Source: Acidobacteriota bacterium
Lineage (GTDB): Bacteria > Acidobacteriota > Vicinamibacteria > Vicinamibacterales > UBA2999
Assembly (NCBI GenBank): GCA_030697165.1
Contig: JAUYQQ010000019.1
Span: 62,001-126,000 of the forward strand
Reading direction: 5' to 3'
DNA: 64,000 nucleotides
Made by a program: the position numbers and the translations under genes. Of the stretch, positions 1-64,000 are shown piece by piece (positions within the stretch are counted from its first letter, which is position 1; each line of letters starts with the position of its first letter). The notes under the pieces were generated by a model, which worked only from the letters and a program-made list of their open reading frames with translations, searched no databases and had not been told where the DNA came from.

Positions 1-748
1 GGTCGATCTTGACGACCGGGCCGATCATCACTAGCTGCCAGTCGGGACGGGCTTCGGCGAGTCCAGCGAGCAGTGGAATGTCGAGGCGCTCGTCGAGCAC
101 GCCAAAAAACCCCAGGCGCGGGCGCATCAGGCCCGCCTGGTCGGCCGGGTCGAGAATTGCCTGGCGAGCCTTGGCGAAATGCGCCACGTCAACACTGCTC
201 GGCATCGCGTGAATGTTCGCGTGCTGGTTCTTCTTGGCGTCGTAGAGCGACTGGCCGCCGGTAAGCACCAGGTTGGCTTTTTCCAGCAGGCTGCGTTCGA
301 GGGCCGGCAACTCCGCTGCGGCGTTCTTGAACGCTGACAACTCGTCCATGCAGTCGTAGACCACGGCCTCCGGCGAGAGATGGTCCGAGAACCTGAGGGC
401 CAGAGGCGTGTAGTACCACAGGACGAAGCGGGCAAGCCGATGCGAGGCGATCACGGCGTTCAAGGTGGCGCGCTGGCACGCGATCAATTCCGCGGCCGAG
501 TAGTGGCGTGGGGCGCGCGGCACCACGACCTGCACGCCATCGTGGTTCTCGATGTCGAAATCCGGCACGTCGATGTCGTCGAGAATCGGCTCTTCGACGA
601 AGTACACCGGCTGGCGCTTGGCATAGCGGCTCATCAGGTGTTGCGGGCGTTGAAAGACGAACTTCCAACGCAGGTGGCTGAGGCAGATGAGCGCCGGGTG
701 TGCGGCGGCAAGGGGAGTCAAAGAGCCTGGTGAGGGAGTAAGGCGCAT
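1..748 (-). CDS. GT-B glycosyltransferase, C-terminus cut by window start
   Basis: The frame is open from the ATG at 746-748 to the window edge, so about 249 N-terminal residues are seen and the end is missing. The N-terminus reads LICLSHLRWKFVFQRPQHLM and then a segment with YFVEEP, the beginning typical of GT4-like glycosyltransferases of the GT-B fold found in polysaccharide clusters. A central VVYDCMDELSAFKN stretch and the LGFFGVLDERLD segment, which opens the second Rossmann domain, fit the same family. The likely role is sugar transfer from a nucleotide-sugar to a glycan or lipid acceptor at the cytoplasmic face; donor and acceptor cannot be read. It is divergent from the GH2 gene with an 86 bp gap. 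There is no signal peptide or membrane segment in the visible part. Confidence 0.82.
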   Translation of the reverse strand, partial: MRLTPSPGSLTPLAAAHPALICLSHLRWKFVFQRPQHLMSRYAKRQPVYFVEEPILDDIDVPDFDIENHDGVQVVVPRAPRHYSAAELIACQRATLNAVIASHRLARFVLWYYTPLALRFSDHLSPEAVVYDCMDELSAFKNAAAELPALERSLLEKANLVLTGGQSLYDAKKNQHANIHAMPSSVDVAHFAKARQAILDPADQAGLMRPRLGFFGVLDERLDIPLLAGLAEARPDWQLVMIGPVVKID

Positions 749-834
749 GGTGGTCCATGGCACTGCAACGTGTGTGCCGTGATCGTGACGTCCGCCTCGA
801 CCGATATGGAGCGACATTTGCTCACAGTCACGGC

Positions 835-2691
835 ATGAGCCAACCCGGCGGTGCGCGAGAGTATCCACGACCCCAACTGGTTCGCGACGGGTGGACTTCC
901 TTGAACGGCCCATGGCAATTCGCGATCGATCGTGACGGCAGCTGGACCAGCGCGACACAGGTGGTGTGGACCGACACGATCACCGTGCCGTTCGCGCCGG
1001 AGACCGACGCCAGCGGCATTGCCGACACGGGCCTCTTTCGCGCCGTGTGGTACCGCCGGACCTTCACCCCGCCCCCTGCTGACGGCCACACCGCGCTGCT
1101 GCACTTTGGCGCGGTTGACTATCGGGCGACGGTCTGGGTCAACGGCCACCTCGTCGGTCAGCATGAAGGTGGCTACACGCCGTTCACGTGCAACATCGAC
1201 GGCGCAATCGGTGGCGGTACTCAGTGCGAGGTCGTGGTTCGCGCCCAGGACGATCCCGCCGATCTCGAAAAGCCGCGCGGCAAGCAGGACTGGATGCTGG
1301 AGCCGCACTCGATTTGGTACCCGCGAACCACCGGCATCTGGCAAACGGTGTGGCTGGAGTCCGTTCCCACGACGTGGATCGGCCGCCTTCGCTGGACGCC
1401 CAATCTCGAGCGATGGGAGATTGGCTGCGCGGTCTGGTGCGAGGGTCCGCGCCGAGAGGGCCTGCAGTTGCGCGTCAGGCTGACCACCGGGGCCATGCTG
1501 CTGGCCGAAGACGTCTACCGCGTCACCGGCCACGAGGTGCACCGCCGCATCGTGCTGTCGGACCCGGGCATCGACGACTCCCGCAACGAGTTGCTGTGGA
1601 ACCCCGGCCATCCGCGACTGATTGACGCCGAGCTCACGCTCGAAACCGACGGCGTCGTCATCGACCGGGTGACCAGTTATACGGCGCTGCGATCGGTGGC
1701 CGTCGAGGGGCATCGGTTCGTGCTCAACGGTCGGCCCTACCCGCTCAGGCTCGTGCTCGACCAGGGCTACTGGCCAACCACCGGCCTGACCGCGCCCGAT
1801 GATGCGGCATTGAGGCAAGACGTGGAGCTGGCCAAAGCCATGGGCTTCAACGGTGTTCGCAAGCATCAGAAACTCGAGGACCCTCGCTACCTGTACTGGG
1901 CCGATCGCCTGGGCCTGGTGGTCTGGACCGAGATGCCCAGCGCCTACCGGTTCACCAACGCGTCGGTCGGCCGCGTCACCCGGGAATGGATGGACGCCAT
2001 CGATCGCGACTACAGCCACCCGTGTGTCGTGTCGTGGGTGCCGTTCAACGAATCCTGGGGGGTCCCCAACCTGCCGAGCAACCCCGCCGAGCGCCACTAC
2101 GTCCGCACTCTGTATTACCTGACCAAGACGCTTGATCCGACCCGACCCGTGATTGGCAATGACGGCTGGGAAAGCGTGGCCACCGACATCATCGGCATCC
2201 ACGACTACGACCCGATCCCCGCGCGCCTGGCCGAGCGGTATCACGCGAGTGATGTGCCGCCGCGCTTGTTCAGGCGCGAACGTCCCGGCGGGCGGTCGCT
2301 GGTGCTCGAAGGCAAGCGGTCGGTGGATCAGCCCGTGATGCTGACCGAGTTTGGCGGCATCGCGTGCTCGTCCGATCCCGCCACCTGGGGCTATGCCCGT
2401 GCGGCCACCCCGGAAGCGTTCGAGTTGCGCTATCGCGCGTTGCTCGCAACCGTTCACACTCTCGGCATGTTCACGGGATTCTGCTACACCCAGTTTGCCG
2501 ACACCTATCAAGAGGCCAATGGCCTGCTCACCGCAGACCGCCGGCCGAAGTTTCCACTGGCGGAGATCTTCGCCGCGACCACCGGCGCCAGCGCGACGGT
2601 GGTTAATCCCGACTCGGTCGAGAGTTCGCCGCGGACCTTGGCACCATCAGACGCAGCTGAGCAAGACATCCTGGGCCCGTCTACCAGTTAG
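835..2691 (+). CDS. Glycoside hydrolase family 2 (beta-galactosidase/beta-glucuronidase-like)
   Basis: A 618-residue protein with GH2 order: jelly-roll sugar-binding domain (about 1-180), immunoglobulin-like domain (about 180-290), then a TIM barrel. The acid/base is E406 in FNESWG and the nucleophile is E505 in MLTEFGG, both in canonical contexts; the barrel also carries NGVRKHQK and WADRLGLVVWTEMP. Retaining beta-glycosidase activity follows from the family; the sugar cannot be told. No signal peptide is visible, so it is probably cytoplasmic and acts on imported oligosaccharides. The start at 835 gives a normal GH2 N-terminus; an in-frame ATG at 757 would add 26 unrelated residues. Neither start has a strong Shine-Dalgarno. 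It is a single gene, divergent from the glycosyltransferase. Confidence 0.9.
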   Translation: MSQPGGAREYPRPQLVRDGWTSLNGPWQFAIDRDGSWTSATQVVWTDTITVPFAPETDASGIADTGLFRAVWYRRTFTPPPADGHTALLHFGAVDYRATVWVNGHLVGQHEGGYTPFTCNIDGAIGGGTQCEVVVRAQDDPADLEKPRGKQDWMLEPHSIWYPRTTGIWQTVWLESVPTTWIGRLRWTPNLERWEIGCAVWCEGPRREGLQLRVRLTTGAMLLAEDVYRVTGHEVHRRIVLSDPGIDDSRNELLWNPGHPRLIDAELTLETDGVVIDRVTSYTALRSVAVEGHRFVLNGRPYPLRLVLDQGYWPTTGLTAPDDAALRQDVELAKAMGFNGVRKHQKLEDPRYLYWADRLGLVVWTEMPSAYRFTNASVGRVTREWMDAIDRDYSHPCVVSWVPFNESWGVPNLPSNPAERHYVRTLYYLTKTLDPTRPVIGNDGWESVATDIIGIHDYDPIPARLAERYHASDVPPRLFRRERPGGRSLVLEGKRSVDQPVMLTEFGGIACSSDPATWGYARAATPEAFELRYRALLATVHTLGMFTGFCYTQFADTYQEANGLLTADRRPKFPLAEIFAATTGASATVVNPDSVESSPRTLAPSDAAEQDILGPSTS

Positions 2692-2812
2692 TGGACTAAT
2701 GCCTCCTGAATCAGACACTAACCGCAGTCCCGGAGTCGGTTCAGCTGGCCGCGGCGGCAATATTGCAATACGAAGAGTCGGATCACAGACCCTCGTAACG
2801 CAGGAGCAATAA

Positions 2813-5239
2813 ATGGCTAAATCGAAGAAGTCCCAGCCACAAGGCAAAGCTGGCAACCCGAAGTCCGCCGCGCACGCCCGTCCGACCGTCAGCGGACCAT
2901 CGAGTCTTCCCTTCTCGCAGGAGAGCGCGGACGCGCTCGAGTCGAAGGCCGCGGCGACGGCCGCGTTGGCAGAGGCGTTTCCGTTTAACGCCCTGAAGCC
3001 GTCGGAGTTCGATCCGGCAGCCGCACTGGCTCCGCTTCAAGGCGCCTCAGCTGAACCACCTGATCAGGCGGCGACCGGCAGCACGCTGACCGAAGCGAAC
3101 GGATCGGACAAAGTGGGCAGCGGCGCGCCCCCCATTGGCATCAACAAGACAATCGCCCCCCTGGACCGGGTTCGCGTGGACTCGAGCGGGCAACGCCTCA
3201 CGACCAACCACGGCGTCCCCGTCGGCGACAACCAGAACTCGTTGAAGCAGGGGCTTCGGGGTCCGACGCTGCTCGAAGACTTCATCCTGCGCGAGAAGAT
3301 CACGCACTTCGACCACGAGCGCATCCCTGAGCGCATTGTGCACGCCCGAGGTTCGGCTGCGCACGGCTTCTTCGAGTGCTACGACTCGATGGCACAGTTC
3401 ACACGAGCTTCACTCTTCGCTGAGGCCGGCAAACAGACGCCGGTGTTCGTCCGCTTCTCAACCGTCGTCGGCGAGCGCGGCTCGACCGACACCGCTCGCG
3501 ATGCCCGCGGCTTCGCGGTGAAGTTCTACACCGACGAAGGCAATTGGGACCTGGTCGGCAACAACATCCCGGTGTTCTTCATTCAAGACGCCATGAAGTT
3601 CCCAGACCTGGTGCATGCGGTCAAGCCCGAACCGCACCACGCCATGCCGCAGGCGGGGTCGGCGCACGACACCTTCTGGGACTTCGCGTCGTTGATGCCC
3701 GAGATCACGCACATGCTGATGTGGGTGATGTCGGACCGGGCGATCCCGAGAAGCTATCGCACCATGCAGGGGTTTGGCGTCCACGCCTATCGCCTCGTCA
3801 ACGACGAGGGCGAGTCGGTCTTCGTGAAGTTCCACTGGTTACCCACGGCCGGGACCCACTCGCTGGTGTGGGATGAAGCGGTGAAGATCTCCGGCGCGGA
3901 TCCGGACTTCCACCGCCGCGATCTGTGGGAAGCGATCGAAGCCGGGGCGTTTCCCGAGTACGAGTTGAACTTCCAGATCGTCACGGAAGACGATGCCGAG
4001 AAGTACTCGTTCGACATTCTCGATGCGACCAAGCTGGTGCCGGAAGAGGTGTCGCCGCTGATTCCAGTCGGCAAGATGACCCTGAACCGGAACCCCGACA
4101 ACTTCTTTGCGGAAACCGAGCAGGTCGCCTTCTGCACCGCCCATGTGGTACCGGGCATCGACTTCTCGAACGACCCGTTGCTGGCGGGCCGCATTCACTC
4201 CTATGTCGACACCCAGATTTCACGCCTGGGCGGACCGAACTTCCACGAGATCCCGATCAATGCTCCCGTGGCGCAGGTCCACAACAACCAGCGCGACGGT
4301 ATGCATCGTCAGGCCATCAACCGCGGGCGCGTCGCCTACGAGCCGAACTCGTTGGGCGGCGGGTGTCCGTTCCAGGCTGGCGCCGCGGGGTTCGTGAGCT
4401 TTGCGGCTAAGGTCGAAAGCCCCGGCGACCACAAGGTGCGCGGCAAGGCGGAGCGGTTTGCCGATCATTACACCCAGGCGACGCTGTTCTGGAACAGCCA
4501 GACCACGGTTGAGAAGACCCACATCATCAACGCGTTTCGCTTCGAGCTGTCAAAGGTGCAGACCGCAGCCATACGCGAGCGAATGGTGTCGGGTCTCATG
4601 AATGTTGCGCCGGAGCTGGCTGATGCCGTAGCGGCCGGCCTGGGGATCACCGAAATGCCCGAGGCCATGCCGAAGGTGCAGCAGAAGAAAGTGCGTCCAG
4701 AAGTGACCGAGTCGAAGGCCCTGTCGCTGTTCGCCCGTCCCGGTGACGGCGGCATTCGCGCCCGGCGGGTCGCGATCCTGGTCGCCGACGGCGTAAACGG
4801 CGACAAGGCCAAGGCGATTGCCGATCGGCTGATGGCTGAAGGCGCGGTCCCGGTGTTCGTCGCTCCGCGCCTCGGTACGGTGGCGAGCAGCGGGACGGCC
4901 ATTCAAGCTGATGCCTCGCTCGAAGTCGCGCCGTCGGTGATCTTCGACGCGATGGTGCTGGCCGACGGTGACGGGTCAGCGGCCATTCTCGCGGCCGACG
5001 GCCGGGCCCTGGAGTTCCTCAAGGATCAGTATCGGCATTGCAAACCGATCATGGTGCTGGCGGGCGCGCTGCCGGTCTTCGACAAGGCGGGTATCCCCCG
5101 CGCGTTGCCGACAGGCAAGCCTGATTCGGGTCTGATCATCGCCGCCGGCGACGCTGGCGAGCCGCCGACCGACGCGTTCATCCGCGCGCTGGCCGCGCAT
5201 CGTCATTTCGATCGGGAGACCGATCCGCCACGGGTGTAA
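2813..5239 (+). CDS. katE: Large-subunit catalase, HPII/KatE type
   Basis: An 808-residue clade-2 catalase that dismutates hydrogen peroxide using heme. The distal histidine is H177 (RIVHARG) and the proximal heme tyrosine is Y464 ([13 protein letters not shown]). These match H128 and Y415 of E. coli HPII with a constant offset of 49, caused by a longer, Ala/Pro/Ser-rich N-terminal extension of about 130 residues. After the catalase barrel and helical domain, the last 150 residues (from about [15 protein letters not shown]) form the flavodoxin/DJ-1-like domain seen only in large-subunit catalases. AGGAG lies 6 nt before the ATG and decides the start. Cytoplasmic. It is followed by the photolyase on the opposite strand, tail to tail. 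Confidence 0.96.
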
Positions 5240-5264
5240 GGCGTGATCACAGGAGACCAGGAGA

Positions 5265-6977
5265 TCAGGAGTTAGTCCTCTTGTTCTCTTTGTCTCTTGT
5301 TGATCCGCGGGCCGCTGGTGCAGCGACATTCCGATCAATCCCGAGCTGGCGACGGAGCCGGCCGGCGCTGCTCGTGATCTGCGTGCGGGCGTCAGGCGTC
5401 AGGCGATCAACGTTCTTGAGGATCATCGCCATCCGCTGGTTCGGTGCAAGCGTCTGGCGGGTGCGGATCAAGAAGTCCCAGTAGAAGACCGTCACCGGGC
5501 AGGCGACGGGGCCGCTGCGTTCGGCGGGGTCGTAACGGCAGGTGGTGCAGTAGTTGCTCATCCGCTGGATGTACTTGCCGCTGGCGGCGTAGGGCTTGGT
5601 GCCAACCAGTCCGGTGACCCCCTTCGCTGCGCCCTGGCGCCGATCGGCGTGCATGACCATGCCGAGCGCGTTAGGGAGCGTGACCCAGTCCACGCCATCC
5701 ACAAACATGCCGAGATACCAGTCGCTGACGGCCCGCGGGTGGACGCCGCTGATGAGGGCGAAGTTACCGGTGACCATCAGGCGCTGAATGTGGTGGCCGA
5801 AGCCGGTCTCGAGCACCTGGCCCACGCAGGCCTTCATGCAGGCCATGTCGGTGTCCGCGGTCCAATAGAGCGGTGGCAGTTGGCCGTGCTGGTCGAACCC
5901 GTTGCGATCGCCATAGGCGGGCCCTTCGAGTTCGTAGACGCCGCGGATGAACTCGCGCCAGCCAATGATCTGCCGCACGAACGCCTCGACCGATTGCAGC
6001 GGCGCCTGACCGGCGCGATACGCCTGGATGGCCCGCTCGCAGCACGCGCGCGGATTGAGCAGCTTGAGGTTGAGCGCGCTCGATAACGTGGAATGGTAGA
6101 GCGTGGCTTCGTTGGTCCACATCGCGTCTTCGAAGGGGCCGAACTGGGCGAGACGATGGGTAATGAAATCATCGAGCGCGGCGAGGGCCTGCTCACGCGT
6201 CACCGGCCAGGCGAAGGCCTCGACCGAGCCGGGCAGATCGGGGAGCATGTGGGTCATGGCCGCCAGCACCGCGCGGGTGATCGCGTCGGGCGCGAAGGCA
6301 AGCGGCGGCCGGGGGCGCGGACTCGGGCCTTGCTTGCCGAAGGGCAGCCGGTTTTCCTTGTCGAAGTTCCACTCGCCACCGGCAGGCTTGGCGCGCTTGC
6401 CCTCCCCTTCCATCAGGTAGCCGGTCTTGCGACGCTGCTCGCGGTAGAAAAACTCCATCGTCAGCGACGCGCGGTCCTTGGCCCAGGCGGCAAACTCGTC
6501 CGGTGTGGTGATGAAGTGCTCGTCGGGCAGGATGCTGACCGGAATGCCGGTCGAGTCGCCGACCCGTTCAAGCATCGCCAGCACTCGCCACTCGCCCGGG
6601 TGGGTGCACACGATCTGGGTCGGGCCGAGCGCGGCGACCGCTCGCGCGATCTCCGTCTCGAACGCGCCGGTGTTCTCGGGGTCGTCAAGCGCGATATAGC
6701 GGACGGGGACTTGCCGCCGCTTCAATGTGGCGGCGAAGTGCCGCATCGCCGACAGGAACAGCGCCGTCCGCTGCTTGTGGCTGGGGACATGGCGCGACTC
6801 GCTGGCGACTTCCATCATCAGGATGGTGTCGCCCGGTGCCAGCGAGCGAATCAGCGTGGCCTCGAGGTCGAGCTGATCGCCAAAGACGATCACTAGACGC
6901 CCCGGCGTACTTTCACGCGACGAACGGCGGGCGGAGAGGGCGGCAGTGCGTGGCATGGCTACGGAAGATACAGGCAC
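5265..6977 (-). CDS. Fe-S cluster cryptochrome/photolyase (PhrB/FeS-BCP type)
   Basis: A 570-residue protein of the bacterial (6-4) photolyase/cryptochrome group with a [4Fe-4S] cluster. The N-terminal Rossmann domain begins RLVIVFGDQLD. The C-terminal FAD-binding helical domain carries the four cluster cysteines: one in MACMKACVGQVLE, two in NYCTTCRYDP and one in GPVACPV. The family repairs UV (6-4) photoproducts, or acts as a blue-light receptor, with FAD and a lumazine-type antenna. The second in-frame ATG, seven codons in, is an equally good start. The gene follows a DoxX gene on the same strand by 25 bp, so they may be co-transcribed. The stop lies in a CAGGAGATCAGGAG-type repeat that recurs at 34691. 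Confidence 0.93.
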   Translation of the reverse strand: MPVSSVAMPRTAALSARRSSRESTPGRLVIVFGDQLDLEATLIRSLAPGDTILMMEVASESRHVPSHKQRTALFLSAMRHFAATLKRRQVPVRYIALDDPENTGAFETEIARAVAALGPTQIVCTHPGEWRVLAMLERVGDSTGIPVSILPDEHFITTPDEFAAWAKDRASLTMEFFYREQRRKTGYLMEGEGKRAKPAGGEWNFDKENRLPFGKQGPSPRPRPPLAFAPDAITRAVLAAMTHMLPDLPGSVEAFAWPVTREQALAALDDFITHRLAQFGPFEDAMWTNEATLYHSTLSSALNLKLLNPRACCERAIQAYRAGQAPLQSVEAFVRQIIGWREFIRGVYELEGPAYGDRNGFDQHGQLPPLYWTADTDMACMKACVGQVLETGFGHHIQRLMVTGNFALISGVHPRAVSDWYLGMFVDGVDWVTLPNALGMVMHADRRQGAAKGVTGLVGTKPYAASGKYIQRMSNYCTTCRYDPAERSGPVACPVTVFYWDFLIRTRQTLAPNQRMAMILKNVDRLTPDARTQITSSAGRLRRQLGIDRNVAAPAARGSTRDKENKRTNS

Positions 6978-7002
6978 GGCGCATCGGCCACGTCCGATCT
7001 CG

Positions 7003-7374
7003 TTAGCGCAAGGCGACGATCGTCACACTCATCACGAGCATCAGCGCAGCGGGGAGCGACTTCATCAGCGGGTCGCCGACCTTGAGGTGCATGGCCAGGG
7101 CGCCAATCATGAGCGCGGCGACCAGCGCCGCGGCCTCCCGGACTGGAAGCGCCAGCCAGACGCCGGCAATCAGGACGATGGCAGCGGTGATTTTTAGCGC
7201 GCCCACGACGTAGAAAGCGAAACCGGGAAGGCCGTAGGCCGCAAACTCGCTCTGCAGGGTCTGCGCGGCGCCGCCGCGATACGATGTGGAGGAGCGTCCG
7301 CGCACCAGCCAGACATTCAGCAGTCCGAGCCCGACAACGATTTGCAGCACACTCGACAATGACAACCAATCCAT
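7003..7374 (-). CDS. DoxX-family membrane protein
   Basis: A 123-residue protein with four predicted transmembrane helices (about 5-25, 50-70, 75-92 and 98-118) and the DoxX-like pattern of a short first loop followed by GLPGFAFYVVGALKITAAIVLIAG. DoxX-like proteins are small inner-membrane proteins; some take part in quinone or thiol redox balance, but most have no proven reaction. It lies 25 bp upstream of the photolyase gene on the same strand and is divergent from a second DoxX-like gene across 57 bp. The function of this member is not known. Confidence 0.78.
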   Translation of the reverse strand: MDWLSLSSVLQIVVGLGLLNVWLVRGRSSTSYRGGAAQTLQSEFAAYGLPGFAFYVVGALKITAAIVLIAGVWLALPVREAAALVAALMIGALAMHLKVGDPLMKSLPAALMLVMSVTIVALR

Positions 7375-7431
7375 AATGGGTTCCTCCGTGAAACTGACAA
7401 CTGTCCGGCGTCGCTGGCTAGAAGTGGACGC

Positions 7432-7779
7432 GTGGTGACGAGCGCTTGTTATGCCTCGATCTTCGTGTCGTCCGCCGTGTTCCTGTTCTACGGCATCGCG
7501 TGCCTGTGCCTCGACGGAATGAAGCGTGACTTCGAGCGCTTCGGCCTCAGTCGCCTTCGTATCGTCACGGGCACACTCGAGGTGCTCGGTGCACTGGGTC
7601 TGATTGTCGGCCTGTTCTGGCCGCCCCTCGTGGTGCTCAGTTCTGGCGGTCTCGCCTTGATGATGCTGCTAGGCATCGCCACTCGCATCCGCGTGCTCGA
7701 CTCACTCGCTCAAACCCTGCCAGCCCTGGTCCTGATGTGCCTCAACCTGTTCATCGCCTGGTGCTCGTTGACCCACTGA
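7432..7779 (+). CDS. DoxX-like four-helix membrane protein
   Basis: A 115-residue protein with four hydrophobic helices and a GTG start at 7432. The segment RLRIVTGTLEVLGALGLIVGL is the typical second helix of DoxX-like proteins. It is divergent from the other DoxX gene at 7003-7374, so two related membrane proteins probably share a short 57 bp promoter region. Its TGA is directly followed by the stop of the opposite-strand gene at 7780, so the two stops form TGATCA. No catalytic residues can be pointed out. The start could also be the next codon, again GTG. Confidence 0.7.
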   Translation: MVTSACYASIFVSSAVFLFYGIACLCLDGMKRDFERFGLSRLRIVTGTLEVLGALGLIVGLFWPPLVVLSSGGLALMMLLGIATRIRVLDSLAQTLPALVLMCLNLFIAWCSLTH

Positions 7780-8217
7780 TCAGCGCGGGGGCACCATGAG
7801 CGCCAACGCTATCACGCCACGCGCCGACCAGGCGCCGGTTCGCACCCAGTTCGTGCTCACCAGCCAGCTCTGAACGGCGGCGTCGAATCCGCGCTCGAGC
7901 CGACGGTGCGCCGGCACCTGCCAGAGCCAGGTGCTGGTCCAGACGATCGCCAGCAATCCCAGCCCGCACCAGGCGAGCACGCCGCCAAGATACCAGACAA
8001 TCGCGCTGGCGCTTCCGAGTTCGACGAGCATCGGCAGCCCCACCACCCAACCGGTTCGCCGGGCGTGATGACGCTCATATTCAGGGAAGGAGGCCTCGCC
8101 GACGCGCGCGAATAGTGGGTAGTGCACCACCTGCACAAACCAGATCACCCCCACCATGAAGAGCGTGACTGCGGCGTGGGCCAGCAGCAGCCACTCGACG
8201 GGACCTGGCACAGTCAT
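7780..8217 (-). CDS. Uncharacterised four-helix membrane protein
   Basis: A protein of 145 residues from the ATG at 8215-8217 (MTVPGPVEWLLLAH); a longer frame reaches back to 8289 but adds only charged residues with no initiation signal. There are four hydrophobic segments (about 8-28, 52-72, 78-98 and 125-143). The first loop carries QVVHYPLFARVG followed by FPEYERHHARRTG, a conserved-looking histidine/arginine-rich signature that I associate with small bacterial membrane proteins of unknown function. No enzyme activity is assigned. It is convergent with the DoxX-like gene, with adjacent stops. Confidence 0.6.
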   Translation of the reverse strand: MTVPGPVEWLLLAHAAVTLFMVGVIWFVQVVHYPLFARVGEASFPEYERHHARRTGWVVGLPMLVELGSASAIVWYLGGVLAWCGLGLLAIVWTSTWLWQVPAHRRLERGFDAAVQSWLVSTNWVRTGAWSARGVIALALMVPPR

Positions 8218-8364
8218 GACTAATTCACTGGTTTTCCGGTCACTTTTGCCACCCGCGGTATGACGCCGCTGTAGGTCGCGACGGTTCAACAGTATGCTTG
8301 AATCGCGCGCCTTGCATCATGGGTCTAACAGGAGGCGGGTCGCTTTCAGGTAAAGGGCTAGGGC

Positions 8365-8547
8365 ATGTTCAAGATTCAAGATTTCATGATTCTCGGCGCG
8401 GCGTTCATCTCATTCTTGTTTTCCATCTCCCTGTGGTTTGGGACTTTTTGGCCGCCAAATCGAGAGGCAGGCATCTTCGTCGGCCTGTGGGTTCCTTCGA
8501 TTCTTGCAGCCGGCGTCTACATCCAGCTGCGCGCGACGAGGCGATAA
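8365..8547 (+). CDS. Small membrane protein (60 aa)
   Basis: A 60-residue protein with two hydrophobic stretches (about 8-27 and 38-53) around WFGTFWPPNREAG. The ATG follows AAAGGGCTAGGGC, which gives a weak ribosome site. It ends four bases before the next small gene (8551), so the two form a likely bicistronic unit. I do not recognise the family. Amino-acid use looks protein-like: aromatic residues sit at helix ends and the C-terminus is basic. Confidence 0.55.
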   Translation: MFKIQDFMILGAAFISFLFSISLWFGTFWPPNREAGIFVGLWVPSILAAGVYIQLRATRR

Positions 8548-8550
8548 GCC

Positions 8551-8700
8551 ATGGACCTCTGGATTTTCACCATCGGTGTTGGGACCTTCGGCCTCTTCAT
8601 AGGGGGGCTGACCTTTACGATCAAGGAATTCCGGCAGATGAAGCCGGGAGACAGCGACGGCATGCGCGAGAAACTGACGGCGCGCGAATACAAGCCGTAG
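8551..8700 (+). CDS. Very small membrane protein (49 aa)
   Basis: A frame of 49 codons from ATG 8551 to TAG 8698-8700. It has one transmembrane helix, MDLWIFTIGVGTFGLFIGG, followed by a short, charged cytoplasmic tail ending in AREYKP. It starts three bases after the stop of the 60-residue gene, a spacing that suggests translational coupling and a joint role. No known family is recognised. The tail-to-tail distance to the cold-shock gene is only 6 bp. Confidence 0.5.
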   Translation: MDLWIFTIGVGTFGLFIGGLTFTIKEFRQMKPGDSDGMREKLTAREYKP

Positions 8701-8706
8701 TGTGTG

Positions 8707-8913
8707 TTAGGTCGTGGTTCGCCGGACGTTCGTGGCCCGAGGCCCTTTCGGACCGTCCTCACTGAGATCGAACTCGACCCCATCGCCCTCGCGCAGGTTG
8801 TCGATGCCCTCACCGTAGATGGCGCTGGAGTGAAAGAACACCTCTTTACCGGTCGTATCCCGGATAAAGCCGAATCCCTTGTCTGCTCGCAGCGTCTTGA
8901 TCGTTCCGGTCAT
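8707..8913 (-). CDS. csp: Cold-shock domain protein
   Basis: A 68-residue single cold-shock domain, the normal length. It has the RNP1-like motif KGFGFI and the RNP2-like motif VFFH in the expected order on a five-strand OB fold. Such proteins bind single-stranded RNA or DNA and melt mRNA structure. The gene lies 43 bp downstream of the initiator tRNA gene on the same strand, with two GCTTGGCTTCAGTT direct repeats between them, so it may be read from the tRNA promoter or have its leader there. Confidence 0.93.
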   Translation of the reverse strand: MTGTIKTLRADKGFGFIRDTTGKEVFFHSSAIYGEGIDNLREGDGVEFDLSEDGPKGPRATNVRRTTT

Positions 8914-8956
8914 TGGCTTGGCTTCAGTTCGAGCTTGGCTTCAGTTTGCTTAAAGT

Positions 8957-9033
<77 letters not shown>

Positions 9034-9107
9034 ACAAGGAAGAGACTGATACTAACACATCGGCCTGAAAGTGCCAATTATCGTGTAGTCTTCCCCGCGG
9101 AGGATCG

Positions 9108-9677
9108 ATGCGAATACTCGCTCATACCGTCGCAGCTGTGGCACTGGTAACCGCCCTTCCCTTGACCGCCGCCGCCCAGGCACCGGCGGCCGCCGCACCA
9201 CCCGCCAACCCCAACGCGAACATCGTCGTCGACAACCCGACCTACATTTCCATCCCGCTCGAGATTGCCATCGACCGCCCCGCCGCCGAGGTGTGGAAGC
9301 GCATCGGCAAGTACTGCGACATCGCCGAGTGGCTGCAGATCCCGTCGGGCTGCAAGATGCTCTCTGGGGTCGAGGGTGAGGTCGGTTCGGTGCGTTCAGT
9401 CGCCAACGAAGTGCTCGTCGGCAAGACCGAGTTCTCGTACACCTACACGCAGACGGTGCGCGCGGGACGGCCTTACAACCTCTACCACGGCACGCTCGAA
9501 GTCCGTCCGGTCACGCCGAAGACGTCGCGCCTCTATTACACGCTGATCTACGACAACTCGATGTTGCCCGACGATGCGGCACGGGAGAAGGACAAGGCGT
9601 CGCGCACCGCCGTCTTCACCCGCGCGATCCAGAACATCAAGACGCTGGCCGAAGGCGGCACGCTGCCGCCCCGCTAG
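9108..9677 (+). CDS. Secreted SRPBCC (polyketide-cyclase-like) protein
   Basis: A 189-residue protein with a signal peptide (about 1-23, cut after AAA-QA) and an Ala/Pro-rich linker. From about residue 45 it has a START/SRPBCC fold domain: IAIDRPAAEVWKRIGKYCDIAEW is the usual first strand and helix, and the C-terminal helix holds FTRAIQNIKTLAE. This fold binds hydrophobic ligands; no catalytic residues are evident. GAGGA precedes the ATG by a few bases. It is convergent with the following gene, with 9 bp between the stops. Confidence 0.8.
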   Translation: MRILAHTVAAVALVTALPLTAAAQAPAAAAPPANPNANIVVDNPTYISIPLEIAIDRPAAEVWKRIGKYCDIAEWLQIPSGCKMLSGVEGEVGSVRSVANEVLVGKTEFSYTYTQTVRAGRPYNLYHGTLEVRPVTPKTSRLYYTLIYDNSMLPDDAAREKDKASRTAVFTRAIQNIKTLAEGGTLPPR

Positions 9678-9686
9678 GCCGCACGC

Positions 9687-11246
9687 CTAGCGGGCAAACG
9701 TGAACGTCTCGACCAGGTGCTGGAAGACGCTCAAGTATTTCTCGTAGATCGGCGCGGGGCCGGAGTAGCTGATCAAGTAGTAGTACGCGCCGTGGTCCAG
9801 CACCAGCTGCGTGTGCGCAAAGGGCATCGCGACGCCGGTGGAGTTCTTGGCCGTGTACGTCGCGACGAAGAATGGCGCCTCCTGCCCCGCCACCTGCAGC
9901 AGGTCGTGTGACTTGATCACGCCGTTGGGCGCACCCTCGATCTGCTCAACGAGGCTCTGCGCCTGGGCCGTCGCCGACGAGCCCTTGTTCGCTGCCTTGG
10001 TCACGAACTGCAAGACCACCGACAACTCGTATGCGTCCGTGCCCTTGGGGCCTTCGACGACGTAGTCCTTGACGGCATTGACCCGGTAGGTCCAGGTGGC
10101 AGGGATCTCGTACGCGAAGCCGAACTTGTCGTCGCGCATGACCTTCATGCCGGCTTGCGAGCCAGCTGATTTTGGAGCGGCGGCGGTGGTGCCGGCACGA
10201 GCAGTCTTGGTGGCGCGAAGTGTCGACCCCACCATCTCGAAAGCCCCAGCGTATTGGTCGAAAAGGGTCGCCGGTCCGGCATAGGTCAGCACCACCAGGT
10301 GGCCGTCGTGTTCGACGACCGCGGCCACCTGCCGGAACCCGATCGTCCGCTTCGACGAGTCCTGCCCCTTGTAGTCGACCACCACCGCCCGCGCCGGCCG
10401 CCCTTCTTCGGTCTGCCTCAGTCCCGGCTCGGTGAGGTCGGCCTCGGGCAAGTCAGCCAGCGCCCCTCGGACACTCGACGCGAGGCCTTCAAGGGTGTGC
10501 TCCCGCTTGTCGTAGAACGACAGGCGAATGGTCATTTCGTAAGGCTCGGTCCCCGGCTTACCTTCAATCGTCAAGACCTCGCCCGTGCGCCGCGCCACCC
10601 AGCCCTCGGGCATCTCACCGGTGTACGCCGGCGATTCGAAGGTGAACGTCGTCCGGCCGGTGACGCCGGGCGTGGCGCCCCTGGTGGGCTTGCTCGGCGC
10701 TCCAGGACCCCGAGCCGTCGCCGCACCGTAGGTGAGGCTGCCCCAGATGACGTCGAAGCCGTCGTTCAGGCGCTCGAAGTACGCCTGCGGCGCCGAGTAC
10801 TGGCCGATCACCACGTAGTCGGGAAACTCGACGAACGCGAAGACCGCGCGCCACCGCGTCATGGCGCCGACGCTCGTCTTGTGCGACCACGAGCCGGGGA
10901 GAATCAGGACCTCGCGGCCGCCCTGGGCCCGTTGCGATTCCACCGGCGCCCAGAGAATTCCATCGAGCTTGGCATTGGCGCGCTGGATGTCTGCGAGATA
11001 GTCCTCAATGGCCCACTCGGGCTGTTGAACCATGGGGGCGACCCGAATCCAGACCGACGCTTCGGCTTCGGCCGTACCGGCCGGCGCATGGAAGGTGGTG
11101 AGCTGAGCGGTCTGTTTCTTGGTCACCCAACCGTCGGGCATCTGCCCCGAAAACGGCGCGGGTGCCAGTGAGTACTGGGTCGACTTGGCGGCCGCGGATA
11201 ACGGCATCGACACCAGGGCGAGCAACAGGAGTACAGCGAGCGGCAT
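9687..11246 (-). CDS. Secreted protein with three tandem PsbP/DcrB-like repeats
   Basis: A protein of 519 residues from the ATG at 11246, which is preceded by GGGAGG at ideal spacing; a longer frame to 11309 lacks this. A signal peptide (about 1-20) precedes three copies of a module of about 150 residues. Each opens with a hydrophobic strand and a GWV or TWTY motif (GQMPDGWVTKK, GEMPEGWVARR, YEIPATWTYR) and ends with a strand plus a YFERLNDGFDVI-like helix (VLTYAGPATLFDQYAGAFE, LISYSGPAPIYEKYLSVFQ). Ala/Thr/Gly/Pro linkers separate the copies. The fold resembles PsbP/DcrB/Mog1, but this is inference. The function is unknown; it probably acts in the periplasm or outside the cell. Confidence 0.72.
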   Translation of the reverse strand: MPLAVLLLLALVSMPLSAAAKSTQYSLAPAPFSGQMPDGWVTKKQTAQLTTFHAPAGTAEAEASVWIRVAPMVQQPEWAIEDYLADIQRANAKLDGILWAPVESQRAQGGREVLILPGSWSHKTSVGAMTRWRAVFAFVEFPDYVVIGQYSAPQAYFERLNDGFDVIWGSLTYGAATARGPGAPSKPTRGATPGVTGRTTFTFESPAYTGEMPEGWVARRTGEVLTIEGKPGTEPYEMTIRLSFYDKREHTLEGLASSVRGALADLPEADLTEPGLRQTEEGRPARAVVVDYKGQDSSKRTIGFRQVAAVVEHDGHLVVLTYAGPATLFDQYAGAFEMVGSTLRATKTARAGTTAAAPKSAGSQAGMKVMRDDKFGFAYEIPATWTYRVNAVKDYVVEGPKGTDAYELSVVLQFVTKAANKGSSATAQAQSLVEQIEGAPNGVIKSHDLLQVAGQEAPFFVATYTAKNSTGVAMPFAHTQLVLDHGAYYYLISYSGPAPIYEKYLSVFQHLVETFTFAR

Positions 11247-11349
11247 ACGACCTCCCGCTGCAGATTCGAAGCATAAGCCGCGCCACCGGAACCGTCCCAT
11301 TTCGGCCATACGCGCCGGCCAACGCTGCGGGTAATCTCACAGCGCCGTC

Positions 11350-11369
11350 AAAAATTCCCACCCGGTGGG
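11350..11369 (-). terminator. Rho-independent terminator of msrPQ
   Basis: Immediately after the msrQ stop the minus strand reads CCCAC-CGG-GTGGG followed by AATTTTT: a short G:C stem with a T-run. The following gene on this strand starts over 100 bp further on. Confidence 0.6.
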
Positions 11370-11370
11370 G

Positions 11371-12003
11371 CTATTGGGCTCGACTCGAGGTCGATTCGAT
11401 CGAGACGCCGGCGGGGCGGTACTTGCGCCACAGACGGACGCCAAGCAGGATCGCTACGCCGATGCCGTAGTAAATGGGATAGGTAGCGTCGAGCTTCACC
11501 TTCCAGAAGTAATGCAGCACCGCGGCCAGCGCGGTGATGTAGATCAACCGGTGCAGCAGGTTCCACTTCCTGCCGCCCATGCGGCGAATCCAGCCGGTGG
11601 TCGAGGTGAGCGCCAGCGGAATCATCAACACGAACGCGGTGAACCCGGCCGTGATGTACGGCCGTTTCACCACATCATCCCACAGCCCGGTGAACTGCAG
11701 CTGGTGGTCGAGAATGAAGTAAGTCAGGAAGTGCAGCGTGCCGTAGAAGAACGCGAACAGGCCGATCACGCGACGGTAGTTGATCAGCTGATTGAGGCCG
11801 GTGGCCCACCGCAGCGGCGTGATCGCCAGCCCGATCACGATCAGGCGCAGCGTCCAGATGCCGGTGCTGTTGGTGATGGTCTCGACGGGATTGGCGCCGA
11901 GCTCACCCTGGAAGCCGTTGTAGATCAACAGCGCGGCGGGCGCCAGGCAGGCGAGCCAGGCGGCGGGCTTGAAGACCCGTCGCCGCCATTGTGTTTGAGT
12001 CAC
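11371..12003 (-). CDS. msrQ: MsrQ, heme-b membrane subunit of the MsrPQ methionine sulfoxide reductase
   Basis: A 210-residue membrane protein from a GTG at 12003 (VTQTQWRRRVFKP). It has six hydrophobic segments and the family's histidine-bearing helices (FFYGTLHFLTYF, NLLHRLIYITALAAVLHYFW) that hold heme b. MsrQ takes electrons from the quinone pool and passes them to MsrP to repair periplasmic methionine sulfoxides. The frame remains open upstream to 12105, but that stretch is made of GGGAGTC-type repeat DNA and overlaps msrP, so the later start is preferred. It lies directly downstream of msrP. Confidence 0.92.
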   Translation of the reverse strand: MTQTQWRRRVFKPAAWLACLAPAALLIYNGFQGELGANPVETITNSTGIWTLRLIVIGLAITPLRWATGLNQLINYRRVIGLFAFFYGTLHFLTYFILDHQLQFTGLWDDVVKRPYITAGFTAFVLMIPLALTSTTGWIRRMGGRKWNLLHRLIYITALAAVLHYFWKVKLDATYPIYYGIGVAILLGVRLWRKYRPAGVSIESTSSRAQ

Positions 12004-12014
12004 GAAACGGGATC

Positions 12015-12046
12015 GACTCCCGGATCCCGACTCCCGGCTCCCGGCT
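12015..12046. repeat. Degenerate GGGAGTC heptamer tract between msrP and msrQ
   Basis: On the plus strand, CTCCCGG/CTCCCGA units about seven bases apart fill the space between the msrP stop and the msrQ GTG. This is the same unit as at 13802, 31971, 32911, 34371 and 36366. It may supply the G-rich ribosome site of msrQ. Confidence 0.75.
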
Positions 12047-12049
12047 GCA

Positions 12050-13021
<972 letters not shown>

Positions 13022-13033
13022 AGAAATCTCTCC

Positions 13034-13053
13034 GGGCGCACTGAAGTGCGCCC
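13034..13053. repeat. REP-like hairpin in the msrP leader
   Basis: GGGCGCAC-TGAA-GTGCGCCC, an eight-pair perfect stem with a four-base loop, 13 bases upstream of the msrP ATG. Its design (short G+C stem, AT-rich tetraloop) is that of the other short hairpins at 25194 and 43167. It could be a mobile palindrome or a leader structure. Confidence 0.65.
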
Positions 13054-13157
13054 CTACTCACTTCCCGCCGATGATACCGCACCGGTTCCAGATTAAGACG
13101 CCGCGCAAGGGTCGGGGGTTTCGGACGGGTCGTGTGGGATTATGAACCTGAGACCCC

Positions 13158-13796
13158 ATGGCCGAATCTGCCCTGCCCACCTTGCTGTCGCTGGCCTCCC
13201 ACGAGCTGCGCGGGCCGACCGGTGTCGTGCGCGGCTACCTCCGGCTGCTGGAACAGGACGCCTCGCTCGGCGAGCGGCCGCGCCGCGTCATGGTCGAGAT
13301 GACCCGCGCCACCGAACGGCTGGCCGCGCTGCTCGACGAGCTGACGGAGCTGGCCCACCTCAAGGATGGCCGCATCAAGCTGGCCCTGAAGCGCACGTCC
13401 CTGCGGTCGGTGCTGAACCAGGCGGTGCAGGCGGTGGAGTTGCCCGATCACTTTGAGACCGACCTCGACGTGGTAGCGCCGGCCGATGTCCGCCTGCGAC
13501 TGGACGAGACCCGCATGCGCGTGGTGTTCTGCACCCTGATCGCGACCCTCGCGCGGGTGCAGTCCGGCGCGTCGAGCTTCGACCTGCGCCTCGTCAAGGG
13601 GCGGACCACCACGCAGGTGGTGGTGCAGCCGCGGACGCTCGGCCGCGGCACCCTCGCAGAACGGCCGGTGGACATCAGCCGCGGCGGCACCGGCCTGCAA
13701 CTCCCAATCGCCGACGCCGTCGTCCAGGCCCACGGCGGCCGCCTGCGCGAGCGCTGGCTGGCGGGCAAGTTCGCGGGCTTCGTCGTCAAGCTGTAA
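13158..13796 (+). CDS. Small sensor-less histidine-kinase-like protein
   Basis: A protein of 212 residues with no input domain. It opens directly with an H-box, LASHELRGPTG (His near residue 14), then the dimerisation helices with LLDELTELAHLKDG, and a short ATP-binding-like part with the G2 motif GGTGLQLPIADAVVQAHGG. The N-box expected as NLLxNA reads DETRMRVVFCTLIATL and lacks the Mg-binding asparagine, and no DxGxG G1 box is obvious. It may be a degenerate kinase or a histidine phosphotransfer scaffold. It sits divergent from msrPQ and about 70 bp upstream of the DUF1175/alpha-2-macroglobulin operon. Confidence 0.75.
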   Translation: MAESALPTLLSLASHELRGPTGVVRGYLRLLEQDASLGERPRRVMVEMTRATERLAALLDELTELAHLKDGRIKLALKRTSLRSVLNQAVQAVELPDHFETDLDVVAPADVRLRLDETRMRVVFCTLIATLARVQSGASSFDLRLVKGRTTTQVVVQPRTLGRGTLAERPVDISRGGTGLQLPIADAVVQAHGGRLRERWLAGKFAGFVVKL

Positions 13797-13801
13797 GGAC
13801 A

Positions 13802-13836
13802 GAGTCGGGAGTCGGGAGTCGGGAGTCGGGAGTCGG
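13802..13836. repeat. Perfect GAGTCGG heptamer array (5 copies)
   Basis: Five exact tandem copies of a 7-bp unit lie between the kinase-like gene and the DUF1175 gene. The same unit recurs in this window both between and inside genes. Confidence 0.9.
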
Positions 13837-13869
13837 AATATACTGGCTCATTCTCCCCAGAGGACCACC

Positions 13870-14592
13870 GTGTCGGCTTCCAAAACCATCGTTGTACTCG
13901 CGGTCCTGCTCGCGTCGGTCGCCGGTTCCGGGGCCAAAGCGCAAGTGCGGCTTGCCGATGAATCGGATCGCGCCGCGTTCCGGTCGTGGTTCGTGTTGCT
14001 GGCCGACGCGCAGTTCGAGCGCAACACGCCGGACGTCGCCGACTGTGCCGCCCTGATTCGCCACGCCTATCGCGAAGCCATGCGGGCGCACACGCCCGAG
14101 TGGGTGCGCCGCGCGGCGCTCCCGTTTACGCCGCAGTATGCGGAGGTGCGGTCGGCGCCAAAGCCTGATGCCCACGGGTGGCCTCTCTTCCGGGTCACCG
14201 ACGGCGCCAACGCGCAGTACGCGGAGTTTGCCGACGCGAAGACGTTGATCGCCCTGAACACGCGCCCGCTCGGCCGCGACACCAGGGCCCTGCGCCCCGG
14301 CGACTTAATCTACTTCCGCCAACCAGCACAGAAGGTGCCCGACCATCTGATGGTGTTTGTCGGGCGCTCTGAGTTCGAAGCCGAAGGCGATGACTGGGTC
14401 GTGTACCACACCGGCCCGACCGATGCTGAGCCCGGCGACCCTTCGACAAGCTCAGGGTCGCCCCGAGCGAAGTCGAGGGGCGAAGTGCGCAAGGTAAGGC
14501 TCAGCACGCTCGAACAACACCCGTCCACGCGCTGGCGGCCCCTCGCGTCGAACCCGCGGTTCATCGGCGTCTATCGATTGGCAGTGCTATGA
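13870..14592 (+). CDS. yfaT: DUF1175 (YfaT/MagC-like) secreted papain-fold protein
   Basis: A 240-residue exported protein with a GTG start preceded by AGAGGA and a signal peptide of about 24 residues. DUF1175 features are present in order: a DCAALIRHAYREA segment with the candidate nucleophile cysteine, FRVTDGANAQYAEFADAKTLI, LRPGDLIYF and PDHLMVFVG with the candidate histidine. This resembles an NlpC/P60 layout. In Enterobacteria and Pseudomonas such genes sit beside alpha-2-macroglobulin genes, as here. The frame contains a translated 43 bp palindromic repeat (14439-14481) just before the last domain strand. It overlaps the next gene by ATGA. Confidence 0.85.
   Translation: MSASKTIVVLAVLLASVAGSGAKAQVRLADESDRAAFRSWFVLLADAQFERNTPDVADCAALIRHAYREAMRAHTPEWVRRAALPFTPQYAEVRSAPKPDAHGWPLFRVTDGANAQYAEFADAKTLIALNTRPLGRDTRALRPGDLIYFRQPAQKVPDHLMVFVGRSEFEAEGDDWVVYHTGPTDAEPGDPSTSSGSPRAKSRGEVRKVRLSTLEQHPSTRWRPLASNPRFIGVYRLAVL
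14439..14481. repeat. TTCGACAAGCTCAGG-type palindromic repeat inside the DUF1175 frame
   Basis: The sequence CCCTTCGACAAGCTCAGGG is followed by a partner containing AGTCGAGGGG, forming an imperfect stem. It is read in frame as a Ser/Gly/Pro/Arg-rich insert (DPSTSSGSPRAKSRGE). From memory, repeats of this type are scattered through genomes of unrelated environmental bacteria. Confidence 0.75.
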
Positions 14593-17500
14593 AGCTGGCC
14601 CGCTCGCTCGTCCTTCTCACGCTTCTCACTTCTCTCTTCGTACTTCTGGCCTCTCACTTCGCGCCGGCGTGGGCGCAGGCCGAGAACGAAGACCGCCCGG
14701 CATTCTCGCTCTCGACGAGCGAGGTCTTCACGACCAAGGATGCGCCGAACTTCTACCTGACGTTCCGCCGCGTGCCGCAGCTCGACTTCCGGGTTTACAA
14801 AGTCCACGATCCGTTCGCGTTCTTTGCCGGCCTCCGCGATCCCCATCAGCTCGGGAGCGGTGATGTCGAGGTGCAACAGGAACGGACGTGGATTGAGCGG
14901 CTCGCCGACTGGAAGCGCGGCCAGCGCCAGTCGGTGCAGCGCTTCGCGCGTGGCCAGGTCAGCCAGCCGTACCGCGCCGCACGACGGGCCGCGACCGACC
15001 AGGCGGTCGTCGCCCAGCGCGTCGTCTTGAACGCCAACACCTTTGCGCAGGTGCCGCTGCTCAACCCCGACCAGGTCGTCACCACGTGGCGGGAGTTGCT
15101 GCCCAACCACCGCGACCCCGAGGTCCGCCGCGTCCCGGTCGATCTGCGCCAACCCGGCATCTACGTGGTCGAAGCCGTCCACGACCTGCTGCGCGCCTAC
15201 ACCATCGTGATCGTGTCGGACGTCGGCCTGGTCACCAAGACCTCGCCGGGCCAGATGCTGTTCTTCGCCGCCGACCGCTTCACCGGCGAACCGGTCGCCG
15301 ATTGCGCGGTACGCGTGCTCGTGTCGCAGAAGACAGTGGCCGAGGGCCGCACTTCGGTCGATGGCCTGTTCGAGGCCGTGTTGCCCGAGCAGCAGATGGA
15401 GAACGTGGTCGGCGTCGCGCACTGCGGCGACCAGATGGCGGCGACCGACCCTGGCTCGTGGTCCCTGCAGGAGCCGGCCCGCGAGCTGGTTGGCTACCTT
15501 TACACCGACAAGCCGATCTATCGCCCCGGCCATACCGTTCACCTGAAGGGGATCCTGCGCTGGCGCCATCACGACGCGCTGGCGAAGTTCGACCGTCCCG
15601 AAGTTGAAGTGGTGGCCTCGGATCCGAATGACAAGGTGATCTTTCGGCAGCAGGTCAGGGTGGATGCATTCGGCGCAGTGCTGGCGAACTTCGCGGTTCC
15701 GCCGACGGCCGCGCTCGGCAGCTACGCGCTGCGTGTGCAAAGCGGCGACCTCCAGACCTCGGGCGGCTTCGAAGTGCAGGAGTACCGCAAGCCGGAGTTC
15801 GAAGTCACCGTGACGCCGGCCGCACGGTTCGTGCGCCAGGGCGAAGATGCGGTCATCTCGATCCAGGCCAGGTACTACTTTGGCCAGCCGGTCGCCAACG
15901 GCCAACTCCGATGGGTCCTCAACCAGCAGCCCTACTACTCGCCCCTGCGATGGGACGATGGCTTCGAGGGCGGCCAAAGCAGTTATTGGTACGGCGACAA
16001 CCAGACAGCGCAGGGCACCGTGCGGCTGGATGCCGACGGCAAGGCGCAGGTGCGCGTGCCCCTGGGTGTGGACGAGAACGGCCGCGACTTCAGCGCCCGC
16101 ATCGACGCCCTGGTCACCGACGCCGCCAACCGCGAGGTGTCGGGCAACACCGTGGTGCACGCCACTTTTGGATCGTTCCTGGTCGCCGCGCAGACCACCA
16201 ACGCGGTGTTCCAAGCCGGCAACACCGTCGCCATCACGATTCGCGCGGTTGACTACACCGGCGCCGCGCAGGCCAACGTCCCGGTCAGCGTCGTGCTCGA
16301 GAAGCTCACCTATCGCGCCGGCTACTACAGCGAACCCGAGGTGAATCAGATCAGCCAGAACGGCGTGACGACGGATGCGAGCGGACTCGCGACCGGCCGC
16401 GTGACGTTGCCGCAACAGACCGGTAGCTTTCGCGTCCGCGTGACCGCGCCAAGCGGCGACCGCACGGTTCAAGACGATGTGTGGCTGTGGGTGCCGGGAC
16501 CGAGTGATACCAGCGACGATAGCAGCGAGCGATATCTCGAGTTGCTGGCCGATCGGCGGTCGTACCAACCAGGTGAGTCGGCACGCCTGATTATCCGGGG
16601 CGAGACGATCACCGGCCCCGTGCTGGTGACGAAGGAAGGCCAGCACGTATCGTGGTTCCGGCTGCTGCGAGCGACGGCCACCGAGGCCATCGAGGTGCCG
16701 ATCGACGAGGGCGACGTCGGTGACGTGTTCGTGAGCATTGCGTTCTTGCGCGACGGGCGATTGAACCGTGCCGAACGCCGCCTCGGCGTGCCAGCCACCT
16801 CGCGCACGTTGACCGTGTCGCTGACCGCCGACCAGGCCGTGTCGAGGCCGCGTGAGCCCGGCGCCTTCTCGGTGCTGGTCACGGACCAGGCCGGCCAGCC
16901 GGTGCGGGCCCAGGTCAGCCTCGCGGTGATCGACGAAGCGGTGTACGGCGTAAAGGCCGACGATACGCCCGATCCCATTCGTCACTTCTACCGTCGCGAG
17001 TACTCACGCGTGAACACCATGTTCTCCCGCGAGTACTACTTCACCGGCTATTCAGGCCGCGATCGCCTGCAACTGGCGCGCCGCGGACGTCGTCCGTTCA
17101 CGCTGGCCGACTTCAAGGGCGACAAGGAAGTGCAACCCGAGGTGCGCAAGGACTTCCCCGACGCCATCTACTGGGTGGGCGACCTGGTCACCGACGCCCA
17201 GGGGCGCGGCCGCATTGCGGTGAACTATCCGGATGCGCTCACAACCTGGCGCCTGACCGCCCGTGCCATTACCGACGACACGAAGGCCGGTGTGGCCGTC
17301 GCGCGCACCACCACGACCAAGGACCTGATCGTCCGCGCGATCACGCCGCGCTTCCTCACCGAGGGCGACGAGGTGGTGATCCCGACCATGGTGCACAACT
17401 ACCGTGCCGACACGCAGACCGCGAGTGTGTCTCTCCAGGCCTCCGGCCTGGAGAGCATGGCGTCGCCTGGTTCCACGTCCTCGCCGCTGGTCAGCGGCGG

Positions 17501-19358
17501 TGAGCGGCGTGACGACTGGCGCTATGCCGCGAAGGCCGTCGGCACCGCCACCGTCACGGCGACGGCGACGACCGCCCACGACACCGACGCGGTCGAACTG
17601 CCGCTACCGGTGTTGCCGTTTGGCATCCATCGCGAGGTCGGCACGGCCGGCTCGATTGTTGGCGCCGGCGAGGCCACCACGGTCGTCACCGTGCCCGATG
17701 GCGCCAACCCCGTCTCGCGCACCGTGTCGATCGCCCTGGCGCCGTCGCTCGCCGGGTCAATGCTGGGCGCGCTGGATTTCCTGACCGGCTATCCCTACGG
17801 CTGCACCGAGCAGACGGTCTCGAGCTTCCTGCCCAACCTGCTGGTGACCAAGGCGCTCACCGAGTTGAAGCTGGCGCCGACCGAGCGGCTGTCGGCGCTC
17901 GATCGACAGGTTTCGTCCGGCCTTCAGCGCCTGGCCGACTACCAGCATGACGATGGCGGGTGGGGGTGGTGGAAGACGGATGGCAACCACCCGTTCATGA
18001 CTGCATACGCGCTGTGGGCGATGGACGAGGCTCGCCGCGCGGGCGTGAGGGTGCAGGATTACCGCATCAATAACGGCGCCCGCGCCCTGGCGCGGCTGTA
18101 TGCGGAGTACCCGCGCGTCGAGCCCGACCTGAAGGTCTACGAGGCGTACGTGCTGCAGCGGGCGGCCGGGGGCGAGACCGAGATCTCCTGGTACGCCGAC
18201 GGCACCGAACACCATTACACCCATGCGGCGGCCCGCGATGAGTTGTGGGAGGCGCGCAGCCGCATGAGCGCCTACGGTCGCGCCCTGCTGTTGCTGCTGC
18301 TCGACGAGATCAAGGACCCGCGCGGCAACGAGCTGGCGCAGGCACTGGCCGGCGAGGCGCAGACGCGCGGCGACGTGTCGTGGTGGGCGGTGGCCAACGA
18401 CCCACTGCTGTTCGACGCGGCCGAGACCAGCATCGAAGCCACCGCCTTCGCGGTGCAGGCGCTGGCCCGCCGCGATCCCCGCAACCCGCTGGTCGAGCGC
18501 GCGGTCCGCTGGATGATGCTGAACCGGACGGCCGGCTTCTGGTCCACCACCAAGCAGACGGCCATGGCCATCTACGGCCTGCTGGCGTTCATGCAGGCCC
18601 GTGGCGAAGCGGCGCAGCCGTTCTCGGTGGAAGTGTTCGTCAACGGCGCCAACGTGGGCCGGCGCACATTCTCGGCCGCGGCCATGACCGCGCCGGATCC
18701 CCAGGTGATTACCGTGCCCGCTAATGCCGGGGCTAATCAGGTGCGGCTGGTGAAGCGCGATCCGCCTTCGCCATCGGCTTCCGACTCCGCCAAGGCGGCG
18801 TCGGACAAGTCGGCGGGACAAGCGGCGCTGTATTGGTCGGCGTCCGCCAACTACTACGACACCACCGCCGCTGGCGCGCGCGCGGGCAGCCGCCAACTCG
18901 CGATCACCCGCCAGTACGCCGTGCTCGCGCCCGTCACGGTCAAAGGCCGTATCGTCTATCGCGAACAGCCGTTCACCGGCACGGCGAAGCCAGGCGACGT
19001 ACTGACTGTCCGGCTCACCGTCGCCGGATCGCCCGAGTGGCGATATCTCGCCATCGAGGATCCGCTGCCGGCCGGCGTGGAGGCGATTCAAGACACGACC
19101 GCCTACCCTCTCGAACGCGACGCGCCCGAGCAGTGGTGGTACGGATCGCGTGTGGAGTACCGCGACTCGCGCACGGTGTTCTTCCAGGAGACCTTCGACC
19201 GTGGCCGCTACGAGTACAGCTACCTCGTGAAGGTGATCGCACCGGGCCAATTCCGCGCGATTCCGGCGCAGGTGTCGCCCATGTATGTGCCCGGCGTGCA
19301 CGCCTCGAGCGAGCCCCAGACCTTTATCGTGACGGCTCCGGAAGGGGGCGCGCGATGA
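14589..19358 (+). CDS. Bacterial alpha-2-macroglobulin with CTEQ thioester
   Basis: A 1589-residue secreted protein; the signal peptide occupies about 1-30. It has a series of macroglobulin (MG) beta domains, among them the MG2-like segment YLYTDKPIYRPGHTVHLKG near residue 305. The A2M core domain with YWVGDLVTDAQGRG and YPDALTTWRLTARA lies near 860-900. The thioester sequence is YGCTEQ, C1072-Q1075, inside an alpha/alpha toroid that includes WGWWKTDGNHPFMTAYALWAM. The family traps and covalently ties up attacking proteases in the periplasm. No lipobox cysteine is seen, so it is probably soluble. ATGA overlaps couple it to the DUF1175 gene before and the membrane-protein gene after. Confidence 0.94.
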   Translation: MKLARSLVLLTLLTSLFVLLASHFAPAWAQAENEDRPAFSLSTSEVFTTKDAPNFYLTFRRVPQLDFRVYKVHDPFAFFAGLRDPHQLGSGDVEVQQERTWIERLADWKRGQRQSVQRFARGQVSQPYRAARRAATDQAVVAQRVVLNANTFAQVPLLNPDQVVTTWRELLPNHRDPEVRRVPVDLRQPGIYVVEAVHDLLRAYTIVIVSDVGLVTKTSPGQMLFFAADRFTGEPVADCAVRVLVSQKTVAEGRTSVDGLFEAVLPEQQMENVVGVAHCGDQMAATDPGSWSLQEPARELVGYLYTDKPIYRPGHTVHLKGILRWRHHDALAKFDRPEVEVVASDPNDKVIFRQQVRVDAFGAVLANFAVPPTAALGSYALRVQSGDLQTSGGFEVQEYRKPEFEVTVTPAARFVRQGEDAVISIQARYYFGQPVANGQLRWVLNQQPYYSPLRWDDGFEGGQSSYWYGDNQTAQGTVRLDADGKAQVRVPLGVDENGRDFSARIDALVTDAANREVSGNTVVHATFGSFLVAAQTTNAVFQAGNTVAITIRAVDYTGAAQANVPVSVVLEKLTYRAGYYSEPEVNQISQNGVTTDASGLATGRVTLPQQTGSFRVRVTAPSGDRTVQDDVWLWVPGPSDTSDDSSERYLELLADRRSYQPGESARLIIRGETITGPVLVTKEGQHVSWFRLLRATATEAIEVPIDEGDVGDVFVSIAFLRDGRLNRAERRLGVPATSRTLTVSLTADQAVSRPREPGAFSVLVTDQAGQPVRAQVSLAVIDEAVYGVKADDTPDPIRHFYRREYSRVNTMFSREYYFTGYSGRDRLQLARRGRRPFTLADFKGDKEVQPEVRKDFPDAIYWVGDLVTDAQGRGRIAVNYPDALTTWRLTARAITDDTKAGVAVARTTTTKDLIVRAITPRFLTEGDEVVIPTMVHNYRADTQTASVSLQASGLESMASPGSTSSPLVSGGERRDDWRYAAKAVGTATVTATATTAHDTDAVELPLPVLPFGIHREVGTAGSIVGAGEATTVVTVPDGANPVSRTVSIALAPSLAGSMLGALDFLTGYPYGCTEQTVSSFLPNLLVTKALTELKLAPTERLSALDRQVSSGLQRLADYQHDDGGWGWWKTDGNHPFMTAYALWAMDEARRAGVRVQDYRINNGARALARLYAEYPRVEPDLKVYEAYVLQRAAGGETEISWYADGTEHHYTHAAARDELWEARSRMSAYGRALLLLLLDEIKDPRGNELAQALAGEAQTRGDVSWWAVANDPLLFDAAETSIEATAFAVQALARRDPRNPLVERAVRWMMLNRTAGFWSTTKQTAMAIYGLLAFMQARGEAAQPFSVEVFVNGANVGRRTFSAAAMTAPDPQVITVPANAGANQVRLVKRDPPSPSASDSAKAASDKSAGQAALYWSASANYYDTTAAGARAGSRQLAITRQYAVLAPVTVKGRIVYREQPFTGTAKPGDVLTVRLTVAGSPEWRYLAIEDPLPAGVEAIQDTTAYPLERDAPEQWWYGSRVEYRDSRTVFFQETFDRGRYEYSYLVKVIAPGQFRAIPAQVSPMYVPGVHASSEPQTFIVTAPEGGAR

Positions 19359-20083
19359 GGCTCGTGACGATCACCTTGTGGATCCTCATGGGCGCGGCCT
19401 TGACCGGCGGCGTCTACTGGTCGTTCCTGATCACGCCCGAATCCACCATCTGGAGCCTGGCCGCTTCGGCGCTGTTGTTACTCGCCGCGGGCTTCCTGCT
19501 GGCCCTGACCGTCAGCGGCGCCCTGCTCGGGTGGCAACGCGGCGTGTCGTCCAGCCTCATTCGTGCCGCGGCCGCGGGTGTCCCGGCCAGCATTCCTGCC
19601 GCGCTCATCGCCGGCCTGATCTGGTGGCTCGCCGGCGCCGCCACCGACCGCGTCACCATCAACAGCGGACCGATCAACGCATGGTTCATCGCCGCGCTCG
19701 GTTGGGACGATGTGTCGTGGTTGTTTACGGGGCTCGCCTGGCTGGCGATGTGGCTCAAGTGGGTGGTCGCGCCGATGTTGGCGCTGGCGCTAATGGCGGC
19801 CATCCTGACCGGCGGCTGGCGGGAGATGGCGGGCGCGGCGTGGCTCAAGCGCGCCCTCGCCCCCCTGCCGCTCGCCACGGCGACGCTGCTGTTTGTCGCG
19901 TTGGTCGCCGCGCCCTGGATCTACCTGGCGCCTTGGCGGCCAGCCGGGCTGCCCGCCACCTCGGTCGAACTCGCGTTCGTGATCGGCAAGCTGGCCGTGA
20001 CGGCGTGGTTGATGGCGGTGGGAGTCGCGCTTATCATCCGTCAAGCCACATGGACGATCTCGACGCACTCATCGGCGAACTGA
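19355..20083 (+). CDS. Polytopic membrane protein of the macroglobulin operon
   Basis: A 242-residue protein starting at the ATG that overlaps the macroglobulin stop (ATGA). There are six or so hydrophobic segments: residues 5-25, 33-57, 68-90, 125-148, 168-190 and 210-232. I recognise no family signature and no catalytic motifs. Coupling to the macroglobulin on one side and an overlap of 34 bp with the PilT-like gene on the other suggest that it belongs to the same envelope function, perhaps as an anchor or partner; this is inference. Confidence 0.7.
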   Translation: MRLVTITLWILMGAALTGGVYWSFLITPESTIWSLAASALLLLAAGFLLALTVSGALLGWQRGVSSSLIRAAAAGVPASIPAALIAGLIWWLAGAATDRVTINSGPINAWFIAALGWDDVSWLFTGLAWLAMWLKWVVAPMLALALMAAILTGGWREMAGAAWLKRALAPLPLATATLLFVALVAAPWIYLAPWRPAGLPATSVELAFVIGKLAVTAWLMAVGVALIIRQATWTISTHSSAN

Positions 20084-21174
20084 ACGCAACTGTCGCCGGC
20101 GAGACGCCGCTGCTCGAGGGCTCGAGCCGCGTCGAAGACTGGCTGGCCGAGGTCATTCGCCGCAAGGGCAGTGACCTGTTGCTGGTTGCCGGGCGTGGGC
20201 CGGCGGTTCGCATCGACGGGCTGCTGTCGCCGGTCGCCGACCTGGTGCTCGACGGCGACGACATTGCGGCCGCGATTACCCCACTGTTGCCGCCCCACGC
20301 GGCCCGCCAGTTTCGCGACACCGGCATCGCCGATGCGTCGCTGCGGTTGCCGGACCTGGGGCGCTTCCGCGTCAACCTCCATCACGAACGCGGCCGGGCC
20401 GCCGCCGCGATCCGGGTGCTGCCGAGCCGCGTGCCGTCGCTGGACGAGCTGAACCTGCCACCCGAGGTCGAGCAGTTGTCGCGACTAGGCCGCGGACTGG
20501 TCCTGATCGGCGGCGCCACCGGCTCGGGCAAGACCACGACGCTGGCGGCGCTGGTCGATGCTATCAACCGGCGCGAAGCCCGCCACATCATCACCGTCGA
20601 AGATCCGATCGAGTACGAGCATGCCCACCAGGCGGGACTGGTGGAACAGGTGGAGGTCGGCATCGACGCGCCTGACTTCCCAACGGCCCTCCGTGCCGCA
20701 GTGCGGCAGGCACCCGACATCCTGGTGATTGGCGAGATGCGCGACCACGAGTCCATGCGCATTGCCCTCAGCGCGGCCGAAACCGGCCATCTGGTCTTCA
20801 GTAGCCTCCACACGACTGACGTCGCCGCCTCGGTCGGTCGCATTTGCGATTCGTTCCCGAACGAGCGGCACAACACCATTCGCCAGGAGTTGTCGCTGGC
20901 GCTGTCGGCGGTGTTGATCCAGACGTTGATTCCGCGGACCGGGGGCGGCCGGGTGCCGGCGGTCGAGTTGCTGATGGTCAGCTTCGGCGCTCGCCAGCAC
21001 ATTCGGAAGGACACGCTGCAGCACCTGCACCAGGAGATCACGATGACCCGCAAGGCCGGCTCGATTACGCGGGAAGAATCCCTGGCGCGCCTCGTGAGAT
21101 CGGGCGCGATTAGCCGCGCGGAAGCGATCGGCCGGTCGGGCCATGTCGATGAACTAGAGGGCCTGCTGCGATAA
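20050..21174 (+). CDS. PilT-like secretion/pilus retraction ATPase
   Basis: A 374-residue ATPase of the PilT/VirB11 superfamily. The N-terminal PAS-like domain (about 20-130) is followed by Walker A GATGSGKT (155-162), the Asp-box ITVEDPIEYEH (181-191), Walker B ILVIGEMRD (224-232) and the His-box SSLHTTD. The C-terminal part has RQELSLALSAVLIQTLIPR, as in PilT. The family powers retraction of type IV pili. No other pilus gene is present in the window; the gene is at the end of the macroglobulin operon and overlaps the previous gene by 34 bp, so an unusual envelope role or simple read-through are both possible. The first 20 residues are acidic. Confidence 0.88.
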   Translation: MDDLDALIGELNATVAGETPLLEGSSRVEDWLAEVIRRKGSDLLLVAGRGPAVRIDGLLSPVADLVLDGDDIAAAITPLLPPHAARQFRDTGIADASLRLPDLGRFRVNLHHERGRAAAAIRVLPSRVPSLDELNLPPEVEQLSRLGRGLVLIGGATGSGKTTTLAALVDAINRREARHIITVEDPIEYEHAHQAGLVEQVEVGIDAPDFPTALRAAVRQAPDILVIGEMRDHESMRIALSAAETGHLVFSSLHTTDVAASVGRICDSFPNERHNTIRQELSLALSAVLIQTLIPRTGGGRVPAVELLMVSFGARQHIRKDTLQHLHQEITMTRKAGSITREESLARLVRSGAISRAEAIGRSGHVDELEGLLR

Positions 21175-21175
21175 A

Positions 21176-21200
21176 GCACCCTGGCACCCTGGCACCTACC
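21176..21200. repeat. GCACCCTGG 9-bp repeat between converging genes
   Basis: About two and a half copies of GCACCCTGG lie between the stops of the PilT-like gene and the transpeptidase-SpoIID fusion. This is a variant of the GGTGCC 9-bp family seen at 21721, 28686, 35821 and 41335. Confidence 0.6.
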
Positions 21201-23493
21201 TAACCTGATCCCAACGCTTGCCGTTGGCGATTTCTCGCGCGAAGCAGGCTTCGGCTCGGGCGTAGGCTTCGCGTTGCGCACCGGCGGAGATCGGACGCAA
21301 CAACTCCGCATCCTTCGGACACGCGACCCTGGCGGCAGCCGTACGCGACGCCGGCGGGGTGGCAAAGTATGCAGCCGCCCCTTCTCTCACCCACATCGGC
21401 CGGCTCGACAGCACCTCGTCCAGCAGCGCATGCGCCACCTCGTGGCGGATGGTTCGCTCGAGCTGTCCGCGCTGCTTGAGCGTGGTCAGCGGCAACAGGT
21501 CGATGGCGGCGCCGTCGGTCGCGCCCGACACCCACCACGGCTGGCCGGTGGCACGGCCAAAGCTATCGACCGAAGGATGCACGGTGACCCGCAGGCGCGC
21601 GGGCGGCTTGGCGCCAGTGGCCTTCGAAATCTCGTCGCGACTGCGGCGGATCAAGGTCAACAGGCTGGCGCGATCGCCTTCCTCACTCCCCGGCAGGGCC
21701 AAGGCGATGTCGGTAGAAATAGGTGCCAAGGGTGCCACAGGTGCCAGGGGTGCCATCGGTGCCACAGGGCCGGACGGGGTCGGCACGTTGGTCGTTAGCG
21801 CGCTCGGTGAGCCGGCGCCAATGGTCAGGCCCGGATAGTAGAACTTCAGGATCTCGTCGGCGGTCTCGCCTCGCGCCGCGCGCGTGCCGGCGCCGATGAC
21901 GCACAGGCCTACGCCGTGACCAAACCCACGGCCGCGGAAGTGATACCCGCTGCTGGTCCGCTTGACGTCGAACGCCGTGCTCTTGATGGCGGCGAACCCG
22001 GCCACGCGACCCACCGCCATGCGGAACTCGTGGCCGCTCATCTCCGCGGGCGTAAAGCCATCGACCCGCACCCGCGAGACGCGGCCCGACTGGTTGCGGG
22101 CCAGCACGCGGACGTCGCGCAGGCGATCGCCGCGCAGACCGGCGTTGCGCAGCGCCCGTTCCACGTCGCGCACGCGAACCTCGCTCTCCCACGCCGGCTC
22201 GCTCGCATCCGCATCGTCCCGCACCGACGCGGCGTCGGCATAGTCGATGGCGCCGGGCCATACCTCCGACGCCAGTTCGGTGCGGCCGCCGCATGAGGCC
22301 GAATAGAACACAAATGCCGGTTGTCCCCGGCTGAGCAGCAGCCGCCCGGTGGTGGCCTGCGCCGCACGGGTCGTCGTCGGCGTCGCCGCGCGGACCACCT
22401 GGCAGTGCGTCGTGTCGCACAAGTCGAACCCCTCGCGACGATGGCGGTTGCGATTGGCAATGGCGAACGTTCGAGCGGTGATCGCGAGCGCCTGCTGCGC
22501 CGCATCCCCCGCCCGCGGCTGCCCTTCGCCCGCGAGTACTTGCGAGATATAGATATCGACGGCGATGGTCTCGACCCTGGTTTGACCGCTTGCCAGTGTG
22601 CGGCCAAGTCTTATCGGTGCCAAGGGCCCGCCTTCGCGGCCGGAGGCGGATGCCTGGGTGCGCTGGGCAAGAACATCGGCGGCAATCGCCGCGGCATCGA
22701 CACCGGCGCCGCCGGGCGCGGCGACGATAACGCCGTGGGTCGGGCGGTCGGCGGGTGTGAGCGCGACCACCAGGCCGAGCGACACGCCGCTGGGCATCAG
22801 GATGGATCCCGTCTTGGCGAGCGCCGACACGCCGGAATTCTTCAGCGCCGAGGCCGTGCCGTAGTCGGCTGCGCCGCGCAGCCCGTCGAGCAACACGGTC
22901 TTGGTGGCGGGGCTCATCGGCACCGGCGTGTCCTTGCCGGCGCCGGCCAGGCGCGCCAACACGTCGATCATCGCGCGGGGGCTGGTGCGCGGACCTGCGA
23001 GGCCCACCAGGGCGGGTGCCAGGGCCGTACCGGCGGCGAGCGGCGGCAAGCCGGCGGCAAGGCGCGTGCGGTTCACGCGATCGCGCGACAGCCGCGGCGC
23101 CAGCGACACGAAGAAGTCGTTGCAGGAATACGCCAGCGCTTCCGCCGGCGACAGCGCGCGCTTCAGGTCGGGATGCGCGCACACGTACTTCTGGCCGTCG
23201 ACGGTGACCGTCCGCCGGCACATGTGATCGGAATCGGCGCGGATCACGCCGTCTTCGAGCGCGGCCACCAGCGCCACGGCCTTGACGATGGAGCCAGGCA
23301 GGACGGGGGTATCGAGAATGTCGGCGCGGGCTTCGCGCCGCTCACGCGGGTTGTCGAGGTGGCGAACGAAGAACGCTGGACCCGAAGTCGCGGGCCCCTG
23401 CTTGTCCACCGTAGCCGTGGCGAAGGTGGAGGCGTGGAGGCTGGCGACCGCAGACATCGCTGCCAACGCCAGCACGCCCCGCCACCATCTCAT
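21196..23493 (-). CDS. Secreted transpeptidase-like / SpoIID / HExxH metallopeptidase fusion
   Basis: A 765-residue protein from the ATG at 23493, which overlaps the SET gene stop. Signal peptide about 1-22. Domain 1 (about 30-280) is penicillin-binding-like, with S68-x-x-K71, S123-x-N125 and K227-T-G. Domain 2 (about 305-560) is a SpoIID/amidase-enhancer domain, with AQQALAITARTFAIA, CGGRTELASEVWPG and GRGFGHGVGL. Domain 3 (about 595-765) carries H684-E-x-x-H688 with E704 in WVREGAAAYFA, a gluzincin-type zinc site. A Pro/Ala linker (578-592) is written by GGTGCC 9-bp repeats, and SGREGGP (284-290) by another repeat. Likely periplasmic peptidoglycan remodelling. A relation to DUF2300 proteins (YfaQ/MagB) of macroglobulin operons is possible but unchecked. 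Confidence 0.85.
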   Translation of the reverse strand: MRWWRGVLALAAMSAVASLHASTFATATVDKQGPATSGPAFFVRHLDNPRERREARADILDTPVLPGSIVKAVALVAALEDGVIRADSDHMCRRTVTVDGQKYVCAHPDLKRALSPAEALAYSCNDFFVSLAPRLSRDRVNRTRLAAGLPPLAAGTALAPALVGLAGPRTSPRAMIDVLARLAGAGKDTPVPMSPATKTVLLDGLRGAADYGTASALKNSGVSALAKTGSILMPSGVSLGLVVALTPADRPTHGVIVAAPGGAGVDAAAIAADVLAQRTQASASGREGGPLAPIRLGRTLASGQTRVETIAVDIYISQVLAGEGQPRAGDAAQQALAITARTFAIANRNRHRREGFDLCDTTHCQVVRAATPTTTRAAQATTGRLLLSRGQPAFVFYSASCGGRTELASEVWPGAIDYADAASVRDDADASEPAWESEVRVRDVERALRNAGLRGDRLRDVRVLARNQSGRVSRVRVDGFTPAEMSGHEFRMAVGRVAGFAAIKSTAFDVKRTSSGYHFRGRGFGHGVGLCVIGAGTRAARGETADEILKFYYPGLTIGAGSPSALTTNVPTPSGPVAPMAPLAPVAPLAPISTDIALALPGSEEGDRASLLTLIRRSRDEISKATGAKPPARLRVTVHPSVDSFGRATGQPWWVSGATDGAAIDLLPLTTLKQRGQLERTIRHEVAHALLDEVLSSRPMWVREGAAAYFATPPASRTAAARVACPKDAELLRPISAGAQREAYARAEACFAREIANGKRWDQVR
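21721..21763. repeat. GGTGCC 9-bp repeat tract inside the fusion gene
   Basis: About five copies of a 9-bp unit (AGGTGCCAA and variants). On the coding strand it is translated as an in-frame APLAPVAP-type linker between the SpoIID and metallopeptidase domains. Confidence 0.85.
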
Positions 23494-23912
23494 AGCTTGG
23501 TCTTGCAGCCCGGCCGGCACAGGCACGGGATGATCTTGTCGCCTTCGGTGTTGTAGTCGTAGGTCAGCTCTTCGCCCTTGGCGATGGCCTTCGAGGCGCG
23601 AATCCAGATGGTCTTGGTCACGGCGTCCACGTCGATCCAGCAGTTGCCCTTGCAGGAGTGGTTGATGAAGCGCGCGTCGTTGCCGCCGACGTGCGCGTCG
23701 CGGCTCCAGTTGCGGTTGACGCGGAACACCCAGATGCAACCTTTCTTCAGGTAGCGGTCTTCGCGGCTCTCGCTCTGCTTGTTGGTGATCAGCTCGCCGG
23801 CGTAGTCGATGATGCGCTTGTTCTTATTGATGGGCTCCAGGGCGAACACGCCGAAGCCGTGGAGTTTGGAACGTTTTCGGAGCACTTTCGGAAGGGTCGG
23901 CGCTTTAGGCAT
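23490..23912 (-). CDS. SET-domain protein lysine methyltransferase
   Basis: A 140-residue protein from the ATG at 23912 (MPKAPTLPKVLRKRS). It is a compact SET domain: GFGVFALEPINKNKRIIDYAGELI, then FINHSCKGNCW (the pseudoknot NHSC motif), EELTYDYN with the catalytic tyrosine, and a post-SET zinc cysteine set CLCRPGCKTKL. It would transfer methyl groups from S-adenosylmethionine to lysine; the bacterial target is unknown. The ATGA overlap with the following transpeptidase-SpoIID gene argues for one transcript. An upstream ATG at 24011 would overlap the promoter of the divergent RidA gene and is not favoured. Confidence 0.9.
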   Translation of the reverse strand: MPKAPTLPKVLRKRSKLHGFGVFALEPINKNKRIIDYAGELITNKQSESREDRYLKKGCIWVFRVNRNWSRDAHVGGNDARFINHSCKGNCWIDVDAVTKTIWIRASKAIAKGEELTYDYNTEGDKIIPCLCRPGCKTKL

Positions 23913-24012
23913 CTGTGGGTGTCTATGGTCGCGGTAACGAATGAGTGAACGGTCTCGTAACAGTTCAGCCAGTGTAGCAAGGAATGATACATTGTCGGTC
24001 GAGAGGTGCACC

Positions 24013-25179
24013 GTGCGAGGCTATTTGACGACGTTAGTGCTTGTGTCCGTAGTGAGTTTGGGGGTGACCGTGCAAGGCCAGCGACAGCTGTTTCCGGCGG
24101 CCGGCAATTTGCCCTTCAGTGCCGCAGCCAAGGGTGACGGATTGGTCTACATCGCCGGCACGATCGTCGCCCAGGGCGACATCAAGGCCCAGACCAAGGC
24201 CGTGCTCGACAGCATGGGCCAGACGCTGACCAAGGCCGGTTCGAGCCTGCAGAATGTCGCCAGCGTCAACGTCTACCTGAAGAACGCGGCCGACGCAGCC
24301 GCGATGACCGAAGTGTGGCGCGAGACCTGGCCCAAGAACGCGCCCGCACGCACGACCGTCATTGCCGACTTCGTCGTCCCCGGCGCGCTGATCGAAATGT
24401 CGGCGGTCGCCGTCCCCACTGGCGGTGAACGCGTCGCCATCACGCCGGCCGGGTGGTCAACCGCCAACCCCTACAGCTACGCCATCAGGACGGGCGACTT
24501 CCTGTTCCTGTCGGGCATGGTCTCGCGCGGGGTCAAGGACAACGTGCCGGTCGAAGGCGACATGACGACGCAAATGAACACGATCATGACCAACGCCGGT
24601 GAGCTGCTGAAGGCGGCCGGGTTCGGCTTTGAACACGTCGTCGCCAACCGGGTCTACATCACCGACGGCACCAAGTTCGGCGAGATGAACAAGGCCTATG
24701 TGCCGCACTTCCCGAAGGATCCGCCGGCCCGCGCGACCACCATTGTCGGCCTGCCGGGTCCGACCTACCAGGTCGAAATCACCATGACGGCGAACCGCCG
24801 TCCGAAGCAGACCTTTGCCACTCCTAACGCCGACGGCACACCGGGGCGGCCGAGCGCGACGCTCAGCAGCGCGGTGAAGGTGGGCAATACGCTCTACCTG
24901 GCCGGCTTGCTCGGCAACAACGCCACCAACAAGGGCGACATGGAAGCGCAAACCAAGGAGACCCTGGCGCGGGTTGGCCGCACGCTGACCGCGGCCGGTT
25001 TCGGCTGGGACGACCTGGTCGAGGGCATGGTGTGGATCACTGACCTCGCTGGTTTCGACGCCATGAACGCAGGCTACCGGTCGGTGATCTCGAAAGACTT
25101 CCCCGCTCGAGCGACGGTGAAGTCAGGGCTGGTCGGCAACGACGGCCTGGTCGAGATCATGTTCATCGCCACCAAATAA
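24013..25179 (+). CDS. Secreted triple RidA/YjgF-domain protein
   Basis: A protein of 388 residues from a GTG at 24013 with GAGAGG upstream. The signal peptide (about 1-24) is followed by three RidA/YER057c/UK114 domains of about 120 residues each. The repeated marks are an L(V/F/Y)xxAG or LxLSG strand, a D(M/I)xxQTKxxLxxxGxxLxxAG helix, a VxVYxxD/NxxDxxxM turn and PARTTVxxxxLVxPGxxVEI-like ends. Cytosolic RidA hydrolyses reactive enamines; the substrate of exported forms is not known. The arginine in ARTTV (first copy) and ARATV/ARATT (others) is present. It is divergent from the SET gene and convergent with sulP. Confidence 0.87.
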   Translation: MRGYLTTLVLVSVVSLGVTVQGQRQLFPAAGNLPFSAAAKGDGLVYIAGTIVAQGDIKAQTKAVLDSMGQTLTKAGSSLQNVASVNVYLKNAADAAAMTEVWRETWPKNAPARTTVIADFVVPGALIEMSAVAVPTGGERVAITPAGWSTANPYSYAIRTGDFLFLSGMVSRGVKDNVPVEGDMTTQMNTIMTNAGELLKAAGFGFEHVVANRVYITDGTKFGEMNKAYVPHFPKDPPARATTIVGLPGPTYQVEITMTANRRPKQTFATPNADGTPGRPSATLSSAVKVGNTLYLAGLLGNNATNKGDMEAQTKETLARVGRTLTAAGFGWDDLVEGMVWITDLAGFDAMNAGYRSVISKDFPARATVKSGLVGNDGLVEIMFIATK

Positions 25180-25193
25180 CCAAACAATGTAGC

Positions 25194-25211
25194 CTCCGGC
25201 TTTAGCCGGAG
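25194..25211. repeat. CTCCGGC-TTTA-GCCGGAG hairpin
   Basis: A seven-pair perfect stem with a TTTA loop, just after the RidA stop. The same design recurs three times at 43167-43239. It looks like a REP-type mobile palindrome and may help stop transcripts. Confidence 0.75.
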
Positions 25212-25226
25212 CTAGGCAACAACGAA

Positions 25227-25260
25227 AGGCCGAGGCTACCTAGCCTCGGCCTGTTCCTTT
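25227..25260. terminator. Bidirectional terminator between converging RidA and sulP genes
   Basis: The perfect 12-pair stem AGGCCGAGGCTA / TAGCCTCGGCCT with a CC loop occupies 25227-25252. It is followed by GTTCCTTTTT on the plus strand, and by TTTCGTTGTT on the minus strand. The sulP stop codon lies inside the stem. Confidence 0.8.
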
Positions 25261-26918
25261 TCCGCCATCACCACCGCCGCCCGATCGAGCGCGGCCTGCA
25301 CACTCTCGCAAATGTTGGCCTCGCCCAGCCGCTCGTGGAGTTCGGCCTTCTGCAGGGCGGCCAACGGCTGCCGCGGCGCGCCGCACAGCACCAGCGTGCG
25401 GCCCTTGGCCTTCAACTCGTCAGCCAGTTCCTCGATCGCGCTGATGCCGGTGGCGTCGATCGCCGTCATGTTCCGGAGACGCAGCACCACGACCGGCGGC
25501 AACGTGTCGGCGTGATCCGACATCTCTCGCAGCTTGTCGGTCCCGCCAAACAGGAACGGGCCGTGAATGCGGAAGACGGCGACGTAATCGGGAATGACCT
25601 TGTCCTGCAGGATGTGCGGACGTCCCGCTTCAATGTAGGCGTGGGTCACGCGGCTCACGGTCGTCGTGGCCGCGACCCGGCGGATGAACAGCAGCGCCGC
25701 CAGCACCATGCCGACCTCGACCGCCACCGTCAGGTCGGCCAGCACCGTGAGCAGGAACGTCGCAGTCCAGACCAGGATATCGGCGTACGACTGCTTGAAG
25801 ACCTCGCCAATCTCCAGCCACTCGCCCATGTTCCACGCCACCACGAACAGGATGGCGGCGAGCACCGGCAACGGAACGTACGCCGCCAGCCGCGCGCCGA
25901 ACAGCAGCACCCCCAGCAGGGTCACGGCGTGGATGATCCCCGACATCGGCGATCGCGCACCGGAGCGGATGTTGGTCGCCGTGCGCGCCAGCGCGCCGGT
26001 CGCCGGCAACCCGCCAAACATCGGCGACACGATGTTGGCCACGCCCTGGGCAAACAACTCGGTATTCGGATTATGACGATCACCGCCCATGCGATCGGCC
26101 ACGACCGCCGACAGCAACGACTCGATCGCGCCGAGCATGGCGACCGTGAGCGCCGGTGAGAGCAGCGTCAAGACCAACTCGGGCCGGAACGCCGGGATGT
26201 GGAACTCGGGCAGGCCCGCCGGAATGCCGCCAAACCGCGACCCCACGGTGGCGACGTCGAGTTGGAGCGCGAACGCGATGCCGGTGCCGGCAAACAGCGC
26301 CACGATGTACGCGGGAACCCGCTTGAAGTAGCGGCTCCAGAGGATCAGCAGCAGCAACGTGCCCACGCCGAGCGCCAGCGAGTCTGGCGACACGGCGCCC
26401 AGGTTGGCGCCAATCACCTCGATGCGCCCGATGAACTCCCCGGGCACCTCCATCTCGAGACCCAGGAAGTCCTTGATCTGCGTGCTGGCAATGACCAGGG
26501 CAATGCCGTTGGTGAAGCCGACGATCACCGGCTTGGGGATGTACTTCACGGCCGTGCCCGTGCCGGTCAGTCCCATCACGACCAGGATCACGCCGGCCAT
26601 GAGCGTGCACATGAACAGGCCGTCGATGCCGTACTGGGCGACGATGCCCGAGATGACGACCACGAACGCGCCGGTCGGGCCGCCGATCTGGAACTTCGAC
26701 CCGCCGAGCGCCGAGATGATGAAGCCGGTGACGATGGCGCAGTAGATGCCGGCCTGGGGCGGGAGACCCGAGGCGATGGCAAACGCCATGGCCAGCGGCA
26801 GGGCCACCAGGCCCACGGTGACACCGGCGATCACGTCGGCGGTCACCGCCGCCGAATCATACCCGCCGGCCAGCGTCTGGACCGATCGGGGCACCCACCC
26901 TGGCAGTGGTTTCGTCAT
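25236..26918 (-). CDS. SulP-family anion transporter with STAS domain
   Basis: A 560-residue permease. The membrane part has 12-14 helices and SulP signatures such as GLVALPLAMAFAIASG, GGPTGAFVVV and GFTNGIALVIA, with PMFGGLPATGALARTATNIRSGA in the second half. It is followed by a cytoplasmic STAS domain (about 440-550) with LRNMTAIDATGISAIEEL; the position often held by the STAS serine is a threonine. The family moves sulfate, bicarbonate or other anions. It follows the beta-propeller gene with an ATGA overlap, which suggests co-expression. Confidence 0.92.
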   Translation of the reverse strand: MTKPLPGWVPRSVQTLAGGYDSAAVTADVIAGVTVGLVALPLAMAFAIASGLPPQAGIYCAIVTGFIISALGGSKFQIGGPTGAFVVVISGIVAQYGIDGLFMCTLMAGVILVVMGLTGTGTAVKYIPKPVIVGFTNGIALVIASTQIKDFLGLEMEVPGEFIGRIEVIGANLGAVSPDSLALGVGTLLLLILWSRYFKRVPAYIVALFAGTGIAFALQLDVATVGSRFGGIPAGLPEFHIPAFRPELVLTLLSPALTVAMLGAIESLLSAVVADRMGGDRHNPNTELFAQGVANIVSPMFGGLPATGALARTATNIRSGARSPMSGIIHAVTLLGVLLFGARLAAYVPLPVLAAILFVVAWNMGEWLEIGEVFKQSYADILVWTATFLLTVLADLTVAVEVGMVLAALLFIRRVAATTTVSRVTHAYIEAGRPHILQDKVIPDYVAVFRIHGPFLFGGTDKLREMSDHADTLPPVVVLRLRNMTAIDATGISAIEELADELKAKGRTLVLCGAPRQPLAALQKAELHERLGEANICESVQAALDRAAVVMAEKEQAEAR

Positions 26919-28672
26919 CGCATGGCAAAGAAGACGGCCTCGTAGCTCCAGACGGTAAAGGCGAGACGCGCACCGTCTGGCGACCAGGCCGGCTGCGTCT
27001 TGTGGGACGGATCGCTCGTGACCTGCACCGGCTGGCCACCACCAACGATCGGCAGGCGAAAGATCTGGAAGTAGCCGTCGGCCGCCGGCGCGGTGAACGC
27101 GACGTGACGGCCATCGGCCGACGAGGCGAGACCGGGAAAATCGTGCTCGGTGGCGAACTCATGCACGACGTGCGGGCGGCCGCCGGTGATGGGCAGCGTG
27201 AAGATGGTGTGCCGGCCGGGCGCCACCTTGGCGATTGCGACTACGGTGGTGCTGCTCGGCAGCCACTCCGCATGCAGGATCTCGCCGTCGAAGCCCTCGG
27301 TACGCACTTCCCTTAGCTCCGTGGTGACCTCGCCTGATTGCTGATCGACGCCGATGGCATAGACCACCGAGCGGCCGTCACTCTTGCGGGCGCCGTTGAG
27401 CAACACGGTCTGGCCATCGGGCGACCAGCGCGGCCACCCCACTTCGGCACCGCGTCCCAAGAAGGTGATGCGCCGATCGGGGCCTTTCCCATCCGCCGGC
27501 CGCAGCCACACATCGTCTGACATCTCGCGATGCGTGTGAAAGGCGATCCAGCGGCCGTTCGGCGACCACGCCATGGCCTGGTCTTCAGAATCGGAGCGGG
27601 CGATCACCTCGGCGGGCTCGCCGGCGGGCAGCGCCCGCGACACGTCGATCACACCGATCTCCTGTGCGATATCCGGATACTTCGCATCGTCCACGACCCG
27701 GCGCCACGAACCGTAGGTGAATGCGATGCGCCGGCTCGACGGATGGTACGAGGGCGTTTCCGCCTGGAAGGTGGTCAGCTGCCGCGTGGGGCCACCGGTC
27801 GCGGGCGCGTCGGCCAGGAACGTGCGGTACGACTGCACCTTGAAGATGGCGGTGCCGTCGGTGGCCACCGACGGTGCGTAGGCATCGCGCGAGAACGACG
27901 AGAGCCGGCGCGACAGGCTCTTAGCGGGGTCGGCGGCCCAGAGCTCCACCATGCCGTGCTCGTTCGGTGCGGCGAAGAACACTTCGCGGCCGTCGGCTGA
28001 AAAAGCCAGCGGGCCGAACACGTCCAGATCTGGCTCGAAGCGAAGCGGCGGTGCGCCGCAGGGAATCGACAGACGCGGCCGGCCGCCGTCGTGTGAGATG
28101 CAGGCGACCTCGCCAGATCGCGACCAGGCTGGTGACGAAGGGCGGCCGCTCAGTGCCGTGCGATGGCGCGTGACGCCGTCGGCCGAGATGCGCCATAACT
28201 CCGCGCCGTCCTGGCCGGTCGCCAGCGCGACGACGGTCTTGCCGTCGGGGCTCCACGCCGGTTGACGCAGGTGGTTCACGTCCTTGCCGTCCCACAGCGG
28301 CTTGCGGATCGCGCCGGCCGGGCCGAGCGTGTAGCTGTGCCAGCGGACGTCGGCGCCGGTATCTTCGGCCACCAGCGTGTCGTTGCCGGCCCATGCCAGA
28401 AAGCGAATCTGCCCCTCGCCCGCCGGTAACGTCTCCGGCACGCCGCCGCCAATCGGCAGCACGCGAACATGGCGACCTTCGGAGTACGCCAGCCGGGTGG
28501 CATCCGGCGAGATCACGCCCACCGGATCCCTGTAGCCGACGACGCCGAGTTGATGGGCGGTGGTGAGGTAGGTCAGGCGGGGCGGCTCACCGCCCATGAC
28601 CATGGCCGGCCGGGCCCACAACAAGGCGACGAGGGCGCCGACGACCACGCCGAACAGAACCAGCGCACGCAT
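26915..28672 (-). CDS. TolB-like WD40/PD40 beta-propeller, membrane-anchored or secreted
   Basis: A 585-residue protein. The N-terminal hydrophobic segment (about 1-25) may be a signal or an anchor. The rest is made of PD40-type blades with repeated (P/S)xWSPDGxxLAF signatures: QPAWSPDGKTVVAL, AFSADGREVFFA, AMAWSPNGRWIAFHT, RWSPDGQTVLLN, ASSADGRHVAFT and PAWSPDGARLAF. No C-terminal S9 peptidase domain follows, so it is a propeller only and probably a binding scaffold. It is coupled to sulP by ATGA. Confidence 0.83.
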   Translation of the reverse strand: MRALVLFGVVVGALVALLWARPAMVMGGEPPRLTYLTTAHQLGVVGYRDPVGVISPDATRLAYSEGRHVRVLPIGGGVPETLPAGEGQIRFLAWAGNDTLVAEDTGADVRWHSYTLGPAGAIRKPLWDGKDVNHLRQPAWSPDGKTVVALATGQDGAELWRISADGVTRHRTALSGRPSSPAWSRSGEVACISHDGGRPRLSIPCGAPPLRFEPDLDVFGPLAFSADGREVFFAAPNEHGMVELWAADPAKSLSRRLSSFSRDAYAPSVATDGTAIFKVQSYRTFLADAPATGGPTRQLTTFQAETPSYHPSSRRIAFTYGSWRRVVDDAKYPDIAQEIGVIDVSRALPAGEPAEVIARSDSEDQAMAWSPNGRWIAFHTHREMSDDVWLRPADGKGPDRRITFLGRGAEVGWPRWSPDGQTVLLNGARKSDGRSVVYAIGVDQQSGEVTTELREVRTEGFDGEILHAEWLPSSTTVVAIAKVAPGRHTIFTLPITGGRPHVVHEFATEHDFPGLASSADGRHVAFTAPAADGYFQIFRLPIVGGGQPVQVTSDPSHKTQPAWSPDGARLAFTVWSYEAVFFAMR

Positions 28673-28685
28673 GAGACACCTATTC

Positions 28686-28792
28686 TAAGGTGCCTAGGGG
28701 TGCATAAGGTGCCTAAGGTGCCTAAGGTGCCTAGGGTGCCTAAGGTGCCTAAGGTGCCTAGGGTGCCTAAGGTGCCTAAGGTGCCTCGGGTG
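28686..28792. repeat. AAGGTGCCT 9-bp minisatellite (about 11-12 copies)
   Basis: Tandem copies of AAGGTGCCT, with CTAGGGTGC variants, fill the gap between the propeller gene and the PH-domain gene and extend into the 3' end of the latter. It is the longest tract of the GGTGCC family in the window. Confidence 0.95.
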
Positions 28793-29204
28793 CTTGAAGA
28801 CCCTCGAGCACGACGCCGGGCACCCGCGCCTGGATGGCGGCAACGAATGCAACTTTGTCGGCCGGCGACACCATGAGCCACAAGCCGCGGTCGGTTCGGA
28901 TCTCGATGCGATCGAGCGAGAGGGCGGGTGACGACCACATCTGGCGCGTCGCCTTGAGCGCCTGAATGCGTTGCAGCGGCATGCGCCACCGGAGCCACCC
29001 CGCACGCACGATAATCTCGTCGGCGGTGATCTCGTAGGAAACCAGGAAGAGCGGCGCGATACCGAGAAGAAGGCCAATCGGCACAATGGCGCCGGCCAGC
29101 GGCCGGCCCTCGGCGAGGCCACCGACGATCAGGAGGAGCGACAAGCCGAGGCCAACCACCAACGGCACCACCAACAGCGCATCAACCTTCGAGCGAAAGC
29201 GCAT
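28776..29204 (-). CDS. Bacterial PH-domain (YdbS-like) membrane protein
   Basis: A 142-residue protein with two transmembrane helices near the N-terminus (about 9-29 and 37-54). It is followed by a bacterial pleckstrin-homology-like domain (YEITADEIIVRAGWLRWRMPLQRIQALKATR, then LDRIEIRTDRGLWLMVSPADKVAFVAAI), the bPH2/DUF304 layout. No enzymatic function is known for the family. The last residues (LQAPEAP) are encoded by the AAGGTGCCT minisatellite, so the natural end of the protein was probably altered by repeat growth. Confidence 0.8.
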   Translation of the reverse strand: MRFRSKVDALLVVPLVVGLGLSLLLIVGGLAEGRPLAGAIVPIGLLLGIAPLFLVSYEITADEIIVRAGWLRWRMPLQRIQALKATRQMWSSPALSLDRIEIRTDRGLWLMVSPADKVAFVAAIQARVPGVVLEGLQAPEAP

Positions 29205-29222
29205 CGCGGTCCCCTCCGCCTG

Positions 29223-29693
29223 TTACTTTTCCAGCAGGCTCCTGAGCATCCACGCCGTCTTCTCGTGGAGTTGAATGCGCTGGGTCAGCAGATCGGCGGT
29301 CGCTTCGTCGCCGGCCTTCTCGACCATCGGGAACAGGGAGCGCGCGGTTCGCACCACGGCTTCCTGGCTTTCGACCAGCACGCGGACCATCTTCTCCGCC
29401 TTGGGCACTCCGGTGGTGTCCTTGATTGACGTCAGCTTGACGAACTCAGCGTAGGACCCCGGCGCTGGAAAACCGAGCGAACGGATGCGTTCGGCGATCA
29501 CGTCAACCGCAAGCGCCAGTTCGGTGTACTGCGTCTCGAACATGACATGCAGCGTCTGGAACATCGGGCCGGTCACGTTCCAGTGGAAATTGTGCGTCTG
29601 GAGATAAAGCGTATAGCTGTCGGCGAGCAGGCGCGACAGGCCGGCCGCAATCTTCGCGCGGTCCCGATCCTCGATTCCGATGTTGATTTGCAT
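29223..29693 (-). CDS. dps: Dps-family ferritin-like protein
   Basis: A protein of 156 residues, the usual Dps size, from the ATG at 29693 with AAGGG upstream. The inter-subunit ferroxidase residues are all present: H37 (HNFHWNVTG), H49, D64 and E68, with constant spacing relative to the Listeria protein. It oxidises Fe(II) with hydrogen peroxide and stores iron in a 12-subunit shell, and may bind DNA. It lies 17 bp after the SDR gene on the same strand. Its role fits the catalase and MsrPQ found earlier in the window. Confidence 0.93.
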
Positions 29694-29709
29694 GATGTCC
29701 CTTCTAGAA

Positions 29710-31152
29710 CTACGGTGCCACATTGAGCGAGGCACGGGCAATGCCTCGGAGCATGCCGCCGAACACCAGGTGGTGCAGCGGTGAGATCGAATACCAATAC
29801 GCCTTGCCGAGCAGGCCGTCCGGATCGAAGGTCGCGACCTGGTTGATGGTGGTGGCATGCGCGTCCTGGCGGACCTCGAACTCGAGCCAGGCGCGGCCGG
29901 GTAGGCGCATTTCGGCCGACAGCCGCAAGCGCACGCCGGGCTCGATCGCCTCAACGCGCCAGAAGTCGAGGGTGTCGCCCACGCGCAGGTGGTCGGGCGA
30001 GGGCCGTCCGCGCCGCATGCCCACGCCACCGGAGAGCAGATCCAGCGCGCCGCGCAGCCGCCAGAGCGAGTTCCAGGCGTACCAGCCGGTATCACCGCCA
30101 ATCCGCTCGATGCATGCGAACACGACCGGCGCCGGCGCGTCCACGGAAATGGACCTCGCGTCCTTCAGCTGCCGGCCGAACTGCACCCCCTGCCACGACG
30201 GCCGTGGCCGCGCCGACGAGACCGCGTCGGTCCATCGCGTGGCCGTCCCGGCGGCATCGCCACCGAGGGCACGCCGCACGGCGGCTTCGACGCCCATCGG
30301 CCGCACCGCGAACGTCCGCAACGCGAGGTCGTCGTTGACCACCGTGGTGTGGACAATGCTTTCGATCAGCTTGCGGCCGACGCGCGCATAGAGCGGCGTG
30401 ATCAGGCCCAGCCACAGGCTGGAGACGTAGGGCGACAGGATGGGCACCGCGAGCATCCGCAGGCGCCGGCCGCGCAACCGCGCGTAGAGCCGCATGATGT
30501 CGGCATACGACACGCGATCGGCGCCGCCAATCTCGTAGACCCGGCAGGCGGTGGCCGGCAGGGTCAGCGCTTCGATCAGGTACTCGAGCAGATCATCAAT
30601 AGCAATGGGCTGCGCGGGAACCCGCACCCACTTGGGCGTGATCATGAACGGCAGCCGCTCGACCAGCGAGCGGATCATCTCGAACGAGAGGCTCCCGGAG
30701 CCAATCACGATCGAGGCGCGGAACTCGAGCACGGGAACGCCCGACTCGCGCAGGATGCGCCCGACTTCCTGCCGGCTGCGAAGATGGGGCGACAGGTCCT
30801 CGTCTTCGCGACCGAGCCCGCCGAGGTAAATGATGCGGCCGACTCCGGCGGCCTTCGCCGCCGCGGCAAAGTTCGCGGCGCCCTGCCGATCGGCCTCCTC
30901 GAAGGATCCCTCGGCGCCCATCGAGTGCACCAGGTAGTACGCCACGTCGACGCCGCGCATGGCCGCGTCCAGGCTTGGTCGCTCGAGCACGTCACCCTGG
31001 ACGACGTCGCGCGCGGAGTGCCCCTGCGTCACCACTTCTGGCCGGCGGGTCAGGCAGCGCACCCTGTGGCCACCGGCCTCGAGCGCGGGCAACAGTCGTC
31101 CGCCGACATAGCCGGTCGCGCCGGTCAGGAGGATGAGGGGGGCCGTCGCCAT
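29710..31152 (-). CDS. Atypical SDR/NAD-binding protein fused to DUF2867
   Basis: A 480-residue protein. The N-terminal Rossmann domain has TGATGYVGG (10-18) and [11 protein letters not shown], typical of the extended/atypical short-chain dehydrogenase group (YbjT-like). The C-terminal domain from about residue 320 ([31 protein letters not shown], written here as positions about 325-355) is DUF2867, an SRPBCC-like module ending in [14 protein letters not shown]. The active-site tyrosine/lysine pair of classical SDRs is not evident, so binding rather than catalysis is possible. It is probably co-transcribed with dps downstream. Confidence 0.87.
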
Positions 31153-31208
31153 GGGGTCTTGCTAGTGTGACGCCTTTATGGACCCCCACGGTCCAGGTAG
31201 AGCCTGAA

Positions 31209-34200
31209 TCAGTGAAAATCGTGCGAATCGATCGCCGCGCTGTCGGGCAGGCCGGCCAGCCTCGACACACGCTCGGCCTTGATCGAGGTGACGCCGTCCT
31301 GGTTCTGCAGCACGCCCTCGACCATGAGAAACGACGCCTCGACGATGGTCAGGCGATCGGTGGCGTAGAGATCGGGCCGGACGATGATGTTGGCGATGCC
31401 GGTTTCGTCTTCGAGCGTGAGGAAGACAAAGCCCTTGGCGGTGCCCGGCCGCTGGCGCGTAATCACCATGCCGGCCGTCCGCACGCGGCGGCCGGCCCGC
31501 GCCTTCGGCAGCTCGATGGCCGGCAGCACGCCGCGCATCGACAGCTCGTGGCGGCGGAAGGTCAGCGGATGCGGGCCAACGGTGAGTCCGGTGCCGGAGT
31601 AGTCGGCGATCAGGCGCTCGGAGACACTCATGTCTGCCAGAGGACTTGGCCCGCCTTCGCGGCCGGAGGCCGCTTCGGCGAGGTCTCGCCGTAGCTGGTC
31701 TGATTCTTCACGAGCGAAGGCGGAGGCTTGGGCGGCTTCCTCGAACAACTCACCTGCAGGACGCACCGCTCGTTCGACTTGCCACAGCGCCGAGCGGCGG
31801 TCGTGGCCGAGCGAGTTGAGCGCGCCGATCTCGGCCAGCACCACCATCTCGTCGCGACGGATCCCGGTGCGGCGCACCAGTTCGTCCACGCTGCGGTAGC
31901 GCCCGCTACGCGCTGGCGCAACGCACCACTGATGGGAGCACACATTGCAGAACCGTCCGACCCCCGGCCCGACTCCCGACTCCCGACTCCCGACTCCCGG
32001 CACAGTTTCAAGCATTGTCGGGTCATCGCACCCGCATTTCGGACAGCGCGTCAGGACGCCGGGTGTATTTTTCTCGGTCGACGAAATGAAAAATACACCC
32101 GGCGTCTTTGTCGCAGCAGCGATGGCCTGCCCCGCTTCCGCACGCAAACCGCGAACGTAGCGCAGGCCGAGTCGGATCGAACCGTCCGCTTCCACCGTGC
32201 AATCCCAGTCCGACACCTGCACATCGATGGGATTGAAGCGCACGCCGCGTCGCTGCGCGTCCTTCACCAGCGTGGCGGGATGGTAGAAGCCCATCGGCTG
32301 GTTGTTGAGCAGGGCCGTGTAGAACGCCGCCGGGTAGTGCGCCTTGAAGTAGGCGCTGGCATACGCCAGCAGTGCGAAGCTGGCCGCGTGCGACTCGGGA
32401 AAGCCATACAGGGCAAACGACGTGATGGCGAGCACAATGCGATTGGCGGTCTCGCCGGTGATGCCGTTCTTCGCCATGCCGTCGCGCAACAGCCCCTCGA
32501 GCTGCCGCATGCGCTTTTCGGAGCGCTTGAAGCCCATGGCGCGCCGCAGGTCTTCGGCCTGCCCGCCGGTGAAGTTGGCCACCACCATCGCCATGCGCAA
32601 CAGCTGCTCCTGGAACAACGGCACGCCCAGCGTGCGCCTGAGGATGGGTTCGAGCAGCGGATGATCGTAGACCACGGCTTCGCGTCCGGCGCGGCGATTC
32701 AGGTACGGATGCACCATCTGCCCGACGATCGGGCCGGGGCGGATGATGGCGACTTCGACGACCAGGTCGTAGAACTTCTCGGGCTTGAGCCGTGGCAGCG
32801 TCGCCATCTGCGCGCGCGACTCGACCTGGAACACGCCAATGGTGTCGGCCGCCCGCAGCATCTGGTAGACCTCGGGGTCGTCCGCGGGAATGGTGGCGAG
32901 GCTGATCTCCGACTCCCGACTCCCGACTCCCGACTCCCGGTCATTAATCAGGTGAATGGTGTCTTGAAGCACCGCCATCATCCCGAGCCCCAACAAGTCC
33001 ACCTTGATGATGCCCATGTCGGCGCAGTCTTCCTTGTCCCACTGCACCACCACGCGGCCGGGCATGCTGGCGTTCTCGAGCGGCACCACCGATGACAGGT
33101 CGCCCTGGCACACCACCATGCCGCCGGAATGCTGGCCCAGGTGACGCGGCAGGTCCTGCAGTTGCCGCCACAGCGTCGCAAAGTGGCGCACGCGCGGTTC
33201 GTCGGCCGCCATGCCGACCTCGGCGAGCTTCTTCGACAAGGTGTCGGCGGGATCGATGAATTCGAACTGGTGCATCACCTTGGCCAGCCGATCGACCTGC
33301 CCCTCGTCCAGGTCGAGCGCCTTGCCCACTTCGCGCGCGGCGCTCTTGCCGCGATAGGTGATGACGTTGGCGGTCATGGCGGCGCCGTGTTGCCCGTACT
33401 TCTGGTAGACGTGCTGGATCACGCGCTCGCGCCGATCGCCGCTCGGCAGGTCGAGATCGATGTCGGGCCACTCGCCGCGCTCTTCCGACAGGAAGCGCTC
33501 GAACAGCAACTCCATCGCCACCGGATCCACGGCGGTGATGCCGAGGCTGTAACAGACGGCGCTATTGGCGGCCGAGCCGCGGCCCTGCACCAGGATGTCC
33601 TGCTGGCGGCAGAAGTTCACGATGTCCCACACGATCAGGAAGTAGCCGGCCAGCTGCAGCTTCTCGATCAGATCCAGTTCGCGGGCCACTTGCGCGCGGG
33701 CCTTGTCGTAATACGGGCGGTAGCGATCGCGTGCACCGACTTCGGCGATCTTGCGGAGAAACGAGCTCTCGGTCTCGCCGTCGGGCACCGGGTAGCGCGG
33801 GAACCGGTAGCCGAGATCAGTCATCGTGAACTGCAGGCGCTCGGCGAGGTCGCGCGTCGCGTGGATGGCGCCGGGCCGATCCGCGAACAGCCGCGCCATC
33901 TGCGCCGGCGGTTTCAAGTAGCGCTCGGCATTCGCCGCCAGGCGGCGGCCGGCCCGGTGCAGCGGCACGTGCTCGCGAATGGAGGTCAGCACGTCGAACA
34001 ACGGCCGCTCTTCGGGCGTGGCGAAGCCGACGCCGCCGGTGGCCACGAGCGGCACGCGAAACGCCTCGGCCAGGCACACCAGCGCGTCGTTGTCGTCTTC
34101 TTGATCGCGGTGCAAGTGCCGCTGCAACTCGACGTACGTGTTGGCGCGGCCAAACGTGCCGACAATGCGATCGAGCAGGCCGCCCACCCCGTACCGCTCG

Positions 34201-34670
34201 GCCCGCAGCAAGGCGCGGCCCGGCATGGCAATGAGCCCGGTCGTGAAGCCGTCGAGTTCGTCGATGGCGAGCGCGCCCTCGCCCTTCGGCGCCCGCAGCT
34301 TCATGCGCGACAGCAGGCGGCAGAGGTTCTTCCATCCTTCCTGTGACGCCACCAGGACAGGAAGATGGAATCGGGAGTCGGGAGTCGGGAGTCGGGAGTC
34401 GGAAACGCTCTTGCCGGGTGACTTTTTCGACTCCCGCTTCCCGACTCCCGACTCCCGGCTGGTTTCGACGGTCAGCTCCGCTCCAATTAACGGGCGGAGA
34501 CCGGCCGCTAACGCTGCCTTATGGAAGCGCGGCGCTCCCGAGACACCGTCGCGATCGAGCAGCGCCACCGCCGGGTAGCCAAGCGTGGCGGCGCGCTCGA
34601 TCAGGGTTTCCGGCGAGGACGCTGCGCGTAAGAAACTAAAGGCCGAGGAAGTATGGAGCTCGATATACAC
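31209..34670 (-). CDS. dnaE2: Error-prone DNA polymerase DnaE2 (ImuC) with repeat-encoded insertions
   Basis: A 1153-residue C-family polymerase. It has a PHP domain (MYIELHTSSAFSFLRAAS), the polymerase core with PDIDLDLPSGDRRERVI and IIKVDLLGLGMMAVLQD, and a C-terminal OB domain (GFVFLTLEDETGIANIIV). It is the catalytic subunit of SOS mutagenesis with ImuA and ImuB. The length exceeds the usual 1050-1100 because repeat DNA is read through in frame: residues 71-102, about 577-587 and about 846-910. The last block combines a TPGV-coding hairpin, two CxxC pairs (CPKCG, CNVC) and a heptamer tract. Another insert (SGREGGP) is near 1000. All leave the frame open. Confidence 0.93.
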   Translation of the reverse strand: MYIELHTSSAFSFLRAASSPETLIERAATLGYPAVALLDRDGVSGAPRFHKAALAAGLRPLIGAELTVETSRESGVGKRESKKSPGKSVSDSRLPTPDSRFHLPVLVASQEGWKNLCRLLSRMKLRAPKGEGALAIDELDGFTTGLIAMPGRALLRAERYGVGGLLDRIVGTFGRANTYVELQRHLHRDQEDDNDALVCLAEAFRVPLVATGGVGFATPEERPLFDVLTSIREHVPLHRAGRRLAANAERYLKPPAQMARLFADRPGAIHATRDLAERLQFTMTDLGYRFPRYPVPDGETESSFLRKIAEVGARDRYRPYYDKARAQVARELDLIEKLQLAGYFLIVWDIVNFCRQQDILVQGRGSAANSAVCYSLGITAVDPVAMELLFERFLSEERGEWPDIDLDLPSGDRRERVIQHVYQKYGQHGAAMTANVITYRGKSAAREVGKALDLDEGQVDRLAKVMHQFEFIDPADTLSKKLAEVGMAADEPRVRHFATLWRQLQDLPRHLGQHSGGMVVCQGDLSSVVPLENASMPGRVVVQWDKEDCADMGIIKVDLLGLGMMAVLQDTIHLINDRESGVGSRESEISLATIPADDPEVYQMLRAADTIGVFQVESRAQMATLPRLKPEKFYDLVVEVAIIRPGPIVGQMVHPYLNRRAGREAVVYDHPLLEPILRRTLGVPLFQEQLLRMAMVVANFTGGQAEDLRRAMGFKRSEKRMRQLEGLLRDGMAKNGITGETANRIVLAITSFALYGFPESHAASFALLAYASAYFKAHYPAAFYTALLNNQPMGFYHPATLVKDAQRRGVRFNPIDVQVSDWDCTVEADGSIRLGLRYVRGLRAEAGQAIAAATKTPGVFFISSTEKNTPGVLTRCPKCGCDDPTMLETVPGVGSRESGVGPGVGRFCNVCSHQWCVAPARSGRYRSVDELVRRTGIRRDEMVVLAEIGALNSLGHDRRSALWQVERAVRPAGELFEEAAQASAFAREESDQLRRDLAEAASGREGGPSPLADMSVSERLIADYSGTGLTVGPHPLTFRRHELSMRGVLPAIELPKARAGRRVRTAGMVITRQRPGTAKGFVFLTLEDETGIANIIVRPDLYATDRLTIVEASFLMVEGVLQNQDGVTSIKAERVSRLAGLPDSAAIDSHDFH
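31650..31723. repeat. CCGCCTTCGC-ended hairpin element inside dnaE2
   Basis: Ends CCGCCTTCGC and GCGAAGGCGG face each other, with an inner GGCGAGGTCTCGCC palindrome. The same layout of about 75 bp is in imuB at 35055-35131, and related ends occur at 22626 and 50498. Confidence 0.75.
31971..32000. repeat. GGGAGTC heptamer tract in dnaE2
   Basis: About four tandem units, translated in frame as GVGSRESGVG near residue 890-900. Confidence 0.9.
32055..32106. repeat. 18-bp-arm hairpin in dnaE2 coding TPGV
   Basis: The arms GACGCCGGGTGTATTTTT (32055-32072) and its exact complement (32089-32106) flank a 16-base loop. Because of the palindrome both arms code for TPGV in the dnaE2 frame. Confidence 0.92.
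32911..32940. repeat. GGGAGTC heptamer tract in dnaE2
   Basis: About four tandem units within the polymerase domain, read as RESGVGSRES near residue 577-587, directly after the DLLGLGMMAVLQDTIHLI segment. Confidence 0.9.
34371..34459. repeat. Inverted pair of GGGAGTC heptamer tracts in the dnaE2 PHP domain
   Basis: Tract 34371-34403 reads GGGAGTC on the plus strand and tract 34429-34459 reads CTCCCGA, with about 25 bp between them, so together they can fold back. They are translated as residues 71-102, between LIGAELTVET and FHLPVLVAS of the PHP domain. Confidence 0.9.
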
Positions 34671-34690
34671 AGATCAAAAGCACGAAAAAA

Positions 34691-34755
34691 CAGGAGATCA
34701 GGAGATTAGGAGCTCAGTCTTTTAAAGAAAATCCTCCTGACCTTTTGATCTCCTG
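34691..34755. repeat. CAGGAGATCAGGAG inverted repeat between imuB and dnaE2
   Basis: CAGGAGATCAGGAGATTAGG (34691-34710) and the opposite-sense TCCTCCTGACC...GATCTCCTG (34731-34755) are separated by an A/T-rich centre with TTTTAAAG. The unit also occurs at 5249-5275. It fills the 86 bp imuB-dnaE2 gap and may attenuate transcription. Confidence 0.7.
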
Positions 34756-34756
34756 C

Positions 34757-36220
34757 TTAATCGATCACTCCCTCTAAGAACCACTGGCCGACACCGCGTT
34801 CGACGACTAGCCGATAGATGGTGCCGTCGGCCAGCGCCACGTCCCACTCGTCGCGATCCCAGGCCTGCCCTTCCTGCCACCACTCGCCCGAGGTGCGCCA
34901 CGGTCCGGCAGACTGGACGATGGCGCCGCTCGAGAAACCCTGGCGATCGGTGGCCACGCGAATGGGGCGGCCTTCCTGCACGGTGACGCGCGTGGGAATG
35001 GGAAACCGGAACCGTCGCAGCGCGCTCGGGACTTCTCCACCAGGTCTCGCCGCCCCGCCTTCGCTCGCCCGGTCTTTAGGCGCGAGCTTCGGCGAGGTCT
35101 CGCCGTAGCGTCCTTCGGCCGCGAAGGCGGACATTTCGAACGCGCCCGGCTTCCAGGTATCCACCAGCCGCGGCGAGCCGACATGCGTGTCGCCCATGAG
35201 CGCGCCCAGCCGCGCGACCAGCGTGGACACCTGCTCGGGCGCCGGCTGCGCGCGTTCGAGCAACGTCCACTGCAGCACGCGGCCCGGGGTCGGCTCAATG
35301 CACACACGCACCGTGTCGATGGGGGCATCGGGCGGGTGCGTTTCGAGATCGAGCAGCACCAACGTGCGCAGCGTCTTGGCATCGCGCATGGGCGACGGCA
35401 GTGGCAGCGTGCGCGCGTGCACCCGCTTGGTGGTGAGGCGCAGCGAGGTGTAGATCACGGCGGCGCCCCGATCGGCCTGCTCCAGCCGTTCCGACAACGG
35501 CTCGAACAAGCGCGCCAGCACGAACGACAACGGCTCGAGGCCTTCGATTGGCCATTCCAGTTCGAGCGCGGCTTCGAACGGCACCTCGTCCACCCACGGC
35601 ACCAGCGGCCGCGCATCCACCCCGCGCGCCCGCGCCTGCCACTGCAGGCCGCGATCGCCCAGGCGTTCGAACACCTCGGGGCCCGCGAGCGCAGCAAAGG
35701 CGCCCAGCGTGCGAATGCCCCACTTGGTGAGGATCTCGAGGTGGCGGTTTTCCTGCGCGCGCGGCTTCGGACGGCTCGCTTGATGCGTCTGACGCGGATG
35801 GTGCCAACCGGAAGAACCAAGTGCCTCAGGTGCCAAGGGTGCCAGGGGTGCCAAAGGTGCCGGGAGGGTGCTGAGTTTCTCGTAGCGATCGAGCACGCTG
35901 ATGCTGAGCGGCGCGAGCGCCTTCTCTTCCCGGCCAGGCTCGACCACGGTCAGTCCGGGCCGGCCGAGTGCGAGCAAGGCAGCGGCCGTTTGCGTGGAGG
36001 CAATTGCCACTCGGGGCGCGGTCCCACCACCGGTGCCATGTTTCGCCAGCGACTCGCTCAGGTGCGCGCCCAGTTCCTGCGGACTACCGAACAGGCGCGA
36101 CAGGCCGCCGGCATCGAGCAACACGAGCGGGCCGACCTGCTCGAAGCGGGGCGTGAAGGCGCGCGCCACCTCGATGATGGCCGCCGCCCGAATCGACGGA
36201 GCAACGAGTGCGGCAAACAC
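34757..36220 (-). CDS. imuB: ImuB, Y-family-like mutagenesis factor
   Basis: A 487-residue protein from a GTG at 36220, just after the imuA stop. It follows the Y-family polymerase fold (LVLLDAGGLSRLFGSPQELGAHL is the palm, then a thumb/helix-hairpin-helix region with LTKWGIRTLGAFAALAG and a little finger with RLFEPLSERLEQADRGA). Catalytic acidic residues of true polymerases are largely missing, as known for ImuB, which serves as a hub linking DnaE2 to the clamp. Two repeat-coded inserts are visible: APLAPLAPLAP at 121-131 (9-bp unit) and a Gly/Ala/Glu stretch around 370-395 (CCGCCTTCGC hairpin). The N-terminus is shorter than usual; an alternative start upstream overlaps imuA. Confidence 0.88.
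   Translation of the reverse strand: MFAALVAPSIRAAAIIEVARAFTPRFEQVGPLVLLDAGGLSRLFGSPQELGAHLSESLAKHGTGGGTAPRVAIASTQTAAALLALGRPGLTVVEPGREEKALAPLSISVLDRYEKLSTLPAPLAPLAPLAPEALGSSGWHHPRQTHQASRPKPRAQENRHLEILTKWGIRTLGAFAALAGPEVFERLGDRGLQWQARARGVDARPLVPWVDEVPFEAALELEWPIEGLEPLSFVLARLFEPLSERLEQADRGAAVIYTSLRLTTKRVHARTLPLPSPMRDAKTLRTLVLLDLETHPPDAPIDTVRVCIEPTPGRVLQWTLLERAQPAPEQVSTLVARLGALMGDTHVGSPRLVDTWKPGAFEMSAFAAEGRYGETSPKLAPKDRASEGGAARPGGEVPSALRRFRFPIPTRVTVQEGRPIRVATDRQGFSSGAIVQSAGPWRTSGEWWQEGQAWDRDEWDVALADGTIYRLVVERGVGQWFLEGVID
35055..35131. repeat. CCGCCTTCGC-ended hairpin element inside imuB
   Basis: Same architecture as 31650-31723 in dnaE2: outer arms CCGCCTTCGC/GCGAAGGCGG and an inner CTTCGGCGAGGTCTCGCCG stretch. 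It is read through in the imuB frame. Confidence 0.78.
35821..35862. repeat. GGTGCC 9-bp tract inside imuB
   Basis: Four to five tandem 9-bp units coding APLAPLAPLAP. Same family as 21721, 28686 and 41335. Confidence 0.9.
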
Positions 36221-36222
36221 GG

Positions 36223-37041
36223 TTACACCGCGTGGACGAAGCGAGTATGAACGGCGACTTGTTGGGCGTGCGACCACCGGGCCGCCGAAACGGCAGCGCC
36301 AGAGCGAACACCACCCAGGCGGCGCGTCCGGTCATGCTCCCCTTTCCAGACGGGAGTGGTATTTCCGACTCCCGACTCCCGACTCCCGACTCCCGTCTGG
36401 ATCGTACGGCCGCCGGAGCTGCGCGCCACGGACTGGGCCGCGAGAATGACGACCGCCGTGTCGCTGCCTTCGATGGCGCGTTCGATGCGGAACCAGGTGG
36501 AGGCCGGCAGCCGGCGCAGCGCCTGCGCCGGCACGTCGATCAGGTCGATTGCGACCAGCGTGCACACGCCCGACTGAACGACCAGGTTCAGCGACTTGAT
36601 CGCGCGATCGATCACCCGCTCCACGAACGTGCCGGGGCCGTTGACCGCGCGCACGCCCGGCAGCCAGGCCGGGTCGATGGCCACCGCGGTTTTCGACACC
36701 GCCTGGCCGCGCACCCACAGCAGGCGCGGCAGCACGAGGCCGCAGGCCGCGGCCGTCGGCGGGTCGAAGCGATCGAAGGTGTCGATCAGCGCCACGGTTT
36801 CGCCACGGCGGGTCGCCGCCGCCAGCGCGGCCCACACCAGTCCCGTACGACCAGACGAAGCCGGTCCCACCACTTCAGACACCTGCCCGCGCGGCAGGCC
36901 ACCGGCGAGTCCGCGGTCCAGGGCCTCGACGTCCAGCGGCGACACCGCGTCTTCGCCCAGGCGTTCGGGAATGGCAGAGGTGAGGGTTCGGTCGAGTTTT
37001 CGCTCTCGGAGCAGGGCTTCTACGGTGGCGCGGACGGCCAT
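36223..37041 (-). CDS. imuA: ImuA, RecA-like factor of the SOS mutagenesis cassette
   Basis: A 272-residue RecA-fold protein of the ImuA/SulA-like group. The Walker-A-like loop is GPASSGRTG (about 59-67); then VALIDTFDRFDP and a Walker-B-like LVAIDLID segment follow. AGGTGAG precedes the ATG. It is the first gene of imuA-imuB-dnaE2, all on the minus strand with close spacing. A GGGAGTC heptamer tract (36366-36397) is translated as TGVGSRESGVG near 216-226, in the C-terminal part where ImuA proteins are variable and ImuB is bound. A candidate LexA-type operator lies 13 bp upstream. Confidence 0.85.
   Translation of the reverse strand: MAVRATVEALLRERKLDRTLTSAIPERLGEDAVSPLDVEALDRGLAGGLPRGQVSEVVGPASSGRTGLVWAALAAATRRGETVALIDTFDRFDPPTAAACGLVLPRLLWVRGQAVSKTAVAIDPAWLPGVRAVNGPGTFVERVIDRAIKSLNLVVQSGVCTLVAIDLIDVPAQALRRLPASTWFRIERAIEGSDTAVVILAAQSVARSSGGRTIQTGVGSRESGVGNTTPVWKGEHDRTRRLGGVRSGAAVSAARWSHAQQVAVHTRFVHAV
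36366..36397. repeat. GGGAGTC heptamer tract inside imuA
   Basis: More than four tandem units in the 3' third of imuA, read in frame. Confidence 0.9.
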
Positions 37042-37053
37042 ATCTCACCTCTA

Positions 37054-37103
37054 TTCGCTTAACTTTCGCCATTGTAACGGCCCGTAGGCGAAAGTCAAGC
37101 GAA
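37054..37103. promoter_or_regulatory. Candidate SOS (LexA-type) operator pair upstream of imuA
   Basis: Two 11-bp-period direct repeats stand in inverted orientation: TTCGC-N6-TTCGC at 37054-37069 and GCGAA-N6-GCGAA at 37088-37103 (the latter within GGCGAAAGTCAAGCGAAAG). The 11-bp period equals that of GTTC-N7-GTTC LexA boxes of alphaproteobacteria. The pair lies between imuA and the divergent small gene, so each direction has one box near its start. That LexA binds here is inference. Confidence 0.6.
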
Positions 37104-37130
37104 AGACGGGTGGGCGTTAGAATCCACAGA

Positions 37131-37427
37131 GTGCTGAACCTCTACTTCACCCGCTATCGCAATCGCCGGTGGAGCCCGATCTGGGGCGCGTTCACGGCCA
37201 CCACCGTGTCGGCGGTGTATCTCATCGCCGGCTTCAGCGGGTATCACTTGAACCGGCGCGCACGGTTCTTCTCCGACGCCGCCTGGGCCGACAGCATCAT
37301 CTGGTGGCAAGTCGGTGCCGGAGCCGCAGTGATACCGGTCGCCATCTACTTTTGGCGCAAGGGCGCACGCGAGATCGATCAACGCCTGGCCACCGAGCAA
37401 AACAGCCACAGATTAAACACAGATTAG
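37131..37427 (+). CDS. Small two-helix membrane protein ending in repeat DNA
   Basis: 98 residues from a GTG at 37131; an upstream GTG at 37110 would add seven codons. There are two hydrophobic helices (about 19-37 and 58-76) with WRKGAREIDQRLA at the cytoplasmic end. The final residues SHRLNTD and the stop come from the CACAGATTAA repeat at 37405, so the original C-terminus was probably replaced. It is divergent from imuA across the candidate SOS operator. No family recognised. Confidence 0.55.
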   Translation: MLNLYFTRYRNRRWSPIWGAFTATTVSAVYLIAGFSGYHLNRRARFFSDAAWADSIIWWQVGAGAAVIPVAIYFWRKGAREIDQRLATEQNSHRLNTD

Positions 37428-37636
37428 GCACGGATTTATTGAGCGCCCGACCAGCGAGACCCTCGGTTCGCTGGCGGCGCTACGCGCCGCTGGTCCGATG
37501 CAGGCCCGCGAGAAATGAGTCTCAAGAAGCCAGCGGACTCATTTCGTCGCGGGCCTGCATCGGACCGAGCGCCGGGCGGTAGCCCGGCGCCAGCGAACTC
37601 GCATCTGTGTCTAACCGGTGTTTAATCTGTGGCTGG
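37405..37636. repeat. Cruciform module 1 (CACAGATTAA units flanking a 133-bp branched palindrome)
   Basis: Outer stem GTTCGCTG (37467-37474) / CAGCGAAC (37592-37599). Inside it are hairpin A CGGCGC-TAC-GCGCCG (37476-37490), a long inner stem of 30 against 31 bases (37493-37522 with 37137+400 = 37537-37567, one unpaired base) and hairpin B GCGCCGGGC-GGTA-GCCCGGCGC (37570-37591). CACAGATTAA-type units precede it (37405-37438) and inverted ones follow (37601-37636). Reverse-complement of module 2. The 37428-37673 stretch holds no gene. Confidence 0.9.
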
Positions 37637-37673
37637 AACTCTCCCCCTCTGCGGCTCGTCTCTAGCAGGCAGC

Positions 37674-40196
37674 ATGCTGCAAGATCTTCGCTACAGCCTC
37701 CGGCTGCTCCTCCGCCACCCGGGCTTTACGCTCACCGCCATCAGCGTGCTCGCCCTCGGCATTGGCGTGAACGCCGGCATCTTCGGCCTGATCAACGGCC
37801 TGCTGCTGCGGCCCCTGCCCGGCGCCGAGGCGGCCGGCGAGATCGTCGGCCTCTACAGCCACGACCGCACCACCGAGCGCGGCTATCGGGCCTTTTCGTA
37901 TCGCGGCTTCAGCGAGGTGCGCGAGGCCGGCGGCCCCTTTGCCGTGCTGGCCGCGCACAACGTGACCATGATCGGCATCAGCGAGGGCAACACCACGCGC
38001 CAGTCGTTTGCCGATGTCGTCAGCACGCGCTATTTCGAAGCGCTCGGCGTCAAGCCGGTCTTCGGCCGCGATTTCACGCTCGAGGAAGAACGGCCCGGCA
38101 GCCAGCAGCGCTCGGTGATCGTCAGCTATCGCTACTGGCAGCGCCACAATTTCGATCGCGACCTGTTGTCGAAGAGCGTGCGGGTCAACGGCCAGGACTA
38201 CGGCATCATCGGCGTGGCGCCCGAAGGCTTCGGCGGCACCACCGCCATTCTCGGCACCGAGTTGTGGCTGCCGCTCGGCGTGCACGACGACATCGAGAAC
38301 GACTTCGACACGCGCGCGCACCGCAAGCTGGCGGATCCCGAGACCTACGCCCTGGTGGCGTTCGGCCGGCTCAAGCCGGAGGTCACACAGGCGCAAGCCG
38401 ACGAGCAGCTCAAGGTCCTCGCCGCCGCGCATGAAAGCGCCTACCCCGCCGAGAACAAGAACCGCGATCTCATCGTCCGGCCGCTCAGCCGCCTGAGCAT
38501 CAGCACCAGTCCGAGCGACGACACGCAGCTGTACGTGCCCATGGCCATGCTGCAGGCCCTGGCCGCGGCCGTGCTGCTCACGGCGTGCCTGAACCTGGCC
38601 AACATGATGCTGGCGTTCGGTACCGCCCGGCAGAAAGAGATTGCGATCCGTCTCGCCGTCGGCGGCGGGCGCGGGCGCATTGTCCGGCAGCTGCTGCTGC
38701 AGGGGCTGCTGCTCTCGCTCGCCGGCGGCGCCATCGGGCTCGTGATCGCGTCGTGGGCCATGCAGATCCTGGTGTCGTCGATCTCCACGGTGCTGCCGAT
38801 CGCCGTGCTGCTCAACGTGACGCCGGATCAACGCGTCCTGGTGGCCACGCTCCTGTTCAGCGCCGGCGCCACGATCGCGTTCGGCCTCTGGCCGGCGCTG
38901 CAACTGTCGCGGCCGGATCTGCTGGCCGCGCTCAAGGACCAGGCCGGCGAGATCAGCGGCCGTCTCGGCCGCCGGGTCACGGTGCGCGGCGCGCTGGTCA
39001 CCGTGCAGCTCGCGCTGTCGCTGGCGCTGCTGATCCTGAGCGGCCTGTTCGTGCGCACGGCCGCCGCCGGCGCCTCGGACGACCCGGGCTTCCGCGTCGA
39101 TCCGCTGGTGGTCGCGCAGATCGAACCCAAGCTCGGCGGCTACGACGACCGGCGCAGCCGCGCGGTGCAGTTGACGACGCTCGAACGGCTGCGGAGCACG
39201 CCGGGCATCGAGGCAGCCGCATCGGCGTCGATCATCCCCTTCGGCGACATCACGGTCGGCACTGCCGTGCAGCGCGAAGGCCCGCGCCTGACGAACGAAG
39301 ATCCCGAGGCGCGCGGCAAGCTGTTCCGCGCCCTCAGCTACACGATCAGCGCCGACTACTTCCGCACGCTGGGCCTGACCATGCTGCGCGGCCGCGAGTT
39401 CACGCCGGGCGAGGAAGCGGATGGCGCGGGGGTCGAGCCGGTGATCATCGACTCAACGCTCGCGGCACAGCTCTTCCCCGACGAGGATCCGGTGGGCCGG
39501 ATGGTGCAGTTTGGCGCGCAGTACGGCGGTGACGCTGCGCAGCCGATGCAGATCGTGGGGGTGGCCCCGCCGGTGCGCCACGACCTGATGACGCGCGAGG
39601 CCGAGGCGCACATCTACCTGTCGTCGGGCCGCAGCCTGGCCAACCACATGTATGTCTATGCCCGCGCGACCGGCGGCCTCGAGGGCGGCGCCATCCTGGC
39701 CACGGTGCGCGATCAGCTGAATGCGATCGATGCGGCGATGCCGGTGGTGTCGCTGAAGCCGTTTCGCACGCTGCACGAACAGAGCGCCTCGGTATGGCTG
39801 CTGCGAGCCGCCGCGCGGTTGTTCCTCGCGCTCGGCCTCGCCGCCGCCTTCGTCGCCATTGTCGGCCTCTACGGCGTGCGCAGCTACCTGGTATCGCGAC
39901 GCTCGCGCGAGTTCGGCGTGCGCATGGCCGTCGGCGCCGCACCGGCCGACGTGCTGCGATTGGTGATGCGCGAAGCGTTTGTCACCACTGCGGCGGGGCT
40001 CGCCGGCGGGCTGGTGCTCGGCGCCGCGCTCGGCTACGGGCTGAGCCGCATCATGTTCCAGGTCAGCCCGTTCGACGTGGCCACGCTGGCCACGGCCGCA
40101 GGGCTGCTGGGGATCGCGTCATTGGCCGCGGCCTTCATCCCGGCATGGCGTGCCGCCGGCATCTCACCCAGCACAGCCATTCGAGCCACCGATTAA
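37674..40196 (+). CDS. Orphan MacB-like permease (ADOP family), copy 1
   Basis: An 840-residue protein from the ATG at 37674 (MLQDLRYSLRLLLRHPGFT). It has two FtsX/MacB-type halves: helix 1, then a large periplasmic MacB_PCD domain (about 45-270), three helices and FtsX signatures (MLAFGTARQKEIAIRLAVGGGRGRIVRQLL), a second periplasmic domain, and a final FtsX block (SRRSREFGVRMAVGAAPADVLRLVM). Such duplicated permeases without ATPase or fusion-protein neighbours are typical of Acidobacteriota. The substrate is unknown; the extrusion or mechanotransmission role is inferred from MacB. The gene is bracketed by two inverted cruciform modules. Confidence 0.9.
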   Translation: MLQDLRYSLRLLLRHPGFTLTAISVLALGIGVNAGIFGLINGLLLRPLPGAEAAGEIVGLYSHDRTTERGYRAFSYRGFSEVREAGGPFAVLAAHNVTMIGISEGNTTRQSFADVVSTRYFEALGVKPVFGRDFTLEEERPGSQQRSVIVSYRYWQRHNFDRDLLSKSVRVNGQDYGIIGVAPEGFGGTTAILGTELWLPLGVHDDIENDFDTRAHRKLADPETYALVAFGRLKPEVTQAQADEQLKVLAAAHESAYPAENKNRDLIVRPLSRLSISTSPSDDTQLYVPMAMLQALAAAVLLTACLNLANMMLAFGTARQKEIAIRLAVGGGRGRIVRQLLLQGLLLSLAGGAIGLVIASWAMQILVSSISTVLPIAVLLNVTPDQRVLVATLLFSAGATIAFGLWPALQLSRPDLLAALKDQAGEISGRLGRRVTVRGALVTVQLALSLALLILSGLFVRTAAAGASDDPGFRVDPLVVAQIEPKLGGYDDRRSRAVQLTTLERLRSTPGIEAAASASIIPFGDITVGTAVQREGPRLTNEDPEARGKLFRALSYTISADYFRTLGLTMLRGREFTPGEEADGAGVEPVIIDSTLAAQLFPDEDPVGRMVQFGAQYGGDAAQPMQIVGVAPPVRHDLMTREAEAHIYLSSGRSLANHMYVYARATGGLEGGAILATVRDQLNAIDAAMPVVSLKPFRTLHEQSASVWLLRAAARLFLALGLAAAFVAIVGLYGVRSYLVSRRSREFGVRMAVGAAPADVLRLVMREAFVTTAAGLAGGLVLGAALGYGLSRIMFQVSPFDVATLATAAGLLGIASLAAAFIPAWRAAGISPSTAIRATD

Positions 40197-40201
40197 GAGC
40201 A

Positions 40202-40453
40202 AGACAGCCACAGATTCAACACAGATTGGGCACAGATTTGCGCGTTCGCTGGCGCCGGGCTTCCGCCCGGCGCCCGGTCCGATGCGCGCCCGCGACGAAA
40301 TGAGTCCGTTGACTGATGGAAGACTCATTTCTCGCGGGCGCGCATCGGACCGAGCGGCGCGTAGCGCCGCCAGCGGACGGTGCCAAATCCAGTAATCGGT
40401 GGCTAATCGGTGCCTAATCTGTGGCCTGTCGTGATCTGCGTTAATCTGTGGCC
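40202..40453. repeat. Cruciform module 2, inverted relative to module 1
   Basis: CACAGATT units (40208-40240), then outer stem GTTCGCTG (40244-40251), hairpin B' GCGCCGGGC-TTCC-GCCCGGCGC (40252-40273), inner stem 40276-40306 with 40322-40351, hairpin A' CGGCGC-GTA-GCGCCG (40355-40369) and an outer-stem partner to 40378. It is followed by inverted CTAATCTGTGG units to 40453. The hairpins are in the opposite order to module 1, showing that it is an inverted copy. The variable bases (TGCGCGCCC against TGCAGGCCC) are changed on both arms together. Confidence 0.9.
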
Positions 40454-40454
40454 C

Positions 40455-41297
40455 ATGACGAAGCGCATTATTCTGATCTCCGGCGCGACTGGCCAGCAGG
40501 GCGGCGCGACGGCGCGCGCGCTGGCCGGCAAGGGCTTCACGATCCGCGCGCTCACCCGTAATCCTGACAGCGATGCCGCCAAGGCATTGGCCGCCACCGG
40601 CGCCGAGCTCGTCAAGGGCGACCTGGATGACGAGGCGTCGTTGAAGGCCGCGCTGGCCGATGCGTGGGGCGCCTACGCGGTGCAGAACACGTGGACGGCC
40701 GGCGTGGAAGGCGAAGAAGCGCAGGGCCATCGTTTTGCCAGGGCCGCGCGCGCGGCCGGCGTGCAGCACTTCGTGTATGCGTCGGTGGCGTCGGCCGATC
40801 GCAAGACCGGCATTCCCCACTTCGACAACAAGTCGCGCGTCGAAGACACCGTGCGCAGCCTCGGGTTCACGTCCTACGCCATCATCCGCCCGGTGTTCTT
40901 CATGGAGAACCTGCCCAGCCCGTGGTTCCTGAATGGCGACAAGCTGGTGAGCGCGCTCGACCCGAAGACGGTCCTCCAGATGATTGCCGTGAGGGACATC
41001 GGCCAGTACGGCGCGCTCGCGTTTACCGACGAGCGCTTCAGGAACCTCGAGCTCGACATTGCCGGCGATGCGGCCACCATGCCGCAGACCGCCGAGATCC
41101 TGAGCGGCGCACTCGGCCGCACGATCGAGTACCTGCAGATCCCGATGAGCGAGATCCGCAAGAACAGCGACGACTTCGCGTTGATGCTGGAATGGTTCGA
41201 AGCCGTGGGCTACGACGCCGACATCGCCGGGAATGCGAAGACATATGGCGTGAAGCCCACCTCACTCAAAGAGTGGGCCGCACACCTGAAGAAATAG
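40455..41297 (+). CDS. NmrA-family NAD(P)-binding protein
   Basis: 280 residues from the ATG at 40455, which directly follows the last CTGTGGCCC repeat unit. The N-terminal dinucleotide motif is GATGQQGG (10-17), with VYASVASADRKTGIPHFDNKSRVEDTVRS (about 110-140) and an IRPVFFMENL segment typical of NmrA/HSCARG proteins. These sense NAD(P) state or act as reductases; the SDR Tyr-x-x-x-Lys pair is replaced by a HFDNKS segment with only the lysine. Its leader is wholly repeat-derived, so its promoter may lie in module 2. Confidence 0.9.
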   Translation: MTKRIILISGATGQQGGATARALAGKGFTIRALTRNPDSDAAKALAATGAELVKGDLDDEASLKAALADAWGAYAVQNTWTAGVEGEEAQGHRFARAARAAGVQHFVYASVASADRKTGIPHFDNKSRVEDTVRSLGFTSYAIIRPVFFMENLPSPWFLNGDKLVSALDPKTVLQMIAVRDIGQYGALAFTDERFRNLELDIAGDAATMPQTAEILSGALGRTIEYLQIPMSEIRKNSDDFALMLEWFEAVGYDADIAGNAKTYGVKPTSLKEWAAHLKK

Positions 41298-41334
41298 GCG
41301 GCTGGGGCGGGTGGGGCGGGTAAGGCTGGTCAAT

Positions 41335-41377
41335 GCCCTACCTGCCCTACGTGCCCTACCTGCCCTACCTGCCCTGA
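41335..41377. repeat. TGCCCTACC 9-bp minisatellite
   Basis: About five tandem copies between the NmrA and amidase genes, preceded by GGGGCGGGT repeats (41303-41320). The amidase stop codon (41365-41367) is supplied by one unit. Confidence 0.9.
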
Positions 41378-43155
41378 CTGGTCGTTGGAGGACTATCCAG
41401 TTTCGTGGGCTTCCTCGTGTGGAAGCCGGCCGCATCCTGATAGGCCTTGGCGAGCGCGATGATTTCCAGCTCGCGATACGGCTGGCCGAAAATCGTCGCG
41501 TTGGTCGGGCTCCCGGTGTCGGCAAAGCCGTTCGGCAGGTTGATGGCCGGATAGCCCGCCGAGTTGGCCATGCTCGAGTGACGCTGCGTCGGTGTCTGCG
41601 GCCGATCGGGCTGCGGCGCGGCTGGTGGCGCCCCGGCCGCCGCCGGTGGCCGGCCTCCCCCGCCCACGCCCGTGTTGTTCGATCCCACCACGTAGACGTC
41701 GACGTGCGAGGTGGCCTTCGCCAGCTCGATCATCATCATCATGCGCGCGCGCTGCTGCTGCAGGTAATCGGGCGCCGGAATGAGCCGGCCGTTGGCCTGG
41801 TTGCCGCCACGCGTCCCCTTCATGCGGCCGGCGCGGATGTGCTCGTCGAAATACGCCGTGCGCTCGACGTTGAGGCCACTGACGCTGGGGTTGAACTCGG
41901 GCACGGTCACCGGGATGAACTGCGCAATCCCCAGACCACGCAACGTCTCGAGCATCTTCTCGGCGTTGGCCTTGGCCGCGGCATTGGTGATGCTGTCGAA
42001 CGAATCCTGGATGATGCCGACCCGCAGCTTCTTGATGTCGAACTGCGCGTTCCAGTTGAAGGGTACATCCGTCACGCTCATGTCGCGGCCATCGGGCTTC
42101 GCAGTGGCCTGCATGACGATAGCGGTGTCTTCGGCGTAGCGGCAGATCGGACCGACGCGGTCGAGCGTCCACGACAGCGCCATGCAGCCGTGACGGCTGA
42201 TCCTGCCGAACGTGGGCCGCAGGCCCGCGAGGCCGCAGCGCGCCGCCGGGCTCAGGATCGATCCGCTGGTCTCGGTGCCTATGCCAAAGGCAATGCAGCC
42301 GGCGGCGGTTGCGGACGAGGGGCCGGCCGACGAGCCGCTCGAGCCCTGGGTCGGGTCCCACGGGTTCTTGGTCTGGCCGCCGAACCAGTTGTCGCCACCG
42401 GCCAGTTCGCCGGTCGTCACCTTGGCAATCAGCACGGCTCCGGCCTCGCGCAGCATCTCCACCACGCTGGCGTCGTAATCAAGCACCTGTTCCTTGAACG
42501 GCGCCGATCCCCACGTCGTCGGATGGCCCTTGACGGTGATGATGTCCTTGGCGCCCCACGGGATGCCGTGCAGCGGTCCCTTGTACTTGCCCGCGGCAAT
42601 TTCGCTGTCGGCGCGCTTCGCCTCGGCGCGGCCGTAGTCGTCCAGGAAGGTGACGACGTTGTTCAGCAGCGGGTTGTAGCGGTGCAGGCGCGCCAGGTAC
42701 ATCTCGGTGAGTTCGAGTGACGACACTTGCTTTGTGCGTACCAGCTCGGCCAGGTGGCGCACGGGCCAGAACGCGACGTCTTCGAGATTGGCCGGGCGCT
42801 TGACCGACGGCGCCGAGCTCAGCCGGAAGGGCTGGCGGGTCTTGTTCACCGTGAGGCCGGGCACCACCGGGCTGAAGTGGAACGGCGGCGAGACATCGGG
42901 CGGAATGTGGAGCTTGCGGATGGCCTCGTAGCCGGTGAGGTTGCGATTGGCGCCCTCCACGAGGGCGGTGCGCTCCTCTTCCGTCAGCTCGATGCCCGAC
43001 AGCTTGAGGGCGTCGGTCACCATGGCCAGGGTCACGCGCTGGGCGCCGGCATCCTGCATGCGCGCCCACAAAATGCCAGGCGCGAGGGTGGTGCCGAGGC
43101 CCACGCCCGCGAAGTGGGCCATGAACCGCCGCCTCGTCTGGTCAATGTTCTTCAT
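41365..43155 (-). CDS. Tat-exported amidase-signature hydrolase
   Basis: A 596-residue protein from the ATG at 43155. The twin-arginine signal is TRRRFMAHF (7-15). It belongs to the amidase signature family, with catalytic K203 (PWGAKDIITVKG), cis-serine S272/S273 (GSSGSSAG) and nucleophile S299 (GTETSGSI). A 100-residue N-terminal extension precedes the core, and a Gly/Pro/Ala-rich loop (GVGGGGRPPAAAGAPPAAP) interrupts the C-terminal part. It hydrolyses an amide or ester outside the cytoplasm; the substrate cannot be read. The stop lies in the TGCCCTACC minisatellite. Monocistronic. Confidence 0.91.
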   Translation of the reverse strand: MKNIDQTRRRFMAHFAGVGLGTTLAPGILWARMQDAGAQRVTLAMVTDALKLSGIELTEEERTALVEGANRNLTGYEAIRKLHIPPDVSPPFHFSPVVPGLTVNKTRQPFRLSSAPSVKRPANLEDVAFWPVRHLAELVRTKQVSSLELTEMYLARLHRYNPLLNNVVTFLDDYGRAEAKRADSEIAAGKYKGPLHGIPWGAKDIITVKGHPTTWGSAPFKEQVLDYDASVVEMLREAGAVLIAKVTTGELAGGDNWFGGQTKNPWDPTQGSSGSSAGPSSATAAGCIAFGIGTETSGSILSPAARCGLAGLRPTFGRISRHGCMALSWTLDRVGPICRYAEDTAIVMQATAKPDGRDMSVTDVPFNWNAQFDIKKLRVGIIQDSFDSITNAAAKANAEKMLETLRGLGIAQFIPVTVPEFNPSVSGLNVERTAYFDEHIRAGRMKGTRGGNQANGRLIPAPDYLQQQRARMMMMIELAKATSHVDVYVVGSNNTGVGGGGRPPAAAGAPPAAPQPDRPQTPTQRHSSMANSAGYPAINLPNGFADTGSPTNATIFGQPYRELEIIALAKAYQDAAGFHTRKPTKLDSPPTTSQGR

Positions 43156-43166
43156 TCTGTCTCCCG

Positions 43167-43239
43167 GTCCGCCTAAAGGCGGACGCCACATCGATGTAGC
43201 ATCCGGCTTTAGCCGGATTGGTTCCGGCTTTAGCCGGAC
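43167..43239. repeat. Three REP-like hairpins upstream of the amidase and MFS genes
   Basis: GTCCGCC-TAAA-GGCGGAC (43167-43184), ATCCGGC-TTTA-GCCGGAT (43201-43218) and TCCGGC-TTTA-GCCGGA (43223-43238). All have a four-base AT loop and 6-7 pairs. They occupy the divergent promoter region of the two genes. Confidence 0.85.
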
Positions 43240-43272
43240 CTAGCATACTCAAATCGCATAAAATCTAATCTG

Positions 43273-44508
43273 TTGCAAAACCGATTGAATCAAGCCGCAT
43301 TACGCATTGCGGTTGCCCTCACCCATCGCAACTTCCGGCTCCTGTGGTTAGGCGCGCTCACCTCGAGCATCGGCACCTGGATGCAGAAGATCGCCCAGGC
43401 GTGGCTGATCGTGACCATGACCGGATCGGCGTCGGCGTTCTACATCGGCCTCGACGCGTTCGTCGGCGAAGCCCCGATCCTGCTGTTCACCTTGATTGGC
43501 GGCGTGGTCGCCGATCGCCGCGACCGCCGGCACATGATGCTGATGTCGCAGGTGGTGCAGATGCTGGTGGCGTTCACGCTGGCGGCGCTGGTCTTCACCG
43601 CGACGATCCAGATCTGGATGGTCCTGTCGCTGTCGTTCATCACGGGCCTGGCGCAGGCGTTTGGCGGACCGGCGTACCAGTCGCTCGTGCCGACGCTGGT
43701 CCCTAAAGACGATCTGCCGAACGCCGTCGCGCTCAACTCGATCCAGTTCAACCTGGCGCGCGTGATTGGCCCGATCGTCGCCGGCACGGCGCTGGCCGCG
43801 TTCGGCATGGTGGCGTGCTTTGGCCTGAACGGCGTCTCGTTCCTGTTCGTGATCGCGGCGATTCTCGCGTTGCGCAACATCCACGTGCCGCCGGCGGCGA
43901 CCACCAACATGCTCGAGCAGATGAAGGACGGCCTGCGCTACGTCCGCAACTCGCGCAACCTGATGTCGGTCACCGCGCTTGGTTTCATCGGCGCGTTCCT
44001 GGGCCTGCCGCTGCTGACGTTCCTGCCGGTCATTACCAAGGACGTGTTCCAGCAGGACGTGGCGTTCTATTCGTGGCTGATGACCTGCTCGGGCGCCGGC
44101 GCCGTCGTCGGCGCGCTGGTCGTGGCGTGGATTGGCAAGCATCGCCACATCGGCCGCCTGCTGCTGGTGTTCCTGGGGCTGTTCGGCCTGGCGATGGCAG
44201 CGTTCTCGCTGTCGCGGACGCCGCTGCTGAGCGCAGCGATCCTGTTCCTGGCGGGCGGATTGCTGGTGATGTGCTTCTCGCTCACCACGTCGCTGGCCCA
44301 ACTGCTCGCCCCCGCCGAACTGCGCGGCCGCGTTGTCAGCATCTACATGGTGGCGTTCCGCGGCGGCTCGCCGCTCGGCGGCCTCGCTGCCGGCTGGCTG
44401 GTGACGCAAGTCGGCTCAGCGCCGGTGGTGCTGATGGTGAACGGCCTCGTCCTCGCGTTGGTCGCCACGTTCTTTCTGATCAAGGGACACGGGCTCAAGG
44501 ACATCTAG
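43273..44508 (+). CDS. MFS exporter (EntS/DHA3-like)
   Basis: A 411-residue protein with 12 hydrophobic helices. The first helix begins RNFRLLWLGALTSSIGTWMQKIAQAWL, the loop 2-3 motif is GGVVADRRDRRHMMLMSQ, and FGGPAYQSLVPTLVPKDDLPNAVALNS is typical of the DHA3 group (EntS-like enterobactin and macrolide exporters). The start is a TTG at 43273, as no ATG or GTG lies upstream of the first helix in frame; there is no clear ribosome site. The substrate is unknown. It is divergent from the amidase across three hairpins. Confidence 0.88.
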   Translation: MQNRLNQAALRIAVALTHRNFRLLWLGALTSSIGTWMQKIAQAWLIVTMTGSASAFYIGLDAFVGEAPILLFTLIGGVVADRRDRRHMMLMSQVVQMLVAFTLAALVFTATIQIWMVLSLSFITGLAQAFGGPAYQSLVPTLVPKDDLPNAVALNSIQFNLARVIGPIVAGTALAAFGMVACFGLNGVSFLFVIAAILALRNIHVPPAATTNMLEQMKDGLRYVRNSRNLMSVTALGFIGAFLGLPLLTFLPVITKDVFQQDVAFYSWLMTCSGAGAVVGALVVAWIGKHRHIGRLLLVFLGLFGLAMAAFSLSRTPLLSAAILFLAGGLLVMCFSLTTSLAQLLAPAELRGRVVSIYMVAFRGGSPLGGLAAGWLVTQVGSAPVVLMVNGLVLALVATFFLIKGHGLKDI

Positions 44509-44515
44509 CGGAACC

Positions 44516-44580
44516 GGCCGGGAGGGTAATTCTTGTCGGGAGGGCAACTCTTGTCGGGAGGTTGCTTCTGGTCGGGAAGT
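44516..44580. repeat. 18-bp GTCGGGAGG-core minisatellite, array 1
   Basis: Four units with an 18-bp period after the MFS stop, such as GTCGGGAGGGCAACTCTT and GTCGGGAGGTTGCTTCTG. The first nine bases are constant, the last nine vary. Confidence 0.85.
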
Positions 44581-44600
44581 GCTAGAGTGCGGAACGACAA

Positions 44601-44861
44601 ATGGACTTCTGGCAGAACCACGGCTGGCTGTTTCTCCTCGGCATCACGTTCTTCCCCCGGATAACGATGTTGTTTGCCGTATCGGTGCCTTTTGGCTTGC
44701 TGGCGTGGGCCGGGTGGCTGTTCTTCCCCCACCTGACGGTCGCGATCCTGGCGACCACCTACTACTGGGACACCAACCCGGTGCTGTGCGTGATCGCGTG
44801 GGTGGTTGCTCTCGGCGGCACGGCCGGTGAAGGCAAGGTCGCGTCCGGGCGAATCAAATAG
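44601..44861 (+). CDS. Small two-helix membrane protein (86 aa)
   Basis: An 86-residue protein from the ATG at 44601, 20 bp after the 18-bp array. It has two long hydrophobic segments (about 9-45 and 58-75), many aromatic residues (WLFFPHLTVAILATTYYWDTN) and a basic tail. The hydrophobic-polar pattern and codon use look genuine. The family is not recognised and no function is inferred. Confidence 0.55.
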   Translation: MDFWQNHGWLFLLGITFFPRITMLFAVSVPFGLLAWAGWLFFPHLTVAILATTYYWDTNPVLCVIAWVVALGGTAGEGKVASGRIK

Positions 44862-44904
44862 GTTTTGTCGGCCCCGCCCGTGCGGGCGTTAAGCGGGGCG
44901 TGCC

Positions 44905-45095
44905 GGGAAGGAGCCACTTGACGGGACGGCACTCCTTGACGGGAGGTTGACTCTTGTCGGGAGTCGCAACGTTCCAGAAACGGGTTCGAATCCGCCTTCG
45001 GGGACGCCAGTCCGAAGCGACGCACCATCCCGACAGGAACCACCCTCCCGTCGAGCGGTGCCCTCCCGACGAGAAGTGCCCCCCGACAAGAATCA
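44905..45095. repeat. 18-bp GTCGGGAGG-core minisatellite, inverted pair of arrays 2 and 3
   Basis: Array 2 (44913-44972) has three units in plus sense (GACGGGAGGTTGACTCTT and others). Array 3 (45028-45095) has four units in minus sense (CCCTCCCGACGAGAAGTG and others), about 55 bp apart. Together they could form a long imperfect stem. The space between genes 44862-45099 contains nothing else recognised. Confidence 0.85.
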
Positions 45096-45099
45096 GGAA

Positions 45100-45747
45100 C
45101 TAGCGGCCGCCGCGCTCGATGACGAGCTTGAGCGCCGCCTGTTTGATCTGCGGCCTGATGTTCCAGCTCTTCGCCATCGCCTGCAGGTGCCTGATGTTGA
45201 GTCCGCTGATCAGCTTGAGGGCCGTGGGCGTCGGCGTCTTCGGGTTCTGGACGAGATTGAGCTTGACCTGCTCGTTCTGCATCCACTGCGCTGAGGTGGC
45301 GATCAGGTCGGCCACTTGTGCGTTCAAGGTGCCGAGCCTGGTGATCTCGAGGATCTCGTCCAGCGTGATCCGCGGGTTCTTGCACACATAGAACAAGACC
45401 TGCGGATCGACATCCCGGATTAGCAAGACCCGCGTCGCGCGATCGGCCTTGCCGGCGAGAATCAGCTTCTGTGCCCGCGGCATGGCGCGGAGCGCCTCGA
45501 TCGGCGACAGCCGCCTGGCGGCGTCGGCGGTCTCCGGCTCGATCGAGTGACGCTCGACACAACCGGGACACACCCCGGACTCGGCATCCGTGGTGTGGCA
45601 CGCGCAATCACACGCACCGCCGTCGGTCAGTGCTGCGGCTTCTGGTCCCGACAAGGATTGCCTCCCGACAGGCGGTGCCCTCCCGACACGAATTGCCCTC
45701 CCGTCTGGCGCAAGCCAGTCACTGCTGCGGTTTCTTCTCCGCCGCAT
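45100..45747 (-). CDS. Hypothetical protein with Cys-rich segment and helical repeats
   Basis: 215 residues if started at 45747. The first 35 residues (RAIRVGRAPPVGRQSLSG) are coded by the 18-bp minisatellite, so the true start may be later; no internal ATG stands before the Cys-rich part. That part (ACDCACH..CPGC) could bind a metal. The remainder, from SPIEALRAMPRAQKLILAG, is a series of amphipathic helices with LFYVCKNPRITLDEILEI and LNLVQNPKTPTPTALKLI, resembling helical (HEAT- or leucine-rich-variant-type) repeats. Family not recognised; a regulatory or scaffold role is only a guess. Downstream of the 385-residue secreted protein on the same strand, overlapping it by 29 bp. Confidence 0.55.
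   Translation of the reverse strand: MRRRRNRSSDWLAPDGRAIRVGRAPPVGRQSLSGPEAAALTDGGACDCACHTTDAESGVCPGCVERHSIEPETADAARRLSPIEALRAMPRAQKLILAGKADRATRVLLIRDVDPQVLFYVCKNPRITLDEILEITRLGTLNAQVADLIATSAQWMQNEQVKLNLVQNPKTPTPTALKLISGLNIRHLQAMAKSWNIRPQIKQAALKLVIERGGR
45646..45717. repeat. 18-bp minisatellite, array 4 (coding)
   Basis: Four units in minus sense (CCTCCCGACAGGCGGTGC and others), translated within the N-terminus of the 45100-45747 gene as V-G-R-containing hexapeptides, since 18 bp is six codons. Confidence 0.85.
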
Positions 45748-46876
45748 TCCGCTCCTTCGAGCGCTCGCCCGACAGGATGTTGGCCATCGCGTGGTTGCCT
45801 TCGTGGCACGCGTACTCGTAGACCATCTCGTCGATGCGGTTGAACGGCAACTCGCCGGTGAACGGCGCGGTAAACGTGTCAGGATCGTCCATCGTGAAGC
45901 GATAGAGGATAGTGTCGGGACCGGTGCGCGTGAAGCGCTCGGTGACCTTCAGGTTCTCCGACGCGCCACGATACGCCCACAGGATGCTGGTCTGGGCCAG
46001 CTGCATCGGGTTGATCTTCGTAGTCTCGACGACCAGCGTGTCGCCTTCCCACCGGCCGACCGACTCGCCGAACCACGGGCGAATCGTGTCCGGCAGGCGG
46101 TCTTTCGCGTTCAGGCGGACGATCCGCGCATCGTTGTTCATCTCGCTCAGAATCACCACGTGATCCTTGGTCTGCACGATGGTGTAGTTGTTGTTGTAGA
46201 AGTAATTCGGCAGCATGGGCGGCCCGGCGTTCGAGCCGAACGACACCAGGCAGCGATCCGCCAGCGGCCGCATCTCGGGGTGATCGAACTCGCCGAACTT
46301 CCGGGCCCGCGCGCCGATTTCGGCCAGCCGCTTCTTGCCGGCATCGGTCAACGCCGGCACCCGGCCATTGGGCGGGTCGATGATGATCGAGCTACGCGCC
46401 ACGCCGTCGATGCGGATCACGTTCAGGCCCGGCTCGAGCCAGAAGCCGTTGTAGCCGCCAACCGCGCCGCCCGCGGCCTCGGAGATGATCTCAATAAACG
46501 ATTGCTGCCCCGGCGCCGAGAACCCGCCGGTGCCGCCCCCCTTTGGCGGCGCGCCACGATTCGGGTCACTCGGCCGGTCGCGGATCTCTTCCACCAGCAG
46601 CGCGCGATCTTCGATGGCGGCCGCCTGTTGATCGGTCAGCGTCGTGCCGCCGCCGCCCATGCGCTCAAGCGGCGTTTGGGTCTCGTTGGTCCAGTTCCCC
46701 TGTAGGTCGGGCTTGCCGTCAGCTGTGCGCGGCACCACCCAGGGCGTGCCCTTGGTCGCGGGCGCTTGCGCCTTCGGCGCAGGAGCCTGGCCCAGGACGG
46801 GCGCGACAGGAGCGAGGAAACAACCGAGCACGAAAACGACAACGGCGCCGATCGACTGCGTGGCACGACCGCTCAT
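45719..46876 (-). CDS. Secreted acidobacterial-type protein of unknown function
   Basis: 385 residues with a signal peptide (about 1-30) and an Ala/Pro/Lys linker. The mature part begins with [29 protein letters not shown], a sequence type common in secreted proteins of Acidobacteriota, then a Gly/Pro loop. The core has [15 protein letters not shown]-like, [35 protein letters not shown] and [14 protein letters not shown] segments. The family occurs in many paralogues in such genomes, but no activity is known. The C-terminus contains a [12 protein letters not shown] stretch. Last gene in front of the 45100 gene. Confidence 0.75.
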
Positions 46877-46901
46877 GGGTGTCCTCCGGATGCTACGGAT
46901 T

Positions 46902-47339
46902 TTAGCCTTGTTTCAGTCCGTCCAGCACGGCCTTGATCACGGCCGGGATGGCCACGGGCCGGCGCGTGGTCCGGTCCACGTAGACGTGCACGAACCGGCC
47001 CACCGCGCACGGCTGGTCCTGCTCTTCCCGGAACAGCGCAATGCGGTAGACCACGCTCGTCGTGCCCAGTCGTTCCAAGCCGATTCCGGCGTGAATGGTC
47101 TCCGGAAAGCTCAGCGCGTCCAGGAACTCGCACCCCGATTCGGCGACGATGCCGATGGCCGGGAGGTTGCGGATGTCGGTGCCGGTGGCGTCCATCAGGA
47201 AGCCGTTCACGGCGGTGTCGAAGAACGAGTAATAGGCCACGTTGTTGACGTGGCCGTAGTGATCGTTGTCCATCCACCGCGTGGGGATGACGCGGAGCAC
47301 CGTGAACTCGGTGCGGCACGGGTGTGCGGATTCGGCCAT
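46902..47339 (-). CDS. Hotdog-fold acyl-CoA thioesterase (4HBT/YbgC-like)
   Basis: A 145-residue single hotdog domain. The active-site helix carries [21 protein letters not shown], in which D24 (or D26) is the catalytic aspartate in the usual W-x-D-x-D-x-x-GHVNN context. The strand [21 protein letters not shown] and the terminal helix [10 protein letters not shown] complete the fold. It hydrolyses acyl-CoA thioesters in the cytoplasm; chain preference is unknown. It lies 25 bp ahead of the secreted-protein gene on the same strand. Confidence 0.92.
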
Positions 47340-47366
47340 TCGGCGGTTAGCTCCTCATGGTCATGG

Positions 47367-47717
47367 CTACGCGGAGGGCAAGTCAAACACGTCGAGCAGG
47401 GCTCGATCGAGCGCGATCAACTGGGGGGATTGCAGGCGCGACAGCGGCCCTTGCACCAACCGCGCGTTGTCGATTGCACGCACTTGATCGACCAGGGCGT
47501 CCGAGTCCTTCTTCAGCTTCCCCGCGGCGCGGATTCGAACGCGCAGCGGCTCGGCATCATCAACCAGCTGGGTTGTGAGTGGGACGATCAGCGTGGATGG
47601 ATGCCCGGCATCGAGCAACGCCTGCGCTTGAACGACCACGACCGGGCGCGTTTTCCCCGGTTCGGTGCCGCGACGGGGGGTCAAGTCTGCCAGCCAGATC
47701 TCGCCGCGCTTACGCAT
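47367..47717 (-). CDS. mazF: MazF/PemK-type toxin (endoribonuclease)
   Basis: 116 residues from the ATG at 47717 (MRKRGEIWLADLTPRRG). This is a PemK/MazF fold: RGEIWLADL strand, GKTRPVVVVQA with the conserved R-P-V-V, TLIVPLTTQ, DSDALVDQVRAIDNARL and a C-terminal helix. MazF toxins cut mRNA at short sequences and are neutralised by the cognate antitoxin. Its start codon lies within the antitoxin reading frame's end (overlap of 8 bp), the usual arrangement. Longer starts (to 47732) are possible but without a better ribosome site. Confidence 0.92.
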   Translation of the reverse strand: MRKRGEIWLADLTPRRGTEPGKTRPVVVVQAQALLDAGHPSTLIVPLTTQLVDDAEPLRVRIRAAGKLKKDSDALVDQVRAIDNARLVQGPLSRLQSPQLIALDRALLDVFDLPSA

Positions 47718-47946
47718 CGAGGTCGCGCTCAATGGCCGCGAACTCGTCGTTGATCCGCATGCTCTCTCCGCGAACCTTGTGGGACGCCTCCTGGAGGCGC
47801 CGCGCCCGCAGCCGCTCGCGCGTTCCTCGATTCATCTCTTCAAGCGCGCGCCTGATGTACTCAGCCCTCGTGAGTTGCAAAGCTTCGGCGCAACGGCCGG
47901 CGGCCTCGAGCAGATCGTCGGGTAGCTTCAATGAAATGGCCGTCAT
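47710..47946 (-). CDS. Ribbon-helix-helix antitoxin of the MazF-like toxin
   Basis: 78 residues from the ATG at 47946 (MTAISLKLPDDLLEAAGRCAE). The ribbon ISLKLPDDLL and helices to RAEYIRRALEEMNRGT form a CopG/RHH DNA-binding domain; the C-terminal tail RINDEFAAIERDLDA is acidic and would wrap the toxin. Antitoxin first and toxin second, overlapping. A perfect palindrome at 47962-47978 is the probable operator for autoregulation. Confidence 0.9.
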   Translation of the reverse strand: MTAISLKLPDDLLEAAGRCAEALQLTRAEYIRRALEEMNRGTRERLRARRLQEASHKVRGESMRINDEFAAIERDLDA

Positions 47947-47961
47947 GGATACCCCCATCGA

Positions 47962-47978
47962 ATACCCTACAAGGGTAT
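47962..47978. promoter_or_regulatory. Palindromic operator of the toxin-antitoxin operon
   Basis: ATACCCT-ACA-AGGGTAT is a perfect inverted repeat with a three-base spacer, 15 bp upstream of the antitoxin ATG. A further half-site, ATACCCC, is at 47949-47955. Its position and symmetry fit an RHH dimer-pair binding site. Confidence 0.75.
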
Positions 47979-47997
47979 CACATTTGCTTGCCACCCC

Positions 47998-50394
47998 TCA
48001 CTCGGAGCGAAGAGTCACGGCAGGGTCCACTCGCGATGCCCGCATCGCGGGTCCGAGCGCGGCCAAGCAGCCGGCCGCAACCAGGGTGACAGCCACCGCC
48101 GCGTAGGTCGCGGTATCGGTCGGGGCAGTCTCGAAGAGGAAGCTGCGGATTACCCTGGTGACGGCGGCGGCGCCGGCCAGGCCGATGGCCACGCCGATCG
48201 CGATGGGAACGGCGGAATCCATCAGGACCGTCCTCACGACTTGGCCGGGCTGCGCGCCAAACACCATCCGCAGGCCGATCTCGGCCGTGCGCCGTGATAC
48301 CGCGTATGCGGTCATCCCGAAGACCCCCACCAGCGCGAGCAGCAGTCCGAGGCTCCCCAGCAAACCGAGCATGACCGTCCGGCGCCGCGGCGTGATCACG
48401 CGATCACCAAACCAGTCGTTGGCGGTGCGGATGCGTTCGATCAGCACGCGCGGGCCAATCGATTGCGCCGCGTGGCGAAGGCGATCGCCCGACACGGGGA
48501 TGCGATCCACAGTCCGCAGCACAACCATCAGTGATTGATCCAATGCCACGGCCTCCGGCTGGAGGGGTAAGAACACCTGGGGGAAGTTCGGGCCGCGCCG
48601 GTCAAGCGGACCACCGTGTCGAAGATCGGCAATCACCGCCAGCACCGTCCAGGAACCAGACGCGGCCCCTTGTGAGAACTGACGTCCGACGGCCGGGCCA
48701 TCCGGAAACAGCCCGCGCGCCGCCGACTCGTTGATGACGGCGCCGGACGAGCCGGTGGCGTAGTCGGGCTCGGCTGGCAACCGGCCCTCTCTGACTCTGA
48801 CGCCAATGGTCTCAAAGTAGCCAGGCAGCGTCCTGGCGACGCGAGTGAAGACCCGCGCCCCGGTCCCACGGAACCCCGTGTATGAAGAGCCGCCTTCGAG
48901 CGCGAAGCTGTCGACAAGGCCGGCAGACTCGACCCCCGGGATAGTTCGCAGCCGCCGCAGCAGGTCGGCGTAGTACGCGGTGTGAGCGGCGGGATCGCGC
49001 TCGAGCGGCAGCACTTCCATCGTGACGAGACGATCGGGATTGAAGCCGAGGTCGACCGCAGTCAGGCGAGCGAAGCTACGCAGCATCAAACCGGCACCGG
49101 TGACCAGCACCACGGCGAGCGCGACTTCGGCAGCGATCAGATATTGACCGCCGCGCCGTGACAGCGAGCGGCTTGTCTGCCGGCCACCATTCGACATCGC
49201 CGAGACGACCCGAACCTGCGACAGCCGAACTGCGGGCACAAGTCCAAACAGCATGACCGTCGGTACGAGCAGCGCGACGGTCGCCGTCAGTACTCGGAGA
49301 TTGACCGTCACCGGGACGTTCGCCGGCAACGTCATCGGAACGTTCGCCACAATGGCGTTGAGGCCCAGCCACGCCAGCATCACGCCAACCACGCCCCCGG
49401 CCAATGCCAGCACGACGCTCTCCGTCAGGAGCTGGCGAATCAGGCGAAGTCGGCCCGCACCGAGTGACGCACGCACGGCCAGTTCCGGCTGCCGCGCCGC
49501 TCCGCGCGCCAGGAGCAGGCCCGCAACGTTGACACAGGCCAGCAGCAGGATCAGCGCCACCGCACTGGCGATGATGTTCACGGTTACCTGATGGCGGTTG
49601 ACGGCGGACTCCAGCTCCGAACTCACCACGACGCGCACCGGCGTACCGTGAAGATCTGGATCGGGCGAGGCGCCCGACACGCGTGCCAAGAGGCGCTCGC
49701 CAGCCTGTGCCGGGGTAACGCCGTTCTGCAGGCGGGCCATCACGCTGAGCCGGCCGCTGCCGCGCATCGCCATCTCGGCCAGTGGCACTTGCAGGGGACG
49801 CGCGAGCGGGACCTTCGCGTTGAACGAAGCAGGCAGGACCCCGACGATCGTCACGACCCCGTCATCCAGACGTATCGTCTCGCCGACAACTTCCCGGCGG
49901 CCGCCGTAGCGGCTCTGCCAGTAATCGTAGCCAAGGAGCGCCACCGCCGGCGCGCCAAACTGCGTGTCCTCGAGCGTGAAGTCCCTGCCGAGGAGCGGCG
50001 CCACGCCGTGAATCGAGAGGTAGTCTTCCGTAAAGCGGCTGACCTGGACCCGTTCGGGCTCGGGTCCATCAACGATGCGGCCCCTGAACTCCGATCCCCA
50101 TCCGGCAACCTGGGCGAAGATGTCGCCGGCCTCTTGGTAGAGCCGCACGTCGGCCATCGCTGGCGACGGCGAAAACACCTGGCCATCGCGCTGGGCGACT
50201 TCGACCTCCACGCTGACCAGGCGCTCGGGATCTGGGTAGGGCAACGGCCGCAGCATCGCCGCATCGATCACTGAGACGATCGCCGTAGCGGCGCCGATGC
50301 CCAACGCCAGCGTAAGCACGGCGACGATGGACGACCCGCGTTCCCGAAGAAGTTGCCGGATGCCGTACCGGATGTCCTGCCAAAGGGCTTCCAT
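47998..50394 (-). CDS. Orphan MacB-like permease (ADOP family), copy 2
   Basis: 798 residues from the ATG at 50394 ([20 protein letters not shown]). Two periplasmic MacB_PCD-like domains and eight helices in the ADOP arrangement. FtsX signatures appear as [30 protein letters not shown] in the first half and [26 protein letters not shown] in the second. It has no ATPase gene nearby. It is monocistronic, between the toxin-antitoxin pair and an 18-bp minisatellite region. Compared with copies 1 and 3 it differs widely in the periplasmic parts, suggesting old paralogues. Confidence 0.9.
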
Positions 50395-50426
50395 CAATGG
50401 CACGAATGCTAGCACTCATCGCATCC

Positions 50427-50570
50427 TGTCGGGGCGGCACTCCTCGTCGGGATCCCGGCAGACATTGCCCTCCCGACCAGTCGTTCCCTCCCGACCCGCC
50501 TTCGCGCCATGCGCTTCCACCTTCGCGGAGCTACGGCAGACAAGTCGGCGCGCCACGCGAGAAGCACGCT
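50427..50570. repeat. 18-bp minisatellite array 5 and CCGCCTTCGC hairpin
   Basis: Units of the GTCGGGAGG family in both senses (50427-50500: GTCGGGGCGGCACTCCTC, then CCCTCCCGACCAGTCG and TCCCTCCCGACCC). They are followed by CCCGCCTTCGC...CTTCGCGGAGCTACGGC. This fills most of the 190 bp between the permease and the TonB receptor; nothing else is seen there. Confidence 0.75.
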
Positions 50571-50584
50571 CCCGGCTGAGCCCG

Positions 50585-53005
50585 CTAGAAACTTCGCGCC
50601 ACGCGGATCGACACCGTGCGCGGGGCGACCACGCGGGTGCCGACGAACACCGACTGGAAGTTGTACAACGCGGTTCGGTTCGACAGGTTGCTCACCTGCA
50701 CCTGCGCGCTCCACGTCCGCCGGCCGCGCGCGTCCTCGAGATCGACGCCAGCGGCCAGATCGATAATCGTCCGCGGACGCACGCGCGGCACCTCCGCACC
50801 GAGGTTGACGTACGGCAGCAAGTCGCGAAAGTCCGGGTCGGCGGCCACCTCGACGGGATCGGACGGATTGGACACCAGGCCGCTGTCGTGACGAACCGAC
50901 CCGCTCACCCACCAGAAGCCGTCGGGATCGACTGTCACCAGCCCCTGCAGGCCGAGCCGTTGATCGTGGTCGATGAAGAAGGGGCCCTGGGACAACAGGT
51001 CAACGGCCTCCTGGCCGAGGAACAGGCCGCCGGTGAACGGGGGCGACGAAATGGCACGCCCGGTCGTGGCGCTGAGCGAACCGGAAATGCCGCGGCGCGG
51101 CAACGCGCTCAGCCGCACCTCCGCGCCCGTCACCTCGATCCCGCTGAGGCTCGTCGGAAAGATGATGCCGGTATCGAAGAAGTTGTTGTTGTCCTGCTGG
51201 TCGCGCGACGTCTTGCGGTAGATCGCGCTGTCGAGCGTCAGGGCCCGCCCCATGGCGACCTGCGCGCCGACTTCAAACACGTCCTGGCGCTCGGGTTGAA
51301 TCGGGCGATACGCGCTGCCGAGCGCCTCGCGCACGCTCGCCGGCGCGAGCTGGCTGGCCGCTTCGGAGTTCGACAGCAGCAGGTTCTCGTTGGGCGGTGT
51401 CTGGTAGTTGCGGTTGTACGAGGCGCGCAAGACGAGCGTGTCACCGAGCGCGAAATACGACACGCCGAGCCGCGGCTGCAGCTGGCGGCCGTTGACCAGG
51501 AAGCGATACTCGTCGTGCCGCACACCCGCCGTCAGCGTGACGCGCGCGAAGGTCACCGTCGACTGCGCGAACGCGCTCACCTGCGTCCCCACCTGGGCAT
51601 CCGCAAACACGAAGGGCGAGCCGCCGCGCGTCAGATCGTAAGGCAGCAGCGCCTCGTTGTAACCGGACGAGCCCGGCTCGTTGAATGCCGCCGAGGTCAG
51701 GCCCATGGTGAAGTGTTCGGTCACCGGGAACCGCTGCCAGTCGGCGCCCGCGCGGACGCGATAGCGGCCGGAGCCACGATTGTACCGGCCGCTCACGGTG
51801 AACGTGGACAGCCGCCGCTCCTGGGCGGCGGTCACCGGCGTGTCACCGGCGCTCGGCAGCAGCGACGCGCTCGTGGTCCGGTAGCCGGCCGTCCCCTCGA
51901 ACGACGCGCCGGCATCCAGGGTCCTGACCAGCGTGGTCCACACCGACACATCATCCAGTTCCTGCCGTTGGTCCTGGCCGGAGGCGTGCTGCGAACGCTG
52001 GTTGGCCAGCTCGAAGCGCGAGCCCCCGGCCATGATGTGGCCGCGCAGATGCGTGCGATCGTTAACGGCCATGTCGACGCGGCCGAAGGAACGCGCAAAC
52101 CGCCCCGCGTTGTGCAAGTTGTCGATCGAGACCTGGTCGAGAAAGCGATCGGTGGTCAGGGCCGTCAGTGAGCCAAAGTAGCCGAAGCGCCCGCGCTCGC
52201 CGCCCAGTTGCAGCGATCCTTGTCCCGTGCCCGCCGCCCCGCCGGCGAGCGAGAACGATCCGGTCACCCCTCGTCCTGTGCCACGTCCGCTGCGGCTGTT
52301 CAGAATCGCCACGCCGGAGACCTTGCTGCCAAACTCGGCAGGAATATTTCCGGTCAGCAGCTCCGCCGTCTGAATCACCGCCACATCGAGGGAGTTGGCG
52401 AACGCGCCGGTCAACTGGTCGCTGATCGGCAACCCGTCGATCAGGAACGTCATCTGATTGTGCGCGCCACGCGGATGAATGGCGCCATTGGCATTCTGCG
52501 CGAAGCCTGGAAACGCGACGAGCACGGCCTCGATGCCGCGGCTGGAGACGGCGACCGGCATCCGCTCGAAACGCGTGACGCTGACGGCATGCCGGGTGCC
52601 GGCGGACGTCGTGTCCATGGCCGGCTGCTCAGGCACGACCTGCACGGTGTCGGTGAACGTCGCCACGGTCACCAGGGCATCAACGTGACTGGGGCTGGCA
52701 TCGAGCGCGTCGACGCGCTGTTGGAAGGAATTGAATCCAGGCATCGCAATCGTCACGTGATGCGTGCCAAGGGGAAGGTTCTCGATCTTGAACCGGCCCG
52801 ACGCTTCTGTGGTGGTGTGGCGTTCAAGGCCGCTGGCGGCGTGGCGCGCGGTCACGAGCGCGCCCGGGATGGCGCCCGCCTGCTCGTCGCGCACGACCCC
52901 CGTGATGGTGGCGGTGCTCTGCGCGGTAGCAAGCAGCGGCAGCAAGAGGCACAGGGCCAAGCAAAAGGCGAGGCGACGTTGGGTAGTGGAAAATATTGTC
53001 GCCAT
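50585..53005 (-). CDS. TonB-dependent outer-membrane receptor with carboxypeptidase-regulatory-like domain
   Basis: 806 residues. Signal peptide about 1-29 (cut after TAQ or close). A carboxypeptidase-regulatory-like beta domain (about 30-115: ITGVVRDEQAGAIPGALVTARH) is followed by a plug with RGIEAVLVAFPGFAQNANGAIHPRGAHNQMTFLIDGLPISDQ. Then comes a beta-barrel of alternating strands ending in RTVSIRVARSF, with the terminal phenylalanine used in outer-membrane insertion. A TonB box is not clear. The barrel is shorter than in typical Oar-like receptors of Acidobacteriota. An unusual 24-bp AT palindrome sits 11 bp upstream of the start. Confidence 0.9.
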   Translation of the reverse strand: MATIFSTTQRRLAFCLALCLLLPLLATAQSTATITGVVRDEQAGAIPGALVTARHAASGLERHTTTEASGRFKIENLPLGTHHVTIAMPGFNSFQQRVDALDASPSHVDALVTVATFTDTVQVVPEQPAMDTTSAGTRHAVSVTRFERMPVAVSSRGIEAVLVAFPGFAQNANGAIHPRGAHNQMTFLIDGLPISDQLTGAFANSLDVAVIQTAELLTGNIPAEFGSKVSGVAILNSRSGRGTGRGVTGSFSLAGGAAGTGQGSLQLGGERGRFGYFGSLTALTTDRFLDQVSIDNLHNAGRFARSFGRVDMAVNDRTHLRGHIMAGGSRFELANQRSQHASGQDQRQELDDVSVWTTLVRTLDAGASFEGTAGYRTTSASLLPSAGDTPVTAAQERRLSTFTVSGRYNRGSGRYRVRAGADWQRFPVTEHFTMGLTSAAFNEPGSSGYNEALLPYDLTRGGSPFVFADAQVGTQVSAFAQSTVTFARVTLTAGVRHDEYRFLVNGRQLQPRLGVSYFALGDTLVLRASYNRNYQTPPNENLLLSNSEAASQLAPASVREALGSAYRPIQPERQDVFEVGAQVAMGRALTLDSAIYRKTSRDQQDNNNFFDTGIIFPTSLSGIEVTGAEVRLSALPRRGISGSLSATTGRAISSPPFTGGLFLGQEAVDLLSQGPFFIDHDQRLGLQGLVTVDPDGFWWVSGSVRHDSGLVSNPSDPVEVAADPDFRDLLPYVNLGAEVPRVRPRTIIDLAAGVDLEDARGRRTWSAQVQVSNLSNRTALYNFQSVFVGTRVVAPRTVSIRVARSF

Positions 53006-53016
53006 CTATGAAAACA

Positions 53017-53040
53017 TATATTTTGAGTTATCAAAATATA
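53017..53040. promoter_or_regulatory. 24-bp AT palindrome, probable operator of the TonB receptor
   Basis: TATATTTTGA-GTTA-TCAAAATATA has perfect 10-bp arms around a four-base centre, 11 bp before the ATG of the receptor. It is a striking AT island in G+C-rich DNA, probably a repressor site over or just after the promoter. Confidence 0.7.
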
Positions 53041-53077
53041 CTGACATAGCTAGGCTGTCAAGGGCTTTGGGGCCAAA

Positions 53078-53965
53078 TTATTGGGGTGGGAGGACGCGGC
53101 CGCCGGTAATGAAGCGGCGATACCCGGAATACTGCGTGCTGGTGCGCAGCCGCGGCATGCCGGATCCGCGGGTAATGCGGAACGAGGTGGCCGATGCCGG
53201 CAGCACCAGCGTTTCAGGCGGATCCTCGAACGTCACCGGCTTGAAACGAATCGACGTATCCCACCGCTCCATCGTCCACGACGGCCACGAATTACGGTGG
53301 GCGACCTTTCGCGGCAGCGGGATGTCGACCAGGCCGATCAGCCCCTGATCCATGCGCAGCACGTCATAGGTTTCGGCATCAATCCAGATGCGCCCGCGCA
53401 GGCCGCCATCGAGTGTGTAGCTGAGGCAGTCTTCGTTGCCGTTGACCAGTTCCACTGTGACCGACGGCTTCTGCACCATGCGGTAGTCCACCAGGATGGC
53501 CGCGCGGTTATCGACCCTTCCGGCGCCGGCCAGCTTGAACGAGTACTCGTGGCGCTGTTGCGGCAACAACAATGACAGGGGCTGAATCTCGGAGGTGTTC
53601 TGCTCGGGCCCGGTGCAGTTGTCGCGATCGTTCTTGCGCGGTGGATGGCCGTTGACCTTGAGCACCTGGCGCAGCGTGCGCGCTTCGATGGGGATGGGGT
53701 TCTCGTCAGTCGGTTCCCACGACAACCGCAGTTCCGACTCCACCGTGCGGCCGCGCGAGGGGCCACCCGAATCAAACGGCATCAGGCCGACAATCTCGAT
53801 GCAGACAATGCTTTGGGCGCGCGCGAAGTACTGCTCGACGCGTGCGCCCACTCGCTGCAGCACTTCAGCCAGGTCCGGCCCGTTTGTGGGCTGGCGCGCG
53901 GCGGCCGTCGCCGCGAACAACACGAGCGCGGGAAGGGTCAGCGCCGTTCGGCTGGGACGAGCCAC
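53078..53965 (-). CDS. Secreted protein of unknown function
   Basis: 295 residues with a signal peptide (about 1-23, MARPSRTALTLPALVLFAA). A helix LAEVLQRVGARVEQYFARAQSIVCIEIV opens the mature part, then beta-rich sequence with LRLSWEPTDENPIPIEARTLRQVL, RIWIDAETYDVLRMDQGLIG and RWDTSIRFKPVTFEDPPETLVLPAS. The general plan recalls secreted acidobacterial proteins with an LolA/outer-membrane-lipoprotein-like sheet, but I cannot assign a family. It lies upstream of the TonB receptor on the same strand, 72 bp away. Confidence 0.7.
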   Translation of the reverse strand: MARPSRTALTLPALVLFAATAAARQPTNGPDLAEVLQRVGARVEQYFARAQSIVCIEIVGLMPFDSGGPSRGRTVESELRLSWEPTDENPIPIEARTLRQVLKVNGHPPRKNDRDNCTGPEQNTSEIQPLSLLLPQQRHEYSFKLAGAGRVDNRAAILVDYRMVQKPSVTVELVNGNEDCLSYTLDGGLRGRIWIDAETYDVLRMDQGLIGLVDIPLPRKVAHRNSWPSWTMERWDTSIRFKPVTFEDPPETLVLPASATSFRITRGSGMPRLRTSTQYSGYRRFITGGRVLPPQ

Positions 53966-53981
53966 AACGCGGGAATTATAC

Positions 53982-54043
53982 TCAGGGATCAGGGATCAGG
54001 GATCAGGGATCAGGGATCAGGGATCAGGGATCAGGGATCAGGG
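53982..54043. repeat. ATCAGGG heptamer array (about 9 copies)
   Basis: A near-perfect tandem array of 7-bp units between two minus-strand genes, ending 4 bp before the stop of the permease gene (54047). It has the same period as the GGGAGTC family but another sequence. Confidence 0.95.
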
Positions 54044-54046
54044 CGG

Positions 54047-56521
54047 TCACGTCGTCCGCAGGGCATCGCCGGGATCGACCTTCGACGCGGCCAGCGCCGG
54101 CCGCAAACCAGCCAAAACGCCGACCACGATGAACAGCAGCACGGCCGCGCCGAGCGTCCATGGATCAGTTGGCGCCAGCCCGTGCAGCAGCGCCGACGCA
54201 GATCGCGACGCGTACAGGGCCAGTGGGATGCCAATCGCAATCCCGGCGAGCGTCACGATCAGGCTCTCGCGCACCACCGCCCGCACCACGCGGTCGCGAG
54301 ACGCGCCGAGCGCCATGCGAATGCCGATCTCGCGCGTCCGCCGCGCCACCGAGTACGCCAGCATGCTGAAAATGCCGATAAACGCCAGCACTACGGCGAG
54401 CCCGGCGAAGGTGGACGAGAGGGCCGCCAGCAGCCGGTCCTGCTTCAACGCGATCTCCACCTGCTCGTCCATCGAATAGATCCGCCGGGAGTACTCGTGC
54501 CCCATCTCGAAGATCGCCTTGGTCACGGCCGCGTCAAGCGCCGCCGGATCGCCATCACCGCGAAACAAGATAATCGGCGTGCGAAACCGCGGCTCCTGCG
54601 CCTTGGGCCGAAAGGCCACCGGCTGATGGGTATTTCGAAAGCCGCCGACCGTCGCGTCAGACACGACGCCGATCACTTCCACTTCCCTGCGCGCCGCTTC
54701 GTCGCCGATCCGAATTCGTTGGCCGATCGCATCACCGTGGGGAAACAGCTTGCGCTGCAGGCTCTCGTTGATCACCGTCACGGCACGACCTTCGGCCGTG
54801 TCGGTCCAGGCCACGTCGCGGCCGGCGTGCAGCGTGATGCCGTTAATAGCGAAGAAGCCCGGCGTGATGAAGTCCATCATGCCCATCACCGCGCTGTCGG
54901 CCTCGGCGGCGCCGGTCCTGGCCATGGCGTGCTCGGTCGCGAGGTTGGCGAAGTTCCAGTAGGCCGGAAAATAATAGGACAGCGCGACGGCCGTGACGCC
55001 CGGCACCGCCGACAACCGCTCGACCAGCGCCGGATAGTAGGCCGCGTCGTTGATGGCGCGATAGCCGCCCGGCTGCGAGAACGCGCGCGTCCAGCGGACG
55101 CCCTCGGTGCGGACGCCGATGTCCAGGTCGCGCAGCGACGCCAGGCTGCGCACGAACAGCCCGGCGCCAAACAACAGCACCAGCGAAATCGCCACCTCGG
55201 CGATCAGTAACGCGCGGCCCCAGCGACTGGTGGCCGACGACACGGTGCGCGTGGCCCGCACCGGCTCGGTGCCGCCGCGGGTCGCGACGAGCGACGGCAG
55301 CGCGCTGACCAGCAGGCCAATCGCCGCCGCGCCGGCGGCCAGCACGGCGAAGACGCGCGCGTCGGGGGTGACGGACACCGCGGGCGTGATGCTGCTGTCC
55401 CACAACACCACGAGCAACCACGTCGCAATCGCCCAGGCCAGCGGCACGGCCAGCGCGGCACCGGCCAGCGACAGTAGCAGGCTGTGCGCCAGCAACTGCT
55501 GCGCGATCCGCCGGCGCGAGGCGCCAAGCGTCATGCGGACGAGCAGCGAGTGATGCTGCGCGAAAGCGCGCGTCAAGAGCAGTCCGCTCAGGTTGACGCA
55601 GCCGACCAGGAGCAACAGCACGCTGGCACCGGCCAACAGCCAGAGCGGATCGCGGTATCGCGTCCGCAGGGTCGAGAATCCGGTGGCCAGCGACTCGAGC
55701 TTCACGAGCCGCGTGCGCAGCTCGGCCTGTTCGTTCGCGGGCAACCCGGCCGGCGCGGCATCGACGCGCAATTGGGGCCATGCCGTTTCGAGTGCCGCAC
55801 TGGCGTGCGCGAGCGTGGTGCCCTGGCGCAGCCGGCCAACCAGGTTCAGCCCGCGCATGGGTCCGCCGGTGAACTGGTTGATCGCCAGCTGCCGCCCCAG
55901 CACGCTTTGCGGCACCAGGACATCGGCGGCGCCTTCGATCGACAGACCCGTGTACTTGCGGGGCGTGATGCCGATGATCGTCAGCGGCACGGCGCTCACG
56001 GTCAGTTGCTCGCCGACGGCATTCGGATCGCCGCCGTAGTAGCGCTGCCAGAACCGGTGCGTGATCACCACCACCGGCGCCGACGGCCCGTCGCCGGGTG
56101 CATCCTGTTCGGTGAAGAAGCGGCCGAACTGCGGGGTCAGCCCCATCAGGGTGAAGTAGCCCGGGGTCACCGCTTCGATGGCGCCCTCGCCGGCGACGCC
56201 GCGCGCCTCGGTCAACAGCACGCCCCCACCGGAATAGAGCGCCAGCGCCTCGAACACCGGCAGGCGCGCGACCTCGGTATAGGTTCGGTAGTAAATCGGC
56301 CGAGGCTGGAGGCCGCGCTCGTCGGTTGAGGACACGACCACCAGGCTGGCGGGGTCCTGGATGGGCAGTGGACGCAACACCAGCGCGTTCAGCAAGCTGA
56401 TGATGCCCGTCGTGACGCCCACGATCAGGGCGAGCACGGCGATGACGGACAGGGAGAAGGCGGGCTCCCGAGAGATCTGGCGTACAGCAAACCGGCAGTC
56501 GTGCACGAATCCGGCGATCAT
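54047..56521 (-). CDS. Orphan MacB-like permease (ADOP family), copy 3
   Basis: 824 residues from the ATG at 56521 (MIAGFVHDCRFAVRQISREP); a GTG two codons upstream is possible, and GGAAGAG precedes both. ADOP layout: helix 1, MacB_PCD domain (about 50-260), FtsX block (LLTRAFAQHHSLLVRMTLGASRRRIAQQLL), second periplasmic domain with WTRAFSQPGGYRAINDAAYYPALVERLSAVPG, and final FtsX block (ARRTREIGIRMALGASRDRVVRAVV). The first helices show ALIVGVTTGIISLLNALVLRPLP. There is no ATPase nearby. It is followed by the heptamer array and preceded by a DsbD-like gene 31 bp upstream, same strand. Confidence 0.9.
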   Translation of the reverse strand: MIAGFVHDCRFAVRQISREPAFSLSVIAVLALIVGVTTGIISLLNALVLRPLPIQDPASLVVVSSTDERGLQPRPIYYRTYTEVARLPVFEALALYSGGGVLLTEARGVAGEGAIEAVTPGYFTLMGLTPQFGRFFTEQDAPGDGPSAPVVVITHRFWQRYYGGDPNAVGEQLTVSAVPLTIIGITPRKYTGLSIEGAADVLVPQSVLGRQLAINQFTGGPMRGLNLVGRLRQGTTLAHASAALETAWPQLRVDAAPAGLPANEQAELRTRLVKLESLATGFSTLRTRYRDPLWLLAGASVLLLLVGCVNLSGLLLTRAFAQHHSLLVRMTLGASRRRIAQQLLAHSLLLSLAGAALAVPLAWAIATWLLVVLWDSSITPAVSVTPDARVFAVLAAGAAAIGLLVSALPSLVATRGGTEPVRATRTVSSATSRWGRALLIAEVAISLVLLFGAGLFVRSLASLRDLDIGVRTEGVRWTRAFSQPGGYRAINDAAYYPALVERLSAVPGVTAVALSYYFPAYWNFANLATEHAMARTGAAEADSAVMGMMDFITPGFFAINGITLHAGRDVAWTDTAEGRAVTVINESLQRKLFPHGDAIGQRIRIGDEAARREVEVIGVVSDATVGGFRNTHQPVAFRPKAQEPRFRTPIILFRGDGDPAALDAAVTKAIFEMGHEYSRRIYSMDEQVEIALKQDRLLAALSSTFAGLAVVLAFIGIFSMLAYSVARRTREIGIRMALGASRDRVVRAVVRESLIVTLAGIAIGIPLALYASRSASALLHGLAPTDPWTLGAAVLLFIVVGVLAGLRPALAASKVDPGDALRTT

Positions 56522-56552
56522 GCTCACTCTTCCCGGGGGGCGGGTGGTCGTG

Positions 56553-57104
56553 CTACTTCCGGTCGGGCTCCTTCACCGCGAGCGTAAAGCTGACCGGCAC
56601 CCGCGTCGGAGCGTAGCAGACCCGGTCGTCACAGGCTTGATACTCGAGGCGGCCCGACAGCGTGACCGTGGGCGATGCCGCCAGCAGTTTCTGCGCCTCC
56701 GGCGTGGACAGGATGGTTACATCCTGCACCAGTTTGAAGGGCTTGCCGTAGGTCTCGACCTTCTCGTCCAGCACTTCGAAGTGGTACATCTCCGACGGCG
56801 GATAGGTGGTCGGCTGCACGCGAAACCACGACTGCGGATCGAGTTTCACGGCAATCACCTGGTAATCGTGCTTGCCGGGCGCGTAGACGTGCATCAGCTT
56901 CTTCGGCGTGACCGCGAACGCCAGCGACACGCGCTGGCCGGGCGCGACCTCGGTGTCGCTGATCGACGTCACCACGGTCAGGTGCATGGTGTCATTGCGC
57001 ACCGCGCCCGACGCCGACTGGCCGAACGGCGACGACTGGCCCAACACGCCAGGGCCACTGGTGACGCAGATAGCGCAGAACACCATCAAACCAATGCGTT
57101 TCAT
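56553..57104 (-). CDS. Secreted DsbD N-terminal (alpha) domain protein
   Basis: 183 residues from the ATG at 57104 (MKRIGLMVFCAICVTSG). The signal peptide is followed by one immunoglobulin-like domain of the DsbD-alpha type, ending with LEYQACDDRVCYAPTRVPVSF, where C-x-x-x-x-C is the redox pair. In DsbD this domain carries electrons from the membrane to periplasmic thioredoxin-like proteins; here it stands alone without the membrane part. GxxV.VTPKKLMHVYAPG is the typical N-terminal strand. It is divergent from the two-component system and upstream of permease copy 3. Confidence 0.83.
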   Translation of the reverse strand: MKRIGLMVFCAICVTSGPGVLGQSSPFGQSASGAVRNDTMHLTVVTSISDTEVAPGQRVSLAFAVTPKKLMHVYAPGKHDYQVIAVKLDPQSWFRVQPTTYPPSEMYHFEVLDEKVETYGKPFKLVQDVTILSTPEAQKLLAASPTVTLSGRLEYQACDDRVCYAPTRVPVSFTLAVKEPDRK

Positions 57105-57165
57105 AAGAGTTCCAATTCCACGCGACGTCCTAAACGATACCGCAACTGCTAAGATCGCGGAAACC

Positions 57166-57870
57166 ATGTCGGCGAGGCCCCCCACCCGGATTCTGGTCGC
57201 GGAAGACGATCCCGACATTGGCAGCCTGCTCGAGCATTACCTGCGCAAGGCGGGCTTCATGGCCACGATTGTGACGTCGGGCCGCGACGTCATGCCGCAG
57301 ATCAAGCGCGAGGCGCCCGACCTGGTGGTGCTGGACCTGATGCTGCCGGGTCTGGACGGCCTGCAGGTGTGCCGCGCAATCCGCGCCGACGCCAATACCG
57401 CGGCCATCCCGATCATCATGCTGACCGCCAAGGCCGAGGAATCGGACCGCATTGTCGGGCTCGAGCTGGGCGCCGACGATTACATCACCAAGCCCTTCAG
57501 CCCCAACGAAGTCGTGGCGCGGGTGCGGGCGCTGCTGCGCCGCGCTCACCGCGCCGCGCCGACCAACAGCCGGTTGACCTACGGCGGACTCACGGTTGAC
57601 GTCGAACGTCACGTCGTCAAGTTCGACGGCGATGAGGTAAAGCTGACCGCGAAGGAGTTCCTGCTGCTGCAGTACCTGATGCTGCACCGCGGTCGCGTGC
57701 TGTCGCGCGACCTGCTGCTGTCGGACGTGTGGGGCTACTCCTACACCGGCGGCACCCGCACGGTTGACGTGCACGTGCGGCGCCTGCGCGAAAAGGTGCC
57801 GATGCTGGCCGACACGATTGTGACGATCAAGCAGTTCGGCTATAAGTTGCTCGACCCGGCGCCCGCCTGA
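57166..57870 (+). CDS. OmpR/PhoB-type response regulator
   Basis: 234 residues from the ATG at 57166 (MSARPPTRILVAEDDPD). The receiver domain has acidic D14/D15, phospho-acceptor D57 (LVVLDLMLPG) and K109 (ITKPFSP). The winged-helix DNA-binding domain (about 140-234) ends with GTRTVDVHVRRLREKV and TIKQFGYKLL, as in PhoB. It is coupled to the next kinase gene by TGATG. The context (ACR3 exporter directly behind) suggests that it controls an arsenic- or phosphate-related response; this is inference. Confidence 0.93.
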   Translation: MSARPPTRILVAEDDPDIGSLLEHYLRKAGFMATIVTSGRDVMPQIKREAPDLVVLDLMLPGLDGLQVCRAIRADANTAAIPIIMLTAKAEESDRIVGLELGADDYITKPFSPNEVVARVRALLRRAHRAAPTNSRLTYGGLTVDVERHVVKFDGDEVKLTAKEFLLLQYLMLHRGRVLSRDLLLSDVWGYSYTGGTRTVDVHVRRLREKVPMLADTIVTIKQFGYKLLDPAPA

Positions 57871-59147
57871 TGCCGCTCTCGACCACTACCCTCGTCTTGC
57901 TCGGCGCCGTGGCCGGCGTGGCCCTCGCCGTCGCGGCGCTGGCCTTGTTTCGCTCGTCGCGGGCCGCCGGCCTGCACCAGCGTGTCAGCGCGATCCAGGC
58001 GGTCGCCCGGCGCTACGCCCTGGGCGACCTGAGTCGGCCGGCCCCCGATTACGGAGACGATGACCTGGGCAGTGTCGCGCGCAGCATGGATCAGGCGGTG
58101 CAGGAGCTCGGCCGCCGCGTCGACAGCCTCGCTCGCGATCGCGCGCGCATGGAAGCCATTCTCGCCAGCATGATCGAAGGCGTGCTGGTCGTGGATGAAC
58201 AGGGACGCCTGCAGTTGGTGAACGACGCCGCGCGGCGCATCCTGAAGCTCGAACAGGGCGCCATCAATCATTCCTACGTCGAAGCCATCCGCCATCCCGG
58301 GATCGTCGAACACCTGGGCCGCGCGCTGGCGGGCGGCGAGACCAGCGCGATGGAGTTGTCGGTCACGCGCGACACCACGCGAACCCTGATGGCCCAGGTG
58401 GCCCCGGTCGTGACCGCCGGGCGCGGCGCCGTGCTGGTGATGCACGACATCACCGAACTGCGGAAGGCCGACTTGATTCGTCGCGACTTCGTCGCCAACG
58501 TGTCACACGAGCTGCGCACGCCGCTCACCGCCATCAAGGGCTACGCCGAGGCGTTGCTCGACGATCCCGAAGATCCGGAAGCCCGCGAACGATTCATCGA
58601 GATCATCCACCGCCAGGCCGAGCGCATGGAGCGGCTGGTCAAGGACCTGCTGCGGCTGGCGCGCCTCGAGGCCGGCCAGGAAACCGTGGAAGTGGCGCCC
58701 TGCGACATCGCCGCGCTCATCAGGAGTATCGTCGCCGACTTCGAGCCGATGGCCACCAAGAAGAACCAGACCATCGCGGTGTCGGTGCCTGCGGACGCAG
58801 CGATGCTGCAGACCGATGCCGCGAAGCTGCACGACATCATCCGCAACCTGGTCGAGAACGCCGTGAACTACACGCCCGACTCTGGCGCGATCGACATCGG
58901 CGCGAAGGTCGCGGACGGGCGATTCCAGCTGACCGTGGCCGACACCGGCCACGGCATTGCGCCCGACGACCTCGGGCGCGTGTTCGAACGTTTCTACCGC
59001 GTGGACAAGTCGCGCGCGCGGCCCGGCGGCACGGGCCTGGGCCTGTCGATCGTCAAACACCTCGTCCAGGTGCTGGAAGGTGAAGTGTTCGTCGAGAACC
59101 AGCCCACCGGCGGCGCGCTCTTCACCATCAACCTGCCCTTCCGATGA
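57870..59147 (+). CDS. PhoR-like sensor histidine kinase
   Basis: 425 residues. One N-terminal transmembrane helix (about 8-28) is followed by a HAMP-like linker, a PAS domain (about 90-195: [25 protein letters not shown]) and HisKA with H213 ([20 protein letters not shown]). The ATPase domain has N330 ([10 protein letters not shown]), DTGHGI (358-363) and GGTGLGLS (387-394). All catalytic boxes are intact. No periplasmic loop is present, so the signal is probably sensed in the membrane or cytoplasm, as in PhoR. It overlaps the regulator gene upstream and the ACR3 gene downstream (ATGA). Confidence 0.93.
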
Positions 59148-60262
59148 CGGCCGGCAACAAGGGGCCGCGCGCAAACGTGGCCGGGAACCTGTCGTTCCTG
59201 GATCGCTTCCTGACGGCCTGGATCTTCATGGCCATGGGCATCGGCGTGTCGGCCGGCTATTTCTTCCAAGGCGGCGTTGAGCAGTTCAACGCCGCGCTCA
59301 CGGTCGGCGAGAACACCAACCTGCTGATTGCCGTCGGGCTGATCCTGATGATGTATCCCCCGCTGGCCAAGGTGGACTACGCGCTGCTGCCGAGGGTCTT
59401 CGCCGACTTCCGCATCCTGGGCCTGTCGCTGGTGCAGAACTGGATCGTGGGCCCGGTGCTGATGTTCGCGCTGGCCGTGGTCTTCTTCGGCGTGATCGCG
59501 CCGGCGCTGTTTGGTCCCGATCCGCGTTGGGGCTCCTACATGGTCGGGCTGATCCTGGTGGGCATTGCCCGCTGCATCGCCATGGTGCTGGTCTGGAACC
59601 AGTTGGCTCACGGCAGCAGCGAGTATGCCGCCGGCCTGGTTGCAATCAACAGCGTCTTCCAGGTCGTCACGTTCGGCTTCTATGCGTGGGTCTTCATCAC
59701 GGTGCTGCCGCCGTGGTTTGGCCTCCAGGGCATGGCCGTCACGGTCAGCATCGCCGACATCTTTATGAGCGTGATGATCTACCTCGGGATCCCGTTCGCG
59801 GCGGGCATCCTGAGCCGGTTGATCCTGGTGCGGCTATACGGGCGCGACTGGTACACGCGGACCTTCATCCCGAGGATCTCGCCGATCACGCTGGTCGCGC
59901 TGCTGCTCACGATCGTCGTGATGTTCTCGCTGCAGGGTGAACAAATCGTCGCGCAGCCGCTGGATGTGTTGTGGATTGCGATCCCGCTCAGTACCTACTT
60001 CGCGATCATGTTCCTGATCAGCTTCTTCATGGCCTGGAAGCTCGGGGCGGATTACTCGCGCGCGGCCACACTGGCGTTCACGGCCTCAGGGAACAACTTC
60101 GAGCTGGCCATCGCCGTTGCCATTGGCGTGTTCGGGATCACTTCGCCAATCGCGTTCGCCACGGTGGTGGGGCCGTTGGTGGAAGTGCCGGTCCTGCTCG
60201 GGCTCGTGCACGTGAGCCTCTATTTCCTCCGCCGGCTCTACGGCGGGCGAGTCAGTGCATGA
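59144..60262 (+). CDS. acr3: ACR3-family arsenite efflux permease
   Basis: 372 residues with ten hydrophobic helices, the normal length and layout of ACR3. C144 in [13 protein letters not shown] is the conserved helix-4 cysteine that the family needs for As(III) transport, and [14 protein letters not shown] holds the conserved acidic residue of helix 9. It exports arsenite using the proton motive force. Its ATG overlaps the kinase stop, so exporter and sensor are translationally coupled, and its own stop overlaps the start of the broken permease gene (ATGA). Confidence 0.95.
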
Positions 60263-60745
60263 CTACCCTGACGCCGACCTGGCCCACTGCCCACCCGATC
60301 CAGTTTTTGCTGGCGGCAGCCCTCGCATGGGTGGCCCTGTATTGGTCGCTCGTCCCCGCGTCCGAGGCGCTGGTGGCGGCCCTCCCGTGACGCCGTTCTG
60401 CTCGTGTTCGGCGGTGCCGCTCGTCATCGGCTTCGTGCAGGCCGGCATCCCGCTCGGCGTGACGTTCTCGTTTCTGATCGCCGCGCCGATGGTGAACGAG
60501 GTGGCGCTGACGCTGCTGTTCGGCCTGTTCGGCTGGCGCATCGCGCTGCTCTACCTTGGGCTCGGACTCGCGATCGCGATCGTGGCCGGGTGGGTGATCG
60601 GTGGGCTCAAGATGGAGGCCTACCTCGAAGACTGGGTGCGCAACATGCCGCGCATCGTGGCCCGTCGCTTCCGGAAATGGTGATTCTTCGCAAGGTTCTA
60701 GAGACGCGGCTGATCGTGACCTTCATTGCCGTCGTCGCCACCGGC
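60259..60745 (+). pseudogene. Decayed UPF0718/DUF318-type permease
   Basis: Three fragments of one permease remain, in order and in different frames. Fragment one is the N-terminal helix from the ATG at 60259 (IQFLLAAALAWVALYWSLVP, stop at 60390). Fragment two (60388-60680) has the family hallmark TPFCSCSAVPL and PMVNEVALTLLFGLFGW to YLEDWVRNMP. Fragment three (60665-60745) has SLPEMVILRKVLETRLIVTF, the usual C-terminal helix. About 70-90 residues are missing at each junction, and frames change. The intact protein would have about 300 residues with eight helices. Such permeases often accompany ACR3 genes. Confidence 0.8.
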
Positions 60746-60747
60746 GA

Positions 60748-60912
60748 GAAAGGCGTGGCGCGCGAGGTGGTCAAGGTGGAGGAGATCCAGGACATCATGC
60801 GCTACGGCATCATGTCGACACAGGGGTCATGATCGAGGAGCAGGTCGTGCATGCCGGCGGCGTGCCGAGCCGGGCCAAGGTGGAAGGGTGGCTCTCATCG
60901 ACGCAGGGGTAG
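60748..60912 (+). pseudogene. Decayed thioredoxin-like (TM0996/MTH895-type) redox protein
   Basis: The fragment EKGVAREVVKVEEIQDIMRYGIMST (60748-60822) joins directly to the permease remnant. A one-base shift leads into GVMIEEQVVHAGGVPSRAKV and EGWLS (60824-60902). These are the middle and end of small thioredoxin-fold proteins that stand next to UPF0718 permeases. The N-terminal part with the CxxC pair is deleted. No intact copy is seen. Confidence 0.75.
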
Positions 60913-61395
60913 TTTGGTCGCATCGGCAGCCGCTCCGAGCGTCAGGCGCGGCGCGTTCAGAAGGTCTGCTTTTGCGGTCTTGCCGCGCACGCGCTGCAGC
61001 GCGACGTTTGCGAGCGACGCGCGGACGTGTCGCAGCAATTCGCCTGGCAGGCACGGCTTCGCCAGAAACAGATCGCAGCCGGCGCGCCTGGCTCGCTCAC
61101 GCTCGGTGTCCCAGGCACATGCGCTCAGCACGATGATGGGTCTGCGCTCTGCCCCCTCGTCGCGGCGCAGCCGGCCAATCAACCCAACGCCGTCCATACT
61201 GCCAGCCAGCAGAACCTCCGTCACGATGAGATCCGCGCGCGGTGCCGCGACCAGCGCATCCCAGGCCTCCGAGACAGCAATCACCGCAAGTCCGTGCGTG
61301 CGGAGACACTCCGCATACGTGTGCAAGCCCTCGTCGCGAGGCTGAGCTAGCAGAACGACCGCGCTGGCGCGCGTCGTGAGCATCGACTGGCGCAT
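60895..61395 (-). CDS. Stand-alone receiver-like protein with Glu in place of the phospho-Asp
   Basis: 166 residues from the ATG at 61395 (MRQSMLTTRASAVVLLAQPRDE). One receiver fold: VVLLAQPRDE (first acidic pair atypical), ADLIVTEVLLAGSMDG with E60 where the phosphorylated aspartate normally sits, PIIVLSACAW, and K113 in FLAKPCLPGEL. The tail of about 40 residues is basic. Glu at this place often mimics the phosphorylated state, so the protein may be constitutively active or a partner-binding pseudo-receiver. No output domain. It is tail to tail with the thioredoxin pseudogene and divergent from the MscS gene. Confidence 0.8.
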   Translation of the reverse strand: MRQSMLTTRASAVVLLAQPRDEGLHTYAECLRTHGLAVIAVSEAWDALVAAPRADLIVTEVLLAGSMDGVGLIGRLRRDEGAERRPIIVLSACAWDTERERARRAGCDLFLAKPCLPGELLRHVRASLANVALQRVRGKTAKADLLNAPRLTLGAAADATKLPLRR

Positions 61396-61516
61396 CGCGC
61401 ATCGTGTGCGTAAACGAACGCGAATCGCTGTCCACAATTGCACAGGGGACGCCCCGCCGACTAGTTCAGAGTCATTGCTCAGGGCCCGTTTCGAAACGCG
61501 GATACGATGGACATGA

Positions 61517-63013
61517 ATGGGGACGACGCCGGCTCGACCGTGTTCTCCGGCATTTCCTGGTCGTGAACTGCTGCAGCGAACCGTGCTGCTCGGTTGCCTG
61601 TGCAGCGCGTTGAGCTCGACGATCACCGCTCAGGAACCTGCACCCCCAGTCAGCGAACAGCGCCCACCTGCGGCCCCGGACACCACCGCCGTGTCCCCGG
61701 CACCGGCGAAGGTCGACGTCAATCCCGTCGCGCGCGACGAAGAGATCCGCGCGCGTCTCCAGAACGTCCTGACTGCGACGAATTGGTTCACCGACCCACA
61801 AGTCCGGGTTGCGGAAGGAGTCGTGTTTCTGAGCGGGCCGGTGGATTCCGATGAGCTCAAGCAATGGGCTGGCAACTTGGCCCGCAACACCCAGGATGTC
61901 GTCGCCGTGGCCAACCGGATGGAGGTCATCGAGTCATCGGTATGGGACTTCCGCCCGGCATGGAGCGGACTGTTGGTGCTGTGGCGTGACGTCATCCGGT
62001 CGCTGCCCATTCTCGCGTTTGCGCTGGTCATTCTGGCCCTGGCGGTGGTGGCCGGTCTCCTGACTACGCGGGGAGCGCGGCTGTTGCTGCGCCCACGGAT
62101 CCGCGCGCCGCTCCTGCGCAACGTGATCGCCCGTGCGGCGGGTACGCTGGTGTTTCTCTCCGGCTTCTACATCATCCTGCGAGTGTCCGGCCTGACCCAA
62201 CTGGCGCTAACGGTGGTCGGCGGCACCGGCCTGGTCGGGCTGGCCGTTGGCCTCGCATTCCGGGACATCACCGAGAACTTTCTGGCGAGCATCTTCCTCA
62301 GCCTGCAACGGCCATTCGAGACGGGCGACCTGGTCGAGGTCTCCGGTGTAACCGGATATGTGCAGCAGTTGAACGTGCGCACCACCATCCTGATGAACCT
62401 CGACGGCAACCTCGTCCAGATTCCGAACGCCACCGTCTACAAGAGCAACCTGAGGAATTTCACGACCAACGCCAACCGGCGCGAGAGCTTCGACGTCGGC
62501 ATCGGCTACGACGATTCGATCACCGCGGCTCAGGAGATTGCCCGGCGGGTGCTGGCGGAGCACCCGGCCGTTCTGAACGACCCCGCGCCTTCGGTGCTCG
62601 TTGATGGCCTGGGGCGCGCGACCATCAATCTGCGCGTCTACTTTTGGCTCAACGGCCACGAACACAGTTGGTTGAAGGTACGGTCGTCGGTGATCCGGCT
62701 GGTGAAGGTCGCTTTTCAGAAACAGGGGATCTCAATGCCAGATGAGGCTCGCGAGGTGGTCTTTCCGCAAGGCGTCCCTGTCACGGTCCTCGCGGGGACG
62801 CCCGAGGGCCCGCCCGTCGGTCAGCCAGGACAACAGCCGCCGGTTGAAGTGCCGGACGAGGAACTCGATGCCGTCTCCACGAAGGCCGAGGCCGGCCTAT
62901 ACAGCGAAGCTGGGGTCATCGAAGAACAGGCTCGGCAGCTGCAACCGTTGAAGGACGAGGAGAATCTGCTGCGACGTGCTGACGGCATTCCTTCCTCTGA
63001 GGAACAGCCATAA
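61517..63013 (+). CDS. MscS-type mechanosensitive channel with N-terminal BON domain
   Basis: 498 residues. Signal or anchor about 20-38, Pro/Ala-rich linker, then a BON domain (about 72-138: IRARLQNVLTATNWFTDPQVRVAEGVVFLSGPVDS). Three transmembrane helices follow, the third being the pore helix GTGLVGLAVGLAFRDITENFLAS, then the MscS beta domain with GDLVEVSGVTGYVQQLNVRTT and IPNATVYKSNLRNFT, and a C-terminal alpha/beta domain. The tail is acidic and Pro-rich. It opens on membrane tension to release solutes. The BON domain is a usual partner for binding envelope lipids. It has its own promoter region, 121 bp from the divergent receiver gene. Confidence 0.93.
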   Translation: MGTTPARPCSPAFPGRELLQRTVLLGCLCSALSSTITAQEPAPPVSEQRPPAAPDTTAVSPAPAKVDVNPVARDEEIRARLQNVLTATNWFTDPQVRVAEGVVFLSGPVDSDELKQWAGNLARNTQDVVAVANRMEVIESSVWDFRPAWSGLLVLWRDVIRSLPILAFALVILALAVVAGLLTTRGARLLLRPRIRAPLLRNVIARAAGTLVFLSGFYIILRVSGLTQLALTVVGGTGLVGLAVGLAFRDITENFLASIFLSLQRPFETGDLVEVSGVTGYVQQLNVRTTILMNLDGNLVQIPNATVYKSNLRNFTTNANRRESFDVGIGYDDSITAAQEIARRVLAEHPAVLNDPAPSVLVDGLGRATINLRVYFWLNGHEHSWLKVRSSVIRLVKVAFQKQGISMPDEAREVVFPQGVPVTVLAGTPEGPPVGQPGQQPPVEVPDEELDAVSTKAEAGLYSEAGVIEEQARQLQPLKDEENLLRRADGIPSSEEQP

Positions 63014-63106
63014 CACCGGTAGGAAGTCGAACCTCGGCTGTGGCCGTGCTGTTCTCTGTACTCGCCCACCTACGTCTAAGGTAAGCGGTCGGTCATCGAC
63101 GAGTTG

Positions 63107-64000
63107 TTACGAAGAACCCTTCAGGGACTCAGAGACGTGTGTCGCGTGCGACTCGAGTTCGCCCTGTTCCCGGGGGCTTGGCACGCTCCGCTGGATCATC
63201 TCCCGGACCGCTTCCACCTGCAGGAACAGTGCGCGACGACGCTCGCTGCCTGAGGTGATGCGGCTCAGCGTCTCCAGTGAGCGGATCAGGCGCCGCAGCA
63301 CCGCCACGTTGCCGGCGGCATTCTGACAGATCTGGTCGAACGCCTCGGCCACGAAATCTGCGTAGGTCGGGCGACGGACGATGACCCGCAGCTCACCGGC
63401 CTCAACGCGGCCGGGGGCTTCGAGTTGACGCTGCGCCAACCGCGCCAGGATGGCCGTCAGATAGTCCACGCACATGACGGCCGTCGTCGTGTCGTTGATG
63501 CCGGGCGACAAGCCCTTGAGCGCGACGTCGACCAATTGCCGAATGCCGTACGCGGCGTCCTGGTCGACAGTGCGCTGCCGATCGACGGTATAGGCGGCGT
63601 TAATCTGACGGATGGCGGCGGGATCGGCGTCTCGCGCTTCGGAGACTGAAGCAAGGGGCGTGTCCTCGATGACGAACTCACCGATACGACACTCCATGCG
63701 CACGGTCGTCTGCCGCGCGCGCGCGAACGCGATCAGCGCACCGATGTCTACCCGCTGGACGTAGCCTGTGCGCCGCGCCGGAATCGTACCCCGGAACTCT
63801 TGCAGGGACATCGCAGCGGCCCCTTCGGGCCAATCAGCCGGCTCGCCCCGATTCCCTGGGAACAGATGGTCCACCGCTTCCAGCGTATCCCTTGCCACCC
63901 TGGCAATGATCTGCGATGCCTGGATCGACGAGCTGATGTGATCGATGAAGAGGATCAAAAACGCGATCCCGACAAAAGCCAGCGCCACAGCGACCAGCAC
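63107..64000 (-). CDS. DUF2254 membrane protein, N-terminus cut by window end
   Basis: 297 C-terminal residues are seen; the frame is open at the window edge. The visible part begins with a hydrophobic helix LVAVALAFVGIAFLILFIDHI, then IQASQIIARVARDTL and a soluble domain with GYVQRVDIGALIAFA, AAYGIRQLVDVALKGLSPGINDTTTAV and a helical C-terminus. This is the DUF2254 arrangement: predicted four-helix membrane part and cytoplasmic alpha/beta domain. The function is unknown. It is convergent with the MscS gene; the 93 bp gap shows no clear terminator. Confidence 0.85.
   Translation of the reverse strand: MLVAVALAFVGIAFLILFIDHISSSIQASQIIARVARDTLEAVDHLFPGNRGEPADWPEGAAAMSLQEFRGTIPARRTGYVQRVDIGALIAFARARQTTVRMECRIGEFVIEDTPLASVSEARDADPAAIRQINAAYTVDRQRTVDQDAAYGIRQLVDVALKGLSPGINDTTTAVMCVDYLTAILARLAQRQLEAPGRVEAGELRVIVRRPTYADFVAEAFDQICQNAAGNVAVLRRLIRSLETLSRITSGSERRRALFLQVEAVREMIQRSVPSPREQGELESHATHVSESLKGSS

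Follow-up and report, generated by a model that had tools for sequence, protein, structure and literature searches.

The imuA-imuB-dnaE2 cassette and its repeats

The window analysed here is a stretch of 64,000 nt (contig JAUYQQ010000019.1, positions 62,001–126,000) from the Acidobacteriota bacterium assembly GCA_030697165.1, and all coordinates are those of the window. The source genome amounts to 5.39 Mb in 23 contigs, and the relatives compared with it are acidobacterial MAGs; the Acidobacteriota are bacteria of soil and water. ORF and profile searches located imuA, imuB and dnaE2 on the minus strand (Table 1). The imuA assignment draws on a RecA-like sequence and on the position in the cassette, conserved in 29 relatives; imuB sits between imuA and dnaE2, again as in relatives. 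An ImuA-ImuB-DnaE2 cassette consists of a DnaE2-type polymerase adjoining imuB and imuA homologues, and that is the arrangement found here, with its order kept in relatives.

Table 1. Genes, repeat elements and candidate operator-like sites of the cassette, in window coordinates
Feature	Coordinates	Strand	Basis
imuA (RecA-like mutasome subunit)	36223–37041	-	NCBIfam ImuA NF033429, E=2e-9, under its cut-off
imuB (Y-family-like mutasome subunit)	34757–36277 (start about 36277/36220)	-	weak Pol IV profile matches
dnaE2 (error-prone C-family DNA polymerase)	31209–34670	-	NCBIfam PRK05672, 1216 bits against a cut-off of 939
DnaE2 loop 1 insert: two convergent GGGAGTC arrays around a spacer	34365–34466	-	TRF, alignment of 41 DnaE2, DNA view
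DnaE2 loop 2 insert: four GGGAGTC units, about residues 577–590	32901–32942	-	TRF, alignment, DNA view
DnaE2 loop 3a insert: 19-bp perfect hairpin (TPGV)	32025–32114	-	repeat search, alignment
DnaE2 loop 3b insert: GGGAGTC array inside the Cys-rich (zinc-ribbon-like) segment	31959–32015	-	TRF, alignment, DNA view
DnaE2 loop 4 insert: CCGCCTTCGC...GCGAAGGCGG hairpin element	31647–31754	-	repeat search, alignment, DNA view
ImuB insert: second CCGCCTTCGC hairpin element, inverted relative to the DnaE2 loop 4 copy	35055–35130	-	repeat search
ImuB insert: GGTGCCAAG 9-mer array	35829–35861	-	TRF
ImuA insert: GGGAGTC array	36365–36395	-	TRF
CAGGAG inverted repeat between imuB and dnaE2	34683–34763	.	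repeat search
Candidate facing operator-like sites GGCGAAAGTTAAGCGAA / GGCGAAAGTCAAGCGAA upstream of imuA	37054–37103	.	sequence match

TRF and the repeat search recovered every repeat tract that a first-pass annotation of this DNA had listed, and the three ORFs are uninterrupted, as it had said. TRF delimited the GGGAGTC/CGACTCC arrays at 31968–31999, 32909–32939, 34367–34402, 34428–34457 and 36365–36395. The loop 1 insert lies in the PHP domain, at about residues 69–102 of DnaE2, and the loop 3a hairpin proper (32055–32106) precedes and enters a Cys-rich motif. The two CCGCCTTCGC hairpins span 46 nt and are 87% alike; stretches resembling the ImuB copy occur elsewhere in genomes of the genus, some of them within other ORFs. 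The same annotation had sorted the elements into repeat families. This is borne out for CAGGAG, a common, dispersed and mainly intergenic family (38 of 46 overlapping matches intergenic). It is unsupported for the TPGV hairpin, whose arm had no further occurrence in an 864-kb sample of the source genome.

Beyond the cassette, the window contains further repeats. At 44519–45703 lies an 18-base family made up of CGGGAGGG and variable bases; the repeats filling loop 2 of DnaE2 in L062 and L068, both from genomes of the same genus, look similar to it. Longer arrays are found at 53982–54043 (TCAGGGA, 8.9 perfect copies) and at 28685–28786 (the 9-mer CTAAGGTGC, 11 copies).

Upstream of imuA, the site GGCGAAAGTNAAGCGAA occurs twice as a facing pair, and it occurs once upstream of recA with three mismatches (L333, 1501–1517). 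These three aside, GGCGAAAGTNAAGCGAA matched no more often than the reversed control did. Judged by these matches, DNA-damage control of the cassette is plausible, and GGCGAAAGTNAAGCGAA is a candidate damage-response box for the group.

Array density in mutasome genes and other genes

We counted as an array any tandem repeat of a seven-base unit with a TRF score of at least 44. Forty relatives supplied the cassette with its flanking DNA, 20 genomes supplied dnaE1 regions, and another 800 kb came from the source genome; gene prediction relied on a simple script based on codon usage in place of a standard caller. DnaE2 carried 83–84 arrays in 139.6 kb, or 0.595/kb (41 copies, one order), with at least one array in 30 of the 41 genes. 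ImuB carried 21 in 52.2 kb (0.40/kb) and ImuA five in 23.9 kb (0.21/kb). All other predicted genes together had four arrays in 546.6 kb (0.007/kb), so that the mutasome genes carry arrays at, very roughly, a hundredfold the rate of other genes. No array was found in 70.6 kb of DnaE1, and the controls from the same genome set gave none in 82.0 kb of PolA, one in 88.7 kb of UvrA, two in 55.7 kb of RecN and none in 29.4 kb of DinB. The excess over other coding DNA that had been proposed from the window is thus upheld across the order, and stress genes in general can be set aside as repeat carriers, uvrA, recN and dinB being clean or nearly so. A chance origin was also rejected: codon-shuffled versions of the 41 DnaE2 genes yielded no array, against 84 observed. 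Assembly artefact is unlikely, as the single-contig genome G050 (L100) has repeats at the same loops.

Within the source genome, dnaE2 tops the 700 predicted genes of the 864-kb sample with four short-unit arrays, the next highest gene having two. Arrays in this sample lie mostly outside predicted genes (22 of 34, with genes covering 91% of the DNA); the cassette is the exception and holds five of the 12 intragenic ones. A housekeeping gene, purD-like as named by its sequence, bears one array. The source genome outside its cassette has 29 arrays in the 864-kb sample, about 0.034/kb. For relatives with a cassette, DNA outside the cassette and its 300-bp margins has 15 arrays in 609 kb (0.025/kb), intergenic DNA included; one count put the intergenic rate at 0.36/kb, a figure probably inflated by cassette spacers and by unassigned parts of cassettes.

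Arrays occupy a few loops of DnaE2

In the 41-sequence alignment, 80 of the 84 DnaE2 arrays fall within five segments of four loop regions that total 16.3 kb. Region 1 follows PLIGAELT in the PHP domain, region 2 lies after the IxLVN motif and before the conserved DDPEVY, region 3 surrounds the Cys-rich motif CPKCGCDD...FCNVCSHEW, and region 4 follows RPAGELFE. Homologues without repeats are short at these sites or lack them, which agrees with the expectation that inserts would sit in loops. Relative to E. coli Pol III alpha (PDB 2hnh), the loop 1 site is a gap and the loop 2 site a short divergent stretch, and we infer that the insert sites are exposed loops. Other families, an 18-mer and palindromes among them, occupy these loops as well.

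In other acidobacterial classes the loop 2 and loop 3 inserts are missing, loop 1 again takes insertions, and a new insertion site appears before HRRDALW. Inserts there include longer stretches that are not heptamer repeats, so the receptivity of DnaE2 exceeds one order and one repeat family.

The Cys-rich, zinc-ribbon-like motif (CPKCGCDDPxMxE...FCNVCSHEW; window 31940–32060, about residues 871–910) is conserved in DnaE2 of the order, where it separates the helix-hairpin-helix region from the C-terminal part. L077, L098, L193 and L218 lack it, as do the other acidobacterial classes aligned. Three records titled Acidimicrobiia (L162, L167, L182) have a DnaE2 67–79% identical to the acidobacterial one; their titles are probably wrong.

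Repeat families differ between genomes

Inserts turn over between species. DnaE2 repeat families vary by genome, and several match the dispersed pool of their host. The source genome has 163 overlapping GGGAGTC dimers (91 and 72 by strand), two single-contig relatives have 381 and 134, and 45 of 60 genomes have none. For GAAGGCA dimers the counts are 163 and 126 in two genomes of the same genus and zero in the source genome. The DnaE2 genes follow suit, with GAAGGCA-type arrays in G001 and G002 and GGGAGTC-type arrays in the source genome (G000), G032, G036 and G050. The match to the pool is not a rule that DnaE2 bears the most abundant family of its host: the sister species G003 has only six overlapping GGGATCA matches, three of them in DnaE2, and the source genome has many GGGATCA matches, none in its cassette. 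Loop 2 holds four GGGAGTC units in the source genome and four GGGATCA units in G003, at equal length and with matching flanks, which suggests that the unit was exchanged in situ. G005 and G006 have no loop 2 insert.

DnaE2 arrays most commonly have four to five copies, with a mean match of 89% (15 of 84 perfect). They occur on both strands, many of their units have no run of at least three G or C, and in some elements a spacer separates two arrays that face each other. A perfect stem of 12 bp or longer is present in 17 of 160 loop segments, against 0.2 expected. Among the cassettes compared, at one genome per species, no repeat had put a full-length gene out of frame. The DnaE2 of L088 has a stop in a conserved region, and that of L066 a stop in loop 4 that resembles a substitution.

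Origin and maintenance of the repeats

We interpret the imuA-imuB-dnaE2 operon as a repeat sink whose sites are a small number of loops in the mutasome proteins, a reading that we favour with some caution. Short repeats are scattered through genomes of the group. Most are seven-base units repeated about four or five times, some of them in facing arrays that can form hairpins, and several palindromic families occur as well. Such elements would lodge or arise at loops where an insertion that keeps the frame harms little; their positions are observed, and tolerance would account for them. Seven is not a multiple of three, so a change of one unit breaks the gene and arrays in an ORF tend to keep their length; variants would be purged and array length would be locked. 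The unit could nonetheless be replaced by another of the same length, as one clear case suggests may happen more generally. The mutasome itself would not be needed for making repeats. Of the possible reasons for its excess over other conditional repair genes, the most probable is that selection is weak on proteins that are seldom used and stand outside the replisome. Simple tolerance is challenged by an array density in the loop segments above that of intergenic DNA, and by DinB and RecN, which are also repair proteins and yet are clean or nearly so. The proposal of the first-pass annotation that repeats could be tolerated since the cassette serves only under stress is borne out only in part: stress use does not account for essentially array-free uvrA, recN and dinB beside an array in the purD-like housekeeping gene.

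Heptanucleotide contingency loci, such as neuO of E. coli K1, have seven-base units within an ORF, so that adding or losing a single unit puts the gene out of frame. The cassette shares such units and the same consequence of a unit change, and gain or loss of a unit might reversibly switch the mutasome operon off, an array in any one gene being enough. Such a switch would explain the choice of operon. In its favour, the seven-base units do not make up whole codons, each of the three genes of this one operon has arrays whereas other genes scarcely do, and the enrichment surpasses that of all remaining DNA, counting the intergenic part. Unlike at neuO, however, no length variants or OFF frames were seen; the arrays are short and mostly imperfect, and non-slipping palindromes share the same loops and a frame-neutral 9-mer sits in imuB, all of which leaves a contingency locus improbable. 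We also regard as unlikely that the operon actively attracts seven-base arrays or is selected to hold them, which would make mutability heritable and switchable across the phylum. The least probable source is the mutasome itself, whose own locus, transcribed when the mutasome is active, would be hit most. Damage-induced frameshifts are promoted by mycobacterial DnaE2 (PMC9346131), and the operator-like site shared by imuA and recA makes damage induction of the locus plausible. Repeat making by this very polymerase had been suggested from the window, but it is unsupported in view of array-bearing relatives without imuB and dnaE2: five relatives in which neither protein was found, MAGs of 86–97% completeness whose lack of a mutasome is likely rather than certain and may have followed earlier presence, have 25 arrays in 363 kb (0.069/kb), a rate only roughly comparable with the 0.025/kb outside the cassette in cassette-bearing relatives, as the two were sampled from different contigs. 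The near-clean uvrA, recN and dinB also speak against it.

Two further readings give the inserts a use, and both strike us as rather improbable. The inserts might be selected as RNA or DNA structures, hairpins or G-quadruplexes, that keep mutasome expression low; the excess of long perfect stems fits this, as do related four-unit G-rich heptamer arrays that form G-quadruplexes in vitro (PMC4692102). Against it, both strand orientations occur, most loops have no long perfect stem, and many units are without a G or C run. Alternatively, the loops might be useful disordered linkers of the mutasome, for which repeats are merely cheap lengthening material. Nearly every DnaE2 of the order has inserts at several sites, and G003 has them too even though its loop 2 family is rare in its genome; yet G005 and G006 do without the loop 2 insert, other classes manage without loops 2 and 3, and loop length varies widely.

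Eight of 60 order-level relatives (G009, G015, G016, G019, G027, G030, G033 and G047) yielded no ImuB and no DnaE2, which suggests that the mutasome was lost repeatedly or that the MAGs have gaps.

Comparison with known repeats

Xanthomonas and Nostoc carry dispersed G-rich heptamers, GGGAATC and GGGGA(C/T)T (Rehm et al. 2015, PMC4692102); those of xanthomonads are 89–93% intergenic, and their associated genes span all functional classes. The arrays described here resemble them in the much alike form of their seven-base units, the preference for about four units, the facing pairs, the dispersal on both strands, the variation of the unit by genome and, in the source genome sample, a mostly noncoding location. 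Unlike them, they have a marked intragenic hotspot in one operon, and many of their units are not G-rich. Rickettsia palindromic elements, as a review recounts them (Ogata et al. 2000, 2002, via PMC10969869), are palindromes of about 150 bp in unrelated genes. By that account the likeness lies in dispersed short elements placed in frame inside protein genes that stay intact; the differences are that most elements here are tandem arrays of about 30 bp, that they come from many families and that, in one species after another, they cluster at the same loops of a single operon. We did not find one palindromic family in many unrelated genes, as in Rickettsia.

A full-text literature search on imuB, dnaE2 and tandem repeats returned nothing relevant, and in the literature covered, which took in few subscription journals, no report came up of a single operon that collects repeats at fixed loops across species. 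Both the type of repeat and its residence in frame are of known kinds, and the operon-specific sink is the part for which we found no description. The usual view is that dispersed short repeats keep out of coding DNA; here the operon of an error-prone polymerase gathers them instead. From one species to the next the loops stay the same and the repeat sequence changes, which amounts to a natural series of insertion experiments in a polymerase. The cassette is also a clear place to watch repeats being rewritten in place, and it allows a direct test of whether mutagenesis genes are under weak selection or are selected to vary.

Two LigD ligase-domain ORFs (G002:C139:21193-21288 and G006:C203:1848-1934) hold a stretch like the ImuB hairpin element, so LigD may be a second repeat sink.

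Follow-up and report, generated by a model that had tools for sequence, protein, structure and literature searches.

A predicted zinc ribbon in DnaE2 of an Acidobacteriota order and the repeats that occupy its linkers

The dnaE2 gene of an Acidobacteriota bacterium raises the question of whether a protein insert that combines a DNA hairpin, two cysteine pairs and a heptamer array was assembled largely from repeat DNA, as proposed in an earlier note on this sequence, or represents an older module in which repeats settled later. In many bacteria, the mutations of damage-induced mutagenesis are made by DnaE2, an error-prone, mutation-making polymerase, and the host order consists of soil and water bacteria. 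In the window, i.e. the entire stretch of 64,000 nucleotides that was analysed, dnaE2 (imuC), encoding an error-prone DNA polymerase III alpha, occupies positions 31209..34670 of the minus strand as a single open frame of 1153 aa. The protein scores as DnaE2 with the NCBIfam model NF004225 'error-prone DNA polymerase' (1216 bits vs. a cut-off of 939, residues 2-1153), and Pfam identifies its PHP, DNA_pol3_alpha, finger, HHH_6 and OB domains. Upstream of dnaE2, also on the minus strand, are an imuB-like gene (34757..36277) for an inactive Y-family polymerase partner and an imuA-like gene (36223..37041), both assigned by position and protein reading. In published surveys, DnaE2 has the same PHP-Pol3-(HhH)2-OB domains, and the gene order imuA-imuB-dnaE2 given there would be shared by the window if its two neighbouring genes are assigned correctly.

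Alignment to ribbonless DnaE2 proteins of the order (e.g. L051, L181, L187) places an insert of ~70 residues, not 65 as previously counted, between two HhH motifs, at residues ~853-923 (31902..32114, minus strand). The insert interrupts Pfam HHH_6, the best stretch of which covers residues 809-856, and the hypervariable interval extends from residue 852 to 920. Between ...GQAIAAA and RYRSVDEL it reads TKTPGVFFISSTEKNTPGVLTR CPKCG CDDPTMLET VPGVGSRESGVGPGVGRF CNVC SHQWCVAPARSG, with the DNA hairpin, CPKCG, the heptamer array and CNVC following one another as had been described. The hairpin is a palindromic repeat in linker 1 (32055..32106, minus strand) with the in-frame reading K-TPGVFFISSTEKN-TPGV. 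Residues 876-915 (31926..32045, minus strand) form a predicted zinc ribbon, CPKCG...FCNVCSHQW, with cysteines C876, C879, C908 and C911, and the heptamer array (GGGAGTC)4.6 (31968..31999, minus strand) encodes residues ~891-901. In a full-length AlphaFold2 model of the window DnaE2 (51 sequences), which is of modest confidence (mean pLDDT 72.7), ribbon strands are predicted at residues 887-890, 904-908 and 914-917; the heptamer-encoded residues lie in the tip loop of the beta-hairpin, between the strands 887-890 and 904-908. The four cysteines would hold one Zn2+.

A comparison with solved structures supports the predicted fold. In the (HhH)2-ribbon segment of a relative with short linkers (L113), the pLDDT of the AlphaFold2 ribbon core was ~91, and VIA-align superimposed the ribbon of a relative's model on the NrdR zinc ribbon with 1.4 A over 35 residues and a Z of 4.0, a low value, as for any 35-residue ribbon. 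The next structural matches were the Sec23/24, RPB9 and TFIIB ribbons, and the HhH part of the model matched PolC (Z 5.0). Foldseek yielded no match in the PDB with E < 0.001, as is to be expected for so small a domain, and the sequence profile reached DpnI and an RNA polymerase II zinc ribbon with E ~0.001-0.002. The strands and the NrdR match agree with the earlier suggestion that the two CxxC pairs form a zinc ribbon whose loop is the heptamer tract. Membership in a named Pfam zinc-ribbon family (IS1595, YjdM, TFIIS and others) was rejected, since the best score, 21.5 bits with Zn_ribbon_IS1595, did not reach the gathering cut-off of 25.4 and the DnaE2 ribbon stays below the cut-offs of all the other such families as well. 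From its motif and its predicted fold, the core of the insert is classed as a three-stranded zinc ribbon outside any named family. The ribbons of NrdR (PDB 9fxk, 7p37), RPB9, TFIIS and TFIIB are likewise three-stranded with CxxC...CxxC, but the predicted DnaE2 ribbon differs from them in being located within a polymerase, between two HhH motifs.

The age of the cysteine module can be judged from the relatives, nearly all of whose genomes are MAGs. DnaE or DnaE2 matches were found in 39 of 40 relatives, and the HhH1-HhH2 region was read first in the 30 best of them and then in 141 loci. These readings reveal a constant core, CPKCGCDD-(P)SM(L/I)E ... (F/Y)CN(V/T)C(S/A)H(E/Q/D)W, the flanking linkers of which are unalignable. 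Of 103 distinct DnaE2 proteins from the class, 67 carry the core at the same position, with or without repeats of the window type. C876, C879, C908 and C911, and thus both CxxC knuckles, are invariant across 51 aligned full-length sequences, as are K878, G880 and D883. In three sets of related species, pN/pS in the ribbon core was 0.05, 0.07 and 0.14, compared with 0.25, 0.22 and 0.26 in the flanking HhH motifs. The low pN/pS, the invariant core and the unalignable linkers together indicate that the cysteine module is old and selected and that the repeats are later fill. Judged from these alignments, the module is under purifying selection and the insert consists of two layers of different age, an older ribbon core and younger linker repeats.

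In the genomes surveyed, the ribbon is confined to one lineage. In a survey of 126 genomes of the class, ribbon DnaE2 was present in most families of the Vicinamibacterales-type order and absent from family f10 and from the other orders (f16-f19). A phylum-wide sample of 297 genomes contained no full ribbon match outside the order; the sole full-coverage match there, in G159 (L288), has an insert that lacks the cysteines. When 84,980 GTDB species were scanned with a ribbon-HhH profile, the 72 loci obtained were all of this Acidobacteriota type by sequence, although a diverged ribbon would escape a scan whose patterns are the ribbon motifs themselves. Nearly all 72 loci carry titles such as Acidobacteria, Vicinamibacteria or related names. 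Five loci (L081, L083, L102, L104, L140) are titled Cyanobacteria, Acidimicrobiia or Bifidobacterium yet encode a Vicinamibacterales-type ribbon DnaE2, and they are probably mis-titled MAG bins. DnaE2-type genes of Nitrospirota, Burkholderia, Rhizobium and Deinococcus plasmids, which were read directly, have a short connection at the site and no ribbon. A wide distribution of the ribbon in DnaE2 of other phyla was thus found neither in the GTDB scan nor in the phylum survey nor in the directly read genes. The earlier note had held that only the heptamers and the hairpin would be new if unrelated bacteria had CPKCG/CNVC at this place. The motif does occur there in relatives across the order and not in unrelated bacteria, which means that the ribbon itself is also lineage-specific.

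The history of the ribbon was followed on a tree of 103 DnaE2 proteins, computed from 999 core columns from which the ribbon and the variable loops were left out. On this tree, obtained by a quick method with SH-aLRT support only and a midpoint root, the ribbon needs 7 state changes, all forced by starred branches, whereas shuffled labels need 29.8 on average. The pattern is best explained by a single gain basal to a clade of 74 rows and six clean losses (L188/L189, L187, L052, L181, L180, L051). The cleanest loss falls within one genus, in which the ribbon is present in L048 and absent in L181. No convincing second copy of the ribbon was found elsewhere in the genome; the other matches of the 70-aa query resemble repeat peptides.

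These observations make it probable that a structural zinc ribbon was gained once, has been kept by purifying selection and had its linkers filled later, in frame and separately in each lineage. The ribbon would have been acquired between the HhH motifs of DnaE2 in the ancestor of most of the order. Cheap linkers would lie on both sides of it and at the hairpin tip, and they would then have been colonised in frame by whichever repeat was multiplying in each genome. Because it was cleanly lost at least six times, the ribbon is accessory and dispensable for the polymerase. The losses and the freely varying linkers would also suit a mere passenger, a former neutral insertion whose cysteines are kept only for harmless folding, and the site indeed accepts inserts other than ribbons (L184, L288). 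This explanation is rather unlikely, since purifying selection acts more strongly on the core, including its non-cysteine residues D, E and W, than on the HhH motifs beside it, and since the ribbon has been retained in most families of the order.

A role for the selected ribbon can be proposed from its position. HhH motifs are known to bind DNA, and RPB9/TFIIS-type zinc ribbons act on nucleic-acid machines. Together with the similarity in fold, this would be consistent with a DNA-binding element that aids the (HhH)2 region in binding the duplex or the lesion, independently of ImuB; such a role is unlikely in view of the D/E-rich ribbon core (CDDPSMLE). In a published AlphaFold model, the mutasome is arranged so that the (HhH)2 region of DnaE2 lies against the ImuB thumb (PMC12926913). 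According to the structural reading that we prefer, a rigid ribbon projecting from (HhH)2 would contribute a contact, either inside the ImuA-ImuB-DnaE2 mutasome or to the DNA duplex; most likely, it provides the mutasome with a structural or protein contact that the polymerase can do without. To judge from the repeated losses, such a contact would benefit some lineages but be inessential.

The linkers vary with the repeats of their hosts. Linker 1 of the ribbon contains at least five different repeats among the relatives: the ACGCCGGGTGTA palindrome in the window, an inverted CCTTCGCTCG/CGAGCTTCGG element in five species of the same genus, AAGGCAG heptamers in G001 and G002, CACTTCT heptamers in G004 and a CGCCGGGCTTTAGCCCGGC hairpin in G020. 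Repeat-like fill at the site is also seen in ribbonless DnaE2 (L184, L218). The repeats thus appear to decorate the linkers of an older module that they did not build. In the window, a genus-specific palindrome would have entered linker 1 and a GGGAGTC array the tip loop. As a separate observation, an intein-like insert of ~147 residues interrupts the DnaE2 of another relative (L211 in G040) around residue 759/760.

The hairpin of linker 1 is a perfect inverted repeat of 19 nt, one more than the 18 first reported, with arms at 32055-32073 and 32088-32106 separated by a loop of 14 nt; both arms translate as TPGV, as had been noticed. It belongs to a family with the pattern ACGCCGGGT N22-52 ACCCGGCGT, of which the host genome contains 27 full copies and the reversed control none, so that the hairpin is no chance feature. 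The family has a median stem of 18 bp and loops of 9-29 nt. The arms covary, in that stem positions 10-12 are paired in all 27 copies despite two or three different pairs, as expected of a palindrome that is kept or corrected as a palindrome. Four of eight genomes of the same genus contain 1-7 copies, and none were found in 31 genomes sampled outside the genus. Copies are inserted in frame in dnaE2, in a mutS2-like gene and at the N-terminus of a lipoprotein-like gene, and in relatives in YbeY-like and glycosyltransferase-like ORFs, the gene names being based on protein reading. The mutS2-like copy lies at G000:C9:209915-209965 (L013) and the copy at the lipoprotein-like gene start at G000:C8:23016-23065 (L011/L227), with an orthologous copy in G003 (L243).

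The hairpin was not recognised as a known RNA, Rfam having no match in 31000-37200. REP-type sequences inserted in frame have been published, and DnaE2 and other repair genes are named among their targets (PMC3733652). With the GTAG- and CGTC-tagged REPs and the Rickettsia RPE (PMC3733652), the window palindrome shares the property of a short dispersed palindrome located in frame within ORFs; it resembles the Rickettsia palindromic element in behaviour, both being dispersed palindromes that occur in frame within protein-coding genes. It differs from the REPs of that study in sequence and geometry and in its confinement to one Acidobacteriota genus. In particular, it is not a CGTC-tagged REP, in which a stem of 8-9 bp and a loop of 4-5 nt are accompanied by a CCA tail (PMC3733652).

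The array in the tip loop (31968-31999) consists of 4.6 copies of CCCGACT, GGGAGTC on the coding strand, with a 100% match. Genome-wide counts, which combine pattern searches with a 400 kb sample, gave 105 matches of the GGGAGTC 18-mer GGGAGTCGGGAGTCGGGA (57 forward and 48 reverse) and none of the control; GGGAGTC arrays are rare or absent in most relatives. Five GGGAGTC-type arrays are located in the 5.8 kb of the imu cassette (window 31968-36395) vs. 0.15 expected (Poisson P ~5e-7), a density ~34 times that of the 400 kb sample. They include an array at 32909-32939 in a second insertion-tolerant loop (aa 577-588; 32907..32942, minus strand), an inverted pair at 34367-34402 and 34428-34457 in a third (aa 68-103 of the PHP domain; 34362..34469, minus strand) and an in-frame array at 36365-36395 in the imuA-like gene (TGVGSRESGVGN). 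A fourth loop (aa 977-1009; 31644..31742, minus strand) is without an array in the window copy.

The accumulation of arrays extends beyond this genome. Arrays of period 7, 14 or 21 occur in 61 of 101 DnaE2 genes; the 340.5 kb searched contain 167 such arrays (0.49 per kb), compared with 8 over 83.4 kb at DnaE1 loci (0.096 per kb) and 0.025 period-7 arrays per kb in the 400 kb sample of the host genome. One control gene and a genome sample, not the full set of genes, serve as the reference here. In 20 genomes in which the two genes were compared as a pair, tandem arrays made up 2664 of 68,565 bp in DnaE2 ORFs and 295 of 71,091 bp in DnaE1 ORFs, and no period-7 arrays were listed for the latter. 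The flanks of dnaE2, imuB included, are also rich in arrays (0.40 per kb). The heptamer units differ between species, the arrays often come as inverted pairs, and their sites are mostly the same four DnaE2 loops (aa 68-103, 577-588, 852-920 and 977-1009). The GGGAATC heptamer arrays of Xanthomonas and Nostoc, which are under-represented on the coding strands of ORFs (PMC4692102), are similar in being G-rich, 7 bp in period, about four units long, dispersed and of G-quadruplex potential. The window array fits (GGGANTN)n without containing a GGGAATC unit. Unlike the Xanthomonas and Nostoc arrays, those described here are concentrated within the imu genes and have species-specific units.

A 7-bp repeat encodes the same cyclic peptide of seven residues in all three frames and is therefore free of stops if one frame is. 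One unit more or fewer shifts the reading frame downstream, and three units only make the loop longer. The imuA-imuB-dnaE2 cassette of the order could thus be a contingency locus in which changes in heptamer units switch the mutator polymerase off and on. The array density in DnaE2 relative to DnaE1 and to the genome would fit such a locus, as would the dnaE2 of L148/L214, whose frame is interrupted precisely at a (CACGAGC)n array that follows the ribbon immediately (L148 ~3220-3330). The break may be due to slippage by one unit or to an assembly error in a single MAG, and we regard a contingency locus as doubtful. Least of all can it be maintained that hairpin and heptamers assembled a new zinc domain inside this organism's polymerase: about half of the window insert is repeat-derived and the heptamer forms the predicted ribbon loop, but relatives have the ribbon with other linkers, the cysteine core is common to species with neither repeat, the palindrome is restricted to this genus and species differ in their heptamer unit, which makes repeat assembly extremely improbable.

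Two features appear to be unreported. One is the order-specific DnaE2 ribbon at the (HhH)2 site; the other is the marked accumulation in DnaE2 of 7-bp arrays with species-specific units, with none in DnaE1 ORFs. A literature search, which covered few subscription journals, revealed nothing that joins DnaE2 and a zinc ribbon. In surveys of DnaE-type polymerases, the passages retrieved by search terms mention no zinc ribbon in DnaE2, and the only zinc domain noted in them for a DnaE is a C-terminal Lar-like domain of one DnaE1. An order-wide ribbon at the region presumed to touch ImuB provides natural pairs with and without it, including two species of one genus, which could reveal what a contact in the ImuB region does. 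The dozens of linker cases illustrate the acceptance of selfish or slippage-born DNA into an enzyme only where the fold permits.

The window contains further tandem arrays. Arrays of a 9-bp unit of one type (CTAAGGTGC / GGTGCCAAG) lie at 28685-28786, 21722-21769 and 35829-35861, the last within the imuB-like gene. Neighbouring 18-bp arrays with CGGGAGGG-type units occupy 44519-44577, 45043-45092 and 45646-45703, and a similar 18-bp unit (CGGGAGGGAACTACTGGT) is found in dnaE2 of G008 of the same genus. The longest heptamer array of the window consists of 8.9 perfect copies of TCAGGGA at 53982-54043.

Follow-up and report, generated by a model that had tools for sequence, protein, structure and literature searches.

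The two cruciform modules found in the window (the whole stretch of 64,000 nucleotides analysed here) appear to be small parts of a widespread family of mobile elements that seems not to have been described before and whose complete members contain only one gene, encoding a GxxExxY nuclease. A relationship between the modules and these elements is very probable, and it is rather probable that the modules derive, as non-autonomous and MITE-like units, from very small mobile elements mobilised by the GxxExxY nuclease. As to the role of the nuclease, the chances seem about even that it mobilises the modules in trans through recognition of the arrays, and possibly of the four-way junction as well. 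The observations behind this reading are the fold of the cores and the paired changes in it, the multicopy state of the modules, their presence and absence between congeners, the arrays and cores found on either side of GxxExxY genes, the clade-specific arrays and the absence of target-site duplications (TSDs).

Each module (37405-37636 and 40202-40453) consists of two facing iteron arrays enclosing one core, and both occupy the intergenic gaps around a permease gene. The features of the locus, with the basis of their assignment (PWM, position-weight matrix), are the following:

36223..37041, minus strand: imuA-like gene, used as synteny marker (profile and synteny)
37407..37436, plus strand: module 1, left iteron array, 3 x 11 bp (CACAGATTAAA CACAGATTAGG CACGGATT), outer end ACAGC (PWM score 51.7)
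37466..37598, plus strand: module 1, cruciform core with four-way junction, 133 bp (fold)
37466..37473, unstranded: module 1, 5' arm of the outer stem, 8 bp, pairing with 37591-37598 (fold)
37474..37490, unstranded: module 1, side hairpin 1, 7 bp, loop of 3 (fold)
37491..37567, unstranded: module 1, long inner stem of 32 bp with one bulge and a loop of 12 nt (fold)
37569..37590, unstranded: module 1, side hairpin 2, 9 bp, loop of 4 (fold)
37602..37631, minus strand: module 1, right iteron array, inverted (PWM search)
37674..40196, plus strand: duplicated permease of the ADOP family (TIGR03434, 699.7 bits, cut-off 622.3), resident and not cargo
40209..40238, plus strand: module 2, left iteron array, 3 x 11 bp (PWM search)
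40244..40378, minus strand: module 2, cruciform core, 135 bp, reversed with respect to module 1 (fold)
40394..40423, minus strand: module 2, right iteron array, inverted (PWM search)
40430..40453, minus strand: partial array ATCTGCGTTAATCTGTGG, directly upstream of the NmrA-like gene
40455..41297, plus strand: NmrA-like NAD(P)-binding protein, flanking marker (synteny)

In both modules the iteron unit is the 11-bp CACAGATTnnn, present three times per array; the facing CACAGATTAA flanks of the preliminary description are indeed facing repeats, but arrays of three and not single units. The same description had proposed for the core an outer stem of 8 bp and a hairpin of 9 bp, which were found as such, and a hairpin of 6 bp and an inner stem of 30 bp, which in module 1 measure 7 bp and 32 bp (with one bulge), respectively. 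The two modules do lie in opposite orientation, as had been claimed, and their mutually inverted cores share 87% identity. Folded as single-stranded DNA, the cores reach -71.8 (module 1) and -71.7 kcal/mol (module 2), with z-scores of -15.0 and -11.2, respectively, and none of 200 shuffles was as good. The core ends are of the GTTCGCTGGC/GCCAGCGAAC or the CCCGCG types.

Where the two copies differ (TGCAGGCCC versus TGCGCGCCC), both arms have changed and the pairing is kept, in agreement with what had been noticed. The further copies behave in the same way: among nine related cores from this genome and its congeners, 90.7% of the cells are paired, with two-sided changes at 27 pairs (0 of 500 shuffles as high), and sliding the partner columns by 1-3 positions lowers the pairing to 35-42%. 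Long DNA palindromes are known to be corrected by template switching, and the paired changes might have arisen in this way, the palindromes being kept perfect with no selection on the fold. Besides this precedent, the merely partial sequence conservation of the inner stem speaks for such a process; however, the outer stem and the side hairpins keep their pairing too, and the same four-way layout recurs in ten further cores with unrelated stem sequences, which correction alone would not rebuild. These cores include the pair bracketing a GxxExxY gene on contig C22 of this genome and one from G029, a genome of another family. Since all ten fold to an identical layout, the recurrence points to selection on shape, beyond palindrome correction, and we regard template switching alone as an unlikely explanation.

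The statement that the fold belongs to no described family agrees with our searches, in that nothing in 36800-41000 scored above the gathering score of any Rfam family and the open-access literature returned nothing on the repeat strings. The sub-threshold Rfam matches were mostly microRNA families, fitting a perfect hairpin. A terminator function was rejected on account of the missing T-tract.

The whole locus had been read as a composite transposable unit, the two modules carrying the permease between them as cargo, and the presence of two inverted, 87%-identical cores around one gene would fit such an arrangement. Nevertheless, orthologues of the ADOP permease (66-69% identity) are found in the congeners without modules or arrays: they adjoin imuA in G001 and G002 (with one other gene intervening in G002) and the amidase and MFS genes in G001, G002 and G007. 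In the congener G008 the permease is absent, and decayed arrays lie upstream of the NmrA-like gene in both G008 and G006. The synteny in G001, G002 and G007 implies that the modules came and went independently of the permease, a long-resident gene that they do not carry as cargo; this independent variation between relatives is the very pattern that the preliminary description had said would speak against its mobile unit. Moreover, modules stand singly at many other sites. The composite transposon is therefore refuted by synteny as a general account, and it is hardly credible for this locus.

The modules belong to a multicopy family with about 60 arrays in this genome. Module 1, used as a query, retrieved 39 matches there. 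The array counts come from pattern searches and from sampled stretches totalling 657 kb, where a position-weight matrix found 62 arrays above threshold versus 0-1 in shuffled sequence; shuffling was chosen as the control because the repeat is a mirror palindrome, which makes reversed sequence uninformative. The arrays occur in complete modules, in core-less inverted pairs with short loops (C22:529898 and C6:16917) and singly, and most of them have no gene between them. Among 297 genomes of the phylum, the 11-bp array type is restricted to the genus. Contigs C8 and C10 both end inside one kind of core, and in G003 their end genes adjoin each other, separated by an array; since both contig ends fall inside such a core, the hairpin probably broke the assembly at this point.

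The same states can be recognised at orthologous sites, where the congeners have a full module, a core-less pair, a single array or nothing; the modules behave as insertable units, and to this extent the preliminary reading is supported. At the C21 site, this genome and G005 harbor a full module with matching core type, G006 has a core-less pair, G002 has an unrelated period-9 element in that gap, and G008, G003, G001, G007 and G004 show no element. In all five congeners compared, the C1 module is missing. At another site, an array-GxxExxY-array element plus a partial second copy in G001 corresponds to two leftover arrays in this genome.

These data bear on the possibility that arrays and cores are immobile and regulatory, i.e., 11-bp direct repeats for an OmpR/PhoB-like regulator or intergenic RNA structures. 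Some features would suit this idea: all the arrays are intergenic (0 of 61 lie within genes), the outer ends of single arrays are mostly 0-50 nt from a gene end, single arrays between tandem genes point with the genes in 21 cases versus 8 (p = 0.02), and the array upstream of tsaE is common to three species. Yet the arrays are present or absent at one and the same site between congeners, their type is restricted to the genus, GxxExxY genes are bracketed in many phyla, and a terminator T-tract is lacking. A purely regulatory reading was set aside, the orientation bias being modest and the presence and absence left unexplained; we consider it quite improbable.

The candidate enzyme comes from the genes that such arrays enclose. 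The preliminary description had seen no transposase, which is correct for the window; outside it, however, in this genome and in relatives, GxxExxY genes lie between such arrays and cores. In G001, G005 and G007, the small gene enclosed by facing CACAGATT-type arrays is a GxxExxY gene, and five array-bracketed proteins match TIGR04256 (GxxExxY) at 112.8-131.8 bits (cut-off 35) and Pfam PDDEXK_3 (PF13366) at 112.6-113.3 bits. This genome has eight copies. The one at C22:522362-522700 has a cruciform core on each side, followed by facing period-9 arrays, and the one at C11:381-722 is accompanied by a core and a CACAGATT array; both belong to the CRCnGAT clade. In G002, the cores that stand to the left and right of a GxxExxY gene are of the same type as those in the window (match G002:C37:34405), and in G029 cores likewise lie on both sides of the gene. 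Of 40 GxxExxY genes, about a dozen have long hairpins at a distance of a few hundred bases or less, versus 4 hairpins in 183.5 kb of background.

GxxExxY proteins are nucleases of the PD-(D/E)XK superfamily, of about 130 aa, and their catalytic residues are intact: in 21 sequences D67, K79, E28 and Y31 are invariant, and E77 and Q91 are conserved in at least 90%. To our knowledge, no function or enzymatic activity is known for this family, which is named after a motif. A sequence search of solved structures gave no match. The AlphaFold2 model (pLDDT 95.5) retrieved with Foldseek nuclease folds including Hjc (2wiw; probability 0.85, TM 0.45), with a best E-value of 0.005 and thus no match with E below 0.001; the weakness of this similarity to Holliday-junction resolvases counts against the nuclease-mobilised reading.

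The association extends well beyond the genus. In 80 GxxExxY loci drawn from many bacterial and two archaeal lineages, terminal inverted repeats (score of at least 14) enclose 61 of the genes, versus 0 of 120 control positions, and strict arrays number 88 in 149 kb of GxxExxY flank versus 6 in 233 kb. The repeats are arrays of CRCnnAG units (CACAGAG, CACGGAG, CACGAAG, CACAAAG or CGCCAAG), identical at both ends within one element, and the lengths in a set of 80 bracketed elements are 418-906 bp (median 494). Outside the order, cores lie near only a minority of the GxxExxY genes, which implies that they are not required. The array type follows the nuclease clade, in that the CRCnGAT type, which includes that of the window, corresponds to one clade (1 change, SH-aLRT 99); this agreement would also be expected from plain co-inheritance. 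TSDs were searched for on this set of 80 bracketed GxxExxY elements, the congeners with empty sites being too diverged in intergenic DNA at the window modules: none of the 80 has a direct repeat of at least 4 bases at its boundaries (permuted mean 0.6). An insertion lacking the usual TSD footprint is a point against mobilisation by the nuclease.

A different view would make GxxExxY a passenger: an unlinked transposase would move the iteron ends, and GxxExxY and S23, as small selfish or defence-like genes, would ride between them. The S23 four-helix-bundle genes of the phylum are in fact also bracketed by inverted iteron arrays, of other sequences, so that small selfish genes may generally be bracketed in this way, whether or not their product is the mobiliser; that most arrays in the genome enclose no gene likewise favors this view. 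On the other hand, the letters of the arrays differ by protein family (0 of 30 S23 genes have CACAGAG/T arrays) and by GxxExxY clade, and 30 unbiased loci with facing CACAGAG arrays yielded no gene family other than GxxExxY, found once. This genome contains six Y1 transposase genes, and the 1.5 kb around each of them is free of arrays and long hairpins; Y1/RAYT enzymes were discarded as mobilisers for this reason. The S23 comparison supports protein-specific ends, yet it also keeps the passenger view alive, which we judge fairly unlikely overall.

It might also be supposed that the elements act at the RNA level, as the intervening sequences (IVSs) of 23S rRNA do, with the facing arrays pairing in the transcript, the stem closing around the gene or core and RNase III excising it. 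Whole elements are terminally inverted, and the IVS of Coxiella 23S rRNA is comparable: this selfish element of 428 nt contains an S23 ORF and is closed by a terminal stem of 28 bp (PMC4990558), and its size is similar to the median of 494 bp observed here. The elements, though, lie between genes and not inside rRNA, their presence and absence are seen at the DNA level, and RNA excision does not itself explain their spread, which makes this a very unlikely account.

Under the preferred reading, that of mobilisation by the nuclease, a complete element would consist of an inverted iteron array, optionally a core, one GxxExxY gene, optionally a second core and a facing iteron array, and the window modules would have retained the arrays and one core, with no gene. 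A GxxExxY protein of the CRCnGAT clade, made elsewhere in the genome, would bind the terminal arrays and cut at or near them, or cut the four-way junction formed when the core extrudes; the nuclease would in this case be the mobilising enzyme and the junction its substrate. Host repair or replication would then copy the element to a new intergenic site, leaving the target unduplicated. Long perfect hairpins and palindromes are unstable, and for this reason cores may be lost first and one array afterwards, giving rise to core-less hairpins and single arrays.

We tentatively propose, at somewhat less than even chances, that there is a new and very widespread class of minimal mobile elements whose enzymes are the GxxExxY proteins, and that these mobilise in trans non-autonomous cruciform units with the four-way junction as substrate. 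If this is true, the minimal element would be about 0.5 kb long, with one PD-(D/E)XK gene, iteron-array ends and no TSD, and the arrays of the CACAGAG, CACGAAG and CGCCAAG types in many phyla would represent the ends and scars of such elements. Intergenic CACAGAG-like iteron arrays recur across many phyla, and we found no paper explaining them in the open-access literature; their link to one small nuclease family would provide an origin for the repeats and a testable role for GxxExxY. If the nuclease acts on cruciforms, transposition would proceed through a junction-cutting PD-(D/E)XK enzyme, in place of the DDE or HUH type of transposase. Assemblies, too, seem to be broken by the cores, as the two contigs mentioned above that end inside one suggest. 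In the open-access literature, searched by family name, repeat string and topic (subscription papers, preprints and ISfinder lying outside this scope), we found no description of the association between arrays and GxxExxY.

Several known systems can be compared with these elements. REPINs and their RAYT partners are similar in being multicopy, intergenic, palindromic and non-autonomous units with a small nuclease gene elsewhere in the genome. RAYT elements produce no TSD, and none was found here either. The ends of the present elements, in contrast, are iteron arrays and the partner is a PD-(D/E)XK protein; the six Y1_Tnp (HUH) genes, as reported above, are not associated with them, and inspection of the core ends revealed no GTAG/CGTC tag of the kind found at the foot of the 20-40 bp REP hairpin. 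The MITEs of DDE insertion sequences (RUP, Correia, bcr1) are also short, multicopy and gene-less, with a partner elsewhere, and the terminal inverted repeats that characterise DDE insertion sequences and MITEs are present in both the modules and the GxxExxY elements. They differ from the latter in that here TSDs are absent (0 of 80), the ends are three-fold iteron arrays, a four-way junction lies inside and the partner is not a DDE enzyme, no DDE transposase being found between the arrays at the loci examined. The present system works like a MITE or a REPIN with a partner enzyme, but it lacks defining features of both, namely the TSD of the former and the Y1 enzyme and REP tag of the latter.

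The 23S rRNA IVSs with S23 share the small selfish element, the terminal inverted repeat and the single short ORF, and differ in the protein, in the iterons and in being inserted in rRNA and not between genes. For the GxxExxY family itself (TIGR04256; PDDEXK_3, PF13366), of which the bracketed gene is a clear member, we found no publication in the open-access literature that connects it with repeats or mobility. Finally, Hjc resolvases and other PD-(D/E)XK proteins (the Cas4-like SSO0001, lambda exonuclease, XisH and the R2 endonuclease domain) have the nuclease fold in common with GxxExxY, which falls in the same fold class and, with the best E-value given above, in none of these families. 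The substrate of Holliday-junction resolvases is a four-way junction, the shape that the cores are predicted to adopt, and the modelled structure of GxxExxY would weakly agree with these enzymes in fold class.

Some arrays of iterons are long-lived, since a single array lying directly upstream of tsaE is common to three species (L159:7939 in the genome under study, L080:1503 in congener G005, and L066:1501 in congener G008). At the site of the full module on contig C21, the intergenic gap in congener G002 (L409) holds an unrelated element, made up of period-9 CGCAGATTA arrays and a cruciform core of its own.

In two contigs of the genome under study, a cruciform core is interrupted by the contig end (C8:447143-447238 and C10:308692-308823). 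The end genes of these contigs adjoin each other in congener G003 (L070), with an array in between; thus, the assembly break between C8 and C10 was probably caused by the hairpin.

The small ORF at 37110-37427 takes its TAG stop codon from the left array of module 1, and a comparison with four congener regions revealed no homologue of it. The ADOP-like permeases, to which the gene between the two modules belongs, represent a large paralogous family, the ADOP search having retrieved 44 matches from the genome under study and 111 from congener G007.

Lastly, inverted arrays with iterons of about 7 nt (GGGACCT, GGCAGAT, CAGTGGT, and TTAGGCA, among others) tightly enclose genes for S23/four-helix-bundle proteins at 30 TIGR02436 loci of the phylum (L374-L403). 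The gene is present in ten copies in the genome under study, and the array-bracketed S23 genes constitute a parallel class of single-gene elements.
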